A stretch of DNA of 64,000 bases from Pseudonocardia autotrophica (lineage in GTDB: Bacteria; Actinomycetota; Actinomycetes; Mycobacteriales; Pseudonocardiaceae). The notes under the pieces were generated by a model that was given only the letters and a program-made list of their open reading frames with translations, was not told the DNA's origin and made no database searches. Each line of letters starts with the position of its first letter. The stretch's first letter is position 1. The stretch is taken from contig NZ_AP018920.1 of the NCBI RefSeq assembly GCF_003945385.1, forward strand, positions 2,480,001-2,544,000. The letters run 5' to 3'. Position numbers and translations under genes: made by a program. Shown piece by piece: positions 1-64,000 of this stretch.

Positions 1-2
1 TC

Positions 3-587
3 AACGACGCGCAGACCGGCGTCAGCCAGGCGCTCTACGTCTCCCAGCTGTGGCCCGCCCTGCAGCAGGGGATCTCGCAGGTGGCCAACGGCAACGGCGA
101 CTTCCTGATGCAGCTCGCCGACCTCTACCACCGGCGTGACGCGCAGGGCGAGTACTCCAACATGCTGCAGGCGTTCCAGGCGATCACCTGCGTGAACCAG
201 CCGGCGCTGACCGAGCCGGCGGAGGCGCTCGAGCTCGCCACCCAGGCGGAGGAGGCGGCGCCGTTCCGGTCCACCGGGCGCGGCCCGGTCGGCGCGCGCG
301 ACGCCTGCGCGTTCTGGCCGGCACCGCCGACCAGCGAGCCGCACACGCCGCAGGTCGACGGGCTTCCGCCGGTCGTGGTGGTGTCGGTCACGGGTGACCC
401 GGCCACGCCGTACCAGGCCGGGGTCGATCTGGCCGACCAGCTCGGCGGCAGCCTGATCTCGGTCAACGGCGAGCAGCACACCGCATCCCTGCAGGGAGAT
501 CCCTGCGTGGACGGTCTCGCGATCGACTACCTGGTGAACCTGACCGTGCCCGGGGAGGGCTCCGAGTGCACCCTGATGCCGTCGTGA
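3..587 (+). CDS. Secreted-type alpha/beta hydrolase (TAP-like), C-terminal part
   Basis: The reading frame is open to the left edge, so the N-terminus with the nucleophile elbow lies outside the window. The visible 194 or so residues match the C-terminal part of the tripeptidyl-aminopeptidase-like S33 hydrolases common in actinobacteria. A VVVVSVTGDPATPY segment carries the likely catalytic Asp, and GEQHT carries the likely catalytic His. Two cysteines near the end (DPCVDGLA and GSECTL) fit the disulfide seen in exported members. The family cleaves peptide or ester bonds outside the cell. Substrate cannot be told from this fragment. The gene ends 93 bases before glnA and is probably a separate unit. 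Confidence 0.75.
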   Translation, partial: NDAQTGVSQALYVSQLWPALQQGISQVANGNGDFLMQLADLYHRRDAQGEYSNMLQAFQAITCVNQPALTEPAEALELATQAEEAAPFRSTGRGPVGARDACAFWPAPPTSEPHTPQVDGLPPVVVVSVTGDPATPYQAGVDLADQLGGSLISVNGEQHTASLQGDPCVDGLAIDYLVNLTVPGEGSECTLMPS

Positions 588-641
588 CGCCGGGCCCCGG
601 CCGGGTGGTGGTCGCCTCGCACGGCGCAACCGCACACCCCG

Positions 642-657
642 GTAACTTCCGCGTAAC
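642..657 (+). promoter_or_regulatory. GlnR-box-like direct repeat upstream of glnA
   Basis: GTAAC-N6-GTAAC (642-646 and 653-657) resembles the actinobacterial GlnR site, in which gTnAC-type and GAAAC-type pentamers are spaced by 6 bases. It sits 24 bases upstream of the glnA start. A -10-like TAGGCT at 668-673 lies 7 bases before the ATG, which suggests a leaderless transcript. Control by GlnR is inferred from motif and gene identity only; the second pentamer is GTAAC rather than the more usual GAAAC. Confidence 0.45.
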
Positions 658-680
658 ACGGACTTCCTAGGCTCCGCCGC

Positions 681-2024
681 ATGGACCGCCAGCAGGAGTT
701 CGTTCTCCGCACGCTCGAGGAGCGCGACATCCGTTTCGTACGCCTGTGGTTCACGGACGTGCTCGGGTACCTCAAGTCGGTGGCGATCGCCCCGGCCGAA
801 CTGGAGGGGGCGTTCGCCGAGGGCATCGGCTTCGACGGCTCCGCGATCGAGGGGTTCGCCCGGGTCTACGAGTCGGACATGGTCGCGAAGCCGGATCCGT
901 CGACGTTCCAGGTGCTGCCCTGGGAGACCGCGTCCGGTGAGCACTATTCGGCGCGGATGTTCTGCGACATCGCGATGCCCGACGGCTCGCCGTCCTGGGC
1001 CGACCCACGGCACGTGCTGACCCGCGCGCTGAACAAGGCGGGCGAGGCCGGGTTCACCTGCTACGTGCACCCGGAGATCGAGTTCTACCTGCTGCGGGAC
1101 CTGCCCGACGACGGCCGCCCGCCGATCCCGGCCGACTCCGGCGGTTACTTCGACCAGGCCAGCCACGACGTCGCACCGCACTTCCGGCGCAACACCATCG
1201 AGACGCTGGAGTCGATGGGCATCTCGGTCGAGTTCAGCCACCACGAGGGCGGCCCGGGCCAGCAGGAGATCGACCTGCGCTACGCCGACGCCCTGACGAT
1301 GGCCGACAACCTGATGACGTTCCGCTACGTCGTCAAGGAGGTCGCGCTGACGCAGGGCGTGCGGGCCTCGTTCATGCCCAAGCCGTTCTCCCAGCACCCC
1401 GGCTCGGCGATGCACACGCACTTCTCGTTGTTCGAGGGCGATCACAACGCCTTCCACGACCCGGACGACCCCTACGAGCTGTCCGCGACCGGCAAGGCGT
1501 TCGTCGCCGGCGTGCTCAAGCACGCTCGGGAGATCACCGCCGTCACCAACCAGTGGGTGAACTCCTACAAGCGGCTGATCACCGGTGGCGAGGCGCCGAC
1601 CGCCGTGTCCTGGGGGCACGCGAACCGCTCGGCGCTGGTCCGGGTGCCGATGTACTCGCCGGGGAAGTCGTCGTCGCGCCGGATCGAGGTCCGGACGCTG
1701 GACTCGGCGTGCAACCCCTACCTGGCGTACGCGGTGATTCTCGGGGCAGGGCTGACCGGAATCCAGAAGGGCTACGAGCTGCCGCCTGCCACCGAGGACG
1801 ACGTCTGGGCGCTCACCGACACCGAGCGGAAGGCGCTGGGCTACGAGCTGCTGCCGCAGAACCTGACCGAGGCACTCGACGTCCTGGAGCGCTCCGAGCT
1901 GGTCGCCGAGTACCTCGGCGAGCACGTCTTCGACTTCTTCCTGCGCAACAAGCGTGCCGAGTGGGACGCCTACCGCCGGAACGTGACGCCGCACGAACTC
2001 GCGACGTATCTTCCCGTGCTGTGA
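681..2024 (+). CDS. glnA: Glutamine synthetase, GlnA2-type (type I, probably not adenylylated)
   Basis: A 447-aa protein that would join ammonia and glutamate to glutamine with ATP. It has the type I layout: an N-terminal beta-grasp with FDGSAIEGF, then the catalytic domain with the ATP-binding signature KPFSQHPGSAMHTHFS at about residues 234-249 and the glutamate-binding RRIEVR segment. The C-terminal region TDTERKALGYELLPQNL lacks the conserved NLY-type adenylylation loop of GlnA1. The length and this loop match mycobacterial GlnA2, which lies beside glnE, as it does here. GlnA2-like paralogues may act as gamma-glutamyl ligases in some actinobacteria, so glutamine synthetase activity is likely but not certain. 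The likely start is ATG 681, with no clear ribosome site. Confidence 0.9.
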   Translation: MDRQQEFVLRTLEERDIRFVRLWFTDVLGYLKSVAIAPAELEGAFAEGIGFDGSAIEGFARVYESDMVAKPDPSTFQVLPWETASGEHYSARMFCDIAMPDGSPSWADPRHVLTRALNKAGEAGFTCYVHPEIEFYLLRDLPDDGRPPIPADSGGYFDQASHDVAPHFRRNTIETLESMGISVEFSHHEGGPGQQEIDLRYADALTMADNLMTFRYVVKEVALTQGVRASFMPKPFSQHPGSAMHTHFSLFEGDHNAFHDPDDPYELSATGKAFVAGVLKHAREITAVTNQWVNSYKRLITGGEAPTAVSWGHANRSALVRVPMYSPGKSSSRRIEVRTLDSACNPYLAYAVILGAGLTGIQKGYELPPATEDDVWALTDTERKALGYELLPQNLTEALDVLERSELVAEYLGEHVFDFFLRNKRAEWDAYRRNVTPHELATYLPVL

Positions 2025-2506
2025 GCGATTTCGAGGACGAGATCATCCTGGGTCCGCTGCCGAAGGGCATCACCCGGGCCGGCGAGGGCCAGTACAAGCG
2101 GGTGTGGAACGTGCTGGGCCACACCTACTGGGCGAAGGCGGTCAGCGAGACCAGCTTCGCGTTCGAGACGCTCGACCCGCCGGGCACGGGCGTCCCGCCG
2201 CACGTGCACACCACCCAGGACGAGCACATCCACGTCATCGACGGGGTGTTCACCCTCTACCTGGACGGGCAGTGGGAGAAGGCCGGTCCGGGCGACACCG
2301 TGCTCATGCCCAAGGGGCTGCCGCACGCCTACTACAACCGTGAGCAGGGCAATGCCCGCGCGCTGTTCTGGGTGAGCCCGGCCGGGCGGCTCGCGCACCT
2401 GTTCGATCAGCTGCACGACCTCACCGATCCGGCCGAGGTGGTGCGGCAGTCGGCACTGCACGACGTGGACTTCCTCCCGCCCGGCACGGTGCCCGGCGCG
2501 GACTGA
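2021..2506 (+). CDS. Cupin-domain protein
   Basis: A 161-aa single-domain cupin. The start GTG at 2021 overlaps the glnA stop (GTGA), so the two genes are probably translationally coupled; the frame stays open upstream inside glnA but there is no sign that the extension is used. Cupin motif 1 is visible as PPHVHTTQDEHIHVIDG (two or three His and a Glu for metal), and motif 2 as PGDTVLMPKGLPHAYYN. The family ranges from sugar epimerases to quercetinase-like dioxygenases and small-molecule sensors, and the exact substrate cannot be read. Coupling to a glutamine synthetase suggests a role in amine or gamma-glutamyl metabolism, which is inference. Confidence 0.8.
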   Translation: MSDFEDEIILGPLPKGITRAGEGQYKRVWNVLGHTYWAKAVSETSFAFETLDPPGTGVPPHVHTTQDEHIHVIDGVFTLYLDGQWEKAGPGDTVLMPKGLPHAYYNREQGNARALFWVSPAGRLAHLFDQLHDLTDPAEVVRQSALHDVDFLPPGTVPGAD

Positions 2507-2622
2507 GCGGCCTGCCCGACGACCGCGCGCCTGGGTGTCCGGGCGCCGGTGTGGACCCAGGCCGGGGTGACCGTGCTCGGAGCGGCCACGATCCGCGTGA
2601 CGGCTGTCATCCACTCGAGAAG

Positions 2623-2644
2623 TAAGGCATGCCTTGCCTATGAT
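2623..2644 (+). promoter_or_regulatory. Palindrome and -10 element before leaderless hydrolase gene
   Basis: AAGGCATGCCTT at 2624-2635 is a perfect 12-bp palindrome. It is followed by TATGAT at 2639-2644, a near-consensus -10. Six bases later comes GTG 2651, so transcription probably starts at or next to the start codon. The AGG-N9-CCT spacing within TAAGGCATGCCTTGCCTA resembles the outer half-sites of DtxR/IdeR iron boxes, but only about 11 of 19 positions fit. The palindrome would lie between -35 and -10, where a repressor blocks polymerase. Confidence 0.4.
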
Positions 2645-2650
2645 GTGGCC

Positions 2651-3475
2651 GTGGGAGAGCGACGGACACTGATCGGAGGGCACGGGCTGCCCCTCGGCTA
2701 TGCCGAGTACGGGCGGGCCGACGGGCCCCCGGTCCTGCTGCAGCACGGGTTGTTCGGATCGGCCGAACTGGGTGAGGTCTGGGCCGACCGGGCGGAGCGG
2801 GCCGGCATCCGGCTGGTCGCGGTCGAGCGACCGGGATACAGCGGGTCGGCACCCGCGCAGATGCGATCGGTGGCCGACTGGGCGGGGATCGTCGACCCGC
2901 TGCTGGAGCTGCTCGGCGCCCCGGTGGACGTCGTCGGCATCTCGGCGGGTGCGCCCTACACCTACGCCCTCGCCGCGCTCCGCCCGGAGCGGGTGCGGGC
3001 CGGGTGGCTGCTGTCCGGTCTGCCCTACGTGTACGACGACGCCGTCCGCGGCCACTATCCCGACGCGTCCCAGCGGGCCTGGGAGTTCTTCGGCACCGGT
3101 GAGCCCGAGCAGGTCGGGTCGTACTTCGCGGGTGAACACGACCGCTTCGTCGCGGCGTTCGCCGAGCACCCGCCGACGCAGCGGGCGCTGGCCGCGAACC
3201 TGGCGACCGGGTACGCGGGCCCGGCCAGAGAGGCCCGGTTGCAGGTCCGTCCGTGGGGGTTCACCCCGGCCGACGTGCTCCGCCCGATCACCGCGTGGCA
3301 CTCCCGCGGCGACGACCAGGTCCCGTTCGACGCGGTGGAGGACACCATCGCGCTGGTCCCCGGCGGCCGGCTGCTGGAGCAGGTCGAGCCCGGTCACCTG
3401 CCCTCGACCGGAACCCTCGACGCCCTGTTCGACGCCCTGGCCGATCCCGACCGCGACCCGGTCGCCACGCCCTGA
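2651..3475 (+). CDS. Alpha/beta-fold hydrolase
   Basis: A 274-aa alpha/beta hydrolase. The oxyanion-loop segment LLQHGLFGSAELG is near residue 30, followed by VERPGYSGSA. The nucleophile elbow VVGISAGAPYTYALA gives a probable catalytic Ser in GISAG. The late Asp (WHSRGDDQVPF) and His (VEPGHLPS) complete a triad. GTG 2651 is chosen because a good -10 (TATGAT) lies six bases upstream; GTG 2645 is the alternative, and the longer open frame upstream has no homology-like sequence. The family hydrolyses esters, lactones or C-C bonds; substrate unknown. It lies 144 bases after the cupin gene with its own promoter signal. Confidence 0.75.
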   Translation: MGERRTLIGGHGLPLGYAEYGRADGPPVLLQHGLFGSAELGEVWADRAERAGIRLVAVERPGYSGSAPAQMRSVADWAGIVDPLLELLGAPVDVVGISAGAPYTYALAALRPERVRAGWLLSGLPYVYDDAVRGHYPDASQRAWEFFGTGEPEQVGSYFAGEHDRFVAAFAEHPPTQRALAANLATGYAGPAREARLQVRPWGFTPADVLRPITAWHSRGDDQVPFDAVEDTIALVPGGRLLEQVEPGHLPSTGTLDALFDALADPDRDPVATP

Positions 3476-3696
3476 CCACCCGTTCCCGACCGCCCGCCCG
3501 ACCGACCGACCGACCGACCGCCCGACCGCCCGCGCGCCCCGCGTCCGCGCCGCCCGTCCGTACGCGCCTGCCCTCGTGCCCGCACGCGCTGCCCAGCTCG
3601 CACGCGCCTGCCCAACTCGCACGGGTTCACCCGGTCCGCGCCGGATGCGCCCGGTCCGCGCCGCGCCAACCCTGCTCGCGCGGGTCTGCCCCCGTC

Positions 3697-3757
3697 CGCA
3701 CGGGTTCACCTCGTTCGCACGGGATCCGAACCCGTGCGAACGAGGTAAACCCGTGCG
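3697..3757. repeat. Long hairpin repeat, copy 1
   Basis: Two 27-base arms surround a 7-base loop (ATCCGAA). The arms start with CGCACGGGTTCACCTCG and end with AACCCGTGCG, with a single mismatch. Each arm is itself built of two half-copies of a GCACGGG-type word. There is no T-run after it, so an intrinsic terminator is possible but not clear. A related copy lies 225 bases downstream. Confidence 0.8.
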
Positions 3758-3921
3758 AGATGTGGGGTCCCGTGCCGTGCCGGGGCGGCGCGGTGGGGAT
3801 CAGCGGATCAGCGGGGCGGGGCAGGTGGCGGGGCAGCGCCGGTGGCGGCGGGGCCGCCCCGTTCGCGCGGGTCTGCCTGTTCGCGCCGGGCCCACTCTGC
3901 CCTCGCGGGTGTCTGCGTGTC

Positions 3922-3982
3922 CGCACGGGTTCACCCCGTTCGCACGGGATCCGAACCCGTGCGAGCGAGGTGAACCCGTGCG
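3922..3982. repeat. Long hairpin repeat, copy 2
   Basis: Same architecture as the element at 3697: 27-base arms around the identical loop ATCCGAA, with two non-identical arm positions. The differences from copy 1 mostly keep pairing possible (for example ACCTCG/ACCCCG on the left arm and AACGAGG/AGCGAGG on the right). That suggests the folded form is maintained. It may be a palindromic dispersed repeat family of this genome. Confidence 0.8.
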
Positions 3983-4146
3983 AGGTGCGGAATCCCGTGC
4001 GGGGCCGTAGCGGCGACCCCGACCGGCGCGGGGCGGGTGGGGCGTCGGCGGGCACCGGGGCCGGCGGGGCCGGCGAGCCGGCGAGGCGACGGATCAGCAG
4101 GGCAGACGATCAGCCGGCAGCGGGGCAGCCGATCAGTAGGGCAGCC

Positions 4147-4290
4147 GGCCAGCGGGGCGGCCGGTCAGTGGGGCGGCCGGTCAGTGGGGCGGCCGGTCAG
4201 TGGGGCGGCCGGTCAGTGGGGCGGCCGGTCAGTGGGGCGGCCGGTCAGCGGGGCGGCCGGTCAGTGGGGCAGCCGGTCAGCGGGGCGGGG
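4147..4290. repeat. 16-bp tandem repeat, about nine units
   Basis: Units of the type GGTCAGTGGGGCGGCC follow one another without spacers, with T/C variation in CAGTGGGG/CAGCGGGG. Decayed units extend left to about 4090. The last units run into the 3' end and stop codon of the minus-strand monooxygenase gene at 4277. The absence of unique spacers rules out a CRISPR array. Confidence 0.85.
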
Positions 4291-5488
4291 CGGCGCCGGT
4301 GGCGGCGGCGTAGGAGGCCAGGATCGCGTCCCGTTCCTCGATCGACATGATCTCGGACAGGTCGCCGAACCCGTCCGGGGCCCGGCGCTCCACCTCGTCG
4401 ATCACCTGCTCCGGCCCACCGGCCCGGTTGCGCAGCACGATGTCGGCGGTGACCGGGAGCCGCTCGTCCTGGTAGGCGCGCAGCGCGGCCCCGGTGCTGC
4501 CGGCGGTGACCAGGTGCCGGGCCAGTGCCTCGGCGTCCAGGATCGCCTGGCCGGCACCGTTCGAGCCCATCGGGAACATCGGGTGCGCGGCATCGCCGAG
4601 CAGCGTCGTCCGGCCGTGGTTCCAGTGCGGCAGCGGATCGCGGTCGCACATCGGGAACTCGTACGACTCGGCGGTGCCGGCGATCAGCGCGTGATGGTCG
4701 ACCTCGTCCTGCCGGAACCGGTGCGCGTGCCGGGCCGGGTCCGCCGGATCGGCGATCCGGGCCCAGTCCTGGCGCTGCGGGGGAGCGCCGCCGTCGACAC
4801 CGGTGCGAATGCACACCGCCCAGTTCGTCAGCACCGTGCCGGGCGTCCGGCCGGGGCCGATCGGATAGACCACGAGCTTCGCGTCGGTGCCACCGGCGAC
4901 GATCATCGACCGGCCCCCGCGGAACGGCGGCCAGTCGGTCGCCCCGCGCCACATCGCGACCCCGTTCCAGCGCGGCGGCCCCTCGTCGGGGAACAACCGG
5001 TCCCGCACGACGGAGTGGATCCCGTCCGCGCCCACCAGCACGTCACCGGCGACGACGGCCCCGGAGGCGAGGGTGACGGCACCGCCGTCCGGATCGACCG
5101 CGACCACCCGGGACCCGGTGCGGACCGCGTCCGGCCCGAGCCGTTCGCGCACCGCGTCCACCAGGATCCGCTGCAGCCGGCCACGGTGACAGGCCACCAT
5201 CGGGAGCTCGGAACCCGCGGCGACACCGACCGGCCGGCGCACCACCGGCATACCGAGGCGGTGCGCGTAGGTCATCTCGGCGGTCCGGACTCCGGCCTCG
5301 GCGAGCCGGTCGAGCAGGCCGAGATCGGCGAGCACCCGGCCCGCGTGCGGGAGCACGTTCAGCCCGACGCCCAGCTCACGACGTCCGCTGCCCTGCTCGT
5401 ACACGGCCACACCGACCCCCACCCGGTGCAGCGCCAGCGCGGTGACCAGCCCCCCGATCCCGCCCCCGACCACGACGACGTCCGGCAT
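4277..5488 (-). CDS. FAD-dependent monooxygenase (PHBH/PhzS-like)
   Basis: A 403-aa flavoprotein of the aromatic hydroxylase superfamily. The N-terminal dinucleotide fold VVVGGGIGGLVTALAL binds FAD, the DG motif appears as VLVGADGIHSVVR at about 155-170, and the GD motif as TLLGDAAHPMFPMGSNG near 290-310. It would use NAD(P)H and O2 to hydroxylate an aromatic or quinolone-like compound; the segment order resembles PhzS-type enzymes, but the substrate is open. The last codons lie in a 16-bp tandem repeat, so the C-terminus is probably variable between strains. The gene stands alone, divergent from glnE, with about 134 bases between them. Confidence 0.85.
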   Translation of the reverse strand: MPDVVVVGGGIGGLVTALALHRVGVGVAVYEQGSGRRELGVGLNVLPHAGRVLADLGLLDRLAEAGVRTAEMTYAHRLGMPVVRRPVGVAAGSELPMVACHRGRLQRILVDAVRERLGPDAVRTGSRVVAVDPDGGAVTLASGAVVAGDVLVGADGIHSVVRDRLFPDEGPPRWNGVAMWRGATDWPPFRGGRSMIVAGGTDAKLVVYPIGPGRTPGTVLTNWAVCIRTGVDGGAPPQRQDWARIADPADPARHAHRFRQDEVDHHALIAGTAESYEFPMCDRDPLPHWNHGRTTLLGDAAHPMFPMGSNGAGQAILDAEALARHLVTAGSTGAALRAYQDERLPVTADIVLRNRAGGPEQVIDEVERRAPDGFGDLSEIMSIEERDAILASYAAATGAAPPR

Positions 5489-5622
5489 CCGGCCCCCCTC
5501 GTTGCTGCCTCCGGCCGTCGAGGGTGCCCCGGCTGCCGTTGCACGGCAAGCCGGTTCCCGCCGACCGGTCGTGGTGGCGTGTGCCGTGACCCGGGCGTGA
5601 TGGGGCAGGATCGACAGTCGTG

Positions 5623-8600
5623 ATGGATCGGCGAACGGGGACGTCGCTGGCTCGGCTCGGCCTCACCGGCCCGGGCGCGGACGCGACACTGCGCGAACTG
5701 GGCTGGTGGGACGGTGACGCGCCGGTCGCCGGCTGCGAGGAGATCATGTGGGCGCTGGCCCGCAGCCCCGATCCGGAGCTCGCGCTGCGCGCGGTGGAGC
5801 GGCTCGCACAGACCCCGCCGTGGCCCGCGGTCGACCGCACCCTGCGCACCGACCGCGGACTACGCGGCCGGCTGTTCGCGACCCTGGGCGCGTCCACCGC
5901 GCTGGGCGACCACCTGATCACCCACCCGGACCGGTGGGAGTTGCTCGCCGACACCCCGGACCGCCGGAACCCGCCGCCGGACCTCGCCCGGCGCACCGCG
6001 AACCTGCTGCGGGCCGTCGGCGCGGACCCGTCCGCACCGCCCCCGGGCACCCCGGGCGGTGCCCGCGCCACCCTCACCGGCGCCGAGGCGGTGACCGCGC
6101 TGCGCTCCGCCTACCGCGACGAACTGCTCGGGCTGGCCTCGGCCGATCTCGCCGCGGTCGGCGACCCGGCGCTGCCGGTGATGGAGGTCGACGACGTCGC
6201 CGCCCAGCTCGCCGACCTGGCCGAGGCCGCGCTGACCGCGGCACTCGCGGTCGCCGCCGCCGAGCAGGAGCCACCGGACGAGCTGCGGCTGGCGGTGATC
6301 GGGCTCGGCAAGTGCGGCGGCCGGGAGCTGAACTACGTCTCCGACGTCGACGTCGTGTTCGTCGCCGAACCCGGCGGGGAGCTGACCCAATCCGCGACGA
6401 AGCTCGCCTCCCGGGTGATGCGGGTCGCCGGGGAGGCGTGTTTCGAGGTCGACGCGAACCTCCGGCCGGAGGGCCGCCAGGGCGCGCTGGTCCGGACCCT
6501 CGACGGGCACATCACCTACTACCGGCGCTGGGCGAAGACCTGGGAGTTCCAGGCGCTGCTCAAGGCACGCCCGATCGCCGGCGACCCCGAACTCGGGAAG
6601 GCCTACGTCGACGCGCTCGCACCGCTGGTGTGGCAGGTGTCGACCCGCGACGACTTCGTCGCCGACGTGCAGGCCATGCGTACCCGGGTCGTCGAGAACA
6701 TCCCGTCCCACCAGCGCGAACGTGAGCTGAAGCTGGGCCGGGGCGGGCTGCGCGACGTCGAGTTCGCCGTCCAGCTGCTGCAGCTGGTGCACGGCCGCAG
6801 CGACGACACCCTGCACTCGGGCAACACGCTGCACGCGCTGGCCGCGCTCGCCGAGGGTGGCTACGTCGGACGCGACGACGGCGCCAACCTCGCCGCGTCG
6901 TACCGGTTCCTGCGGCTGCTGGAGCACCGCCTGCAGCTGCAGAAGCTGCGCCGCACCCACCTGCTGCCCGCCGCCGACGACACCGACGCGCTGCGCTGGC
7001 TGGCCCGCTCGGCGCGGATCCGGGCGGACGGCAGGCGCGACGTCGTAGGGGTGCTGGTCACCGAGTGGCAGCGCAACGCCCGGCGGGTCAGCCGGTTGCA
7101 CGAGAAGCTGTTCTACCGGCCGCTGCTCTCCGCGGTCTCCCGGCTGGCGGGGGAGGAGGCGGACGCCGTCCTGTCGCCGGACGCCGCGAAGGCCCGGCTG
7201 AAGGCGCTCGGCTGGGCGTCGCCGGAAGGCGCGCTCGGGCACCTGCGGGGGCTCACCGGCGGGGTGTCGCGGGCCGCGTCGATCCAGCGTGCGCTGCTGC
7301 CGGTGCTGCTCGACGAGCTGTCCCACAGCCCCGACCCGGACCGCGGGCTGCTCGCCTACCGGCGGGTGTCCGAGGCACTCGCCGCGACCCCCTGGTACCT
7401 GCGGCTGCTCCGTGACGAGGGCGCCGTCGCCCAGCGCCTGATGACGTTGCTCGGGACGTCCGCGCTGGTCCCGGACCTGCTGCAGCGGGCCCCCGAGGTG
7501 CTGCGGATGCTCGCGACCTCCTCCGGGGTGCAGAGCCCGGAGCTCACCAGGGACCCGGCAGAGGTGTCGGTGGCGCTGCGCACCACGGTCGCCCGGCAGA
7601 GCTCACCCGAGGCCGCGGTCGCCTCGGCGCGCTCCTACCGGCGACACGAGATGCTCCGTATCGCCTGCGCCGATCTGCTGGGCCTGGTCGAGGTCGACGC
7701 GGTCTTCGCGGCGCTGAACTCGGTGAACGAGGCGGTGATCGCCTCGACGCTGGACGCCGTGCTGCGGGCCGAGCAGGAGCGGATGGCCGTCCTCTCGGTG
7801 ATCGGGATGGGCCGGCTCGGCGGCGGCGAGTCCAGCTACGGCAGCGACGCCGACGTGATGTACGTCTGCGCTCCCGCCGAGGGCGTCAGCGACCACGACG
7901 CCGTCCGGTGGGCGACCCGGGTGGTGGAGAAGGTGCGCAGGCTGCTCGAGTCGCCCAGCCCGGACCCGGCGCTGCCGGTGGACGCCGACCTGCGCCCGGA
8001 GGGCCGGTCCGGCCCGATGGTGCGCACGCTGGCGTCGTACCGCGAGTACTACGCCCGCTGGGGCGAGGTGTGGGAGGCCCAGGCACTGCTGCGGGCCCGC
8101 CCGATCGCCGGGGATCGCATGCTCGGCCGGGAGTTCACCGCGATGATCGACCCGATCCGCTACCCGGCCGACGGGATCGCCGCCTCCTCGGTCGCCGAGA
8201 TCCGCCGGATCAAGGCCCGGGTGGACGCCGAGCGGCTGCCGCGCGGCGCGGACCGGTCCACGCACACCAAGCTCGGGCTGGGCGGGCTCGCCGACGTCGA
8301 GTGGACGGTGCAGCTGCTGCAGCTGCAGCACGCCGGTGACCTGCCGGAGCTGCGGACCACCTCGACCCTGGACGGGCTGCGGGAGGCCGCCGAGGCCGGC
8401 CTGATCGACGACGGCGACGCACAGGAGCTCGAGGAGGGCTGGCGCACCGCGACCAGCGCCCGGAACGCGATCATGCTGGTCAAGGGCAAGCCCGGCGACC
8501 AGCTCCCGCGTTCGGGGCGGGAGCTGGTCGCGGTCGCCGCCGCGCTCGGCTATCCGGCGGGCGGCGATCCGGGCGTGTTCCTCGACGACTACCGGCGCAT

Positions 8601-8655
8601 CACCCGGCGGGCCCGCGCCGTCGTCGAGCGGGTGTTCTACGGCTGGGAGGGCTGA
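5623..8655 (+). CDS. glnE: Bifunctional glutamine synthetase adenylyltransferase/adenylyl-removing enzyme
   Basis: A 1,010-aa GlnE that attaches AMP to, and removes it from, the regulatory tyrosine of GlnA1-type glutamine synthetase in response to PII and glutamine. Two nucleotidyltransferase domains are visible. The N-terminal (deadenylylating) one has IGLGKCGGRELNYVSDVDVV near residue 225, and the C-terminal (adenylylating) one has GMGRLGGGESSYGSDADVM near residue 727. Each is followed by a GlnD-PII-uridylyltransferase-like helical domain (LGRGGLRDVEF and LGLGGLADVEW). Start ATG 5623 is chosen; GTG 5620 directly before it is equally possible. The target GlnA1 gene is not in this window, and the nearby GlnA2-type enzyme lacks the modified loop. 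The 3' end overlaps the convergent MerR gene by 19 bases. Confidence 0.97.
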   Translation: MDRRTGTSLARLGLTGPGADATLRELGWWDGDAPVAGCEEIMWALARSPDPELALRAVERLAQTPPWPAVDRTLRTDRGLRGRLFATLGASTALGDHLITHPDRWELLADTPDRRNPPPDLARRTANLLRAVGADPSAPPPGTPGGARATLTGAEAVTALRSAYRDELLGLASADLAAVGDPALPVMEVDDVAAQLADLAEAALTAALAVAAAEQEPPDELRLAVIGLGKCGGRELNYVSDVDVVFVAEPGGELTQSATKLASRVMRVAGEACFEVDANLRPEGRQGALVRTLDGHITYYRRWAKTWEFQALLKARPIAGDPELGKAYVDALAPLVWQVSTRDDFVADVQAMRTRVVENIPSHQRERELKLGRGGLRDVEFAVQLLQLVHGRSDDTLHSGNTLHALAALAEGGYVGRDDGANLAASYRFLRLLEHRLQLQKLRRTHLLPAADDTDALRWLARSARIRADGRRDVVGVLVTEWQRNARRVSRLHEKLFYRPLLSAVSRLAGEEADAVLSPDAAKARLKALGWASPEGALGHLRGLTGGVSRAASIQRALLPVLLDELSHSPDPDRGLLAYRRVSEALAATPWYLRLLRDEGAVAQRLMTLLGTSALVPDLLQRAPEVLRMLATSSGVQSPELTRDPAEVSVALRTTVARQSSPEAAVASARSYRRHEMLRIACADLLGLVEVDAVFAALNSVNEAVIASTLDAVLRAEQERMAVLSVIGMGRLGGGESSYGSDADVMYVCAPAEGVSDHDAVRWATRVVEKVRRLLESPSPDPALPVDADLRPEGRSGPMVRTLASYREYYARWGEVWEAQALLRARPIAGDRMLGREFTAMIDPIRYPADGIAASSVAEIRRIKARVDAERLPRGADRSTHTKLGLGGLADVEWTVQLLQLQHAGDLPELRTTSTLDGLREAAEAGLIDDGDAQELEEGWRTATSARNAIMLVKGKPGDQLPRSGRELVAVAAALGYPAGGDPGVFLDDYRRITRRARAVVERVFYGWEG

Positions 8656-9566
8656 GCGCGCAGCGCGCGTGCCACCCACTCGAACGCCGGGATCGCCGGC
8701 TCCCGGGCGGGCCAGCCGTTGAGCGTGCCGAGCAGCGTCCAGTAGCGCTCGACACGCCGGTCGGAGAACAGCTCGATGGTCTCCGCCGTCCGGATCCGCT
8801 CGGCGGGGCCGAGCCCGTCGACATCGGGGATCCGGGCGAGCACGGCGGCACCCTCGGCGGACGCCGGGTCGATCCCCGCGGCCTCGGCACGCCCGGCGTG
8901 CTCGATCACGGCGGCCGGATCCAGCTGCCGGTGCTCGGCGGTGGCATCGGATCCGGCGACCGCCATCTCCCGGCAGCGGGCCCGGAAGCCGGGATCGGCG
9001 ACCAGCTCGGCGAGCTCCACCCACGCCCCGACCTGTTCGGGCGTCGGATCGTCGGGTAACTCGGACGGCAGCGCCCGCATCCCGGCGGCGATGCCGGCAC
9101 CCGGGGCGTCCGGGTCGGTTCCGGCGAAGGTCTCGGTCACGAACTCGTCGATCAGGTTCTGCCGCTGGGTGACGGACAGCCGGGCGAGATCGTTCATCAG
9201 GGTCACGGTCCTCTCATCGGGCTCGATGGGGTCGGTGGGGCCGGATGAGCCGGATCGCGCGAGCAGCACGCACACCGCGCGCTGCGCCTTCAGCTCGCGG
9301 ATCCGGCTCTCCAGCGCCCGCACGTGCGCCTGCGCCACCTCGCCGACCCCTCGGCGGCGGGACAGCACGGAACGCACGTCGTCCAGGCCCAGCCCCAGCT
9401 CGCGCAGGGTCCGGACCAGGTCGAGGCGGGCCACAGCGGCCGCGTCGTACACCCGGTGGCCCGAGACGCTCCGGTCGGAGGGCACCAGCCCCTCGTCCGA
9501 CCAGAAGCGGATCGTGCGTACCGACACCCCGGTCCGCCGGGCCAGCAGGCCGATCGTCAGGGACAC
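8637..9566 (-). CDS. MerR-family transcriptional regulator
   Basis: A 309-aa regulator with an N-terminal MerR winged helix: LTIGLLARRTGVSVRTIRFW, then SGHRVYD and LDLVRTLRELGLGLDDVRSV. A dimerisation helix follows, and then a long C-terminal helical domain of about 180 residues that lacks the cysteines of metal sensors. It probably senses an organic ligand or stress. GTG 9566 (VSLTIGLLARR) is chosen over upstream starts because MerR proteins begin just before this helix. It is transcribed divergently from the LLM oxidoreductase gene at 9635, and a perfect dyad lies between them. Its end overlaps the end of glnE by 19 bases on the opposite strand. Confidence 0.88.
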   Translation of the reverse strand: MSLTIGLLARRTGVSVRTIRFWSDEGLVPSDRSVSGHRVYDAAAVARLDLVRTLRELGLGLDDVRSVLSRRRGVGEVAQAHVRALESRIRELKAQRAVCVLLARSGSSGPTDPIEPDERTVTLMNDLARLSVTQRQNLIDEFVTETFAGTDPDAPGAGIAAGMRALPSELPDDPTPEQVGAWVELAELVADPGFRARCREMAVAGSDATAEHRQLDPAAVIEHAGRAEAAGIDPASAEGAAVLARIPDVDGLGPAERIRTAETIELFSDRRVERYWTLLGTLNGWPAREPAIPAFEWVARALRAQPSQP

Positions 9567-9615
9567 GGGATGATCTCCGGTGTGCGGTGCGGTCACGGAG
9601 GACAGCATCGCGGGT

Positions 9616-9628
9616 TCCAGTTACTGGA
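9616..9628. promoter_or_regulatory. MerR operator candidate (TCCAGT-T-ACTGGA)
   Basis: A perfect 13-base dyad, TCCAGTTACTGGA, lies in the 68-base divergent spacer between the MerR gene and the LLM oxidoreductase. The wider context GGTTCCAGTTACTGGAGG is typical of MerR-family sites. The right arm overlaps the ribosome site (CTGGAGG) of the oxidoreductase gene, so binding may also act as a roadblock. Recognition by this MerR is inferred. Confidence 0.55.
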
Positions 9629-9634
9629 GGTCAA

Positions 9635-10525
9635 GTGCGAATCGGATTCGGCCTGCCGCAGTTCGGTGCGGCCGCCGCCCGGGCCGACGAGACGATGCTG
9701 TTCGCGGCCGGGGCCGAGGAGCTCGGCGCGGCGAGCCTGTGGGCGGGGGACCGGCTGCTGACCGCGGTCGAGCCGTCGGTCGGCTACGGCGGCACCGACA
9801 CCGTTCCCGAGCAGTTCCGGGCCTCGCTCGATCCGCTCGGGCTGCTGACGGCGGCGGCCGCCGTCACCACCGGCGTGCAGCTGGGTACCAGCACGCTGAA
9901 CGCGCCGTGGTACCCGCCTGCGCTGCTCGCCCGGCACGCGCTCACCGTGGACCGGCTCTCCGGCGGGCGGCTGCTGCTGGGCCTGGGCACCGGCTGGTCA
10001 CCGGAGGAGTACGCCGCGGTCGGCGTGCCGATGGCACGCCGCGGGGACCGTCTCGACGAGGCACTCGAGGTGCTCGACGCCTGGTGGAACGACGATCCGG
10101 TCGCTCACGACGGTCCGGCGGCCACCATCGCGCCGTCGCACGTGCAGGTGAAGCCGCACGGCATCCCGGTGTACCTGGCCGGGTGGGCGCCACGGGCCCG
10201 CCGCCGGATCGCACTGCACGCCGACGGGTTCCTGCCCGTGGTGACACCACAGGTCCGGGACCTGAGCGCGGCCGTCTCGGCGCCGTGGGCGGAGCTGCGC
10301 GCCGCCGCGGCCGACGCCGGGCGCGACCCGGCCGGGATCGATGCCGTGCTGCGGATCAACCTGCCACCGGGATCGACCACCGCCGACGCGGCGGCGACGC
10401 TGCGCCGGGTCCGCGAGGACACCGCGGTCCCGCACGCCTTCGTCGACCTGATGTACCTGCCGGGCGCGGGCGCCGGCGGTGCGGACGCGCTGCGGGCCGT
10501 CGAGGAGATCCTGGCCGCCGTCTGA
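9635..10525 (+). CDS. LLM-class (F420-type) flavin oxidoreductase
   Basis: A 296-aa TIM-barrel luciferase-like monooxygenase, starting RIGFGLPQFG. It has the characteristic core LLTAAAAVTTGVQLGTSTL and the segment HALTVDRLSGGRLLLGLGTG, followed by WSPEEYAAVGVPMARR. Actinobacterial members with this pattern mostly use F420 as hydride carrier, although FMN cannot be excluded. GTG 9635 is set by a CTGGAGG ribosome site five bases upstream; the long open frame extending left to 9245 is antisense to the MerR gene. It is probably controlled by the divergent MerR through the dyad at 9616. The substrate is unknown. Confidence 0.85.
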   Translation: MRIGFGLPQFGAAAARADETMLFAAGAEELGAASLWAGDRLLTAVEPSVGYGGTDTVPEQFRASLDPLGLLTAAAAVTTGVQLGTSTLNAPWYPPALLARHALTVDRLSGGRLLLGLGTGWSPEEYAAVGVPMARRGDRLDEALEVLDAWWNDDPVAHDGPAATIAPSHVQVKPHGIPVYLAGWAPRARRRIALHADGFLPVVTPQVRDLSAAVSAPWAELRAAAADAGRDPAGIDAVLRINLPPGSTTADAAATLRRVREDTAVPHAFVDLMYLPGAGAGGADALRAVEEILAAV

Positions 10526-10555
10526 TCGGGTCACGCCCACTGGTTCACTGGTCGG

Positions 10556-11269
10556 GTGGCCCCCCTGGAGTTGATCACGCGAGGCTACGAGCTGGTCGCC
10601 GCCCGGCCCGCGTCCCTGCTGGCGGCGCTACTCGCGCTGGCGGTGGTGGCGTGGCGGCCGACCTGGCGGCTCACCCGGACCGCGGTGACGATCGCGCACG
10701 AGGGCGGGCACGCCCTGGTCGCGGTGTTGGTCGGCCGCGGACTGACCGGCATCCGGCTGCACGCGGACTCCTCCGGCGTCACCTACTCGACCGGTGCGGG
10801 GCGCGGGCCCGGGGTGGTTGCGATGTTCCTCGCCGGGTATCTCTTCCCACCGCTGCTCGGGCTCGGTGGTGCGGTGCTGGTGGGCGCCGACGCCGCCGGC
10901 GCGATGCTGTGGATCGGGACGGTGCTGCTCGCGGCGACGCTGCTGCAGATCCGCAACATCTACGGCGGGCTCGCGGTCGTCGCCACCGGCGCGCTGCTGG
11001 TACTGGTCGCGGTGCGGGCCGAGGAGGACCTGCGCACCGGGTTCGCCGCGGCGCTGAGCTGGTTCCTGCTCTTCGGCGGGGTGAAGGCGTGCGTCGAGCT
11101 GCGCCGCGGCCGGCGCGGCGGGCGGCTGCGTCACTCCGATGCCGACCGGCTCGCCGAGCTGACCCCGCTGTCCGGGGGCGCCTGGGCGGCGTTCTTCGTG
11201 CTCGCCTCGGTGCTGGCGACGGCGGCTGCCGGATGGGTGGTGTTCGCGCCGGGAGGTGCCCCGGCGTGA
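10556..11269 (+). CDS. M50-like (site-2 protease fold) membrane metallopeptidase
   Basis: A 237-aa integral membrane protein with about six hydrophobic segments. The zinc-binding motif HEGGH (HExxH) is near residue 47, directly after a membrane segment, as in M50B peptidases. A second candidate metal-ligand region, GVKACVEL, lies late in the protein. Small actinobacterial M50 proteins of this size are largely uncharacterised; intramembrane proteolysis is a family-level inference. GTG 10556 is the likely start, 30 bases after the LLM gene. It may be co-transcribed with that gene and with the following deazaflavin-dependent oxidoreductase gene, 13 bases downstream. Confidence 0.75.
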   Translation: MAPLELITRGYELVAARPASLLAALLALAVVAWRPTWRLTRTAVTIAHEGGHALVAVLVGRGLTGIRLHADSSGVTYSTGAGRGPGVVAMFLAGYLFPPLLGLGGAVLVGADAAGAMLWIGTVLLAATLLQIRNIYGGLAVVATGALLVLVAVRAEEDLRTGFAAALSWFLLFGGVKACVELRRGRRGGRLRHSDADRLAELTPLSGGAWAAFFVLASVLATAAAGWVVFAPGGAPA

Positions 11270-11282
11270 TGGGATCGCCGGC

Positions 11283-11705
11283 ATGGCAGAGGATTTCAAC
11301 AGTCGTGTGATCCGCGAGTTCCGGGAGAACGACGGCCGGGTGGGCGAGCCCTTCACCGGCCTGCCGATGGCACTGGTCCACCACGTGGGGGCGAGGAGCG
11401 GCACCGAACGCATCACCCCGCTGCGCTGGTTCGCCGACGGCGGGAGCTACGTGATCGTGGCGTCCAACGCGGGCGCGCCGGACCACCCGGCCTGGTACCA
11501 CAACCTGAAGGCGAACCCGGACACCGTCGTCGAGGTCTCGGACGGCGCGGGCCGGGTCGACACCGTCACGGTGCGCACGAGTGAGCTGACCGGCGAGCAC
11601 CGGGACCGGATCTGGACCCGGATCACCGACGACAACGAGGCGTTCGCCGAGTACGAGCGCCGGACCGACCGCACGATCCCGCTGCTGGCGCTCACCCCGC
11701 GCTGA
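11283..11705 (+). CDS. Deazaflavin (F420)-dependent nitroreductase-family protein
   Basis: A 140-aa protein of the split-barrel DDN family. Diagnostic segments are FNSRVIREFRENDGRVG near the start, then LVHHVGARSGTERITPL, and APDHPAWYHNLKANPDT in the middle. Mycobacterial DDN reduces quinones and activates nitroimidazoles with F420H2, and small homologues such as this one may be promiscuous quinone or enone reductases. It lies 13 bases after the M50 gene, so co-transcription is likely. The start is ATG 11283, where the family consensus begins. Confidence 0.88.
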   Translation: MAEDFNSRVIREFRENDGRVGEPFTGLPMALVHHVGARSGTERITPLRWFADGGSYVIVASNAGAPDHPAWYHNLKANPDTVVEVSDGAGRVDTVTVRTSELTGEHRDRIWTRITDDNEAFAEYERRTDRTIPLLALTPR

Positions 11706-11739
11706 GCATCCACGGACCGGTGATGGCAAGGTGCTGGAC

Positions 11740-12174
11740 ATGACGATCACCCTCGAGCAGGCACAGACCATCACGGCCGCGGCGTTGCAGCACGGCACCG
11801 AGCAGGGCTTCAACCCGCTGACGGTCGCGGTGCTCGACCCGGGTGGCGCCGTTGTCGCACTGGCCCGCCAGGACGGCTCCGGCTTCCTGCGGCCCGATCT
11901 CGCGATCGGCAAGGCCAGCGGGGTGCTGGCGCTGGGGATGACCAACCGCGCCATCGCGGCTCGGGCGGCCGACTCGCCGGAGTTCTTCACCTCGGTCGCC
12001 AACCTGGCCGGCGGAAAGATCCTCTCCGTGCCGGGCGGTGTGTTCGTGAAGGACGAGTCCGGTGCGCTGCTCGGTGCGGTCGGCGTGACCGGTGACGCCT
12101 CGCTGAACGACGAGGCGGCCGCGCTGGCCGGGATCGAGGCCGCCGGGCTGGTCGCCGTCACCGGCGCCGAGTAG
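11740..12174 (+). CDS. GlcG/HbpS-family heme-binding-type protein
   Basis: A 144-aa GlcG/HbpS (DUF336) domain. LTVAVLDPGGAVVALARQDG and the later GGVFVKDESGALLGAVGVTG are the two conserved strands. HbpS in Streptomyces binds heme and modulates a redox two-component system, while GlcG-type members are cytoplasmic and of unclear role. No signal peptide is visible here, so a cytoplasmic GlcG-like role is more likely. ATG 11740 is preferred over GTG 11731 because homologues begin MTITLEQA. A strong hairpin terminator follows at 12200. Confidence 0.8.
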   Translation: MTITLEQAQTITAAALQHGTEQGFNPLTVAVLDPGGAVVALARQDGSGFLRPDLAIGKASGVLALGMTNRAIAARAADSPEFFTSVANLAGGKILSVPGGVFVKDESGALLGAVGVTGDASLNDEAAALAGIEAAGLVAVTGAE

Positions 12175-12199
12175 GACGGGCGGCCCCGAACGAGCCGCA

Positions 12200-12227
12200 C
12201 CCCCGGGCGACTAGGTCAGCCCGGGGG
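12200..12227 (+). terminator. Hairpin terminator after the GlcG/HbpS gene
   Basis: CCCCCGGGC and GCCCGGGGG form a 9-bp all-GC stem with a 10-base loop, 26 bases after the stop at 12174. There is no T-run, as is usual for high-GC actinobacteria. The rest of 12228-12469 shows no gene. Confidence 0.65.
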
Positions 12228-12469
12228 CGCGGAGGGGACACGATCCTGCCGCCGAGGAAGGATCGTGCACGTGCGTGGGCACGCGCACTCGTGGAGTAGC
12301 GCGTGCGGGTCATCGCGTGGTGGTGGCCGGGACGTACGCCGGCGGTCCGTCACGTTCGTGGTCAGGCCGGTACAGCCGTCACGCGGTGTGACGTGGAACA
12401 CGGTACCTGCGAGTCAACCAGTGGCTCGGCTCTCTGTCAACGTCTCCGCTCACGCGGTTCGCGAGCGGA

Positions 12470-13555
12470 TCACTGGACCGATTCTGCGTCCACGCTACCG
12501 CGGGCGGTCCGGACGAGTTCGGGGTGGTGCCGGATCGCGACCTCGGGATGTGAACGCAACCATCCCTTGAGCGCGTTGTCCCCGAACCGCGGCAGCAGCG
12601 CGTTCTGCGCCGTCTCGTGCACGCCGGGCGCCTGTGCCGCCAGGTCGGCGGGCAGCGGCACCGGATCGAGTCGGGCGTCGAGCCGGGGGGACCAGAAGAA
12701 CCCGACCGACTGCCGGGTGGTGCCGGGCCCGCAGGCCAGCACCCGGTGCGGGGTCGCGACCAGGTAGCCGTCGGTCGCGACCTCCAGCATCTCGCCGACG
12801 TTGATCACCAGCGAGTCCCCGTGCGGTGGCACGTCCACCCAGTCCGAGCCGGGAGGGCGCGCCTGGAGCCCGGCGGCCGGGCCCTCCGGGTCCTGCAGCA
12901 GCAGGGTGAGGAATCCCCAGTCGGCGTGCGGCCCGACACCCTGTGCGTCCGGTGTGAGCGTCTCGCCCGCCGGCGGGCCGACGTACCGGATGACCTTGCC
13001 GAACCAGTGCGGCTCACCGGTGAACAGCGGATCGAAGTGGTCCTCGGGCAGTCCGAGCCCGGCCGCGAGTGCCCGGGTCAGCTCGGTGGCGACCCGCGAC
13101 ATCAGATCGGCCCAGTCGTGCGCCCGTTCGCGCAGCTGCGGGACGGTGTCGTCCGGCCACCGGTTGGGGCCCTCGAGCAGCTGGTAGGGCTCGTCCCACT
13201 CGGCGCGCGGCCGGGCCGGGAGCTCCGGGCCGAAGTCGATCTGCTCGCGGGCGTCCGGCCGGCCGGCGGTGATCTCGTGACCCAGCCGGGTGTAGCCGCG
13301 GAAGTGCGGGGACTCCCGGTTGTCCAGCGCCAGGCGCTGCTCGGGCGGCAGATCGAAGAACGCGCCCGCCGCCGCCATCAGCTCCGCGACCTGGCCGGGG
13401 GCCACGCCGAAGCCGTGCAGCCGCAGGAACCCGATCCGGTGCAGTGCGTCCCGCAGCGCGTCGGTGAACGCGGGGTCGAAGCTCCCGTCCGGTCGGCGTG
13501 CGCGGTCCAGTCGCAACGTCGGGACGGGGTCGTTCGCGGTGGTCAGCCCGGTCAT
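12470..13555 (-). CDS. 2-oxoglutarate/Fe(II) oxygenase, isopenicillin-N-synthase-like
   Basis: A 361-aa non-heme iron oxygenase. The N-terminal DIOX_N segment (ALHRIGFLRLHGFGV) precedes the jelly roll with the iron ligands HxD in GVGPHADWGFLTLLLQD and the distal His in YLVATPHRVL, and then the 2-oxoglutarate-binding RxS (RQSVGFFW). It would hydroxylate or oxidise a small molecule with O2. The substrate is unknown, and no natural-product genes adjoin it. ATG 13555 is chosen over an upstream Met because the upstream residues lack family character. Confidence 0.88.
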   Translation of the reverse strand: MTGLTTANDPVPTLRLDRARRPDGSFDPAFTDALRDALHRIGFLRLHGFGVAPGQVAELMAAAGAFFDLPPEQRLALDNRESPHFRGYTRLGHEITAGRPDAREQIDFGPELPARPRAEWDEPYQLLEGPNRWPDDTVPQLRERAHDWADLMSRVATELTRALAAGLGLPEDHFDPLFTGEPHWFGKVIRYVGPPAGETLTPDAQGVGPHADWGFLTLLLQDPEGPAAGLQARPPGSDWVDVPPHGDSLVINVGEMLEVATDGYLVATPHRVLACGPGTTRQSVGFFWSPRLDARLDPVPLPADLAAQAPGVHETAQNALLPRFGDNALKGWLRSHPEVAIRHHPELVRTARGSVDAESVQ

Positions 13556-13775
13556 GGCCACCATCCTCCCCGGTCCGCGCATCCGGGACGACCCTCATAT
13601 CGATCCGGGGACCCCGGATCGGGTGTGCCGGGGCGTTTCCTGCATGCCGGGGCCTGTGCGGAGGTTTACGCTCGGCAACGTTTCGATCGGCGTTCCACTG
13701 GTCACTCCATGGCAGCTTGGACCAGTGATCATCCTGGTCTGCCACAGGGGCAGATCGGCAAGGGGAGGACTGAAA

Positions 13776-14042
13776 ATGGGCATCATCGGATGGATCGTGC
13801 TGGGACTGCTCGCAGGGGCGATCGCCAAGGCGATTATGCCGGGCAAGGACCCGGGTGGCATCTTCGTGACCCTCGGCATCGGCGTGGCTGGTGCGCTCGT
13901 CGGCGGGTTCCTGGGCAGCGCGATCTTCGGCATCGGTTTGGACACTTTCTGGAGCTTCCAGACCTGGATCGTTGCGATCCTCGGCTCATTGCTCCTGCTG
14001 GGTATCTACCGGGTCGTGGTCGGACGTCGCGTCAAGGCCTGA
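13776..14042 (+). CDS. GlsB/YeaQ/YmgE-family stress membrane protein
   Basis: An 88-aa membrane protein with three hydrophobic helices and the family's glycine-rich pattern: GIIGWIVLGLLAGAIAKAI, then PGGIFVTLGIGVAGALVGG and a final ILGSLLLLGIYRVV. Members (the former transglycosylase-associated proteins) rise in general stress; the molecular role is unknown. The ribosome site GGGGAGGA at 13761-13768 sets ATG 13776. It stands alone between the divergent oxygenase and the siderophore block, with a hairpin terminator at 14068. Confidence 0.9.
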   Translation: MGIIGWIVLGLLAGAIAKAIMPGKDPGGIFVTLGIGVAGALVGGFLGSAIFGIGLDTFWSFQTWIVAILGSLLLLGIYRVVVGRRVKA

Positions 14043-14067
14043 CGCCAGACGCACCTCCCAGCTCATT

Positions 14068-14098
14068 CGGCGCCGTCCGGCTCTGCCGGGCGGCGCCG
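14068..14098 (+). terminator. Hairpin terminator after the GlsB-type gene
   Basis: CGGCGCCGTCCGG and CCGGGCGGCGCCG form a 13-bp stem with one mismatch and a CTCTG loop, 26 bases after the stop at 14042. It insulates the siderophore block that begins about 190 bases later. Confidence 0.7.
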
Positions 14099-14197
14099 AG
14101 GTGTGTCCGGGGTCGGTCGACGTCCGGACCGGTCCGGGGGAGGGATCCCGAACTTCCGAGTTCGTCACTCCGACGCCGTGATCCACCTATCACCGGA

Positions 14198-14216
14198 TTG
14201 GCCTAACTAAACCTGA
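14198..14216 (+). promoter_or_regulatory. Iron-box-like sequence upstream of the siderophore genes
   Basis: TTGGCCTAACTAAACCTGA agrees with the IdeR/DtxR consensus (TTAGGTTAGGCTAACCTAA) at about 11 of 19 positions, including the right half AACCT and the TTxG start. A second partial palindrome, TTAGGGTTCCCTA, lies at 14229-14241. With five iron-siderophore genes downstream, IdeR-type iron repression is the natural expectation, although the match is imperfect. Confidence 0.45.
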
Positions 14217-14287
14217 CCACATGAGAGCTTAGGGTTCCCTACGTCAAGCACAGTGTCACAGCGTCTCGCTCTCTGGAGTTGCAACTG

Positions 14288-14524
14288 ATGTCGACGAACC
14301 CGTTTGACGACGAGGACGGCGAGTTCCACGCCCTCGTGAACGACGAGGGCCAGTACTCGCTCTGGCCGACGTTCGCCGAGGTCCCGTCCGGCTGGACCGT
14401 GGCGTACGGCCCCGGCCCCCGGCAGGACGTGCTCGACCACATCGAGCAGGTATGGACCGACATGCGCCCGAGAAGTCTGGTCGAGCGGATGGAGCGCGAC
14501 GCGGGCGAGCACGCCGGTGGGTGA
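14288..14524 (+). CDS. mbtH: MbtH-like NRPS partner protein
   Basis: A 78-aa MbtH-family protein. It has the invariant [20 protein letters not shown] start, the tryptophans of [13 protein letters not shown], and the WTDMRPRSL end. MbtH proteins bind and activate adenylation domains of non-ribosomal peptide synthetases. No such synthetase lies in this window, so its partner must be encoded elsewhere. ATG 14288 follows a CTGGAG ribosome site; an upstream in-frame TTG at 14279 is less likely. The stop overlaps the start of the next gene by 8 bases, which indicates coupling. Confidence 0.95.
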
Positions 14525-15821
14525 GATCGGCGGCGCCGGGCCGATCCTCGACGTCGTCGGGATCGGTTTCGGGCCGGGAAACCTCGCACTGGCCGTCGCC
14601 GCGACCGAGCACGCCGAGCCGCTCTCGGTCCGCTTCCTCGAACGCCAGGCCCGGTTCGGGTGGCACGGCGGGATGCTGATCCCGGGCGCCCGGATGCAGG
14701 TCAACTTCGTGAAGGACCTCGCGACGGTCCGTAACCCGAGCAGCAGCTTCGGGTTCCTCAACTATCTCGCGGACCGGGGGAGGCTGATCGACTTCCTCAA
14801 CCGGCAGACGTTCTTCCCGACCCGGCTGGAGTACCACGACTACCTCGGCTGGGCGGCGGCCCGGCTCGACGACGTCGTGGACTACGGCACCGAGGTCACC
14901 GCGGTCCGCCCCGCCGGGCCGGTACTGGAGATCGAGGCCCGCCGGGCCGGTGCCGTCGTCCGCTACCGCGCCCGCGCGGTGGTGATCGCGACCGGGCTGG
15001 CCCCGCACCTGCCCGACGGCGTCACCCTCGGCGACCGGGTCTGGCACAACCGCGACCTGGTCCCGAACGTCGAGCGGCTCGTCGCCGACCTCGGGGACGA
15101 CGCACGCCGGTTCGTGGTCGTGGGCGCCGGGCAGAGCGCGGCCGAGTCGGTCGAGTACCTGCACCGCAGCTTCCCCGGCGCGCAGGTGCACGCGGTGTTC
15201 GGACGCTGGGGCTACAGCCCGGCCGACGACAGCCCCTTCGCCAACCGGGTGTTCGACCCGGACGCGGTGGACGACTTCCACCGCAGCACCCCCGAACTCC
15301 GGCAGCGGATCACCGAGCGGCACCGCAACACCAACTACTCGGTGGTCGATCCGGACCTGATCGGCGAGCTGTACGAGACGCACTACGCCGAGCGGGTCGC
15401 CGGGCGTGAACGCCTGCACTTCCACCGGATGAGCGAGGTCGTCGCGCTGGCCGCGAACGAGCGCGGCGCCGATGTGACCGTCCGCTCGGGGGTGGACGGC
15501 GTGGTCTCGGACCTGCGGGCGGACGCGGTCGTCTTCGCCACCGGATACCGCTCCGGGGACCCGGCCCGGTTCCTCGGGGGCGGGCTCACGGTGCACCGGG
15601 ACGAGTGCGGCCGGATCCCGATCGGCCGGAACTACCGGCTGCCGGTGCGCGGTACCGATGCCCCGGTGTTCGTCCAGGGTGCGACCGAGCACACCCACGG
15701 ACTGGCGTCCACGCTGCTGTCGAACGTCGCCGTCCGCAGCGGCGAGATCCTCGATGCGGTGCTCGACCTGCGGGGCACCGCGGGATCCGGCATCCGGCCC
15801 GCCCGTGCGCTCGCCGTCTGA
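14517..15821 (+). CDS. L-ornithine/L-lysine N-hydroxylase (siderophore)
   Basis: A 434-aa class B flavin monooxygenase of the IucD/PvdA/SidA family. It N-hydroxylates the side-chain amine of ornithine or lysine to make hydroxamate iron ligands. The FAD motif is [17 protein letters not shown] near residue 13. [19 protein letters not shown] is the family's substrate-side loop. [16 protein letters not shown] near 200 binds NADPH, and [10 protein letters not shown] is the late FATGY motif. The HFL-type loop and [10 protein letters not shown] fit ornithine hydroxylases, so ornithine is the better guess. It overlaps mbtH by 8 bases, and a 57-base gap separates it from the isochorismate synthase gene. 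Confidence 0.93.
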
Positions 15822-15878
15822 GCGGCCGCCGGCCCACGTCGCCGGCCACCGGCCCACCGGGGAAGGAGACCCGCTCCC

Positions 15879-17087
15879 GTGACCGACCAGCGTTCCGTGC
15901 CCGCCGCGACCGCGGAGCGGCCGGCGGCCGAGCCGGCGCCGTCGCCACTGCCCGGCTACCGGCACGGGGACTACTTCTTCTCCTCGCCCTACCGGAGCCT
16001 GCTGGCCCGCGGCACCGCCGTCGCATCCGACCACGCCGGGCCCGTCGCCCGCTGGTCGGACGCCGCGTCGTCGCTGCTCACGGTGGCCCGCGCCCGCGGG
16101 ATCGCCGATCCGGTCGTCGTCGGTGCACTCGGCTTCGATCCGGCCACCCCGGCGCGGTTGCTGGTGCCGCAGCAGGTGGTCCGGGGGCGTCCGCCGCGGT
16201 GGTTGCCCGGGGTCCCGCCGCCACTGCCCGGACGCTGGCGGGTGGCCCACACCCCGCCGGTCGAGGAGTACCTGGCCGGCGTCGAGGCCGCCGTCCGCGC
16301 GATCGGTGCCGGTGAACTGGAGAAGGTCGTGCTGTCCCGGGCGCTCGACCTGACCGGCGACGGGCCGGTCCCGATCGGGTCGCTGCTGCGCCGGCTGGCC
16401 GACCGCAACGCCTGCGGGCACGTGTTCGCCGCGGACGTCTCCGATCCCGGCGAGCCCGGGACCAGGATGCTGGTGGGCGCCAGCCCGGAGCTGCTGGTGT
16501 CCCGGCGGGGGAGCGCGGTGGTCTCCAATCCGCTCGCCGGTTCCGCCCCGCGGCATCCGGACCCGGTCACCGACCGTGCGCGGGCCGCCGCGCTCGTCGC
16601 GTCGGAGAAGGACCGCCGGGAGCACCGGGCCGTCGTCGATGATCTCGCTGCCCGGCTGGCCCCGCTCTGCGCGGACCTCGTGGTGCCGCCGGAGCCGGTG
16701 CTGGTGCGGACGCCGTCGATGTGGCACCTCTCGACCCGGGTCACCGGGACGGTGCGGGACCCGGAGACCGGGTCACTCGACATCGCGCAGGCGCTGCATC
16801 CCACACCGGCCGTCGGCGGGGTGCCGCTCGCCACCGCGACCGGGCTGATCGCGACGGCGGAGGGCTACGACCGCCGCTACTACACCGGTGTCGTCGGGTG
16901 GACCGACGAGCACGGCGACGGGGAGTGGGCGATCGTCCTGCGCTGCGCCGAGGTCCGGGGCGCGGCACTGCGCCTCTATGCGGGCGGCGGCATCGTCGCC
17001 GGCTCCGAGCCGGCCGCGGAGCTGGCCGAGACGCGGGCGAAGTTCCGGACGTTCCTCGCCGCCGTCGGACTGGACGCCGAGCCGTGA
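15879..17087 (+). CDS. dhbC: Isochorismate synthase (2,3-DHB/salicylate branch)
   Basis: A 402-aa chorismate-binding enzyme that isomerises chorismate to isochorismate, the first step to catecholate or salicylate siderophore caps. Conserved pieces are [11 protein letters not shown], the metal- and substrate-binding [43 protein letters not shown] and the late [13 protein letters not shown]. The layout fits EntC/DhbC better than bifunctional salicylate synthases, because the pyruvate lyase is not obvious. GTG 15879 follows a GGAAGGAG ribosome site. The following isochorismatase gene supports the DHB branch. Confidence 0.92.
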
Positions 17088-17112
17088 GCACCACCGGAGA
17101 AGGGCTGGACGC

Positions 17113-17793
17113 ATGACCACCGGACGTTCCCTCGGACGGATCGACCCGTACGACCCGCCGGACCCGGCGGACTTCCCCCCGGGCCGGGTCGGCTGGCGGC
17201 CCGATCCGCGCCGGGCCGCCCTGCTGGTGCACGACATGCAGCGGTACTTCCTGCGCCCGTTCGGCCCCGGCGACCGGCCGCTGCCCGGCCTGCTGACCGG
17301 GCTGGCCGCACTGGTGCGGAACTGCCGCGCCGCGGGTGTCCCGGTGATCTACACCGCGCAGCCGGGCCGGCAGACCCCGCAGGAACGCGGCCTGCTCACC
17401 GACATGTGGGGTGCCGGTATCGGTGGGGTCGTCGACACCGCACCGGAGCTGGAGGCGATCGTCGACGAGGTGGCTCCGGAGCCGGGCGACCTGCAGCTGG
17501 TCAAGTGGCGCTACAGCGCCTTCCAGCGCACCCCGCTGCGCGCCGAGCTGACCCGGCTCGGACGCGACCAGCTGCTGATCACCGGGGTGTACGCCTCGAT
17601 CGGCTGCCTGGCCACCGCGATCGAGGCGTTCATGCTCGACGTCCAGCCGTTCCTGGTCGGCGACGGCGTCGCCGACTTCTCCCGGGCCGACCACGACACC
17701 GCGATCGACTGGGTGGCCCGCCGGTGCGGCGTGGTGACCTCGCTGGCCGAGGTGTCGGCCGCGCTGGCCCCGGTGCCGGCGGAGGGCCGGTGA
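17113..17793 (+). CDS. dhbB: Isochorismatase domain protein without carrier domain
   Basis: A 226-aa isochorismatase that would cut isochorismate into 2,3-dihydro-DHB and pyruvate. The catalytic triad is visible: Asp41 (LLVHDMQRYF), Lys in LVKWRYSAF, and Cys in ITGVYASIGCLATAIE. It closely follows the EntB/DhbB pattern but ends where those proteins continue into an aryl carrier domain. Here the carrier domain is encoded by the next gene, whose GTG start overlaps this stop (GTGA). ATG 17113 lies 25 bases after the isochorismate synthase stop. Confidence 0.92.
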   Translation: MTTGRSLGRIDPYDPPDPADFPPGRVGWRPDPRRAALLVHDMQRYFLRPFGPGDRPLPGLLTGLAALVRNCRAAGVPVIYTAQPGRQTPQERGLLTDMWGAGIGGVVDTAPELEAIVDEVAPEPGDLQLVKWRYSAFQRTPLRAELTRLGRDQLLITGVYASIGCLATAIEAFMLDVQPFLVGDGVADFSRADHDTAIDWVARRCGVVTSLAEVSAALAPVPAEGR

Positions 17794-18710
17794 CCGCGTC
17801 ACCCGGACCGGAATGGCTGCACGCGGAGGTGACGGCGGTGTTCCCCGGCGGGCTCGACGGCGTCGGCCCGGCGGAGGACCTGCTCGACCTGGGCATCGAC
17901 TCGGTCCGGCTGATGCTGCTCGTCGAGCGCTGGCAGAGCGCCGGGTTCGACGTCGACCTGGTCGGCCTCGCCGAGCGGCCCACCCTCGCCGGGTGGCTGG
18001 AGCTGCTCCGCGCCGGGGCGCCCAGCGCGGATCCGGCTCCCGGCACGGCCGGCCCGCTGACCACGACCGTCCTGCGGATCGAGCAGCTCACCCCGCGGAT
18101 GGTCCGGGTCACCCTGGACGACCGTGCGGCGCGGTTCGCCGGTGCCCGGCCCGGCGCGTACGCGCTGCTGCGCGCCGACGGGATCGCCGAGGCGCGGCCG
18201 GTCACCGTGCACCCGCACCCCGCCAGCGGCGAGGTGGACGTCGATCTGGTCGTCCACGACCAGGGTCCGCTCGGCCGCTGGGCGGGCGGTGTCCGCCGTG
18301 GTGCCGAGGTCCTCCTCGACGGGCCGCACGGGGTGCCGGAGCTGCCCGGCGGTCCAGCGGACTGGACGCTGCTGGTCGCCGACCATCCGGCGCAGCCGGC
18401 GCTCGCGGCCCGGGTGGCCGCCCTGGGGGCGGCGGACCGGGCGGTCGTGGTCGCGGTGGTTCCGGACGCGGCGGAGGAACAGCTGCTGCCGACCGCTGCC
18501 GACCTCACGACCGTGTTCGTGCACACCGGCGACGTCGAGCCCGTGCTGCGTGCTGTCCGAGCGGCGGTGCCGGGGACCGGCCGTGGGCGGGCCTGGCTGG
18601 CAGGGGAGCGGCACCGGGTGCATGCGCTGGGTGAGGCCCTGGCCGCGCTCCCCGCGCTGGCCGGACGGTGCGTCGCGGAGCCCTACGGGGCGGTCCCGGC
18701 CGTGGCGTGA
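17790..18710 (+). CDS. Aryl carrier protein fused to siderophore-interacting (SIP) reductase domain
   Basis: A 306-aa protein with an unusual domain order. Residues 1-75 form a phosphopantetheine carrier domain with DLGIDSVRLMLLVERWQ (attachment Ser38) and VGLAERPTLAGWLELL, closest in pattern to the C-terminal carrier of EntB/DhbB. Residues from about 90 to the end match a ViuB-like siderophore-interacting protein: the FAD-binding ARPVTVHPHP, the DVDLVVHDQGPLGRWAGG strand with the typical His, GAEVLLDGPHG, and a C-terminal Rossmann half. SIPs reduce ferric siderophores to release iron. GTG 17790 overlaps the isochorismatase stop. One polypeptide would thus hold the DHB-loading site and an iron-release domain. 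The C-terminal part is somewhat degenerate, so activity is uncertain. Confidence 0.8.
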   Translation: MTASPGPEWLHAEVTAVFPGGLDGVGPAEDLLDLGIDSVRLMLLVERWQSAGFDVDLVGLAERPTLAGWLELLRAGAPSADPAPGTAGPLTTTVLRIEQLTPRMVRVTLDDRAARFAGARPGAYALLRADGIAEARPVTVHPHPASGEVDVDLVVHDQGPLGRWAGGVRRGAEVLLDGPHGVPELPGGPADWTLLVADHPAQPALAARVAALGAADRAVVVAVVPDAAEEQLLPTAADLTTVFVHTGDVEPVLRAVRAAVPGTGRGRAWLAGERHRVHALGEALAALPALAGRCVAEPYGAVPAVA

Positions 18711-18818
18711 CGGCCCGGGCAGCCCGACAGCCCGGTGCGGCAGCCTGGTGTGGCACTGCGGACCAGCAGCCCGGCGGCCCGGCGCGGTACCGCGGCCGGG
18801 CGGCCGGGCACTACGGCG

Positions 18819-19493
18819 TCACGGACGCACCATCCGGACGGCGACGAAGGACGGAGCCCGCCGGAGCCGCTCGAGTGCCGGATCCACGGGCCGCGGCTCC
18901 ACCAGCCGCTCCAGGGCGAATCCCGCGCCGAGCAGCTCGCCGAGGAACACCTCCAAGGTCATCCGCTGGTAGTGGATCGACTCACCGCTGTCGCCGAGTG
19001 GGAGATCGACCCAGTCCTCGGAGAAGTACGAGTCGCCGAAGTGCTGCCAGTCGCCCGCCGGGTGGGAGGTGGACACGAGCAGCCAGCCACCCGGCCGGAG
19101 CACCCGCCGGAGCTCCGCCAGCAGCTCGCGACGACGGGACACGTGGTGGTAGACCAGCGCGCAGAGCACCCCGTCGACACTGCCGTCCGGCAGGAAGTGC
19201 AGCGGTTCCTCGGCGTCGTGCAGGTGGAGCTCCGCGGCATCACCCAGCCGGCGCCGCGCGTGTCCGAGCAGCGTCTCGCTGCCGTCGAACCCGATCATCC
19301 GTGCGCCGCGTGCCCCGAGCTCGGCCGCGTGGTGCCCGGCCCCGCAGCCCACGTCCAGCACGGTCAGACCGGCGACCGGGCCGGCCAGCTCGATCATCGC
19401 CGGCCGGTCGACGGCCGCGTTGTAGGGGCTGGTCCCGGCGTGCCGGGCGAAGAGGTCGCCGAGGCTGCCGTGGTAGGCGGTCCGTGCAGGCAT
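18819..19493 (-). CDS. Class I SAM-dependent methyltransferase
   Basis: A 224-aa methyltransferase. Motif I is TVLDVGCGAGHHAAELG near residue 60, the acidic SAM-ribose site follows in MIGFDGSE, and post-motif segments include GVLCALVYHHV and LRRVLRPGGWLLVSTSHP. The substrate is unknown. ATG 19493 is chosen because the upstream in-frame residues are of low complexity. It faces the siderophore operon convergently, with a 108-base gap lacking a clear terminator, and no functional link to siderophore synthesis is visible. Confidence 0.88.
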   Translation of the reverse strand: MPARTAYHGSLGDLFARHAGTSPYNAAVDRPAMIELAGPVAGLTVLDVGCGAGHHAAELGARGARMIGFDGSETLLGHARRRLGDAAELHLHDAEEPLHFLPDGSVDGVLCALVYHHVSRRRELLAELRRVLRPGGWLLVSTSHPAGDWQHFGDSYFSEDWVDLPLGDSGESIHYQRMTLEVFLGELLGAGFALERLVEPRPVDPALERLRRAPSFVAVRMVRP

Positions 19494-19553
19494 GGCGCCA
19501 GTGTGCCCGCCTGCGGCCCGGTCACGGGTGGGCCCTCGACGTCTCACGTGTCC

Positions 19554-20888
19554 TCACCACGGCATGGCGGCGATGGTGGCGCGCAGGCGTTCCAGGACGT
19601 CGGGAAGGTCCTCTCGGGCCGGGGTGGCGAGCGCGAGTCTGAGGGCGTGGGGCGGATGGGGTGCGGTGGAGAAGGCGTCGGCGGTGGAGACGAGGATGCC
19701 TTCGCCCGCGAGTGCGGCGGCGGCCTGGTCGGCCCGGATGCCTTCGGGCAGGCGTAGCCAGCCGAAGTACGACGAGGGGTGGGCGGTGTAGTCGAGGTCG
19801 GTCAAGGCTGCGCGGGCGATGTGCTGGCGGGTTCTGGCGTCGTCGCGGCGGTCCTTCTCCAGGCGGGTGACGGTGCCGTCGTGAATCCACCCGGTGGCCA
19901 GGGCGGTGACGATGCCGCTGATGCCCCAGGTGGTGGTGCGCAGGCCGCGCGTCAGTGCGCGGGCGTGTTCGTCGGGCGCGACGGTGAAGCCGAAGCGCAG
20001 GCCGGTGGCGACGTTCTTGGACAGGCCGGAGATGTAGAAGGTGCGCTCAGGGGCAGTGGTCTGCACCGGTGGTGGGGCGTACTCGTCGAGGAAGGCGTAG
20101 GTGGCGTCCTCGATGAGCAGGGTGTCCTGGGTGCGGGCGATGCCGACGAGGCGTTCACGGGTGGCCTGGTCGAGCGTCCAGCCGAGAGGGTTGTGGACGG
20201 TGGGGATGGTGTAGATCGCGCGGACCGGCCGGGCCGCGCAGAGCCGCTCGAGCGCGTCGAGGTCCGGCCCGTGTGCGGTGAGGGGTACGGGGGCGATCTC
20301 GAGGAAGCGCGCGGCGGCGAGGATCTTGAGGCCGGGATAGGTGAGGGCATCGGTGGCGATGACGTCGCCCGGCCGTGTCGTGGCGGACAGCACGGCGTCG
20401 AGCCCCTGCTGGGCGCCGTTGGTCAGGAACACGCCGGCCGGAGGGGTGTCGATGCCCCGGTCGAGGAGGTACGTGGCAACGATGGCCCGCTCGTGGGAGC
20501 GTCCGCCGGGCGGCTGCTGGTAGAGGACGGCTTCGAGATTGCCCGATGTCGACAGCTCACGCAGGGCGTGGCGCAGCTGGGGAGTCTGCTCGGTGGCCGG
20601 CGGCTGGTTGAAGGAGAGATCCGCGGTGCGGGGGACGGGCAACCGGCGGTCGGGCTCGATGCCGTCGTGGCCGTGTTGATCGCGGACGAACGTTCCGCGG
20701 CCGGGCTCGCCGGCGACCAGGCCCATCGTGGTGAGCTCGGCATAGACCCGGGTTGCGGTCGCGAGCGCGATGCGGTGCTCGGCGGCGAGTGCCCGGTGCG
20801 TGGGCAGTTTGGTGCCCGCCGGCAGGCCGCCGGTGCGGATGGCAGCGGCGAGACGATCAACGATCGGCTTGTAGGCGGCAGGTCGCAT
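19554..20888 (-). CDS. MocR-family regulator (GntR HTH + aminotransferase domain)
   Basis: A 444-aa MocR protein. It has an N-terminal GntR winged helix (IVDRLAAAIRTGGLPAGTKL, then AEHRIALATATRVYAEL and EPGRGTFV), a linker, and a fold-type I aminotransferase domain. PLP binding is shown by FLTNGAQQGLD, YTIPTVHNPLG, LIEDATYAFLDEY and the Schiff-base Lys in SGLSKNVATGLR. MocR proteins usually regulate vitamin B6, GABA or amino-acid genes next to them. The divergent neighbour is a thioesterase gene, 117 bases away, the most likely target. ATG 20888 is preferred because GGGGAGG stands six bases upstream on the minus strand. Confidence 0.9.
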   Translation of the reverse strand: MRPAAYKPIVDRLAAAIRTGGLPAGTKLPTHRALAAEHRIALATATRVYAELTTMGLVAGEPGRGTFVRDQHGHDGIEPDRRLPVPRTADLSFNQPPATEQTPQLRHALRELSTSGNLEAVLYQQPPGGRSHERAIVATYLLDRGIDTPPAGVFLTNGAQQGLDAVLSATTRPGDVIATDALTYPGLKILAAARFLEIAPVPLTAHGPDLDALERLCAARPVRAIYTIPTVHNPLGWTLDQATRERLVGIARTQDTLLIEDATYAFLDEYAPPPVQTTAPERTFYISGLSKNVATGLRFGFTVAPDEHARALTRGLRTTTWGISGIVTALATGWIHDGTVTRLEKDRRDDARTRQHIARAALTDLDYTAHPSSYFGWLRLPEGIRADQAAAALAGEGILVSTADAFSTAPHPPHALRLALATPAREDLPDVLERLRATIAAMPW

Positions 20889-21005
20889 CGAGTGCCTCCC
20901 CGGCGGCACATGTATCTATGACGTTGTGTGGATCGTCCTAGGCTAGGTCGTTAGCGTCGCGGGTGCCACGTCAGTGTGGTGTGGGATCCATCCGAGGAGT
21001 CGCCC

Positions 21006-21491
21006 GTGTCCGAGACCGTCCACGACCTGCCGGTGATCGATTACCTGCGCAAGCAGATCGCGGGGGAACTCTCGCCTGCGGACCGGACGCACATGCGGTA
21101 CCCGACGGCGATCTCGCAGCTGCTGGGATTCCGGATCGTCGAGATCGCCCCGGGGCGGGCGGTGGTGGAGTTCGACGCCGATGCCTCGGTGCACGGCAAC
21201 CAACAGGGGACGGTCCACGGTGGGATGCTGGTCGAACTGGCCGATGCCGCGATCGGCACCGCCCGGTCCACCCTGGCCGGGCCGGCCGAGTCGTTCACGA
21301 GCATCGACCTGAGGGCAACGTTCCTTCGCCCGGTCTGGGACGAGCGGCTGAGGGCGACGGCGTACGCCACCCATGCCGGCCGGACCGTCAGCCACTATCT
21401 GTGTGAGATCACGCGCGGCGACGGCAAGCCCGTCGCGACCGTGGCGAGCGCTGTCATGACCCTGCGTGGTGACAAGGCGGAGGGGCGATGA
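21006..21491 (+). CDS. PaaI-type hotdog thioesterase
   Basis: A 161-aa hotdog-fold acyl-CoA thioesterase. The family signature is QGTVHGGMLVELADAAIGTA, and TSIDLRATFLRPV is the second conserved strand. GAGGAG six bases before GTG 21006 sets the start, so the longer frame from 20976 is not used. It lies divergent from the MocR gene and is possibly regulated by it. It probably hydrolyses an aromatic or medium-chain acyl-CoA. The stop is followed 16 bases later by the end of a convergent SRPBCC gene. Confidence 0.88.
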   Translation: MSETVHDLPVIDYLRKQIAGELSPADRTHMRYPTAISQLLGFRIVEIAPGRAVVEFDADASVHGNQQGTVHGGMLVELADAAIGTARSTLAGPAESFTSIDLRATFLRPVWDERLRATAYATHAGRTVSHYLCEITRGDGKPVATVASAVMTLRGDKAEGR

Positions 21492-21507
21492 TGACGACCC
21501 CCGCATG

Positions 21508-21996
21508 TCAGACGGCGGCGTCCGGTTGTTCGGCGGCGGCCTTGATCCTCTGGAGCGTCTGACGCATTCCGGCCCGGAGGATGTGGGTGAAGGCCTGCTG
21601 TCCGCCGAGATACCTCTCGGTGACGTCGAGCGAGTAGTCCGAGATGCCGTCCGGTGTCCCGCGTCGCTGGATCAGGCGTGTGCGATCGTCGGGCAGGGGG
21701 GTGATCCGAAACGACCAGATGGTCCAGTTCTCCTCGATCCGGAAAGCAATCTCCTGCTCAGGCGTGAACCGGACGATCGTTCCGTGGGTCGTCCATCTCA
21801 GCTCGCCCTCGTGGTTGAGATTCGTGAACTCGGTCCCCGGTCCGATCTGGTCGACGCCGTCGCGCAGTCGCACGGAGTCGACCTGGGGGCTCCACCTCGA
21901 CATGTGGCGCACGTCGCTGATCAGCCCCCAGACCCGGTCCGGTGGGGCTTCGATGTCGATGGTGTCGCGCAGGAGTTCGGCGTGGGCGAGGGGCAC
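21508..21996 (-). CDS. SRPBCC-family (polyketide cyclase/dehydrase-like) protein
   Basis: A 162-aa START-like domain. Its pattern is LLRDTIDIEAPPDRVWGLIS, WSPQVDSVRL, GPGTEFTNLN, and a C-terminal helix VTERYLGGQQAFTHILRAGM. Such proteins bind hydrophobic ligands, and very few are true cyclases. GTG 21996 is chosen because the sequence upstream (to 22845) is antisense to the TetR gene. It is transcribed away from the TetR gene at 22090, and the 94-base spacer contains a 16-bp near-palindrome. Confidence 0.82.
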   Translation of the reverse strand: MPLAHAELLRDTIDIEAPPDRVWGLISDVRHMSRWSPQVDSVRLRDGVDQIGPGTEFTNLNHEGELRWTTHGTIVRFTPEQEIAFRIEENWTIWSFRITPLPDDRTRLIQRRGTPDGISDYSLDVTERYLGGQQAFTHILRAGMRQTLQRIKAAAEQPDAAV

Positions 21997-22014
21997 TGAG
22001 GGGCTCCCAGTAAT

Positions 22015-22030
22015 ACGTTCGATCGGACGT
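22015..22030. promoter_or_regulatory. TetR operator candidate
   Basis: ACGTTCGATCGGACGT is a 16-bp palindrome with one mismatched pair, centred in the spacer between the divergent SRPBCC and TetR genes. It lies 19 bases upstream of the SRPBCC start. Its size and position fit autoregulation by the TetR protein plus control of the SRPBCC gene. Confidence 0.5.
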
Positions 22031-22089
22031 TTTCGCAGAGCGTAAGGCCGATGGTGCTTCACGTCCAGTCGGTCGCATATTCTCGCTCC

Positions 22090-22677
22090 ATGACGTCGGA
22101 TTCGAACGCCGATGGGCGCCGGGCGCGTGGTGACCTCACGCGGCGTACCGCTGCTCGGAAGGCAGCGGAGATGGCCACCACCCATGGGCTCGACTCGATC
22201 AGCGTCGGGTCGCTCGCACGGTCCACCGGGCTCAGCAAGAGCGGCATTCTCACGGTGTTCGGCACCCGGGAGGCGATTCAGGTCGCAGCGGTCGCCGAGG
22301 CGCGGGCGATCTATCTGGATGCTGTCGTGACTCCGGCGTGGGGGCATGAGTCCGGCAGGCCGCGGCTGCGGGCCTTGCTGGACTGCTGGGTCGCCTACCT
22401 GCGGGCAGAGATCTTTCCCGGCGGTTGTTTCATCGTGGCGAGCACGGCCGAGTACGGGCGCCGTGAGGGTGCCGTGGCCGACGCGGTGCGTGCGCTGAAA
22501 CGTGAGTGGCTCGATCTGCTGGAGTCCTCGCTGCGCGAGGCAGGGGTCGGCGACCCGGCCGGGGACGCGTTCCGCATCGACGCCTACCTGTGTGCGGCGA
22601 ACGTCCACCGAGAACTGTTCGGCAGCGAGAAGGAACTCGACCGAGCGCGCGAACTGGCGCTGGAACTCATCGGGTAG
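22090..22677 (+). CDS. TetR-family transcriptional regulator
   Basis: A 195-aa repressor. The N-terminal HTH reads AARKAAEMATTHGLDSISVG and then SLARSTGLSKSGILTVFGTR; the C-terminal ligand domain contains FPGGCFIVASTAEYG. The C-terminal region resembles the TetR_C subgroup that often controls lipid-related enzymes. ATG 22090 is chosen over 22051 because it begins directly before the basic arm. It probably represses itself and the divergent SRPBCC gene. A small hairpin (CTCGGG/CCCGAG, 22712-22729) after the stop may end the transcript. Confidence 0.9.
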   Translation: MTSDSNADGRRARGDLTRRTAARKAAEMATTHGLDSISVGSLARSTGLSKSGILTVFGTREAIQVAAVAEARAIYLDAVVTPAWGHESGRPRLRALLDCWVAYLRAEIFPGGCFIVASTAEYGRREGAVADAVRALKREWLDLLESSLREAGVGDPAGDAFRIDAYLCAANVHRELFGSEKELDRARELALELIG

Positions 22678-22845
22678 TCCCGGACGAGGCCGCCGTGAAC
22701 ACGATCGACTCCTCGGGCTCGAACCCGAGCAGGTGAGGGAGCGCCCTGGCCGGCTCCTCTGCGGGACCGGACGGGGAGCTTCATGTCGGACAGGTGCGCG
22801 CCGCGCCGACGGCGGACGCTGGTCGCGCACTGGTGACACGTACAA

Positions 22846-22908
22846 CGAGAACGGCGGCTGACCCGGATGACGCCTAAAGACGTCTCCGCAGGTCAGCCGC
22901 CGTTCTCG
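22846..22908. terminator. 18-bp perfect inverted repeat between TetR gene and integrase
   Basis: CGAGAACGGCGGCTGACC (22846-22863) and its exact complement (22891-22908) flank a 27-base loop. It lies between the convergent TetR and integrase genes, so a bidirectional terminator is the simple reading. It is also at the edge of the mobile segment, so a role in recombination cannot be excluded. No tRNA gene that could serve as attachment site was found in 22678-22992. Confidence 0.6.
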
Positions 22909-22992
22909 GCAACTACTGACAGAGGGCGGGAACCCTCAGATCACACGTCGTAGTAGAGCGCTATGTATTGCGCTGACCTGCGCGGATGAACA

Positions 22993-24228
22993 TCATCTCG
23001 AAGATCGTGGCACATCTGTGGCACATGGGCGCGGCCCGGGACGCCGGGGGAGCGCCGGCAGTGCCGAGTCGATGATCTCCTTCGTTCGGCTCTCGCTGCT
23101 GGGGAGGAGGTGGGTGTAGGTGCGCAGGGTGAACGCTGGGTCGGCGTGGCCAAGGCGTTCGCTGACCGTCTTGATGGACTCGCCGCCGTCGAGCAGGACG
23201 CTCGCGTAGTAGTGCCGCAGCGCGTGGCAGCCGTTGTCCCGCGTCGGCGGGACACCGGCGACGACGAGGGCCGGCTTCCAGATCTTCGCGTTGAAGTAGT
23301 GCCGGTTCACCGGCGTGGACTCCCGGCTGGTGAAAACCAGCGAGACGGTGAGCGGGTCTCCGTCGGGTCGGTCCCACGGCAATGTCAGCGTCCGGGCGGG
23401 GTGGTCCGTGATCTGGTCGAGGACCGCGTCGATCACCGATGCGGGAACGGGAACCGACCGGGTCTTTCGGCCCTTCGGCAGGGCGAGGTACGGCTGGTTG
23501 CTGGCCGTGAGCTTGACCTGCCGTCGAACATGGACCGTCCCCTGCCGGGTGTCGATGTCGTCGGGGGTGAGGCCCAGGATCTCGCCCTGTCGCAGTCCCG
23601 CGCCTGCGGCGAGTGTGGCGAGGACGGCGTACCGGGCGGGAAGGGCTTCGCGGACGTCGGCGACCCACCGCGCTGGCCACGGGATGATCGTGCGCGGGTC
23701 AGGGACCGGTTTGCGAACGGTCCCGGATTGGCAGGGGTTCTTGGCGATGAGGTCGTCGGCGATGGCGGCGTTGAAGACCTGGGAGACGTTGGCGAAGATC
23801 GTGCGCTGGTAGCTGCGCGCCATCCGCAGGCCGCTCGTCCACTGGCGGATGAAGGATGGGGTGATGGTGCGCAGGGGCAGGTGCCCCAACGTCGGGTAGA
23901 CGTGGAGCCGGAACCTGATCCCGACCTGGTAGGTGGTTCCAGGGTCGGAGAACTGCGCCTGTCTCCACTGCTCGGCGTAGTCGCGGAAGCGGATCATGCC
24001 GGCGTCCGGGTCGAGGTAGGTCCCTCGTGCCAGTTCGGTCTCGATCTCGGCCGCGGCGCGTTCGGCGTCTGCCTTGCGGGCGAAGGACTTCTTACGGGGT
24101 GTGCCCGCGTCGTCGCGCCATCGGACCAGCCACCGGGAACCGACACCGTGGCGCGATGTGGGGACCTTCTGCGTGGTCCCGTCCGGCCGCTTGATCAGTG
24201 CGTACCAGTTGTCGTCGACGGTGGCCAT
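22993..24228 (-). CDS. int: Tyrosine-family site-specific integrase
   Basis: A 411-aa phage/ICE-type integrase. An N-terminal AP2-like DNA-binding region (SRWLVRWRDDAGTPRKKSFA) is followed by a core-binding SAM-like domain (FRDYAEQWRQAQF) and the catalytic domain. Catalytic residues are visible: Arg in AGAGLRQGEILGL, the HxxR of CHALRHYYASVLL, the second His in ERLGHADPAFTLRTY, and the nucleophile Tyr just after (TYTHLLP). It is of the type used by actinobacterial integrative conjugative elements. It lies next to an excisionase-like gene but no replication or transfer genes follow. The element is therefore a remnant or is rearranged. Confidence 0.93.
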   Translation of the reverse strand: MATVDDNWYALIKRPDGTTQKVPTSRHGVGSRWLVRWRDDAGTPRKKSFARKADAERAAAEIETELARGTYLDPDAGMIRFRDYAEQWRQAQFSDPGTTYQVGIRFRLHVYPTLGHLPLRTITPSFIRQWTSGLRMARSYQRTIFANVSQVFNAAIADDLIAKNPCQSGTVRKPVPDPRTIIPWPARWVADVREALPARYAVLATLAAGAGLRQGEILGLTPDDIDTRQGTVHVRRQVKLTASNQPYLALPKGRKTRSVPVPASVIDAVLDQITDHPARTLTLPWDRPDGDPLTVSLVFTSRESTPVNRHYFNAKIWKPALVVAGVPPTRDNGCHALRHYYASVLLDGGESIKTVSERLGHADPAFTLRTYTHLLPSSESRTKEIIDSALPALPRRPGPRPCATDVPRSSR

Positions 24229-24296
24229 CGGCTACCCGACGTGCGTCGGCAGGCGGCCTCGCCGGAACGGGCCGCGCGAGGCCGCGGCGGGGGAGA

Positions 24297-24488
24297 TCAC
24301 GTGACCGTCTCGCTTTGGTCGCTGAACCAGCTGCGGACATCGTCAGGGTCGTAGCGGATATAGCGGCCAACGCGACGGCCTCGGGGTCCGTACGCGCGGT
24401 GGCGCCATTGGTAGAGAGTGGCGACGGGAACGCCGAGGTAGGTGGCGACCTCATGGACGCCCCACAGCTGGTGCGGCTGACCTTCCAT
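24297..24488 (-). CDS. xis: Excisionase-like MerR-type HTH protein
   Basis: A 63-aa small winged-helix protein with LWGVHEVATYLGVPVATLYQ, then RRVGRYIRYDPDDVRSWFSD. This is the helix-turn-helix 17 / excisionase pattern found just upstream of integrase in pSAM2-like elements. It would bend DNA at the attachment site and direct excision. It sits 68 bases upstream of the integrase gene on the same strand and is probably in one operon with it. Confidence 0.85.
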   Translation of the reverse strand: MEGQPHQLWGVHEVATYLGVPVATLYQWRHRAYGPRGRRVGRYIRYDPDDVRSWFSDQSETVT

Positions 24489-25070
24489 CGATTCCTCCGA
24501 AATGATGTGCCTCTATCCGGAGAGTTCGCGGCCGTTGCTGTGGCTGCGTTGCTTCGTGTGGTCGATCGCGGTCATGACCGGGTTCGCGGGCTCATCCATG
24601 AGGGATCGCCGGTATTTGCGCCGGTCGCATCGCGGTCGATCACGGCACAACCACGTTGTTTTGTCCGGCCCGCAGGCTAGCTGTGGGAGGTGGATCAACC
24701 ACCTCCCCGACAGATCCCGATCGATCCGTGGTCGCAGCGTGGCGTATCCGTGGTCAATGCGTTGCTGCCCGAGGACGTGGTGGGGGTTCGGTACCGAGGA
24801 CCGTCTTGACCACTACGTCCACGCCCTGCGACGTGAAGCGCGGTTCGCGTTGTAGGCGCGGCGGCTGGCGAACGACATGTCCGCTCAGCATCTCGTCTTG
24901 AGCGCCGGGTCGAGAGCTGAGCGTCGATGGCGACCCGCCTGATTCGGCAGTCGAAGCTCAGGCACGGATCCCGACGACAGATGACGACTTTCGCCGGTAC
25001 GTGCGGTCCCATCACGGATGCAACGTCCGCCGATTGCGCGGGCGCACCTTGACGACGACAGCAATACTGC
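24489..25070. other. Intergenic stretch without recognisable gene
   Basis: About 580 bases between the excisionase and the chromate operon. Short frames exist on both strands (the longest, 24502-24855, is rich in Arg and Ser and shows no family pattern). Lower GC words and the position beside int/xis suggest a relic of the lost part of the element. A TTGACG (25049-25054) near the right end may be the -35 box of the chr operon. Confidence 0.5.
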
Positions 25071-25086
25071 TGTAACCATGGTTGCA
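25071..25086. promoter_or_regulatory. Palindromic operator candidate of the chr operon
   Basis: TGTAACCATGGTTGCA is a 16-bp palindrome with a single mismatched pair. It directly abuts the start codon of the first chr gene (ATG 25086). A TTGACG lies 17 bases upstream of it. ChrB proteins are known chromate-responsive repressors of chr operons, so this is the natural candidate for ChrB autoregulation. Binding here would block both transcription start and early elongation. Confidence 0.5.
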
Positions 25087-25592
25087 TGACAGCGGGTGGC
25101 GAGTGGGTGCTGCTGTGCTACCGGGTGCCTCGGGAGCCGTCAACGCCGCGGATCGCGGTGTGGCGACGGTTGAAGGCGTTGGGGGTTGCGCAGGTGGGGG
25201 ACGGGGTGGTGGCGCTGCCGGCGGACGCCCGGACCCGTGAGCACCTGGAGTGGGTGGCCGAGGACGTGGTGCGGGTCGGCGGCTCGGCGATGGTGTGGGT
25301 GGCCTGGCCGGGCGCGGCGCGGCAGGCGCGGGAGCTGGCGGAGCGGATGCGTGCGGCTCGGGACGAGGAGTACGTGCGGCTGGTCGACACAGTGCGGCAG
25401 GCGACCGCGGACCCGGACCGGGCGGCGCCGGGCCGGGTGGGGGCGCTGCGCAGGGTGCGGGCCGAACTGCGGCGGGTGGAGCGGCGGGACTACTTCCCCG
25501 GCCCGGCCCGGGCGGCGGCCCGGGCAGCGGTGGCCGCGCTGGCCGCCGATATCGACGCCCGGACCGACGTTGCGGCGGAGGCAGGTCGATGA
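25086..25592 (+). CDS. chrB: ChrB N-terminal-domain protein (chromate-responsive regulator half)
   Basis: A 168-aa stand-alone ChrB N-terminal domain: WVLLCYRVPREPSTPRIAVW, RRLKALGVAQVGDGVVALP, and the later RDEEYVRLVD and RRVERRDYFPGP. In proteobacteria this region is fused to the ChrB C-terminal domain in one protein that represses chrA until chromate is present. Here the stop overlaps the start of the C-terminal-domain gene (ATGA at 25589), so the pair is coupled. The basic, helix-forming N-terminus is the likely DNA-binding part. A palindrome abuts the start codon. Confidence 0.88.
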   Translation: MTAGGEWVLLCYRVPREPSTPRIAVWRRLKALGVAQVGDGVVALPADARTREHLEWVAEDVVRVGGSAMVWVAWPGAARQARELAERMRAARDEEYVRLVDTVRQATADPDRAAPGRVGALRRVRAELRRVERRDYFPGPARAAARAAVAALAADIDARTDVAAEAGR

Positions 25593-26020
25593 GGTGGGCG
25601 ACCCGGGCCGGGGTGCACATCGACCGTGCGGCGTGCGCCTGGTTGATCCGCCGTGCCGTCGACGAGGATGCCGAGTTCGTGTTCGTCGACGATCCCGAAC
25701 AGGTCCCTGGGGACGCGACACCGTTCGACATGCGCGGTGTGGTGCTGGGGCACCAGGGCGCCGACTGCTCCTTCGAGACGATCCTGCGTCATCACGGGCT
25801 GGCCGACCCGGTGCTGTGGTCGCTGGCGCGGATCGTGCACGAGGCCGACCTGGAGGACGGCCTCTTCGACGCCCCCGAGGCGGCGGGTCTGGACGTGGTG
25901 CTGCGCGGGCTGTCGATGGTGTGTGACGACGCGGCGGTGCTGGCTGTGACTAGACCGGTGTTCGACGGGCTCTACGAGTACTTCCGCCGGGCCACCCTGC
26001 TCGACCGGCCCCCGGCCTGA
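25589..26020 (+). CDS. chrB: ChrB C-terminal-domain protein
   Basis: A 143-aa ChrB C-terminal domain: MRWATRAGVHIDRAACAWLI, then DEDAEFVFVDDPEQVPGD and LGHQGADCSFETILRHHGL. Conserved acidic residues, His and Cys could bind chromate or metal. It is the second half of a ChrB that is a single protein elsewhere. The reading frames overlap by four bases, so equal amounts are expected. The likely role is sensing chromate as partner of the N-domain protein. The chrA gene follows after 38 bases. Confidence 0.88.
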   Translation: MRWATRAGVHIDRAACAWLIRRAVDEDAEFVFVDDPEQVPGDATPFDMRGVVLGHQGADCSFETILRHHGLADPVLWSLARIVHEADLEDGLFDAPEAAGLDVVLRGLSMVCDDAAVLAVTRPVFDGLYEYFRRATLLDRPPA

Positions 26021-26058
26021 CCACCCCGACCCCGCCCTGCCCCCTGACAAGGAGAACG

Positions 26059-27525
26059 ATGACCCACCCCGCCGACGACCCGACCCCCGGCGCCCGGACC
26101 GGGCCGCCGGACATCACCTCCGGGCCTGCGGCATCTCCGGTGGTGGCGTCCCCTAGTGGGCCGGGGCGCTCCGACGGTGATGTGGTGCCGTTCGGGTCGG
26201 CGGTGCGGGCGTGGTTCGCGATCTCGTTGCAGACCTTCGGGGGTCCGGCGGGGCAGATCGCGGTGATGCAACGGGCGCTGGTGGATGACCGGCGCTGGAT
26301 CGGGCAGCGCCGGTTCCTGCACGCGTTGAACTACTGCATGCTGCTCCCCGGCCCGGAGGCGCACCAGCTAGCGATCTACGTGGGCTGGCTGCTCAACGGG
26401 CTGCGCGGCGGGGTGGCCGCCGGGGTGCTGTTCGTGCTGCCTGGGATGGTCGCCCTGCTGGCGTTGTCGGCACTGTATGTCGAGTTCGGCGACACCACCG
26501 CGGTCGCGGCGCTGTTCACCGGCCTGGGAGCCGCGGTGGTCGCGGTGGTGGTGCAGGCGGTGGTGCGGGTCGGGCGGCGCGCGCTGACCCATCCGGTACT
26601 GGTGGTGCTGGCGGTGGCCGCGTTCGTCGCGCTGGCCGGGTTCGCCGTGCCGTTCCCGGTGGTCGTCGGCGGCGCTGCCGTGGTGGGGCTGCTGGCGGGG
26701 CGACGGATCCCGACCCTGACCCGACCGGCCGGGCACGACCCCGGTTCGGAGGGTGCTGCACCGTTGGTGCCTGATGATCACCTGCACGCCGAGCGACCCT
26801 CGATGCGGCGGACGGTGCGGCTGCTGGGGATCGGCCTGCTGCTGTGGACCGCGCCGGTGGGGGTGGTGGCGCTGGTGACCGGGGTGGGGAGCGTCTTCAC
26901 CACGCAGGGTGTGTTCTTCGGCGGCACGGCGCTGGTCACCTTCGGCGGGGCGTATGCGGTGCTGGCGTTCGTCGCGCAGCAGGCGGTGTCCACCTACGGG
27001 TGGGTGAGCGCGGGGGATATGGTCCGCGGGCTGGCGCTGGCCGAGTCCACCCCCGGTCCGTTGATCATGGTGGTGCAGTTCGTGGCGTTCCTCGGCGCGT
27101 ACGCCGACCCGGGGCCGTTCGATCCGTGGGTGGCCGGGGTGCTGGCGTCCGTGCTGGTGACGTGGGTGACGTTCGTGCCGAGCTTCCTGTTCATCTTCCT
27201 GGGCGCCCCCTACATCGAGGCGCTGCGCGCACACCGGGGTCTGGCGGCGGCGCTGGCCGGGATCACCGCCGCGGTGGTGGGGGTGATCGCGCACCTGGCG
27301 GTGTTCTTCGCCGCCGCGACCCTGTTCGCCACCACCCCGGTGGTGGCGGCCGGCCCGTTCGTGGCGACGGTGCCGGACGTCGCGTCGCTGCGTCCGGTCG
27401 CGCTCGGGATCGCCGTCGTCGCCGCCGGGCTGGTGTTCGGGGCGCGATGGCCGGTACTGCGGGTCCTCGGGGTGTGCGCTCTGCTCGGGCTGGGAGCCGG
27501 GCTGGTCGGTCTGCCGGTCAGCTGA
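26059..27525 (+). CDS. chrA: ChrA chromate efflux transporter
   Basis: A 488-aa two-domain (long-chain) CHR transporter that exports chromate and lowers its uptake through sulfate routes. The N-half has FGGPAGQIAVMQRALVDDRR followed by ALNYCMLLPGPEAHQLAIYV; the C-half repeats the fold with VTFGGAYAVLAFVAQQAV and LALAESTPGPLIMVVQFVAF. About ten membrane segments are visible. A hydrophilic N-terminal tail of about 40 residues precedes the first domain. The AAGGAG ribosome site just before ATG 26059 supports the start. Last gene of the chr operon. Confidence 0.95.
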   Translation: MTHPADDPTPGARTGPPDITSGPAASPVVASPSGPGRSDGDVVPFGSAVRAWFAISLQTFGGPAGQIAVMQRALVDDRRWIGQRRFLHALNYCMLLPGPEAHQLAIYVGWLLNGLRGGVAAGVLFVLPGMVALLALSALYVEFGDTTAVAALFTGLGAAVVAVVVQAVVRVGRRALTHPVLVVLAVAAFVALAGFAVPFPVVVGGAAVVGLLAGRRIPTLTRPAGHDPGSEGAAPLVPDDHLHAERPSMRRTVRLLGIGLLLWTAPVGVVALVTGVGSVFTTQGVFFGGTALVTFGGAYAVLAFVAQQAVSTYGWVSAGDMVRGLALAESTPGPLIMVVQFVAFLGAYADPGPFDPWVAGVLASVLVTWVTFVPSFLFIFLGAPYIEALRAHRGLAAALAGITAAVVGVIAHLAVFFAAATLFATTPVVAAGPFVATVPDVASLRPVALGIAVVAAGLVFGARWPVLRVLGVCALLGLGAGLVGLPVS

Positions 27526-27660
27526 GCTGCCCTCGCGCCTGCATCGGCCGGAGTGCACCTGGGCCGGCGAGCCAGTCGGCCAGCGGGCGTGGTGGGCGTA
27601 CGGCCAGCTCGGCCACATCGCCGGTGGTGAGGTCGAGGCCGCCGCTGCGGACGTGACGGC
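27518..27660 (-). pseudogene. Possible C-terminal remnant of an NAD(P)-binding SDR/NmrA-type protein
   Basis: Reading leftward, LDLTTGDVAELAVRPPRPL then ADWLAG resembles the usual end of NmrA-like atypical short-chain dehydrogenases (xDVExLTGRxPRxLxDW). No upstream Rossmann part is present, and the fragment's stop overlaps that of chrA. It is short and the assignment is tentative. Confidence 0.3.
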
Positions 27661-27699
27661 GAGCTCGTCGGGGGTCATGTCGAGCTGGCGGAGGGTCGA

Positions 27700-28079
27700 T
27701 CGGGTCCGCCGGCAACGAGCTTGCCGCGGTCTACCGGATCCGGGTCGGGCGTCGGAACAGGTCGGCCGCGCTCGTCGCCGACGGCCTGCACGCCCGCACC
27801 GACGTCCTCACCCCCTCGCCGTCGTCCCCGCCGCGCCGGGCGTGCTCGTTGGCTTGCCGCTGGTCGACCTGATCATCGGCCTGCTCATCACCGTGGTGAT
27901 CCCGGTCGTGCTGCGCAGCGCGGCCCACGACGTCGCCACACAACCGAGCACCGGCTGCTGCACGCCGTACCGAAGCTCCACCCGTCCACCGTGTACGTCA
28001 GGCCCCGGTAGCGACTCGGGGACGACCCGCACGCCGTCCTCGCCCACCACACCCGCGCGTCGGCCTCGGTGACCGCACG
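27700..28079 (+). pseudogene. Cation diffusion facilitator (CzcD/FieF-like), decayed fragment
   Basis: Pieces of a CDF metal-efflux protein can be read in three frames in the correct order: AAVYRIRVGRRNRSAALVAD with GLHARTDVLT (the metal-site helix), then VGLPLVDLIIGLLITVVIPV (a membrane helix), then EHRLLHAVPKLHPSTVYV from the cytoplasmic domain. At least two frameshifts separate them, and the N-terminal membrane helices are missing. The gene once gave zinc, cobalt or similar metal efflux. It lies between the chromate operon and another decayed transporter, consistent with a former metal-resistance island. Confidence 0.7.
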
Positions 28080-28095
28080 ATGACGCGATGCGCCC

Positions 28096-28504
28096 TCACG
28101 TGCGCAGCGACCAGCCGAGCACCGCGAGCGCGACGACCATCCAGGCGACGAGATGGCCGAACGCGACGCTCGGGGAGGCGAAGGTGTAGAGCAGCCCGGC
28201 GACGGCGCTGGCGGCGACGTTGCCACCGGCCTGCCGTGGCGAGCATTCCGAACGCCGACCCGCGCAGCCCAGGCGGCGCGGTGGCGGCGATGGCGGCGTG
28301 TTCGGCGGTCTCGGCGCAGCCGATCCCGACCCCCGCGTACGCGAACGCCACCGTGAGCACGACCAGCTCGGGCCCGGCCACGGCGAACAGCGTGTAGGCC
28401 AGCGCGAACGCCGCCACCCCGAGCAACGTGACAAGCAGCGGCCCGCGGCCGCCGCCTGCGGATTCCGGAACCGGGACAACTACTGGCGCCGGGTACGGTT
28501 GCAC
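28096..28504 (-). pseudogene. MFS transporter, C-terminal remnant with frameshift
   Basis: Membrane-type sequence LLVTLLGVAAFALAYTLF, then VLTVAFAYAGVGIGCAETAE and the conserved PPGLRGSAFGMLATAG, is read in one frame. A neighbouring frame carries on with the expected end (SPSVAFGHLVAWMVVALAVL, then GWSLRT and a stop), so a short deletion has shifted the frame near 28230. Only about the last third of a major-facilitator protein remains. The substrate cannot be inferred. Confidence 0.65.
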
Positions 28505-28584
28505 TGCACCCGGCAGACCCGCCGATTGTCAGCGAGGAATCCGACGGTGCCCGCCTAAAGTCGAAGAGCCTAGAATCTCGCACC

Positions 28585-29964
28585 GTGGAGCAGGGGCAGT
28601 CGCGGACATCGGTCTGGTCATGGCTGGATGCTCACGTCAACCGTGAAACGGGAGTGGGCATCCCGCCTGGTGGGTCGGTGTTGCCGCGCCCTGACCTCGG
28701 CGCCATGGAGCGGCTCCTCGGCGTGCTGGGCCATCCCGAGCGTCAGCTACCGGTGGTGCTCGTGGCCGGAACGAACGGCAAGTCGACGACTGCTCGGGTC
28801 CTCGCCCGGCTGTTGGAGCGCAGTGGTCTTCGGGTAGGGCTGTACACCAGTCCTCATCTCGATGTGCCGCACGAGCGCATCGTCATCGGGGACACCACGA
28901 TCACCGATGAGGAACTTGCGTCCGTGCTCCGCCCGGTAGTCGAGCATGAGCGGGACGGATCGAAGCCGCCGAGCTGGTTCGAGCTGATGACCGCGGCCGC
29001 CGTCCGCTGGTTCGCCGACCAGGGTGTCGATGTCGCGGTGGTCGAGACTGGCCTCGGCGGCAGCGGCGACGCCACCACCGCGCTCGGCGCTCGGGTCGTG
29101 GCGGTCACGTCGGTGGGGATCGATCACGTCGAGTACTTCGGCGCAACCCTGTGGGACAACGCAATTGCCGAAGCCGGTGCCGTCCCGGCGGGAGCGGCCG
29201 TGGTGCTCGGTGAGCCGGACGCGGCGATTCACCCGCCGTTCGAGGCGCGCTGCCCGTCCTTGCTGCTGATCACCGGTCACGACTTCGGTGTCATTGCTGA
29301 CTCGCCGGTGGCGGCCGGGCGATCGGTGTCGTTGTTCACACCAGCCGCGACGTACGACGAGGTCTTCCTGCGTTTGCTCGCGCCGTGGCAGACGGCCAGC
29401 GCCTCCGTGGCGCTGGCCGCGGCAGAGACGTGGCTCGGCGCGGCGGTGGACGACCAGGTGGTCCGGGACGTGTTCGCTGCGACGCACGCCCCGGGGCGGT
29501 TCGAGCTCGTGCACGCTCCGGGTCCTCTCGTCGTGGACGGGGCACACAACGCCGCGGCAGCCGCCGCCCTGTCCCGCGGGTTGCGCGAGCGGTTCGCCGG
29601 GCCTGCTTCCACCGTGGTGGTCGGCATGACTGGGGAGCGCGATCCCGAGACGTTCTTGCGTGCCCTTGGAGTGCGGCCCGCAAGTCTGGTCATCTGCACA
29701 TCGCCTCGCACAACCCGGGCAATGCCGGTCAGCGCGCTAGTCGCTGCCGCGCGAGCGGTAGGCGCGCGGACTGTCGAGGTCGAGGCCGACGTCGGTGCAG
29801 CGGTCCGCCATGCTGCCCGCCACCGCGACCGTGGTGTCGCGGTGGTCACTGGATCGCTGTATGTCGCGGGCGAGGCACTGCCGGTTGCGCGCTCACTGGC
29901 ATTGAGCTTGGCCCCTGGCACCGGACACTGTGATGTTGACCCCGCTTCACGGACACGTCGGTGA
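28585..29964 (+). CDS. folC: FolC-like Mur ligase (folylpolyglutamate/dihydrofolate synthase family)
   Basis: A 459-aa Mur-ligase-fold protein. The ATP loop is VVLVAGTNGKSTTARVLARL, followed by GLYTSPHLDVPHERI, VDVAVVETGLGGSGDATT, SVGIDHVEYFG, the second-domain RFELVHAPGPLVVDGAHNAA, and a C-terminal Rossmann domain. FolC adds glutamate to folates. The VETGLGGSGD and short Omega-loop differ from canonical actinobacterial FolC (VEVGMGGRWD), so this is probably a paralogue with a different acceptor. An IS3 element (starting at 29931) supplies the last 11 or so codons and the stop, so the native tail is lost, although the conserved core is complete. It stands alone with GTG 28585 as start. Confidence 0.78.
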   Translation: MEQGQSRTSVWSWLDAHVNRETGVGIPPGGSVLPRPDLGAMERLLGVLGHPERQLPVVLVAGTNGKSTTARVLARLLERSGLRVGLYTSPHLDVPHERIVIGDTTITDEELASVLRPVVEHERDGSKPPSWFELMTAAAVRWFADQGVDVAVVETGLGGSGDATTALGARVVAVTSVGIDHVEYFGATLWDNAIAEAGAVPAGAAVVLGEPDAAIHPPFEARCPSLLLITGHDFGVIADSPVAAGRSVSLFTPAATYDEVFLRLLAPWQTASASVALAAAETWLGAAVDDQVVRDVFAATHAPGRFELVHAPGPLVVDGAHNAAAAAALSRGLRERFAGPASTVVVGMTGERDPETFLRALGVRPASLVICTSPRTTRAMPVSALVAAARAVGARTVEVEADVGAAVRHAARHRDRGVAVVTGSLYVAGEALPVARSLALSLAPGTGHCDVDPASRTRR

Positions 29965-31331
29965 GGAGATCAGGCCCGACGGGCGGTCGATGGTTTCGAA
30001 CTGTACGGGGCTCATCCACTCCAATGCGGAGTGTCGGCGGCGTCGGTTGTAGAAGCCCTCGATGTACTCGAAGATCGCATTCGCGAGCTCGACGCGGGTG
30101 CGCCAGCGCCGGCGGTCGAGTAGCTCGGTCTGCATCCGTCCCCAGAAGGCCTCGGCGACGGCGTTGTCGTACGGGTCGCCGATGCTGCCCAGCGAGGGCA
30201 GCAGGCCCGCTCTGCGGGCGCGTTCGGTGAAGGTCCAGGAGGTGAACTGCCTGGGCTCAACTGGTGGTTGCAACACCGGCTTGGTGCAGCGACCGTAGCT
30301 GCTCGTCGAGAACTTCGGCCGGCGTCTTCCAGACCAGGACTTTCCGGGGTCTGCTGTTGACCGCCGCCTGGACGGCGAGTAGCTCGTCGTGGGTCCAGCG
30401 AGACAGGTCGGTGCCTTTGGGGAAGTACTGTCGCAACAGGCCGTTGGTGTTCTCGTTCGTGCCGCGCTGCCAGGGCGAGTGCGGGTCGGCGAAATAGACG
30501 GCGATGCCGGTGTCGACCTTGAACTGCGCGTGAGCGGACAGCTCCTTGCCGCGGTCCCAGGTCAGCGACCGCAGCAGTTCGGCGGGCATCGTGGTCATCG
30601 TCGTGGTGAGGGCGTCCTTCATCGCGATGGCCCCGTAGCCGCCCAGAGCGGGCCCGTTCTTGACCGGCGCGATGGTGCCGTAGCCCTCGAGTCGGGGAAG
30701 GTGCACGAGCAGTGTGTAGCGGCTGCTGCGCTCCACGACGGTGCCGATCGCGGACCGGTTCAATCCGATGATGAGGTCGCCCTCCCAGTGACCGGGCACC
30801 GCCCGGTCCTCGGCCTCGGCGGGCCGTTCGCTGAACACGACGTCGGCGGTGACGTGGCCTTGGGGCTTGTTCCGCGACCGTGCCCGCGGTTTGCGCAGCG
30901 CGCGACCGGTGCGCAGGCAGGCCACCAGCTCACGCTTGAGCGCGCCGCGTCCCTGGATGTAGAGCGCCTGGTAGATCGCCTCGTGGCTGATGCGCATGCC
31001 GACATCGTCGGGGAAGTCGAGGACCAGCCGCCGGGAGATCTGCTCCGGACTCCACGCCGTGGCCCAGCGTCGATCGGCGCGGTGCGGCTTGTTCAGCCCC
31101 TTCCAGGTCGTCGGCGGGCCGGCCACGACGGTCCCATCGGGACGCTGCAACTGCCCGCTCAGCCGGGCCTGGACGTAGTCCTGCAGCCGTGGATTGCTCG
31201 CCAGCTTCGCCGGCTCGGGACGCCGCGCCGCGGTCTGCGCCTTCCACTGCGCGACACTGGCCCGGTAGTCGGGCTTGCCGCCGCGGGTCGCGGCGTTGCG
31301 GTAGCTGTCAAGTCAACTGAGACAGTTGATC

Positions 31332-32342
31332 TTACTGAGTTGGCTGTAGGACGGGTTGATTGATCCACGCCTGCTCGGGCAGGCGCGGCGGGCTGGGCCG
31401 GCGACTGAATCGCTCGGGATACTGGGCGTGTGCGCGGTCGAGGACGGTCTGACGCTGAGCCCGGACCTCGGTCGCGGTGTCGAAGTGGATCGACGCCGGG
31501 GTGTGCATGCCGATGCCGGAGTGCCGATGCTCGTGGTTGTAGTGCTCGAAGAACCGCTCGCAGAACGCGCGGGCATCAGCGAGCGAGCCGAACCGGTCCG
31601 GGAAGTCCGGCACGTACTTCAGCGTCTTGAACTGCGCCTCGGAGAACGGGTTGTCATTCGAGCACTGCGGCCGGGAATGTGACCGGCAGATACCGAGATC
31701 GACCATCAGCTCCGATACCGGTTTCGAGGTCATCGACCCGCCCCGGTCGGCATGAATCGTCTGCGGGATGACGTGGTTGCGGGCGACTGCGTCGGCGAGG
31801 AAATCCTTCGCCACGACGGCATCCTCAGCGTTCGCGGCGAGCCATCCGACTACGTAGCGGGAGAAGATGTCGAGCACCACATACAGCTTGTACCACTCGC
31901 CCTTCCGCGGGCCCTTCAGCGCGGTGATGTCCCACGACCACACCTCGCTCGGGCCATGAGCGACCAGCTCCGGGCGCACCCGCGGCGGATGCGTGGCCTG
32001 GGCGCGCCGTTCCCGGTTCTGACCCGCTGCGCGGGCGATCCGGTACATGCTCGACTGCGAGCACCACCACCGGCCCTCGTCGAGCTCCCGGGCCCACACC
32101 TGCGGAATGGCCAGATCCCGGTAGTCCTCGGAGTTCAGCAGCGCGAGCACGGCGGCACGCTCGTCGTCGGTGATCGTCGAGGGCGGGAGCCGGCGCGCAC
32201 GGTGCGGGCCGTGCAGCGGCCCGAGCGTCACCCCCGCCGGGTCGGCGCGGCGGTAGTGCGTGGCCCGCGACCGACCGGTCAACGCGCACGCCGCCTTGAT
32301 CGACACCTCAGCGGCGCGCAACTCGGTGAACGCGCCGTTCAA
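31332..32342 (-). CDS. IS-B OrfB, DDE transposase (copy 1)
   Basis: A 336-aa integrase-core transposase. The catalytic triad is visible as Asp in EVWSWDITALKGPRKGEWYK, Asp in IHADRGGSMTSKPV, and Glu in NDNPFSEAQFKTLKY; HYNHEHRHSGIGMHTP is the usual IS3-family tail. The TTG start at 32342 overlaps the OrfA stop (TTGA). Because the frame is open further upstream within orfA, a frameshifted OrfAB fusion, normal for the IS3 family, is also possible. It sits inside the IS30-A transposase gene. Intact, so the element may be active. Confidence 0.93.
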   Translation of the reverse strand: MNGAFTELRAAEVSIKAACALTGRSRATHYRRADPAGVTLGPLHGPHRARRLPPSTITDDERAAVLALLNSEDYRDLAIPQVWARELDEGRWWCSQSSMYRIARAAGQNRERRAQATHPPRVRPELVAHGPSEVWSWDITALKGPRKGEWYKLYVVLDIFSRYVVGWLAANAEDAVVAKDFLADAVARNHVIPQTIHADRGGSMTSKPVSELMVDLGICRSHSRPQCSNDNPFSEAQFKTLKYVPDFPDRFGSLADARAFCERFFEHYNHEHRHSGIGMHTPASIHFDTATEVRAQRQTVLDRAHAQYPERFSRRPSPPRLPEQAWINQPVLQPTQ

Positions 32343-32815
32343 CGCCGCTTCCGCGGCGCCGGTGGTTCCTGGTCGTCCGCGCTCTCGGACAGCTGCTCCA
32401 AGAGCGCGTGCGCTTTTCCCATGATGTCCAACGCGGTCCGCGTCTTCGTCAGGTCGGATTCGAGTTTCGCGTTCCGGGCCCGGAGCCGTTCCAACTCGGC
32501 CGCCTCCGCCGACCGCTTCGGACGTTTCGCCGACCGCCTCGAATCGGCTACGCCCTCCAGCGCGCCGACGTCCCGGGCCCGGGTCCACTCGATCACGTGC
32601 GACGAATACAGGCCCTCCCGGCGCAGGACCGCGCCCTTCTCACCGTTCGGCGCGTTCTCATACTCCGCGACGATCGCCAGCTTGTATTCCGCGCTGAACG
32701 ACCTACGCGACGGACGCGGCGACGGACCACCAGCCGACCGCGGACCCGACGACGACGCCGTCGACCCGCTGCTGCCGGCCCCCGCACCGCGACGCTCCTC
32801 CGATGACACGAGCAC
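32339..32815 (-). CDS. IS-B OrfA, HTH protein (copy 1)
   Basis: A 158-aa DNA-binding subunit. A Ser/Gly/Pro-rich N-terminal tail of about 40 residues precedes the HTH (SFSAEYKLAIVAEYENAPNG, then LRREGLYSSHVIEWTR), followed by a coiled coil (EAAELERLRARNAKLESDL) typical of IS3 OrfA dimerisation. It overlaps orfB by four bases. Intact copies also occur at 47624 and 60246, and an interrupted one in copy 2. Confidence 0.9.
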   Translation of the reverse strand: MLVSSEERRGAGAGSSGSTASSSGPRSAGGPSPRPSRRSFSAEYKLAIVAEYENAPNGEKGAVLRREGLYSSHVIEWTRARDVGALEGVADSRRSAKRPKRSAEAAELERLRARNAKLESDLTKTRTALDIMGKAHALLEQLSESADDQEPPAPRKRR

Positions 32816-34250
32816 CAGGATCTCCGATCACGCCCTCTACTGTGAACCGCTGACTTCAACCTGTCTCAGGTGATCTTGGCAGAGAGGGTTGCGCCGCACC
32901 TCGCGTGAGATCGTCCCGGGATCGCGCCTGAGCTCCCGGGCGATCTCACGGACGCCGTGGCCCTGCGCCTTCAGCAGCGCGATCTCCTCACGCTCGGAGA
33001 ACGACAGATAGCGGCCGGTGGGCTCGGCCAGGCTCAGCGGCGGCATGCCACCAGCCTGGCGAAACCAGCGCACCGCGACCGGCGTCGACACGCCGATCTC
33101 CAGCGCCGCCTCTTCTGTGCGCTTGCCCTGCGCGATCAGCCGCCAGAAGGCGCGCTCCACATGCCGCGCCGGCATCGGCCGGCCCGGCGAGCGCATCGCC
33201 GGTCGCAGAGCCCGATCCGCCTGTTGCTGACGCCGTGCCATCGAACACCTCCGAGATCAGGAGAGGTGTTGCGACGACCGATTGAGTCCGCCCTGGGTTC
33301 CATGATCACCGTGGATGATCCCGCCCGGGACCTGCCCGGCGATGCCGCGCGAGTCGATGGCCATTCCGAGGGCTGAAGTGGCCAGGTCCGCTCGTTGACG
33401 GGAGTCGATGGCCCAGCCGACGACCCGGCGGGAGAAGACGTCGAGGACCACGCAGCAGTAGAGCTTTCCCTCGCGAGTGGGGTGCTCGGTGATGTCGGTG
33501 ACCCAGAGCTGGTTCGGACCGTCACGCCGGAAGTCGCGTTTGACCAGGTCAGTCACGGTCCTCGCCGAAGGGACCCGTTTCGCTTTGCGCCGCAACGGAA
33601 GTCCGGCCAGACCGGCGCGGCGCATCAGCGCTGCGACGGTCTTGCGGGACACGATCACGCCTTGGCCGAGGACGAGTTCGGCGCGAATCCTCGGCGCCCC
33701 GTAGGTCTGGCGGGACGCCTCGTGGACAGCGGTGATCCGGTCGGTCAGCCAGGCCTGCCGGATCGTCCGAGACGAGGGAGGGCGGCCGCGAGCCTCGTAG
33801 AAGCCCGCCCGGGACACCCCGAGGGACAGGCAGGCCTGCTTGACCGGGACGCCCTCAGCGGCCAGTCCCGCGACGAGGGCGAACCGAGCTTTTGGGGGCA
33901 CCACCTGCTCGACTGCGGCAGCTGCCCTGCGCAGGATCTTGACCTCAGTCTCCAACTCTGCAATCCGCGCCTTGGCCGCGGTGAGCGCTGCCGACTCGAC
34001 CTGCTCAGGGGTCGGGGTCTTGAGCCCTCGGTCGAGCAGATCCCGGGACTTCCAGCGATGCAGGCAGGACTCCGCGATGCCCAGCGACGTCGCCACGTCC
34101 CGCACTGAACGTCCCGAGTCGAGCAGATCAAGGGCGCGGCGCCGGAACTCCGGCGGGTAGGGCTTCGGCACGACGGACGATCTCCTTCACAAGATCGTCG
34201 GACACTATGTCTCCTCACGTCCGTGTCCGCTGAGCGGGGTCAACATCACT

Positions 34251-34276
34251 GTGTCCGTGAAGCGGGGTCAACATCA
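34251..34276 (-). repeat. Solo end of a second IS3-A-type element
   Basis: GTGTCCGTGAAGCGGGGTCA followed by ACATCA is the exact complement of the left end of IS3-A (29931-29956) but lies just outside its right end. It is the remnant of an earlier, now deleted copy, abutting the next IS3-type element. Confidence 0.7.
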
Positions 34277-34310
34277 CGTCACCTGAGGTGGACCCGGTCC
34301 GCCAGGGAGG

Positions 34311-34610
34311 ATGTCGTTCGTGCCTGCACCTCACCCGCCGGAGTTCCGGCGTCGCGCCGTCGAGCTGGGTCGTCTGGGCGAGAAACCGATCTCGGCGATC
34401 GCGAAAGAGCTGTCGATCTCCGAGTCGTGCCTGCGGAACTGGATGGCCCAGGCCGACGCCGATGACGGCAACACCAGCTCCCGGTTGAGCAGCGATGAGA
34501 AGCGTGAGCTCGCCGAGCTGCGCAAGACCAATCGCCGCCTCGAGGTCGAGAACGAGATCCTCAAACGAGCTGCCGCCTACTTCGCCCGGGAGAACGTCCT
34601 CCTAAAGTAG
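34311..34610 (+). CDS. IS3-E OrfA
   Basis: A 99-aa OrfA. The HTH is HPPEFRRRAVELGRLGEKPI, then AKELSISESCLRNWMAQAD, followed by a coiled coil (EKRELAELRKTNRRLEVENE) and the ILKRAAAYFARENVL end that is standard for IS3 OrfA. Its stop overlaps the orfB start by one base. It is intact, but its partner OrfB carries a nonsense codon, so the element is immobile on its own. Confidence 0.85.
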   Translation: MSFVPAPHPPEFRRRAVELGRLGEKPISAIAKELSISESCLRNWMAQADADDGNTSSRLSSDEKRELAELRKTNRRLEVENEILKRAAAYFARENVLLK

Positions 34611-35463
34611 TGTTCCCGCTGGTCCGTGAACTCGCCGACGACGGCTTCGACGTCGCGGTGACCTGCCGGGTGTTGAACGTGTGACGCCAGGGCTACTACG
34701 AATGGCGATCCGGAGTGAAGTCCGCCCGCACACTGGAGAACGAGATGCTGCTCAAACACATCGAGACGATCCACGAAGACTCCCGCGGCACGTATGGGTG
34801 GCCGCGGGTGCACACCGAGCTGTCCCTCGGCCTGGGCATGACGGTCAACCACAAGCGGGTCGCGCGGTTGATGCGCGAGGCCGGCATCCAGGGCCTCTAC
34901 CGGCGCCGGCGCCGTGGCTGCACCGTCCGTGACCTGCACGCCGAGCCCTACGCCGACCTGGTGGACCGGGACTTCGTCGTGGACGGGCCGGACGAGTTGT
35001 GGTGCACCGACATCACCGAACACCCGACCCTGGAGGGGAAGGTGTACTGCGCGGCCGTTCTCGACGCCTACTCGCGGCGCATTGTTGGATGGTCGATCGA
35101 CAGCACCATGCGCACCGCGCTCGTCGTCGACGCGCTGGGCATGGCAATCAGCCGCCGCACCCCCGAGTATCATTCGGCGATCCTGCACTCCGACCACGGC
35201 TCGCAATTCACGTCGTGGGCGTTCGGGCAGCGATTGATCGACGCAGGCCTCGTCGGCTCGATGGGCTCGATCGGTGATTGTTACGACAACTCCATGATGG
35301 AGTCGTTCTGGGGCACGATGCAACTCGAACTACTCGATTCCAGAACCTGGACGACTCGTGCGGGGCTTGCCCACGCGATATTCGAGTGGATAGAGTGTTG
35401 GTACAACCCCAAGCGGCGACATTCCAGCATCGGAATGCTCTCGCCGGTGGACTACGAAATTGA
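34610..35463 (+). pseudogene. IS3-E OrfB transposase with in-frame stop and lost C-terminus
   Basis: An integrase-core transposase: GTYGWPRVHTELSLGLGMT, the first Asp in LWCTDITEHPTLEGKVYC, the second in AILHSDHGSQFTSWAFGQR, and the Glu in MMESFWGTMQLELLD. A TGA at 34682-34684 interrupts the frame 24 codons after the start, just before RQGYYEWRSG, where functional homologues have a sense codon. The C-terminal end after SPVDYEI is replaced by unrelated sequence running to a stop at 35557. Both defects make it inactive. Confidence 0.88.
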
Positions 35464-35756
35464 CTGCCTACTCCGTACAGCAGTCGATGCTCCCTTCTGG
35501 TGCTGGCCGAGCCGCCACCCCCGAACAACTTTCAGTGACCTACGTCACGATCCCTGAGTCAGGCCCTGGGAAGCGTCGGCGCGGTCCACGTCAGGCTCGA
35601 CGATGCCGAACGGGCGCGGCTCCAGGCGGTCGAGCGCTGCGCCGCGGCGGGGCGCACGACGACGCGGATCGGGTTCGGCAGCGGATCGCCGACCTGGCGA
35701 TATAGCGGGTTATCACCAGGTCCACCATGGATAGTCATGTGACCGCGCCCTTGACG
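35464..35756. other. Remnant stretch between IS3-E and the winged-helix regulator
   Basis: No intact gene. On the plus strand, VHVRLDDAERARLQAVERCA in one frame and DADRVRQRIADLAI with a stop (35703) in a neighbouring frame look like the two parts of one small decayed protein with a frameshift near 35645. Its family is not recognised. Confidence 0.4.
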
Positions 35757-35772
35757 TACGAATCATGTTTCG
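35757..35772. promoter_or_regulatory. Operator-like motif TACGAA-N6-TTCG, site 1
   Basis: TACGAATCATGTTTCG shares ACGAA-N6-TTCG with the sites at 36391 and 37061. No intact gene starts beside it now; it may be a relic of a promoter lost when the neighbouring sequence was replaced. Confidence 0.45.
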
Positions 35773-35939
35773 CGATTATGAGTGCGCTAAGGCGGTGACG
35801 GGGTGTGAGCAGACGGTGTGGTGATGGTCGTGGGCTGGTCGGCTCAAGGTGGTTCGGATCGACACCGAGGGGCCAGCCTGGGGTTGCGCGGGACGCGTCA
35901 GCGCGTCTGGGGCGGGCGAGTAGAAGTGAAGGAGGGGGG

Positions 35940-36385
35940 TCAGTGTCGGTCGACAGTTGCCGCCGCGGTGTCCGGTGCGAACAGGGCGAGCAGTGCACCG
36001 ATACGGTGCTCGCTCTCGGCGGGGTGCCGGAACCGGCCTGCCTGGTTGACGGGTACTGGTTGCGGCGGCCGATCCGGGTGCGGGCGAGGTAGCCGCCGGC
36101 CTCGAGGTCGGCGACGATCATCTGAACGGCTCGTTCGGTCACGCCGACCGCGGTGGCGACGTCACGCATCCGGGTCTCCGGGTCTGCGGCGATGGCCAGC
36201 AGTACGTGGGCGTGGTTGGTCAGGAAGGTCCATGCCGGCCCCACCGGATCCGGGTTCGCCGGTCGCGAGGCTGCCGGCATCGCTTCTGTCGGCTGCGCTC
36301 CCGTGGATCCGTTCGTCGTCCCGGCCTGGCCTGTTGCCCGGTTCACGGCCCGCCCCTCTGAGTCTACGTCGGTGCGCAGCATCAT
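35940..36385 (-). pseudogene. Winged-helix (MarR-like) regulator with a 1-base frameshift
   Basis: The N-terminal and central parts are well preserved: [20 protein letters not shown], then [20 protein letters not shown] and [20 protein letters not shown], an HTH plus wing. Just after RRNQY one base is missing. Reading on in the other frame gives the expected tail [20 protein letters not shown] and a stop at 35940, whereas the present frame runs on to 35735. The HTH is intact, so a protein with an altered tail might still bind DNA; otherwise it is a pseudogene (or sequencing error). An ACGAA-N6-TTCG motif lies six bases upstream of the start, which suggests autoregulation. Confidence 0.75.
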
Positions 36386-36390
36386 CCATG

Positions 36391-36406
36391 TACGAAGCCT
36401 GTTTCG
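36391..36406. promoter_or_regulatory. Operator-like motif TACGAA-N6-TTCG, site 2
   Basis: TACGAAGCCTGTTTCG lies directly upstream of the start codon of the winged-helix regulator (36385) and 45 bases upstream of the truncated TerC/carbonic anhydrase segment on the other strand. It is centrally placed for divergent control. Sites 1 and 2 share TACGAA-N3-TGTTTCG. Confidence 0.55.
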
Positions 36407-36451
36407 CTACACCGGCTGCGGTTGAGGCTGGTCAGGTCCCGAGGAGTGTTC

Positions 36452-36518
36452 GTGTTCGACGTTCCGTTGTGGCTGTGGTGGGCCTTCGCCGCCACTGTGG
36501 TGATCGCGCTGGCTACTG
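36452..36518 (+). pseudogene. Start of a TerC/Alx-like membrane protein, fused out of frame to carbonic anhydrase
   Basis: After a GAGGAG ribosome site (36441-36446), GTG 36452 begins VFDVPLWLWWAFAATVVIAL. This resembles the first helix of the TerC protein encoded at 38937 (LLVPLWAWLAVLAVILVMLA). After about 20 codons the sequence becomes that of a beta-carbonic anhydrase in another frame. It is best explained as a deletion joint that fused two genes. The resemblance is short, so the TerC assignment is tentative. Confidence 0.45.
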
Positions 36519-37004
36519 GGCTGCTCGGACTCGCGGGTGGCCGCGGAGATCGTGTTCGACCGCGGTCTGGGTGACCTGTTCGTGGTGCGCACCGCCGGGC
36601 ACATGCTCGGCGCCGAGGTTCTGGCCAGCATCGAGTTCGCCGTCCTGGGCCTGGACGTGCCGCTGGTCGTGGTGCTGGACCACGACCGCTGCGGCGCCGT
36701 TGCGGCGGCGATCGCCGCCCACGACAGCGGTCGCGCCCCGACCGGGCACCTGCGCGTGGTGGTGGAGCGGCTGAGCCCGGAGATCCTACGCGCGCAGGCC
36801 GAGGGCATCACCGACCCCGACGCGATCACCCGCCTGCACATCGCCAGCACCGCTCACCGGCTGCTCGACGACGCCCCCGGCCTACGCGGGCGGGTCGACG
36901 CCGGCCGCTGCGCGGTCGTCGGTCTCGGCTACGCCCTGGCCGAGGGCCGTGTCGACAGGGTGGTCGCCCACGGGCCGGTCACGCACGGAATGTCAGCACC
37001 GTGA
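36519..37004 (+). pseudogene. Beta-carbonic anhydrase lacking its N-terminus
   Basis: About 160 residues of a beta-class carbonic anhydrase, which interconverts CO2 and bicarbonate. The zinc-ligand region GCSDSRVAAEIVFDRGLGDL is present, followed by FVVRTAGHMLGAEVLASIEF. The expected zinc His/Cys pair VLGHDRCGA reads VLDHDRCGA here, so His and Cys are kept. An in-frame stop at 36501 lies only seven codons before the first zinc Cys, so the 40 or so residues normally preceding it are missing. The only in-frame starts lie after the zinc Cys. Most likely inactive. Confidence 0.75.
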
Positions 37005-37060
37005 GCGCAGTCGTGACAGCGCGCCTGGCGGCACCCACCGCTAGTAAGACTGCACTGTGG

Positions 37061-37086
37061 TACACGAACTACATTTCGTGTATAGT
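37061..37086 (+). promoter_or_regulatory. Perfect inverted repeat TACACGAA-N6-TTCGTGTA with -10 box, site 3
   Basis: Eight-base perfect arms (37061-37068, 37075-37082) contain the same ACGAA-N6-TTCG core as sites 1 and 2. The -10-like TATAGT at 37081-37086 overlaps the right arm, so a bound protein would block the promoter. The likely target is the four-gene unit from 37255 onward. Confidence 0.6.
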
Positions 37087-37254
37087 GGTTCGTGAGGGGA
37101 GTACCTCGATCCGGTATCCGTCGTCATCACGGCACCTCCGCAGGTGCCCGGCGAACCCATTCGCGACACCGGCAAGATGGTCCGGTGCGGGTGGAGGGAG
37201 ACCTCGCTATCCCCGTCCGTGCTGGTTGCGGGCGGCTCAGCCGAGGAGCCCGTC

Positions 37255-37731
37255 ATGACACCTCTCTCCGCAGCATCCGGCCCGCCGCCGAGGCTCGGCG
37301 ACCCGTCTGTGGTTTGTCGCTTGCCCCGTCGGAACGGCAGTGGTGTGGTTGCGCCGTTGCTGGTGGTGGTGGCCGGTCCGCGGGACGTGACCGGTTCGCT
37401 GGTCGACGCGGCCGGTCGTTCCGTGGCCGAGGAGCGGTCGCTGGTGGTTGTGGTGGTCCGCCCGGCGGCTCCGTTGACGATCAACCCGGTGGTGCAGGCG
37501 CTGGTCGCGCGCCGGGTCGGGGACCAGGTCGCCAGCTTGTCGCGGGCGGCCCGCCTGATGAGCACGATGGTCGGGGTCGAGGTGTCCGAGACCGTCGTGG
37601 TGCGGGAACCGGTGCGGTGGACCCGCGCGGGGCGACGCCGTGCCTTGACCCGCCGGCTGCACGCGCTCGCCGGTAACCTGGGTGCAGAGCTGCACCCCGT
37701 CGACCGGTGCGACGACGGGGGCCCCCGGTGA
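37255..37731 (+). CDS. Hypothetical protein, first gene of the TerC unit
   Basis: 158 aa; not recognised. The middle has two strongly hydrophobic beta-like stretches (VVAPLLVVVAGPRDVTGS and RSLVVVVVRPAAPLTINP), and the C-terminal half is basic and helical (RRALTRRLHALAGNLGAE). No signal peptide or clear membrane helix is seen. The start ATG 37255 has GAGGAG seven bases upstream. Its stop overlaps the GTG start of the baeRF-like gene (GTGA), so the two are coupled and probably act together. It stands behind the operator-like repeat at 37061. Confidence 0.6.
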   Translation: MTPLSAASGPPPRLGDPSVVCRLPRRNGSGVVAPLLVVVAGPRDVTGSLVDAAGRSVAEERSLVVVVVRPAAPLTINPVVQALVARRVGDQVASLSRAARLMSTMVGVEVSETVVVREPVRWTRAGRRRALTRRLHALAGNLGAELHPVDRCDDGGPR

Positions 37732-38927
37732 CCGCGAACGCCACGCCGGCCCACACTGACGGTTCCGTATCCCCGACCTCGCTGGCCCCGACCCCGCTGA
37801 CCGCGGCGGCTGTGCTGGGGTTGCAGGGTCATCGCGCCTTCCCGACCGTGTCGTTGCTGCTGACCACCACACCGGGGGAAGGTCTGGACAGCCAGGGTCG
37901 GGCCGCCATGGATGCGTTGGCGCGCAAGGCGCGTCGGCGGCTGCTCGGCGTCGACGACGCGGCCACGCGGGACCTGGTGCGTGTGCTCGATGCCGTGGTC
38001 GCCGGGATCGTCGGCCCGCTCGATCGTGGGCTGGGCCTGTTCGTCTCCACCGGACATGTAGCCCGGTTCGACCTGCCGGTCGAGGTGAGCGACCGGTGCG
38101 TGATCGACCCGACCTTCGCCACCCGGGACCTGGTGCGCGCCCTGCACCGCACCCCGCGCCATGTAGTGCTGCTGTTGGCCGCTGACGAGGCCCGCCTACT
38201 CGACGCGCCCGGGGGACGGATGAGCCCGGTGACCCATGGATTCCCGCGCACCGACCCGGGGCACCGACGTGGTGAGCCGGCCCGGGAGCGGTCCTCCGTG
38301 AGGTGGACCAGTCGCTGGGCGCCTACCTGCGACTGCATCCCGCCCCGCTGGTCCTCGCGGCCGCGCAGCCCACCCTGGCCACGTTCCGCCGGCTCTCGCG
38401 CCACACCGCCCGGCTGACCGGCACACTGACCGGGAACCACCTGTCCACCCCGCGCGAGCAGCTGCAGACCCGGGTCCGGCCGATGATCGAGGACTACTTG
38501 CTCTCCCGCCAGGCCGAAGCGCTCACCCTGCTCGCCGAACGGGCCGACCAGGGCCGCGCGGTGCACGGCATCGAACGGGCCTGGCTGGCCTCGCGGTGGG
38601 AACGCCCCGAGATGCTCGCGGTCGAGCAGGGCTACTTCCAGCCGGCTCGGCTCTCCGCCGACGGGGACACCCACTTCCCGACTAGCGAGGTGGCGCAGCT
38701 GAGTGCTCCGGACGTGCTCGACGACGCCGTCGACGAGCTCATCGAGGCGGTCCTGGCCCGCGGCGGGTGGGTCGCGCTGCTGGCCGACCGGACCCTGCCC
38801 GCCGACGGCCGCGTCGCCCTCACTCTGCACCCTGACCCGCCACGGTCACCCCGCCCCGGTTCCTGCACTCCTGGTACCCGCGGCGCGACGGACGCCCCTG
38901 CCCGTCGATCCGGAACCCCTGTCCTGA
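37728..38927 (+). pseudogene. baeRF-like (bacterial archaeo-eukaryotic release factor) protein with frameshift
   Basis: Two overlapping frames together give a protein of about 390-400 residues of the baeRF type. The N-part has HRAFPTVSLLLTTTPGEGLD, LDRGLGLFVSTGHVARFDLP and HRTPRHVVLLLAADEARLLD. The C-part has REVDQSLGAYLRLHPAPLVL, IEDYLLSRQAEALTLLAERA and DAVDELIEAVLARGGWVALL. The switch near 38293-38300 is explained by one missing base (GAGCGGTCC in place of GAGCGGTTCC). The true C-terminal end is unclear because of a possible second shift near 38840. baeRF proteins are eRF1-like and are thought to act on ribosomes under stress or attack; function here is inferred. Confidence 0.6.
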
Positions 38928-38936
38928 AGGTGGTGT

Positions 38937-40025
38937 GTGTTGCTCGTTCCCCTCTGGGCCTGGCTCGCGGTTCTCGCCGTGATCCTGGTAATGCTCGCGA
39001 TCGACCTGTTCGCCCACCGGCGCGCCCATGTCATCGGCGTCCGTGAGGCCGCCGCCTGGTCGGTGGTGTGGGTGGCGTGCGGGGTCGGGTTCGGTGTCCT
39101 GATCTGGTCGCTCTACGGCGCCGAACTGGGCCAGCAGTACTTCGCCGGCTACCTCATCGAGAAGTCCCTCGCCGTGGACAACGTGTTCGTCTGGGCGATC
39201 ATCTTCAGCTATTTCGCCGTGCCACGGGAGTACCAGCACCGGGTGCTGTTCCTCGGCGTCCTCGGCGCGCTGGTGTTCCGTGGGATTTTCATCGCCGCCG
39301 GCTCGGTCATCATCGCCAGCTTCTCCGCGATCCTGTACCTGTTCGCCGCGTTCCTGATCTACACCGGCTACCGGATGATCCGCACCCGCGACGAACACCT
39401 CGACCCGGCGAAATCCCGCGCCCTGGCCCTGTTCCGGCGCATGGTCCCGATGACTGATGCCTACCACGGTCAACGGCTGCTGATCCGCCGCGGTGGGATC
39501 CTGCTCGCCACTCCGCTGCTCGCGGTGCTGGTCCTCGTCGAGGTCACCGACATCGTGTTCGCCGTCGACTCCATCCCGGCGATCTTCGCCGTCACCGACG
39601 AACCGTTCCTGGTGTTCACCGCCAACGCCTTCGCCATCCTCGGGCTGCGCGCAATGTACTTCCTGCTCGCTGACCTCATGCACCGCTTCATCTACCTCAA
39701 GCTCGGCCTCGCCTTGGTCCTGATCTGGGTCGGGATCAAGATGGCGCTCAAGGTCGACCTGTTCTACATCCCCACCACGATCTCCCTCGCCGTCATCGTC
39801 ACCATCCTCGCCGTGTCCATCGGTGCCAGCCTGCGCGCCACCCGCGGACAAGCCCGCCAGGCGATCACCGAACCGGAGAACCCGCCGTTCCGGATCGCCA
39901 CCCCCGCCGAGATCGCCGCCCTGCAACCGACCTGGCGACCCCGCCGAGCCGGGCGCCGCAGCGAACCGGCACCCGCCGACCACACGACCACACCACCGCC
40001 GCCACGACCAGGCGAGGATCGATGA
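38937..40025 (+). CDS. terC: TerC/Alx-family integral membrane protein
   Basis: A 362-aa protein with about nine membrane helices. Family hallmarks are GYLIEKSLAVDNVFVWAIIF, PREYQHRVLFLGVLGALVFR and LVLVEVTDIVFAVDSIPAIF, with the conserved Glu and Asp residues in the membrane helices that bind metal. A basic, Pro-rich cytoplasmic tail of about 50 residues ends it. TerC/Alx proteins export manganese or support tellurite and other stress resistance. GTG 38937 is the likely start; TTG 38940 is an alternative. Its stop overlaps the next start (ATGA at 40022). It is the best preserved gene of the unit behind the operator at 37061. Confidence 0.92.
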   Translation: MLLVPLWAWLAVLAVILVMLAIDLFAHRRAHVIGVREAAAWSVVWVACGVGFGVLIWSLYGAELGQQYFAGYLIEKSLAVDNVFVWAIIFSYFAVPREYQHRVLFLGVLGALVFRGIFIAAGSVIIASFSAILYLFAAFLIYTGYRMIRTRDEHLDPAKSRALALFRRMVPMTDAYHGQRLLIRRGGILLATPLLAVLVLVEVTDIVFAVDSIPAIFAVTDEPFLVFTANAFAILGLRAMYFLLADLMHRFIYLKLGLALVLIWVGIKMALKVDLFYIPTTISLAVIVTILAVSIGASLRATRGQARQAITEPENPPFRIATPAEIAALQPTWRPRRAGRRSEPAPADHTTTPPPPRPGEDR

Positions 40026-40597
40026 TCGCCCGACAGGTTCTCGCCGCGATGCGACCCGCGCCCACTCCCGCGCAGCTGGCCCGGGTGCTGCGACCGCGCA
40101 CCGGGGAGCGGATCCTCGAGATCCGCCCCGGCCTGGGCCACCACGCCCGCCACATCGCCGGGCTCGTCGGCCCCAGCGGTCAGGTGCACCTGCTCGACAC
40201 CCCCGAGCACATGCTCGACGACGCCCGCCTGCGCACCGCTGGGCTCCAGCCCCGGGTGATCGCCCGGGTCGCCGACGCCCGCCGCCTACCTCTCGACGAC
40301 CACTCGATGGACGCCGCCTACCTCGTCGGGGCGCTGTCCACCCTGCCCGACCCCGGCTGCGTCCTAGACGAACTGCACCGCGTGCTGCGACCCGGTGGCC
40401 GGCTCGTGATCGCCGAGCATTACCGCGCCCACTGGCTCACGCTGCGCGACACCCACGCCCTCGCCCGGAGACACCGATTCCGGGTCGAACACCACACCGG
40501 ACGGCTGCGCTACCTCACTCTGTTACGTCCGAGCACCAGCCCGACACCGCCAGACAGGACAGGACACCGGCTGCCCGCGGTGCGGGCCGACACCTGA
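40022..40597 (+). CDS. SAM-dependent methyltransferase coupled to terC
   Basis: A 191-aa class I methyltransferase-like protein. The SAM-binding loop reads ILEIRPGLGHHARHIAGLVG (Arg in place of the usual Gly of E/D-x-GxGxG). Then come QVHLLDTPEHMLDDAR, VADARRLPLDDHSMDAAYLV and LDELHRVLRPGGRLVIAEHY. The UbiE/COQ5-like pattern fits a small-molecule methyltransferase. The start overlaps the terC stop (ATGA), so joint expression is expected. The altered motif I may weaken cofactor binding. The substrate is unknown. Confidence 0.8.
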   Translation: MIARQVLAAMRPAPTPAQLARVLRPRTGERILEIRPGLGHHARHIAGLVGPSGQVHLLDTPEHMLDDARLRTAGLQPRVIARVADARRLPLDDHSMDAAYLVGALSTLPDPGCVLDELHRVLRPGGRLVIAEHYRAHWLTLRDTHALARRHRFRVEHHTGRLRYLTLLRPSTSPTPPDRTGHRLPAVRADT

Positions 40598-40708
40598 CGG
40601 GCCACTTGATGTCAGATCAACATCATGGGCATGCAGATGCGCGAGCAGGCAACCCCCGCCGAGACCGTGGCGCCCCGCCCGCATGGGGATCGATGATCCG
40701 GCCCGGGG

Positions 40709-40897
40709 TCAGGTCGTGGTGAGCTCGTCGCCAATCTGTACCAGTCCCGGGTCGGTGACCGAACCGCCCACCGACAGGTTCCTGGCCCGGTCGCGGTGGA
40801 TGCGCCGCGGCACCTCGCGGTCAATGTCGATCCCGCCCGGTTGGGCGCGGGTGACCATCACGCACCGCGCGATCGGGGTGGCCACGGCTAGGGTCAA
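40709..40897 (-). CDS. Small hypothetical protein or gene remnant
   Basis: A 62-residue frame, not recognised. It reads CVMVTRAQPGGIDIDREVPR and then ARNLSVGGSVTDPGLVQIG, with normal amino-acid balance, which is unusual for a shadow frame in this genome. No ribosome site is obvious. It lies between the methyltransferase and the IS4/IS-B block; it could be the end of a gene cut by rearrangement. The rest of 40598-41007 shows nothing clear. Confidence 0.3.
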   Translation of the reverse strand: MTLAVATPIARCVMVTRAQPGGIDIDREVPRRIHRDRARNLSVGGSVTDPGLVQIGDELTTT

Positions 40898-41039
40898 AGC
40901 CGTTCAGTTAGCGGCTGGGCTTGGCGGTCAAGGATCGTCGGGTCTCGCGTGTCGGTGCCGATCATGGGAGCGGAGCTCCGGTAGGAGAGGTCGTCCTCCA
41001 AGACATCGGTAGCTGTCAAGTCAACTGAGACAGTTGATC

Positions 41040-42050
41040 TTACTGAGTTGGCTGTAGGACGGGTTGATTGATCCACGCCTGCTCGGGCAGGCGCGGCGGG
41101 CTGGGCCGGCGACTGAATCGCTCGGGATACTGGGCGTGTGCGCGGTCGAGGACGGTCTGACGCTGAGCCCGGACCTCGGTCGCGGTGTCGAAGTGGATCG
41201 ACGCCGGGGTGTGCATGCCGATGCCGGAGTGCCGATGCTCGTGGTTGTAGTGCTCGAAGAACCGCTCGCAGAACGCGCGGGCATCAGCGAGCGAGCCGAA
41301 CCGGTCCGGGAAGTCCGGCACGTACTTCAGCGTCTTGAACTGCGCCTCGGAGAACGGGTTGTCATTCGAGCACTGCGGCCGGGAATGTGACCGGCAGATA
41401 CCGAGATCGACCATCAGCTCCGATACCGGTTTCGAGGTCATCGACCCGCCCCGGTCGGCATGAATCGTCTGCGGGATGACGTGGTTGCGGGCGACTGCGT
41501 CGGCGAGGAAATCCTTCGCCACGACGGCATCCTCAGCGTTCGCGGCGAGCCATCCGACTACGTAGCGGGAGAAGATGTCGAGCACCACATACAGCTTGTA
41601 CCACTCGCCCTTCCGCGGGCCCTTCAGCGCGGTGATGTCCCACGACCACACCTCGCTCGGGCCATGAGCGACCAGCTCCGGGCGCACCCGCGGCGGATGC
41701 GTGGCCTGGGCGCGCCGTTCCCGGTTCTGACCCGCTGCGCGGGCGATCCGGTACATGCTCGACTGCGAGCACCACCACCGGCCCTCGTCGAGCTCCCGGG
41801 CCCACACCTGCGGAATGGCCAGATCCCGGTAGTCCTCGGAGTTCAGCAGCGCGAGCACGGCGGCACGCTCGTCGTCGGTGATCGTCGAGGGCGGGAGCCG
41901 GCGCGCACGGTGCGGGCCGTGCAGCGGCCCGAGCGTCACCCCCGCCGGGTCGGCGCGGCGGTAGTGCGTGGCCCGCGACCGACCGGTCAACGCGCACGCC
42001 GCCTTGATCGACACCTCAGCGGCGCGCAACTCGGTGAACGCGCCGTTCAA
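41040..42050 (-). CDS. IS-B OrfB, DDE transposase (copy 2)
   Basis: Same 336-residue transposase as at 31332, with all three catalytic residues present and the TTG start at 42050 overlapping the orfA stop. The reading frame is intact. Its partner orfA upstream is broken by the ISAs1 element, so this copy can no longer make OrfA or an OrfAB fusion and probably depends on the other copies for movement. Confidence 0.92.
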   Translation of the reverse strand: MNGAFTELRAAEVSIKAACALTGRSRATHYRRADPAGVTLGPLHGPHRARRLPPSTITDDERAAVLALLNSEDYRDLAIPQVWARELDEGRWWCSQSSMYRIARAAGQNRERRAQATHPPRVRPELVAHGPSEVWSWDITALKGPRKGEWYKLYVVLDIFSRYVVGWLAANAEDAVVAKDFLADAVARNHVIPQTIHADRGGSMTSKPVSELMVDLGICRSHSRPQCSNDNPFSEAQFKTLKYVPDFPDRFGSLADARAFCERFFEHYNHEHRHSGIGMHTPASIHFDTATEVRAQRQTVLDRAHAQYPERFSRRPSPPRLPEQAWINQPVLQPTQ

Positions 42051-42332
42051 CGCCGCTTCCGCGGCGCCGGTGGTTCCTGGTCGTCCGCGCTCTCGGACAG
42101 CTGCTCCAAGAGCGCGTGCGCTTTTCCCATGATGTCCAACGCGGTCCGCGTCTTCGTCAGGTCGGATTCGAGTTTCGCGTTCCGGGCCCGGAGCCGTTCC
42201 AACTCGGCCGCCTCCGCCGACCGCTTCGGACGTTTCGCCGACCGCCTCGAATCGGCTACGCCCTCCAGCGCGCCGACGTCCCGGGCCCGGGTCCACTCGA
42301 TCACGTGCGACGAATACAGGCCCTCCCGGCGC

Positions 42333-43688
42333 CAGGGGGTCGGCAAAGTCGCGGTGAGTGGGTGCTGAGCTGCGACGACACGCGGTCGAGGTAGGGGTGC
42401 GGGCACGACCCTGGTGGTGATCATGGCGGTTCTCACGCCAGCCTTGATCATCGGAAGAGAGCCGTGCCCGCGCCTGCATCATTGTCGATCGCTGCCGTCG
42501 CCGATCAGGTGGGCGGGGTGGAGCTACCCGATCCGGTCGCGCTGGCTCCGAGACTGACCGATGCCCTGGCCGGGGTGGTTGACCCGCGCCGGCGTCGGGG
42601 GGTTCGACATGGGCTGGTCGTGGTGCTCACGGCCGCGGTGTGCGCGGTCGCGGCCGGGGCGCGCTCGTTCGTCGCGGTTGCCGAGTGGGTCGCCGACCTG
42701 CCGGTCGAGGTGGCTGCCGTGCTCGGGACCGACGTCCGATGCCCGTCGGAGTCGACGATTCGCCGGATCCTGGGCCAGGTTGACGCCGACCGGTTCGACG
42801 CCGCGATCGGCGCGTTCGTGCAGCGCCTGTGCGCGGCGACCGAGCCGGTCGGGCGGCGCCGGGTGCTGGCGGTGGACGGCAAGACCGTGCGCGGCTCACG
42901 AGGCCCCGCCGGTCCGGCTCGTCATCTGTTCGCGGTGATCGACCAGCAGACCCGGGTCGTGCTCGGTCAGCGCCAGGCGAACGCAGTCGCGGGCAAGGGC
43001 AGCGAGATCACCGCGTTCGCCCCGCTGCTCGACACCCTGCACGGCCTGGACCTGGCCGGGGTGGTGATCACCGCGGACGCGCTGCACACCCAGCGCGAGC
43101 ACGTCGAGTACCTCGCCGGCCGTGGAGCGCACTGGGTGCTCACGGTCAAGGGCAACCAGCCCCGGCTACGCCGCCAGCTCGCCGGGCTCCCGTGGCGCGG
43201 CGTCGAGCCCGACCACCGCAGCGTCGAGACCGCGCACGGACGCCGGGAGATCCGCACGCTCAGGGTCGTCACCATCGCGGCCGGGATCGAGTTCCCGCAC
43301 GCCCGTCAAGCCGTGCAGCTCATCCGCAAGACCCGCCCGGCCAACACCCGATCAGGCCGGAGGGCACGCTGGCGCACCGAGACCGTCTATGCGATCACCG
43401 ACCTCGGTCCGCACCAGGCCCGTCCCGAGGAGCTCACCGGCTGGATCCGCGGACACTGGCAGATCGAGAACGGGCTGCACTGGGTCCGCGACGTGACCTT
43501 CGCTGAAGATCTCTCCACCGTGCGCACCGGTGCCGCACCGCAGGTCATGGCTGCGCTACGGAACCTGGCGATCAGCCTGCACCGTCTGGCCGGCGCCACC
43601 AACATCGCCGCCGCACTACGACATCACAGCCGCGACGCACTGCGGCCCCTCCAGCTCCTCAAGATCATCTGACTTTGCCGACCCCCTG
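42333..43688 (+). mobile_element. ISAs1-family element (1,356 bp)
   Basis: Perfect 18-bp inverted repeats, CAGGGGGTCGGCAAAGTC, at both ends and a perfect 10-base target duplication CTCCCGGCGC (42323-42332 and 43689-43698). Both are as expected for ISAs1 elements and point to a recent insertion. One intact transposase gene fills the element. Confidence 0.95.
42464..43672 (+). CDS. ISAs1-family transposase
   Basis: A 402-aa transposase. The N-terminal H-repeat-associated region ([20 protein letters not shown]) is followed by the DDE core with [17 protein letters not shown] (first Asp), [18 protein letters not shown] (second Asp), [10 protein letters not shown], and the late [20 protein letters not shown] (Glu). 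Length and motif order are normal for the family. The frame is intact and the ends are perfect, so it is probably active. The start GTG 42464 lies 131 bases inside the element. Confidence 0.93.
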
Positions 43689-43962
43689 CTCCCGGCGCAG
43701 GACCGCGCCCTTCTCACCGTTCGGCGCGTTCTCATACTCCGCGACGATCGCCAGCTTGTATTCCGCGCTGAACGACCTACGCGACGGACGCGGCGACGGA
43801 CCACCAGCCGACCGCGGACCCGACGACGACGCCGTCGACCCGCTGCTGCCGGCCCCCGCACCGCGACGCTCCTCCGATGACACGAGCACCAGGATCTCCG
43901 ATCACGCCCTCTACTGTGAACCGCTGACTTCAACCTGTCTCAGGTGATCTTGGCAGAGAGGG

Positions 43963-44937
43963 CATCCTCTGCCCTACCTGGAGCTTCGCTGAGCACGGAT
44001 TCTGTCATCAGTCGCGTCGTGAGAGTGGCCGCGGGCTGGTTCGCGCCGGGCCATGTCGGTGAGCTGACCCGGATCGAGCCTTTCGAGATGGTCGACGCGG
44101 TGTTGGCCGAGAGACGAACACGACCCAACAGCGGGTGCGGCTGCTGCCCTCCCGGGTCGTGGTCTATCTGCTCCTCGCGGGCGGGTTGTTCGCCGAGCTG
44201 GGCTATCGACAGGTGTGGGCGCGGATGACCGCTGCACTGGCCGGGCTCGCGCCGGCCCGACCGAGCCCGAGCGCACTGGCCCAGGCCTGCCGCCGGATCG
44301 GCCCAGCTCCGCTGCGGGCCCTGTTCGACCTGCCACGCGGTCCGGCGTCGGGCCTGTCCCGGACCGGGGTGTGGTGGCGCGGCCGGTTGGTCTGCGCGAT
44401 CGACGGGACCATCCTGTGCTGCCCGGACACCCCCGCGAACCTGACGGTGTATCGACGCGGTGCCGGCAACCACGGCGGCACCGGGTACCCGATGGTGCGG
44501 CTGCTCACGCTGGTTGCCTGCGGCACTCGCACGATCATCGACGCCACGTTCGGCACCGATCGGGTCGGGGAGACCCGCTACGCCCACGACCTGCTCGCCG
44601 CGCTCCGGGCCGGGATGATCGTGCTGGCCGATCGGACCTTCGCTGTCCGCGCCTGGATCGTCGCGGTCGTCGCGGTCGTCGCGGTCGTCGCGACCGGCGC
44701 GGACGTGCTCGTGCGGGTCAAGCTCAACCGGGCCCTACCGGTATGCCGCCGCCTGCGCGACGGCTCGTATGTCTCCCGGATCGGACCGGGTCGAGGTCCG
44801 GGTGATCACCGCCCGGATCACGATCACCATCAGCGCGGGCCGCGCAGCGAGATCTACCGGCTGGTCACCACCGTGACCGACCCCGACTACCCGGCCGCAG
44901 AGATCATCACCCTCTACCAACAGCGGTGGGGTGCGAC
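43963..44937 (+). pseudogene. IS4-family transposase, frameshifted and truncated
   Basis: The N-terminal domain reads LPGASLSTDSVISRVVRVAA and then LTRIEPFEMVDAVLAE. A two-base repeat (AG) near 44110 shifts the frame, after which it continues as VRLLPSRVVVYLLLAGGLFA, ALAQACRRIGPAPLRALFDL, VCAIDGTILCCPDTPAN (first Asp of the DDE core) and IVLADRTFAVRAWIV (second Asp). It ends abruptly after TLYQQRWG, before the YREK/Glu region; about 16 unrelated bases then lead into IS3-D. The 5' end is cut by IS-B copy 2. No inverted repeats were found. Inactive. Confidence 0.8.
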
Positions 44938-46280
44938 ACGAGGTCGCGCATGTTGAGGTTCCCCCGCTAGCTCGGAGACCGACGATCATGGCCGTAGGCC
45001 GTGAAGGGAGTCTCTGTGGCAGCACCGAAGAAGTACCCCGACGAGCTGCGTGAGCGCGCGGTCCGGTTGTACTTCGAGTCCGAGCCGCGTCCGGTGATCC
45101 GGCGGCTGGCCGAGCAGTTGGGCGTGCATCACGAAGCGTTGCGGACCTGGATCCGCCAGGCCCAGGCCGACCGCGGCCAGCGCACCGACCTGCCCACCAC
45201 CGCGGAAGTCGAGGAGTTGCGCCGGCTCCGCAAGGAAAACGCCGAGCTGCGCCGGGCCAACGAGATCCTGAAGGCGGCGAGCTTGGACTCAACCCGTCAG
45301 CGCAACAGTGCTTCGAATCTATCAGCCGGGGTGTCGAAGTCGAGGGTCTTACGGGGGCGCGTGTTGAGTCGGTGGGCAATCTCGTCGAGCTGGGCCTGGG
45401 TGACGTCGCCGAGGCTGGTGCCCTTCGGGAAGTACTGCCGGAGCAGCCGGTTGGTGTTCTCGTTCGTGCCGCGCTGCCAGGGGCTGGCCGGGTCGGCGAA
45501 GTAGACCTCCAGCCCGGTCCGCGCAGTGACGATCTTGTGTCGGGCCAGTTCCATCCCGCGGTCCCAGGTCAGCGAGCGGCGCAACTGCTCGGGCAGCCGG
45601 CACATCTGCTGCGACAGCGCCCAGGTGACGGTGTCCATGTCGCGTCCCTGCAGGGCGACGAGCACGGTGAACCGGGTGGTGCGCTCGACCACGGTGGCGA
45701 TCTGGGTCGTGCCGCGCCCGAGCAGCAGGTCGCCCTCCCAGTGCCCGGGCACCGCCCGATCGGCGACCTCGGCGGGGCGCTCGCGGATCGAGACCGCGTC
45801 GGTGATCTGCGAGCGCCACTGCCCGGTGGTGGTGTTGTGCACGTTGCGCCGGATCGGCCGCCCCGACCGCAAGTGCTTCTGCAGGGTCTTGGCCAGTACG
45901 CCGCGGGTCTGCACGAACAGCGACTTGTAGATCGTCTCGTGCGACACCCGCATCCCTGAGCCCGGCTCGAAGTGCTTGGCCAGGTGCCCGGCGATCTGCT
46001 CGGGCGACCAGTCCTCGCCGAGTCTGTCAGCGACGAACCCGCGCAGCAGCGGACGCCGCGCGAGCAGGCACACCTTCGGGCGCCGTGCCCGGCGCCAGGC
46101 ACGATCCTCGGCGTCGACCGCCCGGTACTTGCGCCGGCCCTTGTTGCGGGCGATCTCGCGGCTCACCGTCGAGGCGGGTCGGCCGATCTCGGCCGCGATC
46201 GCGCGCATCGACTTGTTCTGGCCCAGCCCGCGCGAGATCTCCTCGCGCTCTGAGCTTCCCCCGGTTCGCCGGAGTGCGGG

Positions 46281-47177
46281 TTACCTGTCGGCGTCGCGCT
46301 GGGTGCGACGATAGTCGTCTTCGTACTCGTCGGGTGAGAGCCCGCCGAGGCGGGCCTGGATCCGGCGCGGGTTGTACCAGCCGTCGAGGTAGCGGATCAG
46401 GGCGTGCTCGGCGTCGCGGCGGGTTGTGAAGGTGGTGCCGGGCCAGTAGAGCAGCTCGATCTTGAGGGTGGACCACAGGTTCTCGGCGAGGGCGTTGTCG
46501 TAGCTGTCCCCTGTGGACCCGGTCGACGGGGCGACACCGGCGTCGACCAGGCGCTGGGTGAGTCGCAGCGCCGTGTACTGGGCTCCCTTGTCGCTGTGAA
46601 AGATCAACTGGCCGGGGCGCAGGTCCCGCGAGCGCAGGGCGTGGTTGAGCGCGGTGAGGACCAGCGCGGTCGTCGCACGGGGGTCGGTGGCCCAGCCGAC
46701 GACCCGGTTGGAGAACGCGTCACGCACCGAGGCCAGCCACAACACGCCCTCGCCGGTGACGATCCGGGTCAGGTCGGCCACCCAGACGCGGTTCGGCGCG
46801 GTCGCGGTGAAGTCGCGTTCGAGCAGGTCCGGCGCCGGCCGGTGGGCGGGGTTCTGCCGGGTCGAGCCGCCCTTCCAGCCGCGGCGCAGGTGGGCGCCCT
46901 GTAGGCCGTGCTCGCGCATGATCCGCTCGACGCGCTTGCGGCCGACGTGCACGCCCTGGCGGCGCAGCTCGAGCCAGACCCGCGGGGAGCCGTAGGTGGT
47001 GGCGAACTCGCTGATCGAGCGGATCTTCACGATTTGCTCGAGCAGGACGGCGTCGTCGAGCTGCCGCTGCGATGGTGACGCGCGGCGGGCGCGCCAGTCG
47101 TAGTAGGTCGAGGCCGCGATGTTCAGGACCCGTAGTACGAGACCGACGGGGAAGTCATGGGCGTCGACGAAGCTCAT
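46281..47177 (-). CDS. IS-C OrfB, DDE transposase (copy 1)
   Basis: A 298-aa IS3-family transposase. It reads TYGSPRVWLELRRQGVHVG, then the first Asp in RVWVADLTRIVTGEGVLWLA, the second in LIFHSDKGAQYTALRLTQR, and the Glu in NALAENLWSTLKIELLYW. ATG 47177 overlaps the orfA stop (ATGA). The frame is intact. The element's right inverted repeat is broken by IS-B copy 3, so this copy should be immobile despite intact genes. Confidence 0.92.
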   Translation of the reverse strand: MSFVDAHDFPVGLVLRVLNIAASTYYDWRARRASPSQRQLDDAVLLEQIVKIRSISEFATTYGSPRVWLELRRQGVHVGRKRVERIMREHGLQGAHLRRGWKGGSTRQNPAHRPAPDLLERDFTATAPNRVWVADLTRIVTGEGVLWLASVRDAFSNRVVGWATDPRATTALVLTALNHALRSRDLRPGQLIFHSDKGAQYTALRLTQRLVDAGVAPSTGSTGDSYDNALAENLWSTLKIELLYWPGTTFTTRRDAEHALIRYLDGWYNPRRIQARLGGLSPDEYEDDYRRTQRDADR

Positions 47178-47485
47178 GACCACCTCCGGGTCGGGCCGAT
47201 CTCGCTGGCGAAATAGGCGCTCGCCGCGCGCAGGACCTCGTTGACCCGCCGCAGCTCGGCGTTCTCCTTCGCCAACCGCCGGTTCTCGGCGAGCATGTCG
47301 GTCGACGGCCGATCATCGCGCTCGCCCTTGTCGGCCTCCGCTTGGCGGACCCAGTTGCGCAGGGCCTCGTGATGCACCCCGAGCTGCTGCGCGAGCCCGC
47401 GGAACGTCGGGCGGGGGTCGGACTCCCGATACAGCCGGACCGCTCGTTCGCGCAGCTCATCGGGGTACTTCTTCGGTGCGGGCAC
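47174..47485 (-). CDS. IS-C OrfA (copy 1)
   Basis: A 103-aa HTH protein: APKKYPDELRERAVRLYRES, then AQQLGVHHEALRNWVRQAE, and a zipper (AENRRLAKENAELRRVNEVL) with the standard IS3 end (ASAYFASEIGPTRRWS). It is closely related to IS3-D OrfA, so the two elements share an ancestor. It starts with GTG after a GGAAGGAAGG ribosome site. Confidence 0.9.
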   Translation of the reverse strand: MPAPKKYPDELRERAVRLYRESDPRPTFRGLAQQLGVHHEALRNWVRQAEADKGERDDRPSTDMLAENRRLAKENAELRRVNEVLRAASAYFASEIGPTRRWS

Positions 47486-47623
47486 CAGTGCCTTCCTTCC
47501 TGGTTCTCAAGATCGAACCAGTGTTCAGACACTCCGGCAAAGCGGGGGAACCCTCTCTGCCAAGATCACCTGAGACAGGTTGAAGTCAGCGGTTCACAGT
47601 AGAGGGCGTGATCGGAGATCCTG

Positions 47624-48100
47624 GTGCTCGTGTCATCGGAGGAGCGTCGCGGTGCGGGGGCCGGCAGCAGCGGGTCGACGGCGTCGTCGTCGGGTCCGCG
47701 GTCGGCTGGTGGTCCGTCGCCGCGTCCGTCGCGTAGGTCGTTCAGCGCGGAATACAAGCTGGCGATCGTCGCGGAGTATGAGAACGCGCCGAACGGTGAG
47801 AAGGGCGCGGTCCTGCGCCGGGAGGGCCTGTATTCGTCGCACGTGATCGAGTGGACCCGGGCCCGGGACGTCGGCGCGCTGGAGGGCGTAGCCGATTCGA
47901 GGCGGTCGGCGAAACGTCCGAAGCGGTCGGCGGAGGCGGCCGAGTTGGAACGGCTCCGGGCCCGGAACGCGAAACTCGAATCCGACCTGACGAAGACGCG
48001 GACCGCGTTGGACATCATGGGAAAAGCGCACGCGCTCTTGGAGCAGCTGTCCGAGAGCGCGGACGACCAGGAACCACCGGCGCCGCGGAAGCGGCGTTGA
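47624..48100 (+). CDS. IS-B OrfA, HTH protein (copy 3)
   Basis: 158 aa, same protein as at 32339: Ser-rich tail, HTH and coiled coil. It is intact and overlaps orfB by four bases (stop TGA 48098-48100). Being in plus orientation, it is the easiest copy in which to inspect the A-to-B transition. The TTGA there suits restart at TTG or a -1 frameshift upstream. Confidence 0.9.
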   Translation: MLVSSEERRGAGAGSSGSTASSSGPRSAGGPSPRPSRRSFSAEYKLAIVAEYENAPNGEKGAVLRREGLYSSHVIEWTRARDVGALEGVADSRRSAKRPKRSAEAAELERLRARNAKLESDLTKTRTALDIMGKAHALLEQLSESADDQEPPAPRKRR

Positions 48101-49107
48101 ACGGCGCGTTCACCGAGTTGCGCGCCGCTGAGGTGTCGATCAAGGCGGCGTGCGCGTTGACCGGTCGGTCGCGGGCCACGCACTACCGCCGCGCCGACCC
48201 GGCGGGGGTGACGCTCGGGCCGCTGCACGGCCCGCACCGTGCGCGCCGGCTCCCGCCCTCGACGATCACCGACGACGAGCGTGCCGCCGTGCTCGCGCTG
48301 CTGAACTCCGAGGACTACCGGGATCTGGCCATTCCGCAGGTGTGGGCCCGGGAGCTCGACGAGGGCCGGTGGTGGTGCTCGCAGTCGAGCATGTACCGGA
48401 TCGCCCGCGCAGCGGGTCAGAACCGGGAACGGCGCGCCCAGGCCACGCATCCGCCGCGGGTGCGCCCGGAGCTGGTCGCTCATGGCCCGAGCGAGGTGTG
48501 GTCGTGGGACATCACCGCGCTGAAGGGCCCGCGGAAGGGCGAGTGGTACAAGCTGTATGTGGTGCTCGACATCTTCTCCCGCTACGTAGTCGGATGGCTC
48601 GCCGCGAACGCTGAGGATGCCGTCGTGGCGAAGGATTTCCTCGCCGACGCAGTCGCCCGCAACCACGTCATCCCGCAGACGATTCATGCCGACCGGGGCG
48701 GGTCGATGACCTCGAAACCGGTATCGGAGCTGATGGTCGATCTCGGTATCTGCCGGTCACATTCCCGGCCGCAGTGCTCGAATGACAACCCGTTCTCCGA
48801 GGCGCAGTTCAAGACGCTGAAGTACGTGCCGGACTTCCCGGACCGGTTCGGCTCGCTCGCTGATGCCCGCGCGTTCTGCGAGCGGTTCTTCGAGCACTAC
48901 AACCACGAGCATCGGCACTCCGGCATCGGCATGCACACCCCGGCGTCGATCCACTTCGACACCGCGACCGAGGTCCGGGCTCAGCGTCAGACCGTCCTCG
49001 ACCGCGCACACGCCCAGTATCCCGAGCGATTCAGTCGCCGGCCCAGCCCGCCGCGCCTGCCCGAGCAGGCGTGGATCAATCAACCCGTCCTACAGCCAAC
49101 TCAGTAA
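48097..49107 (+). CDS. IS-B OrfB, DDE transposase (copy 3)
   Basis: 336 aa, same protein as at 31332, with intact catalytic residues (Asp in WSWDITALKG, Asp in HADRGGSM, Glu in FSEAQFKTLK). The start TTG 48097 overlaps the orfA stop. The copy is complete with perfect ends and a clean duplication, so it is a candidate active element. Confidence 0.92.
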   Translation: MNGAFTELRAAEVSIKAACALTGRSRATHYRRADPAGVTLGPLHGPHRARRLPPSTITDDERAAVLALLNSEDYRDLAIPQVWARELDEGRWWCSQSSMYRIARAAGQNRERRAQATHPPRVRPELVAHGPSEVWSWDITALKGPRKGEWYKLYVVLDIFSRYVVGWLAANAEDAVVAKDFLADAVARNHVIPQTIHADRGGSMTSKPVSELMVDLGICRSHSRPQCSNDNPFSEAQFKTLKYVPDFPDRFGSLADARAFCERFFEHYNHEHRHSGIGMHTPASIHFDTATEVRAQRQTVLDRAHAQYPERFSRRPSPPRLPEQAWINQPVLQPTQ

Positions 49108-49453
49108 GATCAACTGTCTCAGTTGACTTGACAGCTACCGGAACCTCACTCGGCGGCAGTCAGCGTCCCCGGTCGGCGCCGGCGTGGCGGCGGAACATAG
49201 CCCCCGCTCGACTTGAGCACCGTGAACACTGAACCCGGGGGCCGCTCGATCGCCCGAGCGATGTCACTGATCGACTCCCCGCGCCCCCAGCGGACCCACA
49301 GATCAGTGCGGTCCTCATCGGACATCCCCGGCCTGCCCAAGCGTGCCATCGCCCACCCCTATCATGATCAACTACCTGTGGGGTGTTGCGCTGACCGGTT
49401 GAGTCCAAGAGTGCTTTTTTCGCCCAGGAGATCGACCCGACAAGGAGGCGATA

Positions 49454-50379
49454 TTGAACGCCGTCGCCCATCTGCGCGACCGGTTCGGGGTCGACCCGAT
49501 CCTGCGGGTCCTCGACGTCGCCCCCTCGACGTTCTACGGCTGGCTCGCCCAACAACGCCACCCGTCCGACCGCCGACGGACCGACGAGCAGGTTCTCGCG
49601 GAGATCGTCGAGATCCACGATCGCTCCGGGGGCACCTACGGTTCGCCGCGGATCCACGCCACCCTGCAGCGGCGCGGGGGGCGCATCTCGCGCAAACGGG
49701 TCGAGCGACTGATGCGCGAGCACGCCTGCAGGGCGCATTCCTGCGCAAGAAGTGGCGCACGTCCTCGACCAGGCAGAACCAGGCCGCGACACCAGCACCG
49801 GACCTGGTCAACCGGGACTTCACCGCACCCGCGCCGAACCAGCTCTGGGTCGCCGACGCCACCCCCATCCCGTGCGGGCAGGGCGTGTTCTGGCTGGCCG
49901 CGGTCCGCGACGCCTTCTCCAACCGGATCGTCGGCTGGCGCTGCTCGGACCGCTGCGACACCGACCTCATCCTCGGCGCCCTGGAGTACGCGGTCTGGTC
50001 ACGCGGCATCCGCGACGGCCAGGTCGTCCATCACTCCGACCGCGGCTCGAACTACACGTCGCTGCGCTTCGGGCAGCGACTCGACGACCACGGCATTCTC
50101 GCGTCGATGGGTTCGATCGGGGATTCCTACGATAATGCGCTGATGGAGAACTTCTTCTCCACGCTCAAGACCGAACTGGTCTACCGGACATCGTGGCGGA
50201 CCCGCGACGAGGCGGAGAACGCGCTGTTCGCCTACATCGACGGGTGGTACAACACCGAACGCATCCAAGCCCGGCTCGGCTGGCTCTCACCCGACGAGTA
50301 CGAAGCGGCCTGGCATGTCCAGACCGACGATCACCCGGCAGCTGACGCTGCCGAACCCGACCCGGCCGCCGCCAGGTAG
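49454..50379 (+). pseudogene. IS3-D OrfB transposase with frameshift
   Basis: The N-part reads AVAHLRDRFGVDPILRVLDV, then YGSPRIHATLQRRGGRISRK and ERLMREHA. Near 49730 one G is missing (GAGCACGCCTGC for GAGCACGGCCTGC). The rest follows in another frame: LQGAFLRKKWRTSSTRQNQ, the Asp in LWVADATPIPCGQGVFWLA, the Asp in VVHHSDRGSNYTSLRFGQR, and the Glu in NALMENFFSTLKTELVY. All catalytic residues exist but the protein is broken. Therefore IS3-D was probably inactive independently of the insertion in orfA. Confidence 0.88.
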
Positions 50380-50392
50380 CCGACACTCCGCG

Positions 50393-50641
50393 CTACCGGG
50401 GGAACCTCACAAGAACACACAGCGAGCACGGCAGGCGGCTCATACCTTGGTCGTAGGCCGCGTGGTACGGGACGCCGGACTGGCGAATTCGCTGCCAGAC
50501 CTGGGCTTCGGTCCAGTCGTGGATCGGCAGCCAGGTGTCGACGGTTCGCCGGCCACTGCTGGCGGCCTCGTCGCGGCTCAAGGGTGTCTGCTGGCACTGA
50601 GCAATGTCGGCTGGCGCCGAGTGGTCACCCATCGCGATCAC
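50393..50641 (-). pseudogene. PAPS-reductase-family fragment
   Basis: RRTVDTWLPIHDWTEAQVWQ followed by SGVPYHAAYDQGMSRLPCSL is the conserved C-terminal part of phosphoadenosine-phosphosulfate-reductase-like proteins often found on actinobacterial mobile elements. The sequence is cut at CSLCVL by the end of IS3-D, and its N-terminal P-loop part is missing on the other side. Only about 60 residues are meaningful. Non-functional remnant. Confidence 0.65.
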
Positions 50642-50738
50642 TCATGGTGACTGTCGCCGCCGGGTGAAAACTGACCCCGTCTGACCGACCGCTCGGGTCC
50701 AGGACGTGGGTAAGCGGGTCAGTGACCGAGGGGCGTGG

Positions 50739-51419
50739 TCAGGGATTGCTTGCCGAGGGTGGCTCGCCGCTGATGGCGCGCCAGGCCGCGTCGGAATCAA
50801 CGGTGTCGGCGAGGTCGTGGTTGGTGAGTACGGCGAGCGCGTCGATGGCTGTCAGCCAGTCGCGGCTACGCCGGTGCACCTCGTCGCTGGGGTCGTATCG
50901 GTTCAGGACGACTAGCACCTCGTATCCGGTGAGGGCTCGCGCGGCGAGGCGCACCTGGGACACAACTCCTAGGACAGGCTCGGTGACCAGTAGCACGAGG
51001 TCCGGTCTCACCCGCTGCGCCAGTGAGAGGGTGTCGCCGTCATGGGCGATTGGTGAGCACAGCCCGCCTGCGCCCTCGACGAAGCCGATGGCGACGCCTG
51101 CGGGCCAGTCGAGTTCGGCGACGAGGTCGTCGAGCAGGATCGGAGCCAGTTGTAGGGTGTCGGCGGCCATCGGTGGCGCGAGGGGTACCGGGTACCACCG
51201 GTGTGGCGGGCACACCGTGTCGGCGGGCGTGTCGGTTGCCTCGCCGAGCACGGCGGCGTCGGTCGCGGTCTCACCGGGTGTGAACGACTGCGCCGGTTTG
51301 CGGGCCGCGACCTCGATGCCAAATGCTCGCAATCGTCGCGACAAGGCGGCGGTCACCCAGGTCTTGCCGACCTCGGTGCCGGTGCCGGTGACCAGGATGA
51401 GTCGGCTAGGTCGGGTCAT
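50739..51419 (-). CDS. bioD: Dethiobiotin synthetase
   Basis: A 226-aa BioD, which closes the ureido ring of biotin from diaminopelargonate, CO2 and ATP. The P-loop is LVTGTGTEVGKTWVTAALS, followed by VAARKPAQSF (substrate Lys) and the switch region FVEGAGGLCSPIAHDG. The nucleotide-specificity segment VLVVLNRYDPSDEVHR comes late. ATG 51419 is chosen because the family begins at this point. No other biotin genes are in the window. It is the last of a set of minus-strand metabolic genes (icd, ilvD, fabI, bioD), separated from fabI by an unexplained 516-base gap. Confidence 0.92.
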   Translation of the reverse strand: MTRPSRLILVTGTGTEVGKTWVTAALSRRLRAFGIEVAARKPAQSFTPGETATDAAVLGEATDTPADTVCPPHRWYPVPLAPPMAADTLQLAPILLDDLVAELDWPAGVAIGFVEGAGGLCSPIAHDGDTLSLAQRVRPDLVLLVTEPVLGVVSQVRLAARALTGYEVLVVLNRYDPSDEVHRRSRDWLTAIDALAVLTNHDLADTVDSDAAWRAISGEPPSASNP

Positions 51420-51935
51420 GGAGCGCTCGCTGGCTGGTCGCAGACTGGGCAAGATCTCGGCTGGTTGAACCGGTGGGAGGTCGAAGGGGACCGTGACGTC
51501 GCCGCTGTTGAGTCGGTCGTCCTGCATCCGGGAGGCACGGTCTGGGTGAAGGTGGCGGACGTGGCATCGAACCCGCTGTCGCTGCGGTGGCTCCGGTCGC
51601 GGTCCGTGCGCATCCAGGCGGGGGTGGCGAGGCCCCGGCGCCGACGCTGTAGCCGAGCGACATCGGCACGGCGGTCACCGGCGCCTGTCGGTGGACCACG
51701 TCGGGCGAATCTCGTTCCTTGCCTGCGCAGCCGACGGCCGTGGCGGTGTCGACGAGATGTTGCTCGGTCTGATGTGGTGAGTCTCCGGTCCCCCTGGTGT
51801 AGTGGCCGGTGGTGGTCCACCGTGGCGTGTCACCGCGATCGTGATCTCTGGGTGGGCCGGCTTCGGCCTGGGTGCGGTCTATCGCCACGCACCTGCCCTG
51901 GTCAGTGTGGAGGTGTTGGACGTCCGCGTGGCCCA
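51420..51935. other. Unassigned gap between fabI-like gene and bioD
   Basis: About 516 bases without a recognised gene. Open frames exist on both strands, but none has a family pattern, and amino-acid composition is poor. In the minus-strand frame the segment after MMGHADVQHLHTDQ might be a small unknown protein, but no ribosome site supports it. The spacing would also fit a decayed gene within the metabolic set. Confidence 0.4.
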
Positions 51936-52721
51936 TCATGATCCCTGTTGGCGCAGGGGCGCGGCCATGGCGTGGTAGCCGCCGTCGACGTGGAGGATCT
52001 CGCCGGTGATAGCGCGGGCGAGGTCGGAGAACAGGAAGCAGACGGCGTCGGCCACCGGGGTCGAGTCGGCTGGGTCCCACCGCAGGGGCGAACGGGTTGC
52101 CCAGGCGTCGAGCAGGGCTTCGAAGCCGGGGATGCCGGTGGCCGCCCGGGTGTGGATCGGCCCGGCCGCGACGAGGTTGACCCGGATTCCGGCAGGCCCG
52201 AGGTCGCGTGCGAGGTACCGGTTGAGCGACTCCAGTCCGGCTTTGCAGACGCCCATCCAGTTGTAGACCGGCCACGCGGCGCCGGCGTCGAAGTCGAGCC
52301 CGACCAGGCTGGCGCCGGAGGGTGGGGCGAGCCGGTTCACCGCCGCGGCGAGCGCGGCGAGGGATACGGTGCTGGTCTGGAACGCCAGTCCGATCCCTTC
52401 GGGTCGGGCGTTGAGTAGGGGGCCTGCCAGGGCGTCGGCGGGTGCGAAGGCGATGGCGTGCAGGGCGCCGTCGAGTCTCTCCCACCGCTCAGCGATCGTT
52501 GCGGTGAGCCGGGCGGCGTCGTCGGAGGCGGTGGCGTCGAAGGGGATGACGTCGATGTCGCCGGTGAGCTGCGCTGCCGCCGCACGGGCCCGATCGAGGT
52601 CGCGGGGGAGCCCGGTGAGCAGCACCTCGGCGCCGAGCTGTTGGGCGCGGCGGGCGACGGCGAAGGCGATGCTGTCGGTGGTGACGACCCCGGTCACCAG
52701 GATGTGCTTGCCGTTCAACAC
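51936..52721 (-). CDS. fabI: Enoyl-ACP reductase, FabI/InhA-like
   Basis: A 261-aa short-chain dehydrogenase of the FabI/InhA type: HILVTGVVTTDSIAFAVARR is the divergent nucleotide motif, the catalytic Tyr and Lys are in VYNWMGVCKAGLESLNRYLA, and ATRSPLRWDPADSTPVADAV and GEILHVDGGYHAM complete the fold. It would reduce enoyl-ACP with NADH, the last step of type II fatty acid elongation. GTG 52721 has AAGGAG seven bases upstream on the minus strand. Its place away from other fatty-acid genes, beside ilvD and icd in an IS-rich region, suggests a second copy acquired for a special purpose. Confidence 0.92.
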   Translation of the reverse strand: MLNGKHILVTGVVTTDSIAFAVARRAQQLGAEVLLTGLPRDLDRARAAAAQLTGDIDVIPFDATASDDAARLTATIAERWERLDGALHAIAFAPADALAGPLLNARPEGIGLAFQTSTVSLAALAAAVNRLAPPSGASLVGLDFDAGAAWPVYNWMGVCKAGLESLNRYLARDLGPAGIRVNLVAAGPIHTRAATGIPGFEALLDAWATRSPLRWDPADSTPVADAVCFLFSDLARAITGEILHVDGGYHAMAAPLRQQGS

Positions 52722-52880
52722 AGTGCGGCTCCTTCGCGGGGGTTGGTGTCTGCGGCCCGGCAGGCGTGGGCCGTGGCGCTTGGTGGGCGTCGATGGCCCG
52801 GCGGATGCCGGGTCCGGTCGTGGCGGTGATTCCTTCGATAGGGCGGTCGGCGTTGGCGGCACCGCCGATGCGCCCCGCAG

Positions 52881-52912
52881 GCCGTGCCGCCGGCAGGCGC
52901 CGGCGGCACGGC
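52881..52912 (-). terminator. Strong hairpin terminator after ilvD
   Basis: A perfect 14-bp GC stem (GCCGTGCCGCCGGC and its complement) with a four-base loop AGGC lies 58 bases beyond the ilvD stop. It separates ilvD from the fabI-like gene, which then needs its own promoter in 52722-52880. Nothing else is seen in 52722-52970. Confidence 0.8.
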
Positions 52913-52970
52913 GACAGGAGAAAGCCGGATCGCTCGCGTGACATGATGTTGTTTCCGTCGGGAGGGCTGC

Positions 52971-54653
52971 TCATCGTGGGGTGGCGCCGACGAGCGCCCC
53001 CTGCGAGGCGCAGCCGACGAGGCGGCTGTACTTGGCTAGGAAGCCGTTGCCGGTCGGGGCAGGGGGTGGGTGCCAGCGGTGACGGCGTCGTTCGAGTTCG
53101 GCAGGGTTGACGTCGAGATCGATGGTGCGTGCTGGGATGTCGATCATGATCGGGTCGCCGTCGGCGACCAGCGCCAGCGGCCCGCCGGCAGCGGCCTCGG
53201 GGGCGACGTGGCCGACGCAGAGGCCGGTGGTGGCGCCGGAGAAGCGGCCGTCAGTGACCAGCGCCACCTGGTCACCCAGGCCGGTGCCGCGGACAGCGGC
53301 GGTGACGGCGAGCATCTCCGGCATTCCCGGCCCGCCGCGTGGGCCTTCGTACCGGATCACGATCACCTCGCCTGCGGTGAGGCGGCCGCCTGCGACGTAG
53401 CTCATGGCGGCGTCTTCGTTGTCGAAGACCCGGGCCGTGCCCTGGAAGCGGTCGACGCTCAGGCCGGCCATCTTGACCACCGCGCCGCTGGGGGCGAGTG
53501 CCCCGCGGAGGATGGCCAGGCCGCCGTCGGGGCGGAGCGGGTCGTCTGGCGTTCGGAGGACCGTACCGTCGGGTTTCGGGGCTGCGAGTTCGGCGAGGTT
53601 CTCGGCCAGGGTGGCTCCGGTGACGGTCAGGCAGTCTCTGTGGAGCAGCCCGGCGTCCAGCAGCACGGCGAGCACTGCGGGCACGCCACCGACCTGGTGC
53701 AGGTCGACCATGACGTGGCGCCCACCGGGACGGAGATCAGCGATGTGGGGGGTGCGTCGGCTGATCCGGTCGAAGTCGTCGAGGGTGAGGCGGACGCCGG
53801 CTTCGTGGGCGATGGCGGGCAGGTGCAGCGCGGCGTTGGTCGACCCACCCAGGGCCATGACCACGGTGATGGCGTTCTCGAACGCTTCGCGGGTGAGGAT
53901 GTCGCGTGGGCGGATCCCGGCGCGCAGGGCGGCGATGACGGCTGTGCCGCTGTCGTGGGCGATGCCTGCGCGGGTGGGGTCGACAGCGGGTGCGGATGCC
54001 GAACCGGGCAGTGCGATACCAAGGGCTTCGGCTTCGGCGGCGATCGTGTTGGCGGTGTACATGCCGGCGCACGACCCGGCTCCCGGGCACGCGGCGCGTT
54101 CCAGATCGTCCAGGTCGTCGGTGCTGAGCAGGCCGCTTGCCTGCGCGCCGACGGCCTCGAAAACGTCCTGGATCGTCACCGGCTGACCCCGCCAGCTACC
54201 GGGGAGGGAGGAACCGCCGTACACGAACACCGTGGGTACGTTGAGGCGTGCGGCGGCCATGAGCATCCCGGGAAGGCTCTTGTCGCAGCCGGCGATGGTG
54301 ACCATCGCGTCGAGCTGTTCGGCCTCCATGACGCACTCGACCGAATCTGCGATGAGGTCCCGGCTGGGAAGTGACGCGCGCATGCCGCGGTGCCCCATGG
54401 CGATCCCATCGGAGATGGCGATGGTCGAGAACCGCATCGCCACCCCGCCGGCCTCTCTGACCCCGTCGGCCGCCGCGCCTGCCAGGCGGTCGAGGCCGGT
54501 GTTGCAGGGTGTGAGGTCGTTGGCGGCCGCGGCCACGCCGATCTGCGGCCGGGTGAAGTCCTCGTCGTCGAAGCCGACTGCCCGCAGCATTGCCCGAGCC
54601 GGTGTTCGGGTGACGCCGTCGGTGACGATTCGGCTACGGTGACGCGGGTCCAT
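52971..54653 (-). CDS. ilvD: Dihydroxy-acid dehydratase
   Basis: A 560-aa IlvD that dehydrates dihydroxy-isovalerate or dihydroxy-methylvalerate in valine and isoleucine synthesis using an Fe-S cluster. Cluster cysteines are visible in [22 protein letters not shown] and [19 protein letters not shown]. The Mg-carbamate Lys region and [32 protein letters not shown] and [19 protein letters not shown] are all standard. ATG 54653 begins at the conserved start of the family. It is preceded by icd after 35 bases and is probably co-transcribed with it. No other branched-chain amino acid genes are nearby. Confidence 0.95.
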
Positions 54654-54688
54654 GTCTTCTCCCAGCTTCGCTTGGTCAGCTCGGCCCT

Positions 54689-56134
54689 TCACTGGCCCTG
54701 GCCTCGGGTGAATGCGGGTTCGCCGTCGAAGGCGTAGAGGCCTTCGGTCTTGATCGGTTCGATGCCGTGCTCGACCATTCGGGCCTGGAGGGCGACGACC
54801 TCGGCGGCGGTGGTGGTCCCGCGCGGGTCGAGGAAGCGGCATCGCCAGTGGTCGGTGAGCAGGGTCTCGGGCGCGCCGCCTGGCCAGACCTTCTGTCCCC
54901 GGTTGGAGATCATGTCAAGGTGCAGGGGTGCGGCGAACGGACGAAGCTTGGCGGCGAGTTCGTCTGGGGTGGTGTCTGGGCTGTGGACGAACACATCGAC
55001 GCCGAGCTGGGTCTTGGCGGCAGCGGATCGGCCCGCGAGCTTGACGGTGATCGGCCTGTGCTGGGCGTAGTGCGTTGCCGGCAGCCGGGTGGGTTCTTGG
55101 CCGAGACGGTCGATGACCGATGCCGCGAACGCCGTGGTGCCGACCTTGGAGGTGCTGGTATCGGGCTCGTAGATGTCGTAGGTGTGGATGCCGTCTTCGA
55201 TGGTCCGCAGCCAGGCGTTGTGGACTCGGCTCGCGACGTCGGCTTGTCTGATGTGGACCAGCATCTGCACCGCGGCCAGCAGCAGCCCTGAAGGATTCGC
55301 AACGTCTTGGCCGGCTCGCCGGGGGGCGGATCCGTGGATGGCTTCGAACATGGCGACTCGCTCGCCGATGTTCGCGCTTCCGGCGAGGCCAACAGATCCG
55401 GCGATCTGGGCGGCGATGTCGGAGAGGATGTCGCCGTAGAGGTTCGGCAGGACGACGACGTCGAACGCCTCGGGGGTGTCGGCGAGCTTGGCCGCACCGA
55501 TGTCGACGATCCAATGCTCTGCCTGGATATCGGGGTAGTCGGCGGCGACCTCGTCGAACACCCGGTGGAACAGGCCGTCGGTCATCTTCATGATGTTGTC
55601 CTTGGTGAACGCTGTCACCTTGGTTCGCCGATAGGCGGTGGCGTACTCGAAGGCGTAGCGAATTACCCGCTCGCATCCCTGCCGGGAGATGAGCTTGAGG
55701 CACTGCACGACCTCGTCGGTCTGGCGGTGCTCGATGCCGGCGTAGAGGTCCTCTTCGTTCTCCCGGACGATGACGACGTCCATGCCAGGATGCTTGGTGG
55801 CGACGAACGGTGCGTAGGCGACGCATGGCCGGACGTTGGCATAGAGACCGAACGTCTTGCGCACGGTGACGTTGAGGCTCTTGAACCCTCCGCCTTGAGG
55901 GGTGGTGATGGGCGCCTTGAGGAACACACCCGTGCGGCGGATCGACTCGAGCGCCTCGGGAGTGACGCCGGCGGGATTGCCAGCCTGATAGACCGACTCT
56001 CCGATGGTGATCGTGTCGATATCAAGGGCCGCGCCTGCGGCGTGGAGCACCGAAAGGGTGGCTTCCATGATTTCCGGACCGATTCCGTCTCCGTGGGCGA
56101 CGGTGATCGGTGCGGATGTGGAATGCGTGGTCAT
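54689..56134 (-). CDS. icd: NADP-type isocitrate dehydrogenase, long form with C-terminal extension
   Basis: A 481-aa beta-decarboxylating dehydrogenase. [20 protein letters not shown] is the N-terminal signature, [20 protein letters not shown] holds the isocitrate-binding Ser, Asn and Arg residues, and [33 protein letters not shown] and [20 protein letters not shown] follow. A C-terminal domain of about 130 residues (from VTVKL-like [20 protein letters not shown] on) matches the long Thermus/Rickettsia-type ICDH. Isocitrate is the expected substrate, although isopropylmalate or homoisocitrate relatives share the fold. ATG 56134 has AGGAG four bases upstream. It precedes ilvD by 35 bases. Confidence 0.88.
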
Positions 56135-56175
56135 GCTGCTCCTGAGACCGAGGACGTGACGGGACGATGGGTGGG

Positions 56176-56769
56176 CTAGGGGCGAGTCGTTGCGGTGCCG
56201 CGTAAGAGCCGGCATCCGGCGCTGGTCGTGCCGCACGGTCCACTGATGCCCTGCTCTGGGTCATCGATGTACCAGTGGGTCGCGACCAGGTGCGGATAGC
56301 GGCTGCGGAGTTGGTTGGCGTTGACGGTGTGGTCGGAGTCGGTGTGCGCGAACACCGGAAAGAACGCTCCCGGCAGGCTCGCCGCGGGCGCCGCGCCCTG
56401 CACCAGGAAGTCGAGGACCCGGTGCCGTCGCTGGTGGGGGTTGTGGGCCTCGCGCAGGGCGGGACCGCCGAGCCAGCACAGCGACCACAGCCCGGACACC
56501 GAGGAGGATGTCCGGATCCCCACCGGCACTTCTGGCAGGCGCTCTTCCGGGGGGTCGTCGACGGCGCATCCGCAGGTCTGCCGACGCTCGCCGCACGGGA
56601 ACAACGTGGGCAGGTCCGCGTCAAGTTCGCGGCGGATCCATATCCCGAGCAGGGTGTCACACTGATCTGGATCGTCGCCGTAGCGACGGTGGTGGACCAG
56701 GTAGTCGCTCGCCTGCTCGACGGAGACCTCGGCGAGGTCCACGCTTCGGATCAGTAGAAGCACGCTCAT
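56176..56769 (-). CDS. Hypothetical protein, first gene of the icd-ilvD set
   Basis: 197 aa, not recognised. It starts with a hydrophobic strand (MSVLLLIRSVDLAEVSVEQA), then YLVHHRRYGDDPDQCDTL. It has seven or so cysteines, some in metal-ligand-like spacing (FPCGERRQTCGCAVDD), a His-rich middle (REAHNPHQRRHRVLDF) and a conserved-looking end with THWYIDDPEQGISGPC. The AGAGAGG ribosome site six bases before ATG 56769 and the 41-base gap to icd suggest it is a true gene in the same unit. A zinc- or iron-binding role is only a guess. Confidence 0.55.
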   Translation of the reverse strand: MSVLLLIRSVDLAEVSVEQASDYLVHHRRYGDDPDQCDTLLGIWIRRELDADLPTLFPCGERRQTCGCAVDDPPEERLPEVPVGIRTSSSVSGLWSLCWLGGPALREAHNPHQRRHRVLDFLVQGAAPAASLPGAFFPVFAHTDSDHTVNANQLRSRYPHLVATHWYIDDPEQGISGPCGTTSAGCRLLRGTATTRP

Positions 56770-57047
56770 GGGGTACCTCTCTTTCAAGCGGCTCTGTTAC
56801 GTGGTTGTTCCGTCGGGCTCGTGCCGTGCGCCTGCGGCGTCGCGGCGGAGCCAGGTCCTCCCGCGTCGTGCCGGGTGGGACGCCGCCTTCGGGTGGTGTG
56901 GGCATGGGTGGTGTGGGGCGGTCACGGGAGCGTCTCCTGGGTGTCGGTGCTGGGGTGCCAGGGCTGCCACCCGGTGGGGGTGTAGCGGTGAGTGGCGTCC
57001 ACCAAGGTGGTGTGCGACCCGGTCCTGGTCAGGGCCGTGGCGTCGAG
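56770..57047. other. Spacer with IS256 left flank
   Basis: No gene recognised. The minus strand has a short frame ending in ALTRTGSHTTLVDATHRYTP, of unknown meaning. The promoter of the icd-ilvD unit should lie here, but no clear -10/-35 pair was seen. Confidence 0.4.
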
Positions 57048-58402
57048 GTGTGGGGCGGCCACCGCGTGATCTTCTGGAGACCTTCCACAGTGCTTCAGGA
57101 GTTCCACGCGATGACCGCACCCTCCAGTATCGACCCCTCCGAGTTCCTGCACGAGCAGCTGTCCCAGGCGAGTCCCGATCTGCTGCGCCAGATGCTCACC
57201 ACGTTCATCAACACACTCATGTCCGCCGATGCCGACGCAGTGTGCGGGGCAGCGTGGGGCGAGCGCAGCGAGGCCCGCACGAACATCCGCAACGGCTACC
57301 GACACCGTGACTTCGACACCCGCGCGGGCACCATCGACGTAGCGATCCCGAAGCTGCGCAACGGTTCCTACTTCCCCGACTGGTTGCTGGAACGTCGCCG
57401 CCGGGCGGAGCGGGCACTCACGACGGTGGTCGCGACCTGCTATCTGCTCGGGGTGTCGACGCGGCGGATGGAGAAGCTCGTCGAGTCCCTCGGGATCACC
57501 AGACTGTCGAAGTCGCAAGTCTCGGAGATGGCCCGAGACCTCGACGGCCAGGTCGAGCAGTTCCGGACCCGCCCGCTCGACCAGGGCCCGTACACCTTCA
57601 TCGCCGCCGACGCCCTGGTCTTGAAGGTGCGTGAGGGCGGGCGGGTGGTCAACGTGCACGCTCTGCTGGCCACCGGCGTCAACGCTGACGGGCACCGGGA
57701 GATCCTCGGCCTGCAGGTCACCTCCGCCGAGGACGGAGCCGGCTGGCTCGGGTTCTTCCGAGACCTGACCGCCCGCGGCCTGTCCGGGGTCCGGCTGGTC
57801 ACCAGCGACGCTCATGCCGGGCTCGTCCACGCGATCGGCGCCACCCTGCCCGGCGCTGCCTGGCAGCGCTGCAGGACGCACTACGCGGCGAACCTGATGG
57901 CCGCTACCCCCAAGTCCAGCTGGCCGTGGGTGCGGGCGCTGCTGCACTCGGTCTACGACCAGCCCGACGCCACCAGCGTTCACGCCCAGTTCGACCGGGT
58001 CCTCGACGGCGTGGCGGAGAAACTCCCGACGGTGTCCGAGCACCTCGACACCGCCCGCGCCGACGTCCTGGCCTTCACCAGCTTCCCGAAAGAGGTCTGG
58101 CGACAGATCTGGTCGAACAACCCCTCCGAGCGACTCAACCGCGAGATCCGGCGTCGCACCGACGTCGTCGGCATCTTCCCGGACCGCAACTCGCTGATCC
58201 GTCTCGTCGGCGCCGTGCTGGCCGAGCAACACGACGAATGGGCCGAGGGACGCCGCTACCTCGGCCTCGAGGTCCTCGCCCGCTCCCGCGTCACCGCAGT
58301 CCCCGGCACCGGCTCCAGCAGCGAGGAGGTGACCTCAACAGACACGATCCCGGCGCTCAGCGCCTGACAGAACTAGAAGATCACGCGGTAGTCGTCACAC
58401 AC
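57048..58402 (+). mobile_element. IS256-family element (boundaries approximate)
   Basis: The inward-reading ends GTGTGGGGCGGCCACCGCGT and GTGTGTGACGACTACCGCGT continue as GATCTTCT on both sides, a 28-base imperfect inverted repeat. No 8-base target duplication could be matched, so either the true ends lie a few bases outside or the flanks were rearranged. It contains one intact transposase gene. Confidence 0.75.
57111..58367 (+). CDS. IS256-family (Mutator-type) transposase
   Basis: A 418-aa transposase: LMSADADAVCGAAWGERSEA, RNGYRHRDFDTRAGTIDVAI, then TTVVATCYLLGVSTRRMEKL and the catalytic Asp in TFIAADALVLKVREGGRVVN. The second Asp is in VRLVTSDAHAGLVHAI, QRCRTHYAANLM is the C/H-containing family signature, and the Glu is in NNPSERLNREIRRRTDVVG. 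Length and motif order are normal and the frame is intact. ATG 57111 is the family start; the frame is open far upstream but without homology. It lies 53 bases from the 3' end of dabA, facing it. Confidence 0.93.
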   Translation: MTAPSSIDPSEFLHEQLSQASPDLLRQMLTTFINTLMSADADAVCGAAWGERSEARTNIRNGYRHRDFDTRAGTIDVAIPKLRNGSYFPDWLLERRRRAERALTTVVATCYLLGVSTRRMEKLVESLGITRLSKSQVSEMARDLDGQVEQFRTRPLDQGPYTFIAADALVLKVREGGRVVNVHALLATGVNADGHREILGLQVTSAEDGAGWLGFFRDLTARGLSGVRLVTSDAHAGLVHAIGATLPGAAWQRCRTHYAANLMAATPKSSWPWVRALLHSVYDQPDATSVHAQFDRVLDGVAEKLPTVSEHLDTARADVLAFTSFPKEVWRQIWSNNPSERLNREIRRRTDVVGIFPDRNSLIRLVGAVLAEQHDEWAEGRRYLGLEVLARSRVTAVPGTGSSSEEVTSTDTIPALSA

Positions 58403-59238
58403 CACGCCAGCGGACTTGACCTAGCGGTGCCACCGGTCATCGGGGCGTTCCCGCGCGGTGAGGCCGACCCAGTCGTGGCTGAACATGTGGTGCAGTACCG
58501 TGTTGCGTGCGATGAGGGTGTCCAGCCTGCGCAAGGGCGCCTGCACGATGGCGAGCAGGCGTTGCGGTTCGTGTCGGGCGTGGTGTCCGTCGGTGAGGGA
58601 CTGCCAGGGCAGGCCGGGCAGGAGGTCGCTGGTGTGGCCGTTCATGACACCCAGGCCCCCGCCGGTGACGTTGTGCAGGGTCTTGCTGCCGGCGCCGAAG
58701 GCGTGCGGCTCGATGGTGGCGAAGTAGTACTGGCTATTGATCCAGTGCGCGACGACGAGCGGCGCGGTGAGGATGGTTTCCAGGACGGTGCCAGCCGGGT
58801 CGAGGTCGGGGTCGTAGTCGTGGAGGAACGCGCGGCTGTGCAGGTTGATGCCGCGGGTGAGGGCGCGCGGCGCGATGACGAAGGCGGCGTTGTCGGCGAG
58901 ACCCCATTCGGGGAAGACCTGGGCCCAGTCGCGGGCACGGGCGCGGGTGTGGCGGGCCGCGCGCCGGGGGCGGGGCCGGGTGGGTGCGCCAGGCAGGATG
59001 GCGCAGCGTTCGGCGGCCAGTCTGGTGCCGGCCGTGCGGAGATCGGCGGTGAGCGTGTCGGCGTCCCGGCGGTGGCTGTCGGGCAGGAGGTGGGCGTCCA
59101 GCAGGCGCACGGTGTCGGTGGTGGTGTCGTGTTCGGCCGGGATGAACCAGGTGTCGTCGGGAATGGTGATGCCGCGGGCGGCCAGGTGACGGCGGACCTG
59201 CGGATCGGTAGCTGTCAAGTCAACTGAGACAGTTGATC

Positions 59239-60249
59239 TTACTGAGTTGGCTGTAGGACGGGTTGATTGATCCACGCCTGCTCGGGCAGGCGCGGCGGGC
59301 TGGGCCGGCGACTGAATCGCTCGGGATACTGGGCGTGTGCGCGGTCGAGGACGGTCTGACGCTGAGCCCGGACCTCGGTCGCGGTGTCGAAGTGGATCGA
59401 CGCCGGGGTGTGCATGCCGATGCCGGAGTGCCGATGCTCGTGGTTGTAGTGCTCGAAGAACCGCTCGCAGAACGCGCGGGCATCAGCGAGCGAGCCGAAC
59501 CGGTCCGGGAAGTCCGGCACGTACTTCAGCGTCTTGAACTGCGCCTCGGAGAACGGGTTGTCATTCGAGCACTGCGGCCGGGAATGTGACCGGCAGATAC
59601 CGAGATCGACCATCAGCTCCGATACCGGTTTCGAGGTCATCGACCCGCCCCGGTCGGCATGAATCGTCTGCGGGATGACGTGGTTGCGGGCGACTGCGTC
59701 GGCGAGGAAATCCTTCGCCACGACGGCATCCTCAGCGTTCGCGGCGAGCCATCCGACTACGTAGCGGGAGAAGATGTCGAGCACCACATACAGCTTGTAC
59801 CACTCGCCCTTCCGCGGGCCCTTCAGCGCGGTGATGTCCCACGACCACACCTCGCTCGGGCCATGAGCGACCAGCTCCGGGCGCACCCGCGGCGGATGCG
59901 TGGCCTGGGCGCGCCGTTCCCGGTTCTGACCCGCTGCGCGGGCGATCCGGTACATGCTCGACTGCGAGCACCACCACCGGCCCTCGTCGAGCTCCCGGGC
60001 CCACACCTGCGGAATGGCCAGATCCCGGTAGTCCTCGGAGTTCAGCAGCGCGAGCACGGCGGCACGCTCGTCGTCGGTGATCGTCGAGGGCGGGAGCCGG
60101 CGCGCACGGTGCGGGCCGTGCAGCGGCCCGAGCGTCACCCCCGCCGGGTCGGCGCGGCGGTAGTGCGTGGCCCGCGACCGACCGGTCAACGCGCACGCCG
60201 CCTTGATCGACACCTCAGCGGCGCGCAACTCGGTGAACGCGCCGTTCAA
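59239..60249 (-). CDS. IS-B OrfB, DDE transposase (copy 4)
   Basis: 336 aa, same protein as at 31332, with all catalytic residues. It overlaps the orfA stop at 60249. The copy is complete. Transcription from it runs in the same direction as dabA, so any outward promoter could drive the orphaned 3' part of dabA, but none was recognised. Confidence 0.92.
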   Translation of the reverse strand: MNGAFTELRAAEVSIKAACALTGRSRATHYRRADPAGVTLGPLHGPHRARRLPPSTITDDERAAVLALLNSEDYRDLAIPQVWARELDEGRWWCSQSSMYRIARAAGQNRERRAQATHPPRVRPELVAHGPSEVWSWDITALKGPRKGEWYKLYVVLDIFSRYVVGWLAANAEDAVVAKDFLADAVARNHVIPQTIHADRGGSMTSKPVSELMVDLGICRSHSRPQCSNDNPFSEAQFKTLKYVPDFPDRFGSLADARAFCERFFEHYNHEHRHSGIGMHTPASIHFDTATEVRAQRQTVLDRAHAQYPERFSRRPSPPRLPEQAWINQPVLQPTQ

Positions 60250-60722
60250 CGCCGCTTCCGCGGCGCCGGTGGTTCCTGGTCGTCCGCGCTCTCGGACAGC
60301 TGCTCCAAGAGCGCGTGCGCTTTTCCCATGATGTCCAACGCGGTCCGCGTCTTCGTCAGGTCGGATTCGAGTTTCGCGTTCCGGGCCCGGAGCCGTTCCA
60401 ACTCGGCCGCCTCCGCCGACCGCTTCGGACGTTTCGCCGACCGCCTCGAATCGGCTACGCCCTCCAGCGCGCCGACGTCCCGGGCCCGGGTCCACTCGAT
60501 CACGTGCGACGAATACAGGCCCTCCCGGCGCAGGACCGCGCCCTTCTCACCGTTCGGCGCGTTCTCATACTCCGCGACGATCGCCAGCTTGTATTCCGCG
60601 CTGAACGACCTACGCGACGGACGCGGCGACGGACCACCAGCCGACCGCGGACCCGACGACGACGCCGTCGACCCGCTGCTGCCGGCCCCCGCACCGCGAC
60701 GCTCCTCCGATGACACGAGCAC
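60246..60722 (-). CDS. IS-B OrfA, HTH protein (copy 4)
   Basis: 158 aa, same protein as at 32339, intact, with HTH and coiled coil. It starts 74 bases inside the element end, so the promoter must lie in the terminal region or come from dabA read-through. Confidence 0.9.
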   Translation of the reverse strand: MLVSSEERRGAGAGSSGSTASSSGPRSAGGPSPRPSRRSFSAEYKLAIVAEYENAPNGEKGAVLRREGLYSSHVIEWTRARDVGALEGVADSRRSAKRPKRSAEAAELERLRARNAKLESDLTKTRTALDIMGKAHALLEQLSESADDQEPPAPRKRR

Positions 60723-61769
60723 CAGGATCTCCGATCACGCCCTCTACTGTGAACCGCTGACTTCAACCTGTCTCAGGTGATCTTGGCAGAGAGGGGATCG
60801 TTGAGCAGGGCGGCGGCGGTGCGGGCGTTGGGCCCCCCGGGATGGCCCCCGCAGGCACCACAGTCCAGCGCGGCCTGGTAGGGGTTGTTGTCGGTATGGG
60901 CGCGGTGCCCGCAGAACACGACCAGGCGTGCGAAGCCCCGGGTCAAGCCCATCAGCGTGAGGATGGTCTCGGCGGTCGCGGCGCGCTCCTCGGGGGTGAG
61001 GACGTCGGTGATGGAGATCTCGGTCGGCGGGTCGGGGGTGATGCGGCGGGCCCCCCACGCGCGTGTGGCGCCGGCGGCGCGGGGAGCGAAGGTCTTGGCC
61101 GCGGCCAGCGGGCCGGCCAGCCAGCCGGCGGATTCGGCGAGAACGAACGGCGCCAGCAGGTCGTCCTTGGCGGTGTGCAGGGAGTGCTCAATGGCGGCGA
61201 GCACCCGGCGACCGGCGAGTGACCGCTCGGCCGCGCGCTGCCGGCCAGGGGTAGGGCGTTCGGTGACGGTGTGCCGGGGCGTGATCGGGCCCGGGCATTG
61301 GGCGCGAGCGGCACCACCGGCGAGGTCGCGGTAGCGCATGGCGACCGCGAAGAAGCCGGCGAAGCCCAGGGTCTGGTAGTTGCCGAGCGCTTCCAGGTGG
61401 CGGCGCAGCCCTTCGGAACGGGGATCGATGCAGCACACCACCTGCGCCCGCGGTGGGGCGTCGGGCTGCTCAGGCTGGTGTCGGCTGAGGGTGCGCAGCA
61501 ACTGCCCCCGGTAGTGGTCCTCGTAGGCGTCCAGCCAGACCAGTGCCCGCTGCTGCAGCGGAAGGTGGTCGAGCAACCGCGCCAGTGCGCTCCGCTGCGC
61601 GGCGTCAGTGTCGGTGACTTCCAGCGCGCCCAGCAGGTGGTGGGCCCGGCCGCCCGGGTCGACGGTGGCCTGCCGGGTGTCGATCCAGCCTGCCGAGGCT
61701 GAGGTTCCCCCGCTTTGCCGGAGTGTCTGAACACTGGTTCGATCTTGAGAACCAGGAAGGAAGGCACTG

Positions 61770-62081
61770 GTGCCCGCACCGAAGAAGTACCCCGATGAGC
61801 TGCGCGAACGAGCGGTCCGGCTGTATCGGGAGTCCGACCCCCGCCCGACGTTCCGCGGGCTCGCGCAGCAGCTCGGGGTGCATCACGAGGCCCTGCGCAA
61901 CTGGGTCCGCCAAGCGGAGGCCGACAAGGGCGAGCGCGATGATCGGCCGTCGACCGACATGCTCGCCGAGAACCGGCGGTTGGCGAAGGAGAACGCCGAG
62001 CTGCGGCGGGTCAACGAGGTCCTGCGCGCGGCGAGCGCCTATTTCGCCAGCGAGATCGGCCCGACCCGGAGGTGGTCATGA
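61770..62081 (+). CDS. IS-C OrfA (copy 2)
   Basis: 103 aa, same protein as the OrfA at 47174, with HTH and leucine zipper. GTG 61770 follows GGAAGGAAGG. The stop overlaps the orfB start (ATGA at 62078). Intact. Confidence 0.9.
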   Translation: MPAPKKYPDELRERAVRLYRESDPRPTFRGLAQQLGVHHEALRNWVRQAEADKGERDDRPSTDMLAENRRLAKENAELRRVNEVLRAASAYFASEIGPTRRWS

Positions 62082-62974
62082 GCTTCGTCGACGCCCATGA
62101 CTTCCCCGTCGGTCTCGTACTACGGGTCCTGAACATCGCGGCCTCGACCTACTACGACTGGCGCGCCCGCCGCGCGTCACCATCGCAGCGGCAGCTCGAC
62201 GACGCCGTCCTGCTCGAGCAAATCGTGAAGATCCGCTCGATCAGCGAGTTCGCCACCACCTACGGCTCCCCGCGGGTCTGGCTCGAGCTGCGCCGCCAGG
62301 GCGTGCACGTCGGCCGCAAGCGCGTCGAGCGGATCATGCGCGAGCACGGCCTACAGGGCGCCCACCTGCGCCGCGGCTGGAAGGGCGGCTCGACCCGGCA
62401 GAACCCCGCCCACCGGCCGGCGCCGGACCTGCTCGAACGCGACTTCACCGCGACCGCGCCGAACCGCGTCTGGGTGGCCGACCTGACCCGGATCGTCACC
62501 GGCGAGGGCGTGTTGTGGCTGGCCTCGGTGCGTGACGCGTTCTCCAACCGGGTCGTCGGCTGGGCCACCGACCCCCGTGCGACGACCGCGCTGGTCCTCA
62601 CCGCGCTCAACCACGCCCTGCGCTCGCGGGACCTGCGCCCCGGCCAGTTGATCTTTCACAGCGACAAGGGAGCCCAGTACACGGCGCTGCGACTCACCCA
62701 GCGCCTGGTCGACGCCGGTGTCGCCCCGTCGACCGGGTCCACAGGGGACAGCTACGACAACGCCCTCGCCGAGAACCTGTGGTCCACCCTCAAGATCGAG
62801 CTGCTCTACTGGCCCGGCACCACCTTCACAACCCGCCGCGACGCCGAGCACGCCCTGATCCGCTACCTCGACGGCTGGTACAACCCGCGCCGGATCCAGG
62901 CCCGCCTCGGCGGGCTCTCACCCGACGAGTACGAAGACGACTATCGTCGCACCCAGCGCGACGCCGACAGGTAA
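62078..62974 (+). CDS. IS-C OrfB, DDE transposase (copy 2)
   Basis: 298 aa, same protein as at 46281. Catalytic Asp, Asp and Glu are in RVWVADLTRI, LIFHSDKGAQ and NALAENLWSTLK. ATG 62078 is preferred over GTG 62072 because of the ATGA overlap. With both inverted repeats intact, this copy should be mobile. Confidence 0.92.
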   Translation: MSFVDAHDFPVGLVLRVLNIAASTYYDWRARRASPSQRQLDDAVLLEQIVKIRSISEFATTYGSPRVWLELRRQGVHVGRKRVERIMREHGLQGAHLRRGWKGGSTRQNPAHRPAPDLLERDFTATAPNRVWVADLTRIVTGEGVLWLASVRDAFSNRVVGWATDPRATTALVLTALNHALRSRDLRPGQLIFHSDKGAQYTALRLTQRLVDAGVAPSTGSTGDSYDNALAENLWSTLKIELLYWPGTTFTTRRDAEHALIRYLDGWYNPRRIQARLGGLSPDEYEDDYRRTQRDADR

Positions 62975-63870
62975 CCCGCACTCCGGCGAACCGGGGGAAG
63001 CTCAGGCCGAGGCCCATGCTGTGCCGTGGGAGTGGGTGCCGGCGAGCGTGGCGGCTTCGGTGGCCAGCCGCAGCGCAAGGTAGTCGACCAGGTCGATGCC
63101 GCTGTCGGGCCGCTGACCCTGCCACCGGATGTGGGCGGCGAAGCCGGGAAGGCAGGCCAGGTGGGCCTGCAGATAGCGGGTGCGTTGGTTGTCCGGGACA
63201 CCGAGCGCGGCCAGCGCCTCCAGGACGGCGTGCTCGGCGCGTTCGGGTAGGTGCCACAGCCGCGCCCGCACCGGCCGCGGCAAGGTCGCGTCGTGGGTGG
63301 CCAGGGCTCGCCAGGCGGGGTAGAAGCCGCGGTCGCGGCCCGGCATCCGCCAGGTGGACTGGCCCTCGTCCAAGAAGGCGGCGCACCACTGGATCGTGTG
63401 GGTGTTGAGCAGGGCGACCACGTCCGGGGCCAGTGCTTCCGCCGCGGTGTGGACCTGGCGGCGCGGCGGTGGGCCCGTGACGCCCTGGTGCAGGTCGGCC
63501 ACCAGGAGTTCGACCGGGTCGTAGGCGCGGTTGCCGAGGGTGAGTGGGCCCTGGCGCAGCGCCGCGGGGTGGCGGCGGGCCAGCACGGCACGCAGGCCGT
63601 CGTCGGTGATCCGTCCGTGCCGCCAGGCATCCCGCAGCCACGTTTCGTCCGGAGTGACTCGTGCTCCGAGCAGATCCGCGGCGATGGTGGCCGCTTCGGC
63701 GAACGGCCGGTCCAGCAGGCCGGACAACGGGTTGACCGCGATGAAGTCGGCCAGTGGCCAGGTCGGTGCCAGAAAACCGGCCGCGTCGGCGATCTCGGTG
63801 CGCACTGCCGCCAGCTGGGTGGAGACGTCAGGGACGGCATCGGGGGCGAGGTCGGTGGCGGGGCTGGTGG

Positions 63871-64000
63871 TCATGGGGAGGAACCCTCCTGCGTGAGCAC
63901 GGCGATAACGGTGGCGAACAGTGCGATCGTGTGCGGCCCTGGCGACCGCACGTCCGGGGCGGTGGCTCCGGTCACAGCGGCGGATCGCTTTCCGCGGTGC
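63871..64000 (-). CDS. dabB: C-terminus of the gene upstream of dabA, probably dabB
   Basis: The last 42 residues of a minus-strand gene that enters from the right edge: VTGATAPDVRSPGPHTIALF, then ATVIAVLTQEGSSP and a stop that overlaps the dabA start (ATGA). Too short to identify by itself. The coupling to dabA, and the known dabB-dabA gene order (DabB being a proton-channel protein of the NuoL/MrpA type), make DabB the likely identity. Confidence 0.5.
   Translation of the reverse strand, partial: HRGKRSAAVTGATAPDVRSPGPHTIALFATVIAVLTQEGSSP

Follow-up and report, generated by a model that had tools for sequence, protein, structure and literature searches.

An aryl carrier domain joined to a SIP-family domain in a siderophore locus of Pseudonocardia autotrophica

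Results

The fused gene and its neighbours

The window analysed here, a 64,000-nt stretch of the Pseudonocardia autotrophica genome, contains a run of forward-strand genes with functions in siderophore synthesis, among them a gene of 306 codons that encodes an aryl carrier domain joined to a SIP-fold domain (Table 1). The gene reads from GTG to TGA with no internal stop. In its N-terminal part, Pfam places the PP-binding family at residues 22-72 with 23.2 bits (gathering threshold 20.8), and a sequence match in the PDB aligns residues 29-74 with residues 238-283 of the EntB carrier 2fq1 (E 6.2e-7). The carrier motif is DLGIDS, with the serine at residue 38, and fits the G-[LI]-D-S of aryl carriers, corroborating an earlier note on this DNA that had described an EntB/DhbB-type carrier with this motif. 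The same note assigned the C-terminal part to the SIP family, and the domain search agrees: SIP matches residues 190-284 at 51.1 bits and FAD_binding_9 matches residues 136-181 at 37.9 bits, both above gathering, the latter over profile positions 71-118 of 120 only. Residues 88-284 match the ViuB/SIP protein 8c4l in the PDB (E 1.1e-14), and a SIP fold was found for residues 86-306, likened to 8c4l, 2gpj, 4yhb and 6geh. NCBIfam at E <= 1 and PHROGs at E <= 0.01 gave no family for the fusion.

Table 1. Features of the fused gene and the genes before it (window positions).
Feature	Position	Strand	Basis
MbtH-like protein, first gene of the run	14288..14524	+	PF03621, 94 bits
Lys/Orn-type N-monooxygenase	14517..15821	+	PF13434, 338.7 bits
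Isochorismate synthase (DhbC/EntC type)	15879..17087	+	TIGR00543, 260.2 bits (cut-off 224.75)
Isochorismatase without carrier domain, 226 aa	17113..17793	+	PF00857 only, 125.7 bits; stop overlaps the GTG of the fused gene by 4 nt
Fused gene, aryl carrier domain and SIP-fold domain, 306 aa, GTG start	17790..18710	+	Single open frame, Pfam
Aryl carrier (PP-binding) domain, residues 1-75	17790..18014	+	PF00550, match to EntB carrier 2fq1
Ser38 codon, predicted phosphopantetheine site (GIDS)	17901..17903	+	Sequence; invariant in 8/8 fusions
SIP-fold domain, residues 88-306	18051..18707	+	
Val138, column of the flavin-stacking Tyr of ordinary SIPs	18201..18203	+	Residue alignment

An assembly or annotation artefact could in principle join two genes in this way. 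The gene is a single frame, however, and its G+C content at the three codon positions is typical of coding sequence in each half (0.83/0.51/0.94 over codons 1-84, 0.89/0.57/0.91 over codons 85-306), and seven more proteins with the identical join, described below, refute this explanation in practice, leaving it with virtually no probability. In practice they exclude just as well the missed stop or frameshift between two genes that the earlier note had named as fatal to its reading. An EntB/DhbB-type aryl carrier and a SIP-family domain are truly fused in this gene, which is located in a siderophore locus.

The isochorismate synthase and isochorismatase genes adjoin the fusion, and no NRPS, EntE or EntA gene lies beside it in the window. 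PF00857 is the sole Pfam family in the isochorismatase at E <= 1, so that the carrier-less isochorismatase overlapping the start of the fusion was correctly described in the earlier note. A bifunctional EntB, with isochorismatase and carrier on one chain, was considered and rejected, the two being encoded here by separate genes with a 4-nt overlap. From the N-monooxygenase gene, part of the product would be a hydroxamate, and the siderophore is probably of a mixed catecholate-hydroxamate type. When up to 3 mismatches were allowed, a DtxR/IdeR-type consensus had 0 matches in the window and 0 in L104, a locus elsewhere in the genome described below. An inverted repeat, TAGGG-TT-CCCTA, lies at window positions 14230-14241, ~50 nt upstream of the MbtH-like gene, and is faintly similar to a DtxR/IdeR box. 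Farther along the window, four ORFs (31332-32306 (-), 41040-42014 (-), 48133-49107 (+) and 59239-60213 (-)) encode an identical 324-aa protein and probably represent an insertion element present in several copies. Two ORFs of 300 and 103 aa lie together both at 46281-47485 (-) and at 61770-62974 (+); judged by the equal lengths and equal coding scores, this pair is probably a second insertion element.

Relatives of the fusion

A search of 5.8 billion proteins, run twice with 8000 candidates scored each time, yielded eight clusters with the carrier and SIP architecture: P0002 (the window's own), P0003-P0008 and P0015, of which P0008 appeared in the first list only and P0015 came from the second. 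The hunt for the same fusion in other genomes, proposed in the earlier note, thus returned seven further proteins, which are 41-83% identical to the window protein in the alignment and all carry PP-binding, FAD_binding_9 and SIP in Pfam. All eight fusions are 293-319 aa long and none is without the SIP part. Three hosts are named: Pseudonocardia kongjuensis, Pseudonocardia sp. SCN 72-86 and Pseudonocardia sp. TRM90224, the protein of the last (P0015) being letter for letter the fusion of G044, one of the Pseudonocardia genomes that we scanned. In one source, P0007 bears the name 'NADPH-dependent ferric siderophore reductase/aryl carrier-like protein'. End-to-end matches were found in 2 of 62 Pseudonocardia genomes, the window's own and G044, and at E <= 1e-42 in 1 of 397 genomes of an order-wide sample, again the window's own; the latter scan scored about five first-look candidates per listed genome, and other fusions could be missed by it. 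A contig scan of genomes returned 45 loci and gave no other fusion, the carrier and SIP matches lying in different frames or apart, and the 36 stretches of viral contigs that matched a pattern encode no relative.

In a tree of SIP sequences, the fused SIP parts of all eight proteins form one clade (support 100/98) against 60 hand-chosen non-fused rows, comprising 56 of 85 non-fused SIP gene calls and 4 database proteins. The two halves of the protein have diverged from the window protein to different extents in different members: in the five distant ones the carrier half is 42-53% and the SIP half 43-50% identical, whereas in the two close ones the values are 89% and 79-80%, the SIP half having changed more.

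Residues lost and kept in the SIP half

For the interpretation of the SIP half we relied on two published descriptions, both from the excerpts of PMC11965169 used here: in the SbSIP structure, Tyr-60 and Tyr-225 stack on the flavin ring and His-77 and Gly-81 lie on its phosphates, and a siderophore pocket formed by Lys-45, Lys-236 and Lys-239 has been proposed for SpSIP, as cited there. Residues were counted in a MAFFT alignment of the 8 fusions with 55 ordinary SIPs, many of which are close relatives of each other; these are the 60 tree rows less L033, which is broken, and L114, L115, L074 and L102, which are distant or short. The flavin-stacking Tyr of the R-x-Y-[TS] motif is present in 55/55 ordinary SIPs and in 1/8 fusions, while the other seven fusions have Val in its place. 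The lone fusion that keeps it, that of G044, has R-x-Y-A, with T changed to A. Tyr-60 is placed at Val138 both by the MAFFT columns and by the alignment with 4yhb; in the alignment with 8c4l, HMMER instead gaps the Tyr-60 residues, so the Tyr is missing there too. The earlier note had cited 'ARPVTV' as following the SIP pattern, yet ordinary SIPs have R-x-Y-[TS] at this place, and what it took as a signature kept is a residue lost. Anywhere in the protein, R-x-[YF]-[TSA]-[VILPMAWR] occurs in 83 of the 85 non-fused SIP gene calls, which include some genes counted twice under two locus ids, and both exceptions are pieces of broken genes.

The basic residue of the siderophore pocket (K or R in vKLfFP, corresponding to Lys-45 of SpSIP) is found in 52/55 ordinary SIPs and in none of the eight fusions. 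The Arg of RRHL (54/55 versus 1/8) and the Trp of GYW (55/55 versus 3/8) are also largely lost, and the residue in the Arg63 column is His in three of the eight fusions. Between the vKLfFP columns and R-x-Y, the loop has 8-15 residues in the fusions versus 29-44 in 52/55 ordinary SIPs; the three ordinary SIPs with an equally short stretch of 8-13 residues (L076, L081, L100) still have the Tyr. Retained in all eight fusions are the His, Gly and Trp of the pyrophosphate loop, the Asp of GDE and the Tyr of GYW; the second stacking Tyr (Tyr299) is likewise present in all eight, and the SIP half has positions invariant among the eight, for example Arg136, Glu148, His156, Trp164, Asp198, Glu297 and Tyr299. 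Of 53 family-conserved columns, the fusions retain 31-37 in all. When the ordinary SIPs are left out one at a time, their median is 47 of 50, and the lowest of them, at 35 of 52, touches the fusion range. Because the stacking Tyr and the basic pocket residue are missing and the loop is short, the SIP half is probably no ordinary reductase. Ten further PF08021 matches in the genome exceed the cut-off; one of them is the broken SIP at 6.586 Mb and two are partial.

A dispersed pathway

The catecholate pathway appears dispersed both in the window genome (contig C1, at 2.50, 5.92 and 6.58 Mb) and in G044 (contigs C1 and C31). In the window genome, the locus at 6.58 Mb has EntA-like and EntE-like genes, a 78-aa stand-alone carrier that follows the EntE-like gene, and a broken SIP gene; with this second carrier, the fused carrier is not the sole candidate in its own genome. 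A second isochorismate synthase above the TIGR00543 cut-off is encoded at 6.37 Mb, and the isochorismatase of the window is the only close one in the genome, the other two matches being 28-32% identical. A candidate NRPS lies at 5.88-5.92 Mb, and its first condensation domain is the best match to that behind the G044 fusion. The SIP gene of the EntA/EntE/carrier/uptake locus (L104:12090-12958 (-), C1 about 6586089-6586957) is split over two frames and is either a broken gene or the product of a sequencing error. The same genome holds a second carrier fusion (L106:8802-9896 (-), C1 about 4783801-4784895), in which an N-terminal PP-binding domain (22.6 bits) is joined to a xylose-isomerase-like TIM barrel (PF01261, 134 bits) that we take to resemble an AsbF-type 3-dehydroshikimate dehydratase; its gene overlaps an NRPS-type gene by 4 nt and adjoins a SIP gene.

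In G044 the order is EntC-like gene, isochorismatase, fusion and then directly an NRPS, so that the order EntC-isochorismatase-fusion is found in two genomes, and the first 452 residues of this NRPS match Condensation-domain places in the window genome. The closest G044 relative of the window genome's EntE-like ligase (65% identical) is encoded on another contig beside EntA-like and SIP-like genes, and no carrier was found within the 18 kb fetched around it, by gene calls or by a six-frame profile search at E <= 1, although G044 is a draft of 110 contigs (96% complete) from which a carrier could be missing. With a 78-aa carrier as the query, G044 gave two hits: one is the fusion, and the other is a carrier encoded at a separate locus together with DAHP-synthase-like and further aryl-acid genes, which were named solely by resemblance. 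That locus (L125, contig C78) contains DAHP-synthase-like, isochorismatase-like, carrier and EntE-like genes and, judging from protein starts, perhaps makes an acid of the 3-hydroxyanthranilate or aminosalicylate type. The best candidate for the partner of the closest EntE-like ligase in G044 is the fused carrier, and for this reason we think that the carrier half of the fusion probably works and is in use.

Gene order elsewhere and the origin of the fusion

We compared gene order with that of other actinobacterial loci, in which genes were named from protein starts, motifs and our own profiles, some of them checked with Pfam. Six other Pseudonocardia genomes (G006, G031, G030, G025, G014, G028), picked because a scan of the genus showed carrier and SIP close together, have, in this order, EntA, EntC, EntE, isochorismatase, a carrier of 77-81 aa and SIP. 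The carrier-less isochorismatase-like gene overlaps the carrier gene by 4 nt in all six, and in five of them the SIP gene directly follows the carrier and is followed by an NRPS; in G014 an MbtH-like gene lies between carrier and SIP and no NRPS directly follows. The order carrier then SIP recurs in seven Streptomycetaceae loci. The actinobacterial loci fetched contain 33 distinct genes for a stand-alone carrier: 12 overlap the following SIP gene by 4 nt (five of these in the six picked Pseudonocardia loci), 1 precedes a broken SIP, 2 are separated from a SIP by one gene (G014 and G231) and 18 have no adjacent SIP. The isochorismatase-[carrier-SIP] run of the window corresponds to the isochorismatase-carrier-SIP of those genomes with one boundary lost.

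The earlier note had the carrier domain moving from the isochorismatase to a reductase. Since many of the loci fetched have a carrier gene of its own, with 12 of the 33 overlapping the following SIP, the carrier need not have left an isochorismatase. The fusion may stem from a carrier gene and a SIP gene that were direct neighbours. In the SIP tree, the fused SIPs are not nested among the carrier-adjacent ones, and AU tests that grouped the fusions with 14 adjacent SIPs (p = 0.091) or with L113/L097 (p = 0.102) neither supported nor rejected descent from them. The carrier tree (44 rows, 83 columns) is too weakly resolved to bear on this; the eight fused carriers do not group on it and need 3 changes.

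Discussion

Both parts of the protein, the aryl carrier and the SIP domain, are of known kinds, and we found no published description of their joining in one chain in the titles and abstract beginnings of the open-access papers listed for such combinations, one of these lists comprising 12 of 29 papers. The carrier is of the same aryl type as that of EntB/DhbB, as the 2fq1 match indicates, and has the same position in the pathway. In EntB/DhbB, however, the carrier is C-terminal to the isochorismatase, whereas in the window the isochorismatase has a gene of its own and the carrier is N-terminal to a SIP fold. The same split of isochorismatase and carrier is described in the excerpts of PMC12210187 used here for griseobactin, where DhbB is an isochorismatase without carrier and the carrier, DhbG, is encoded separately, and for EntB and EntB' of Stenotrophomonas; those excerpts mention no SIP domain on either carrier. 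With the SIP/ViuB ferric-siderophore reductases (8c4l, 2gpj, 4yhb, 6geh) the fusion shares the fold, the Pfam families SIP and FAD_binding_9 and the pyrophosphate-loop residues, and it differs from them in the missing stacking Tyr and basic pocket residue, the shortened loop and the carrier domain in front. The fusion of a SIP domain to a transporter in IrtA is a precedent for SIP domains joining other proteins of iron pathways, although the partner of the siderophore interaction domain in IrtAB (6tek) is a transporter and not a carrier protein.

We favour, with a probability of roughly 0.53, the reading that the protein is an aryl carrier of siderophore synthesis, most likely for 2,3-dihydroxybenzoyl (DHB), whose C-terminal SIP fold has been repurposed and is probably non-redox. 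Ser38 would be phosphopantetheinylated, an EntE-type ligase of the locus at 6.58 Mb would load the carrier with DHB, and the aryl group would pass to the starter condensation domain of an NRPS, for which the one at 5.92 Mb is the best candidate. The SIP-derived domain would assist the carrier without redox chemistry, by docking, stabilising or holding it, and would take the place that the isochorismatase domain has in EntB. We take the aryl acid to be DHB on account of the joint presence of genes for EntC, isochorismatase, EntA-like and EntE-like proteins; it may be a different one, because a Pseudonocardia siderophore with 5-aminosalicylate, pseudonochelin, is known (excerpts of PMC12971057). 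More tentatively, and at somewhat less than even odds, we propose that the SIP half is a pseudo-reductase, a fold stripped of its flavin-stacking and siderophore-binding residues and domesticated as the carrier's non-redox partner, whose old pocket for cofactor or substrate may serve to dock the aryl-phosphopantetheine arm or to hold it.

The main evidence against a pseudo-enzyme is that the His, Gly and Trp of the pyrophosphate loop and Tyr299 are kept in all eight fusions, by which some binding of flavin or nucleotide by the SIP half is possible. Together with the presence of the SIP fold and the stacking Tyr retained in G044, these residues would also suit a working bifunctional enzyme, in which the SIP half, tethered to the carrier, binds flavin in an altered pocket and acts as a reductase on a ferric siderophore or some other substrate. 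This is akin to the suggestion in the earlier note that a single chain combines the beginning of synthesis with iron release, which the missing stacking Tyr and basic pocket residue speak against. We consider such an enzyme unlikely, as the Tyr has become Val in seven of eight fusions, the basic residue is gone from all, the Arg63 column has His in three and the Trp of GYW is gone from five, and the ten other PF08021 matches imply that reduction is covered elsewhere in the genome. A fold and pyrophosphate loop kept while redox residues are lost would equally befit a ligand sensor, in which a ferric siderophore, flavin or nucleotide gates the loading of the carrier as feedback on synthesis; we rate this as very improbable, the basic residue of the siderophore pocket being absent in all eight.

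It could also be that the carrier alone matters and that the SIP part is a tolerated remnant. The chief argument for such a remnant is that the SIP half has diverged further than the carrier half in the two closest relatives; the loss of several signature residues and the lower share of conserved columns (31-37 of 53, against an ordinary median of 47 of 50) can be added to it. On the other hand, the two halves are conserved to about the same degree in the five distant members, the SIP half has invariant positions of its own in all eight and a Val fixed at the Tyr position in seven, and the proteins, all of 293-319 aa, never lack this half, so that we regard a vestigial tail as rather improbable. 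The earlier note had allowed for a gene-fusion accident with only one working half; eight intact and diverged members argue against an accident, while it does seem likely that just one of the halves has catalytic activity of the usual sort.

Returning to our preferred reading of a carrier with a repurposed SIP fold, the fusion brings together a carrier that takes part in siderophore assembly and a fold whose known use elsewhere is iron release. The lost redox residues speak for a changed job rather than a simple bifunctional enzyme. Such proteins may be called ferric reductases in annotation, as in the case of P0007, and caution is advisable there. If it is true that the SIP domain binds the loaded carrier arm, nonribosomal peptide synthesis would have a new means of docking or protecting a starter unit.
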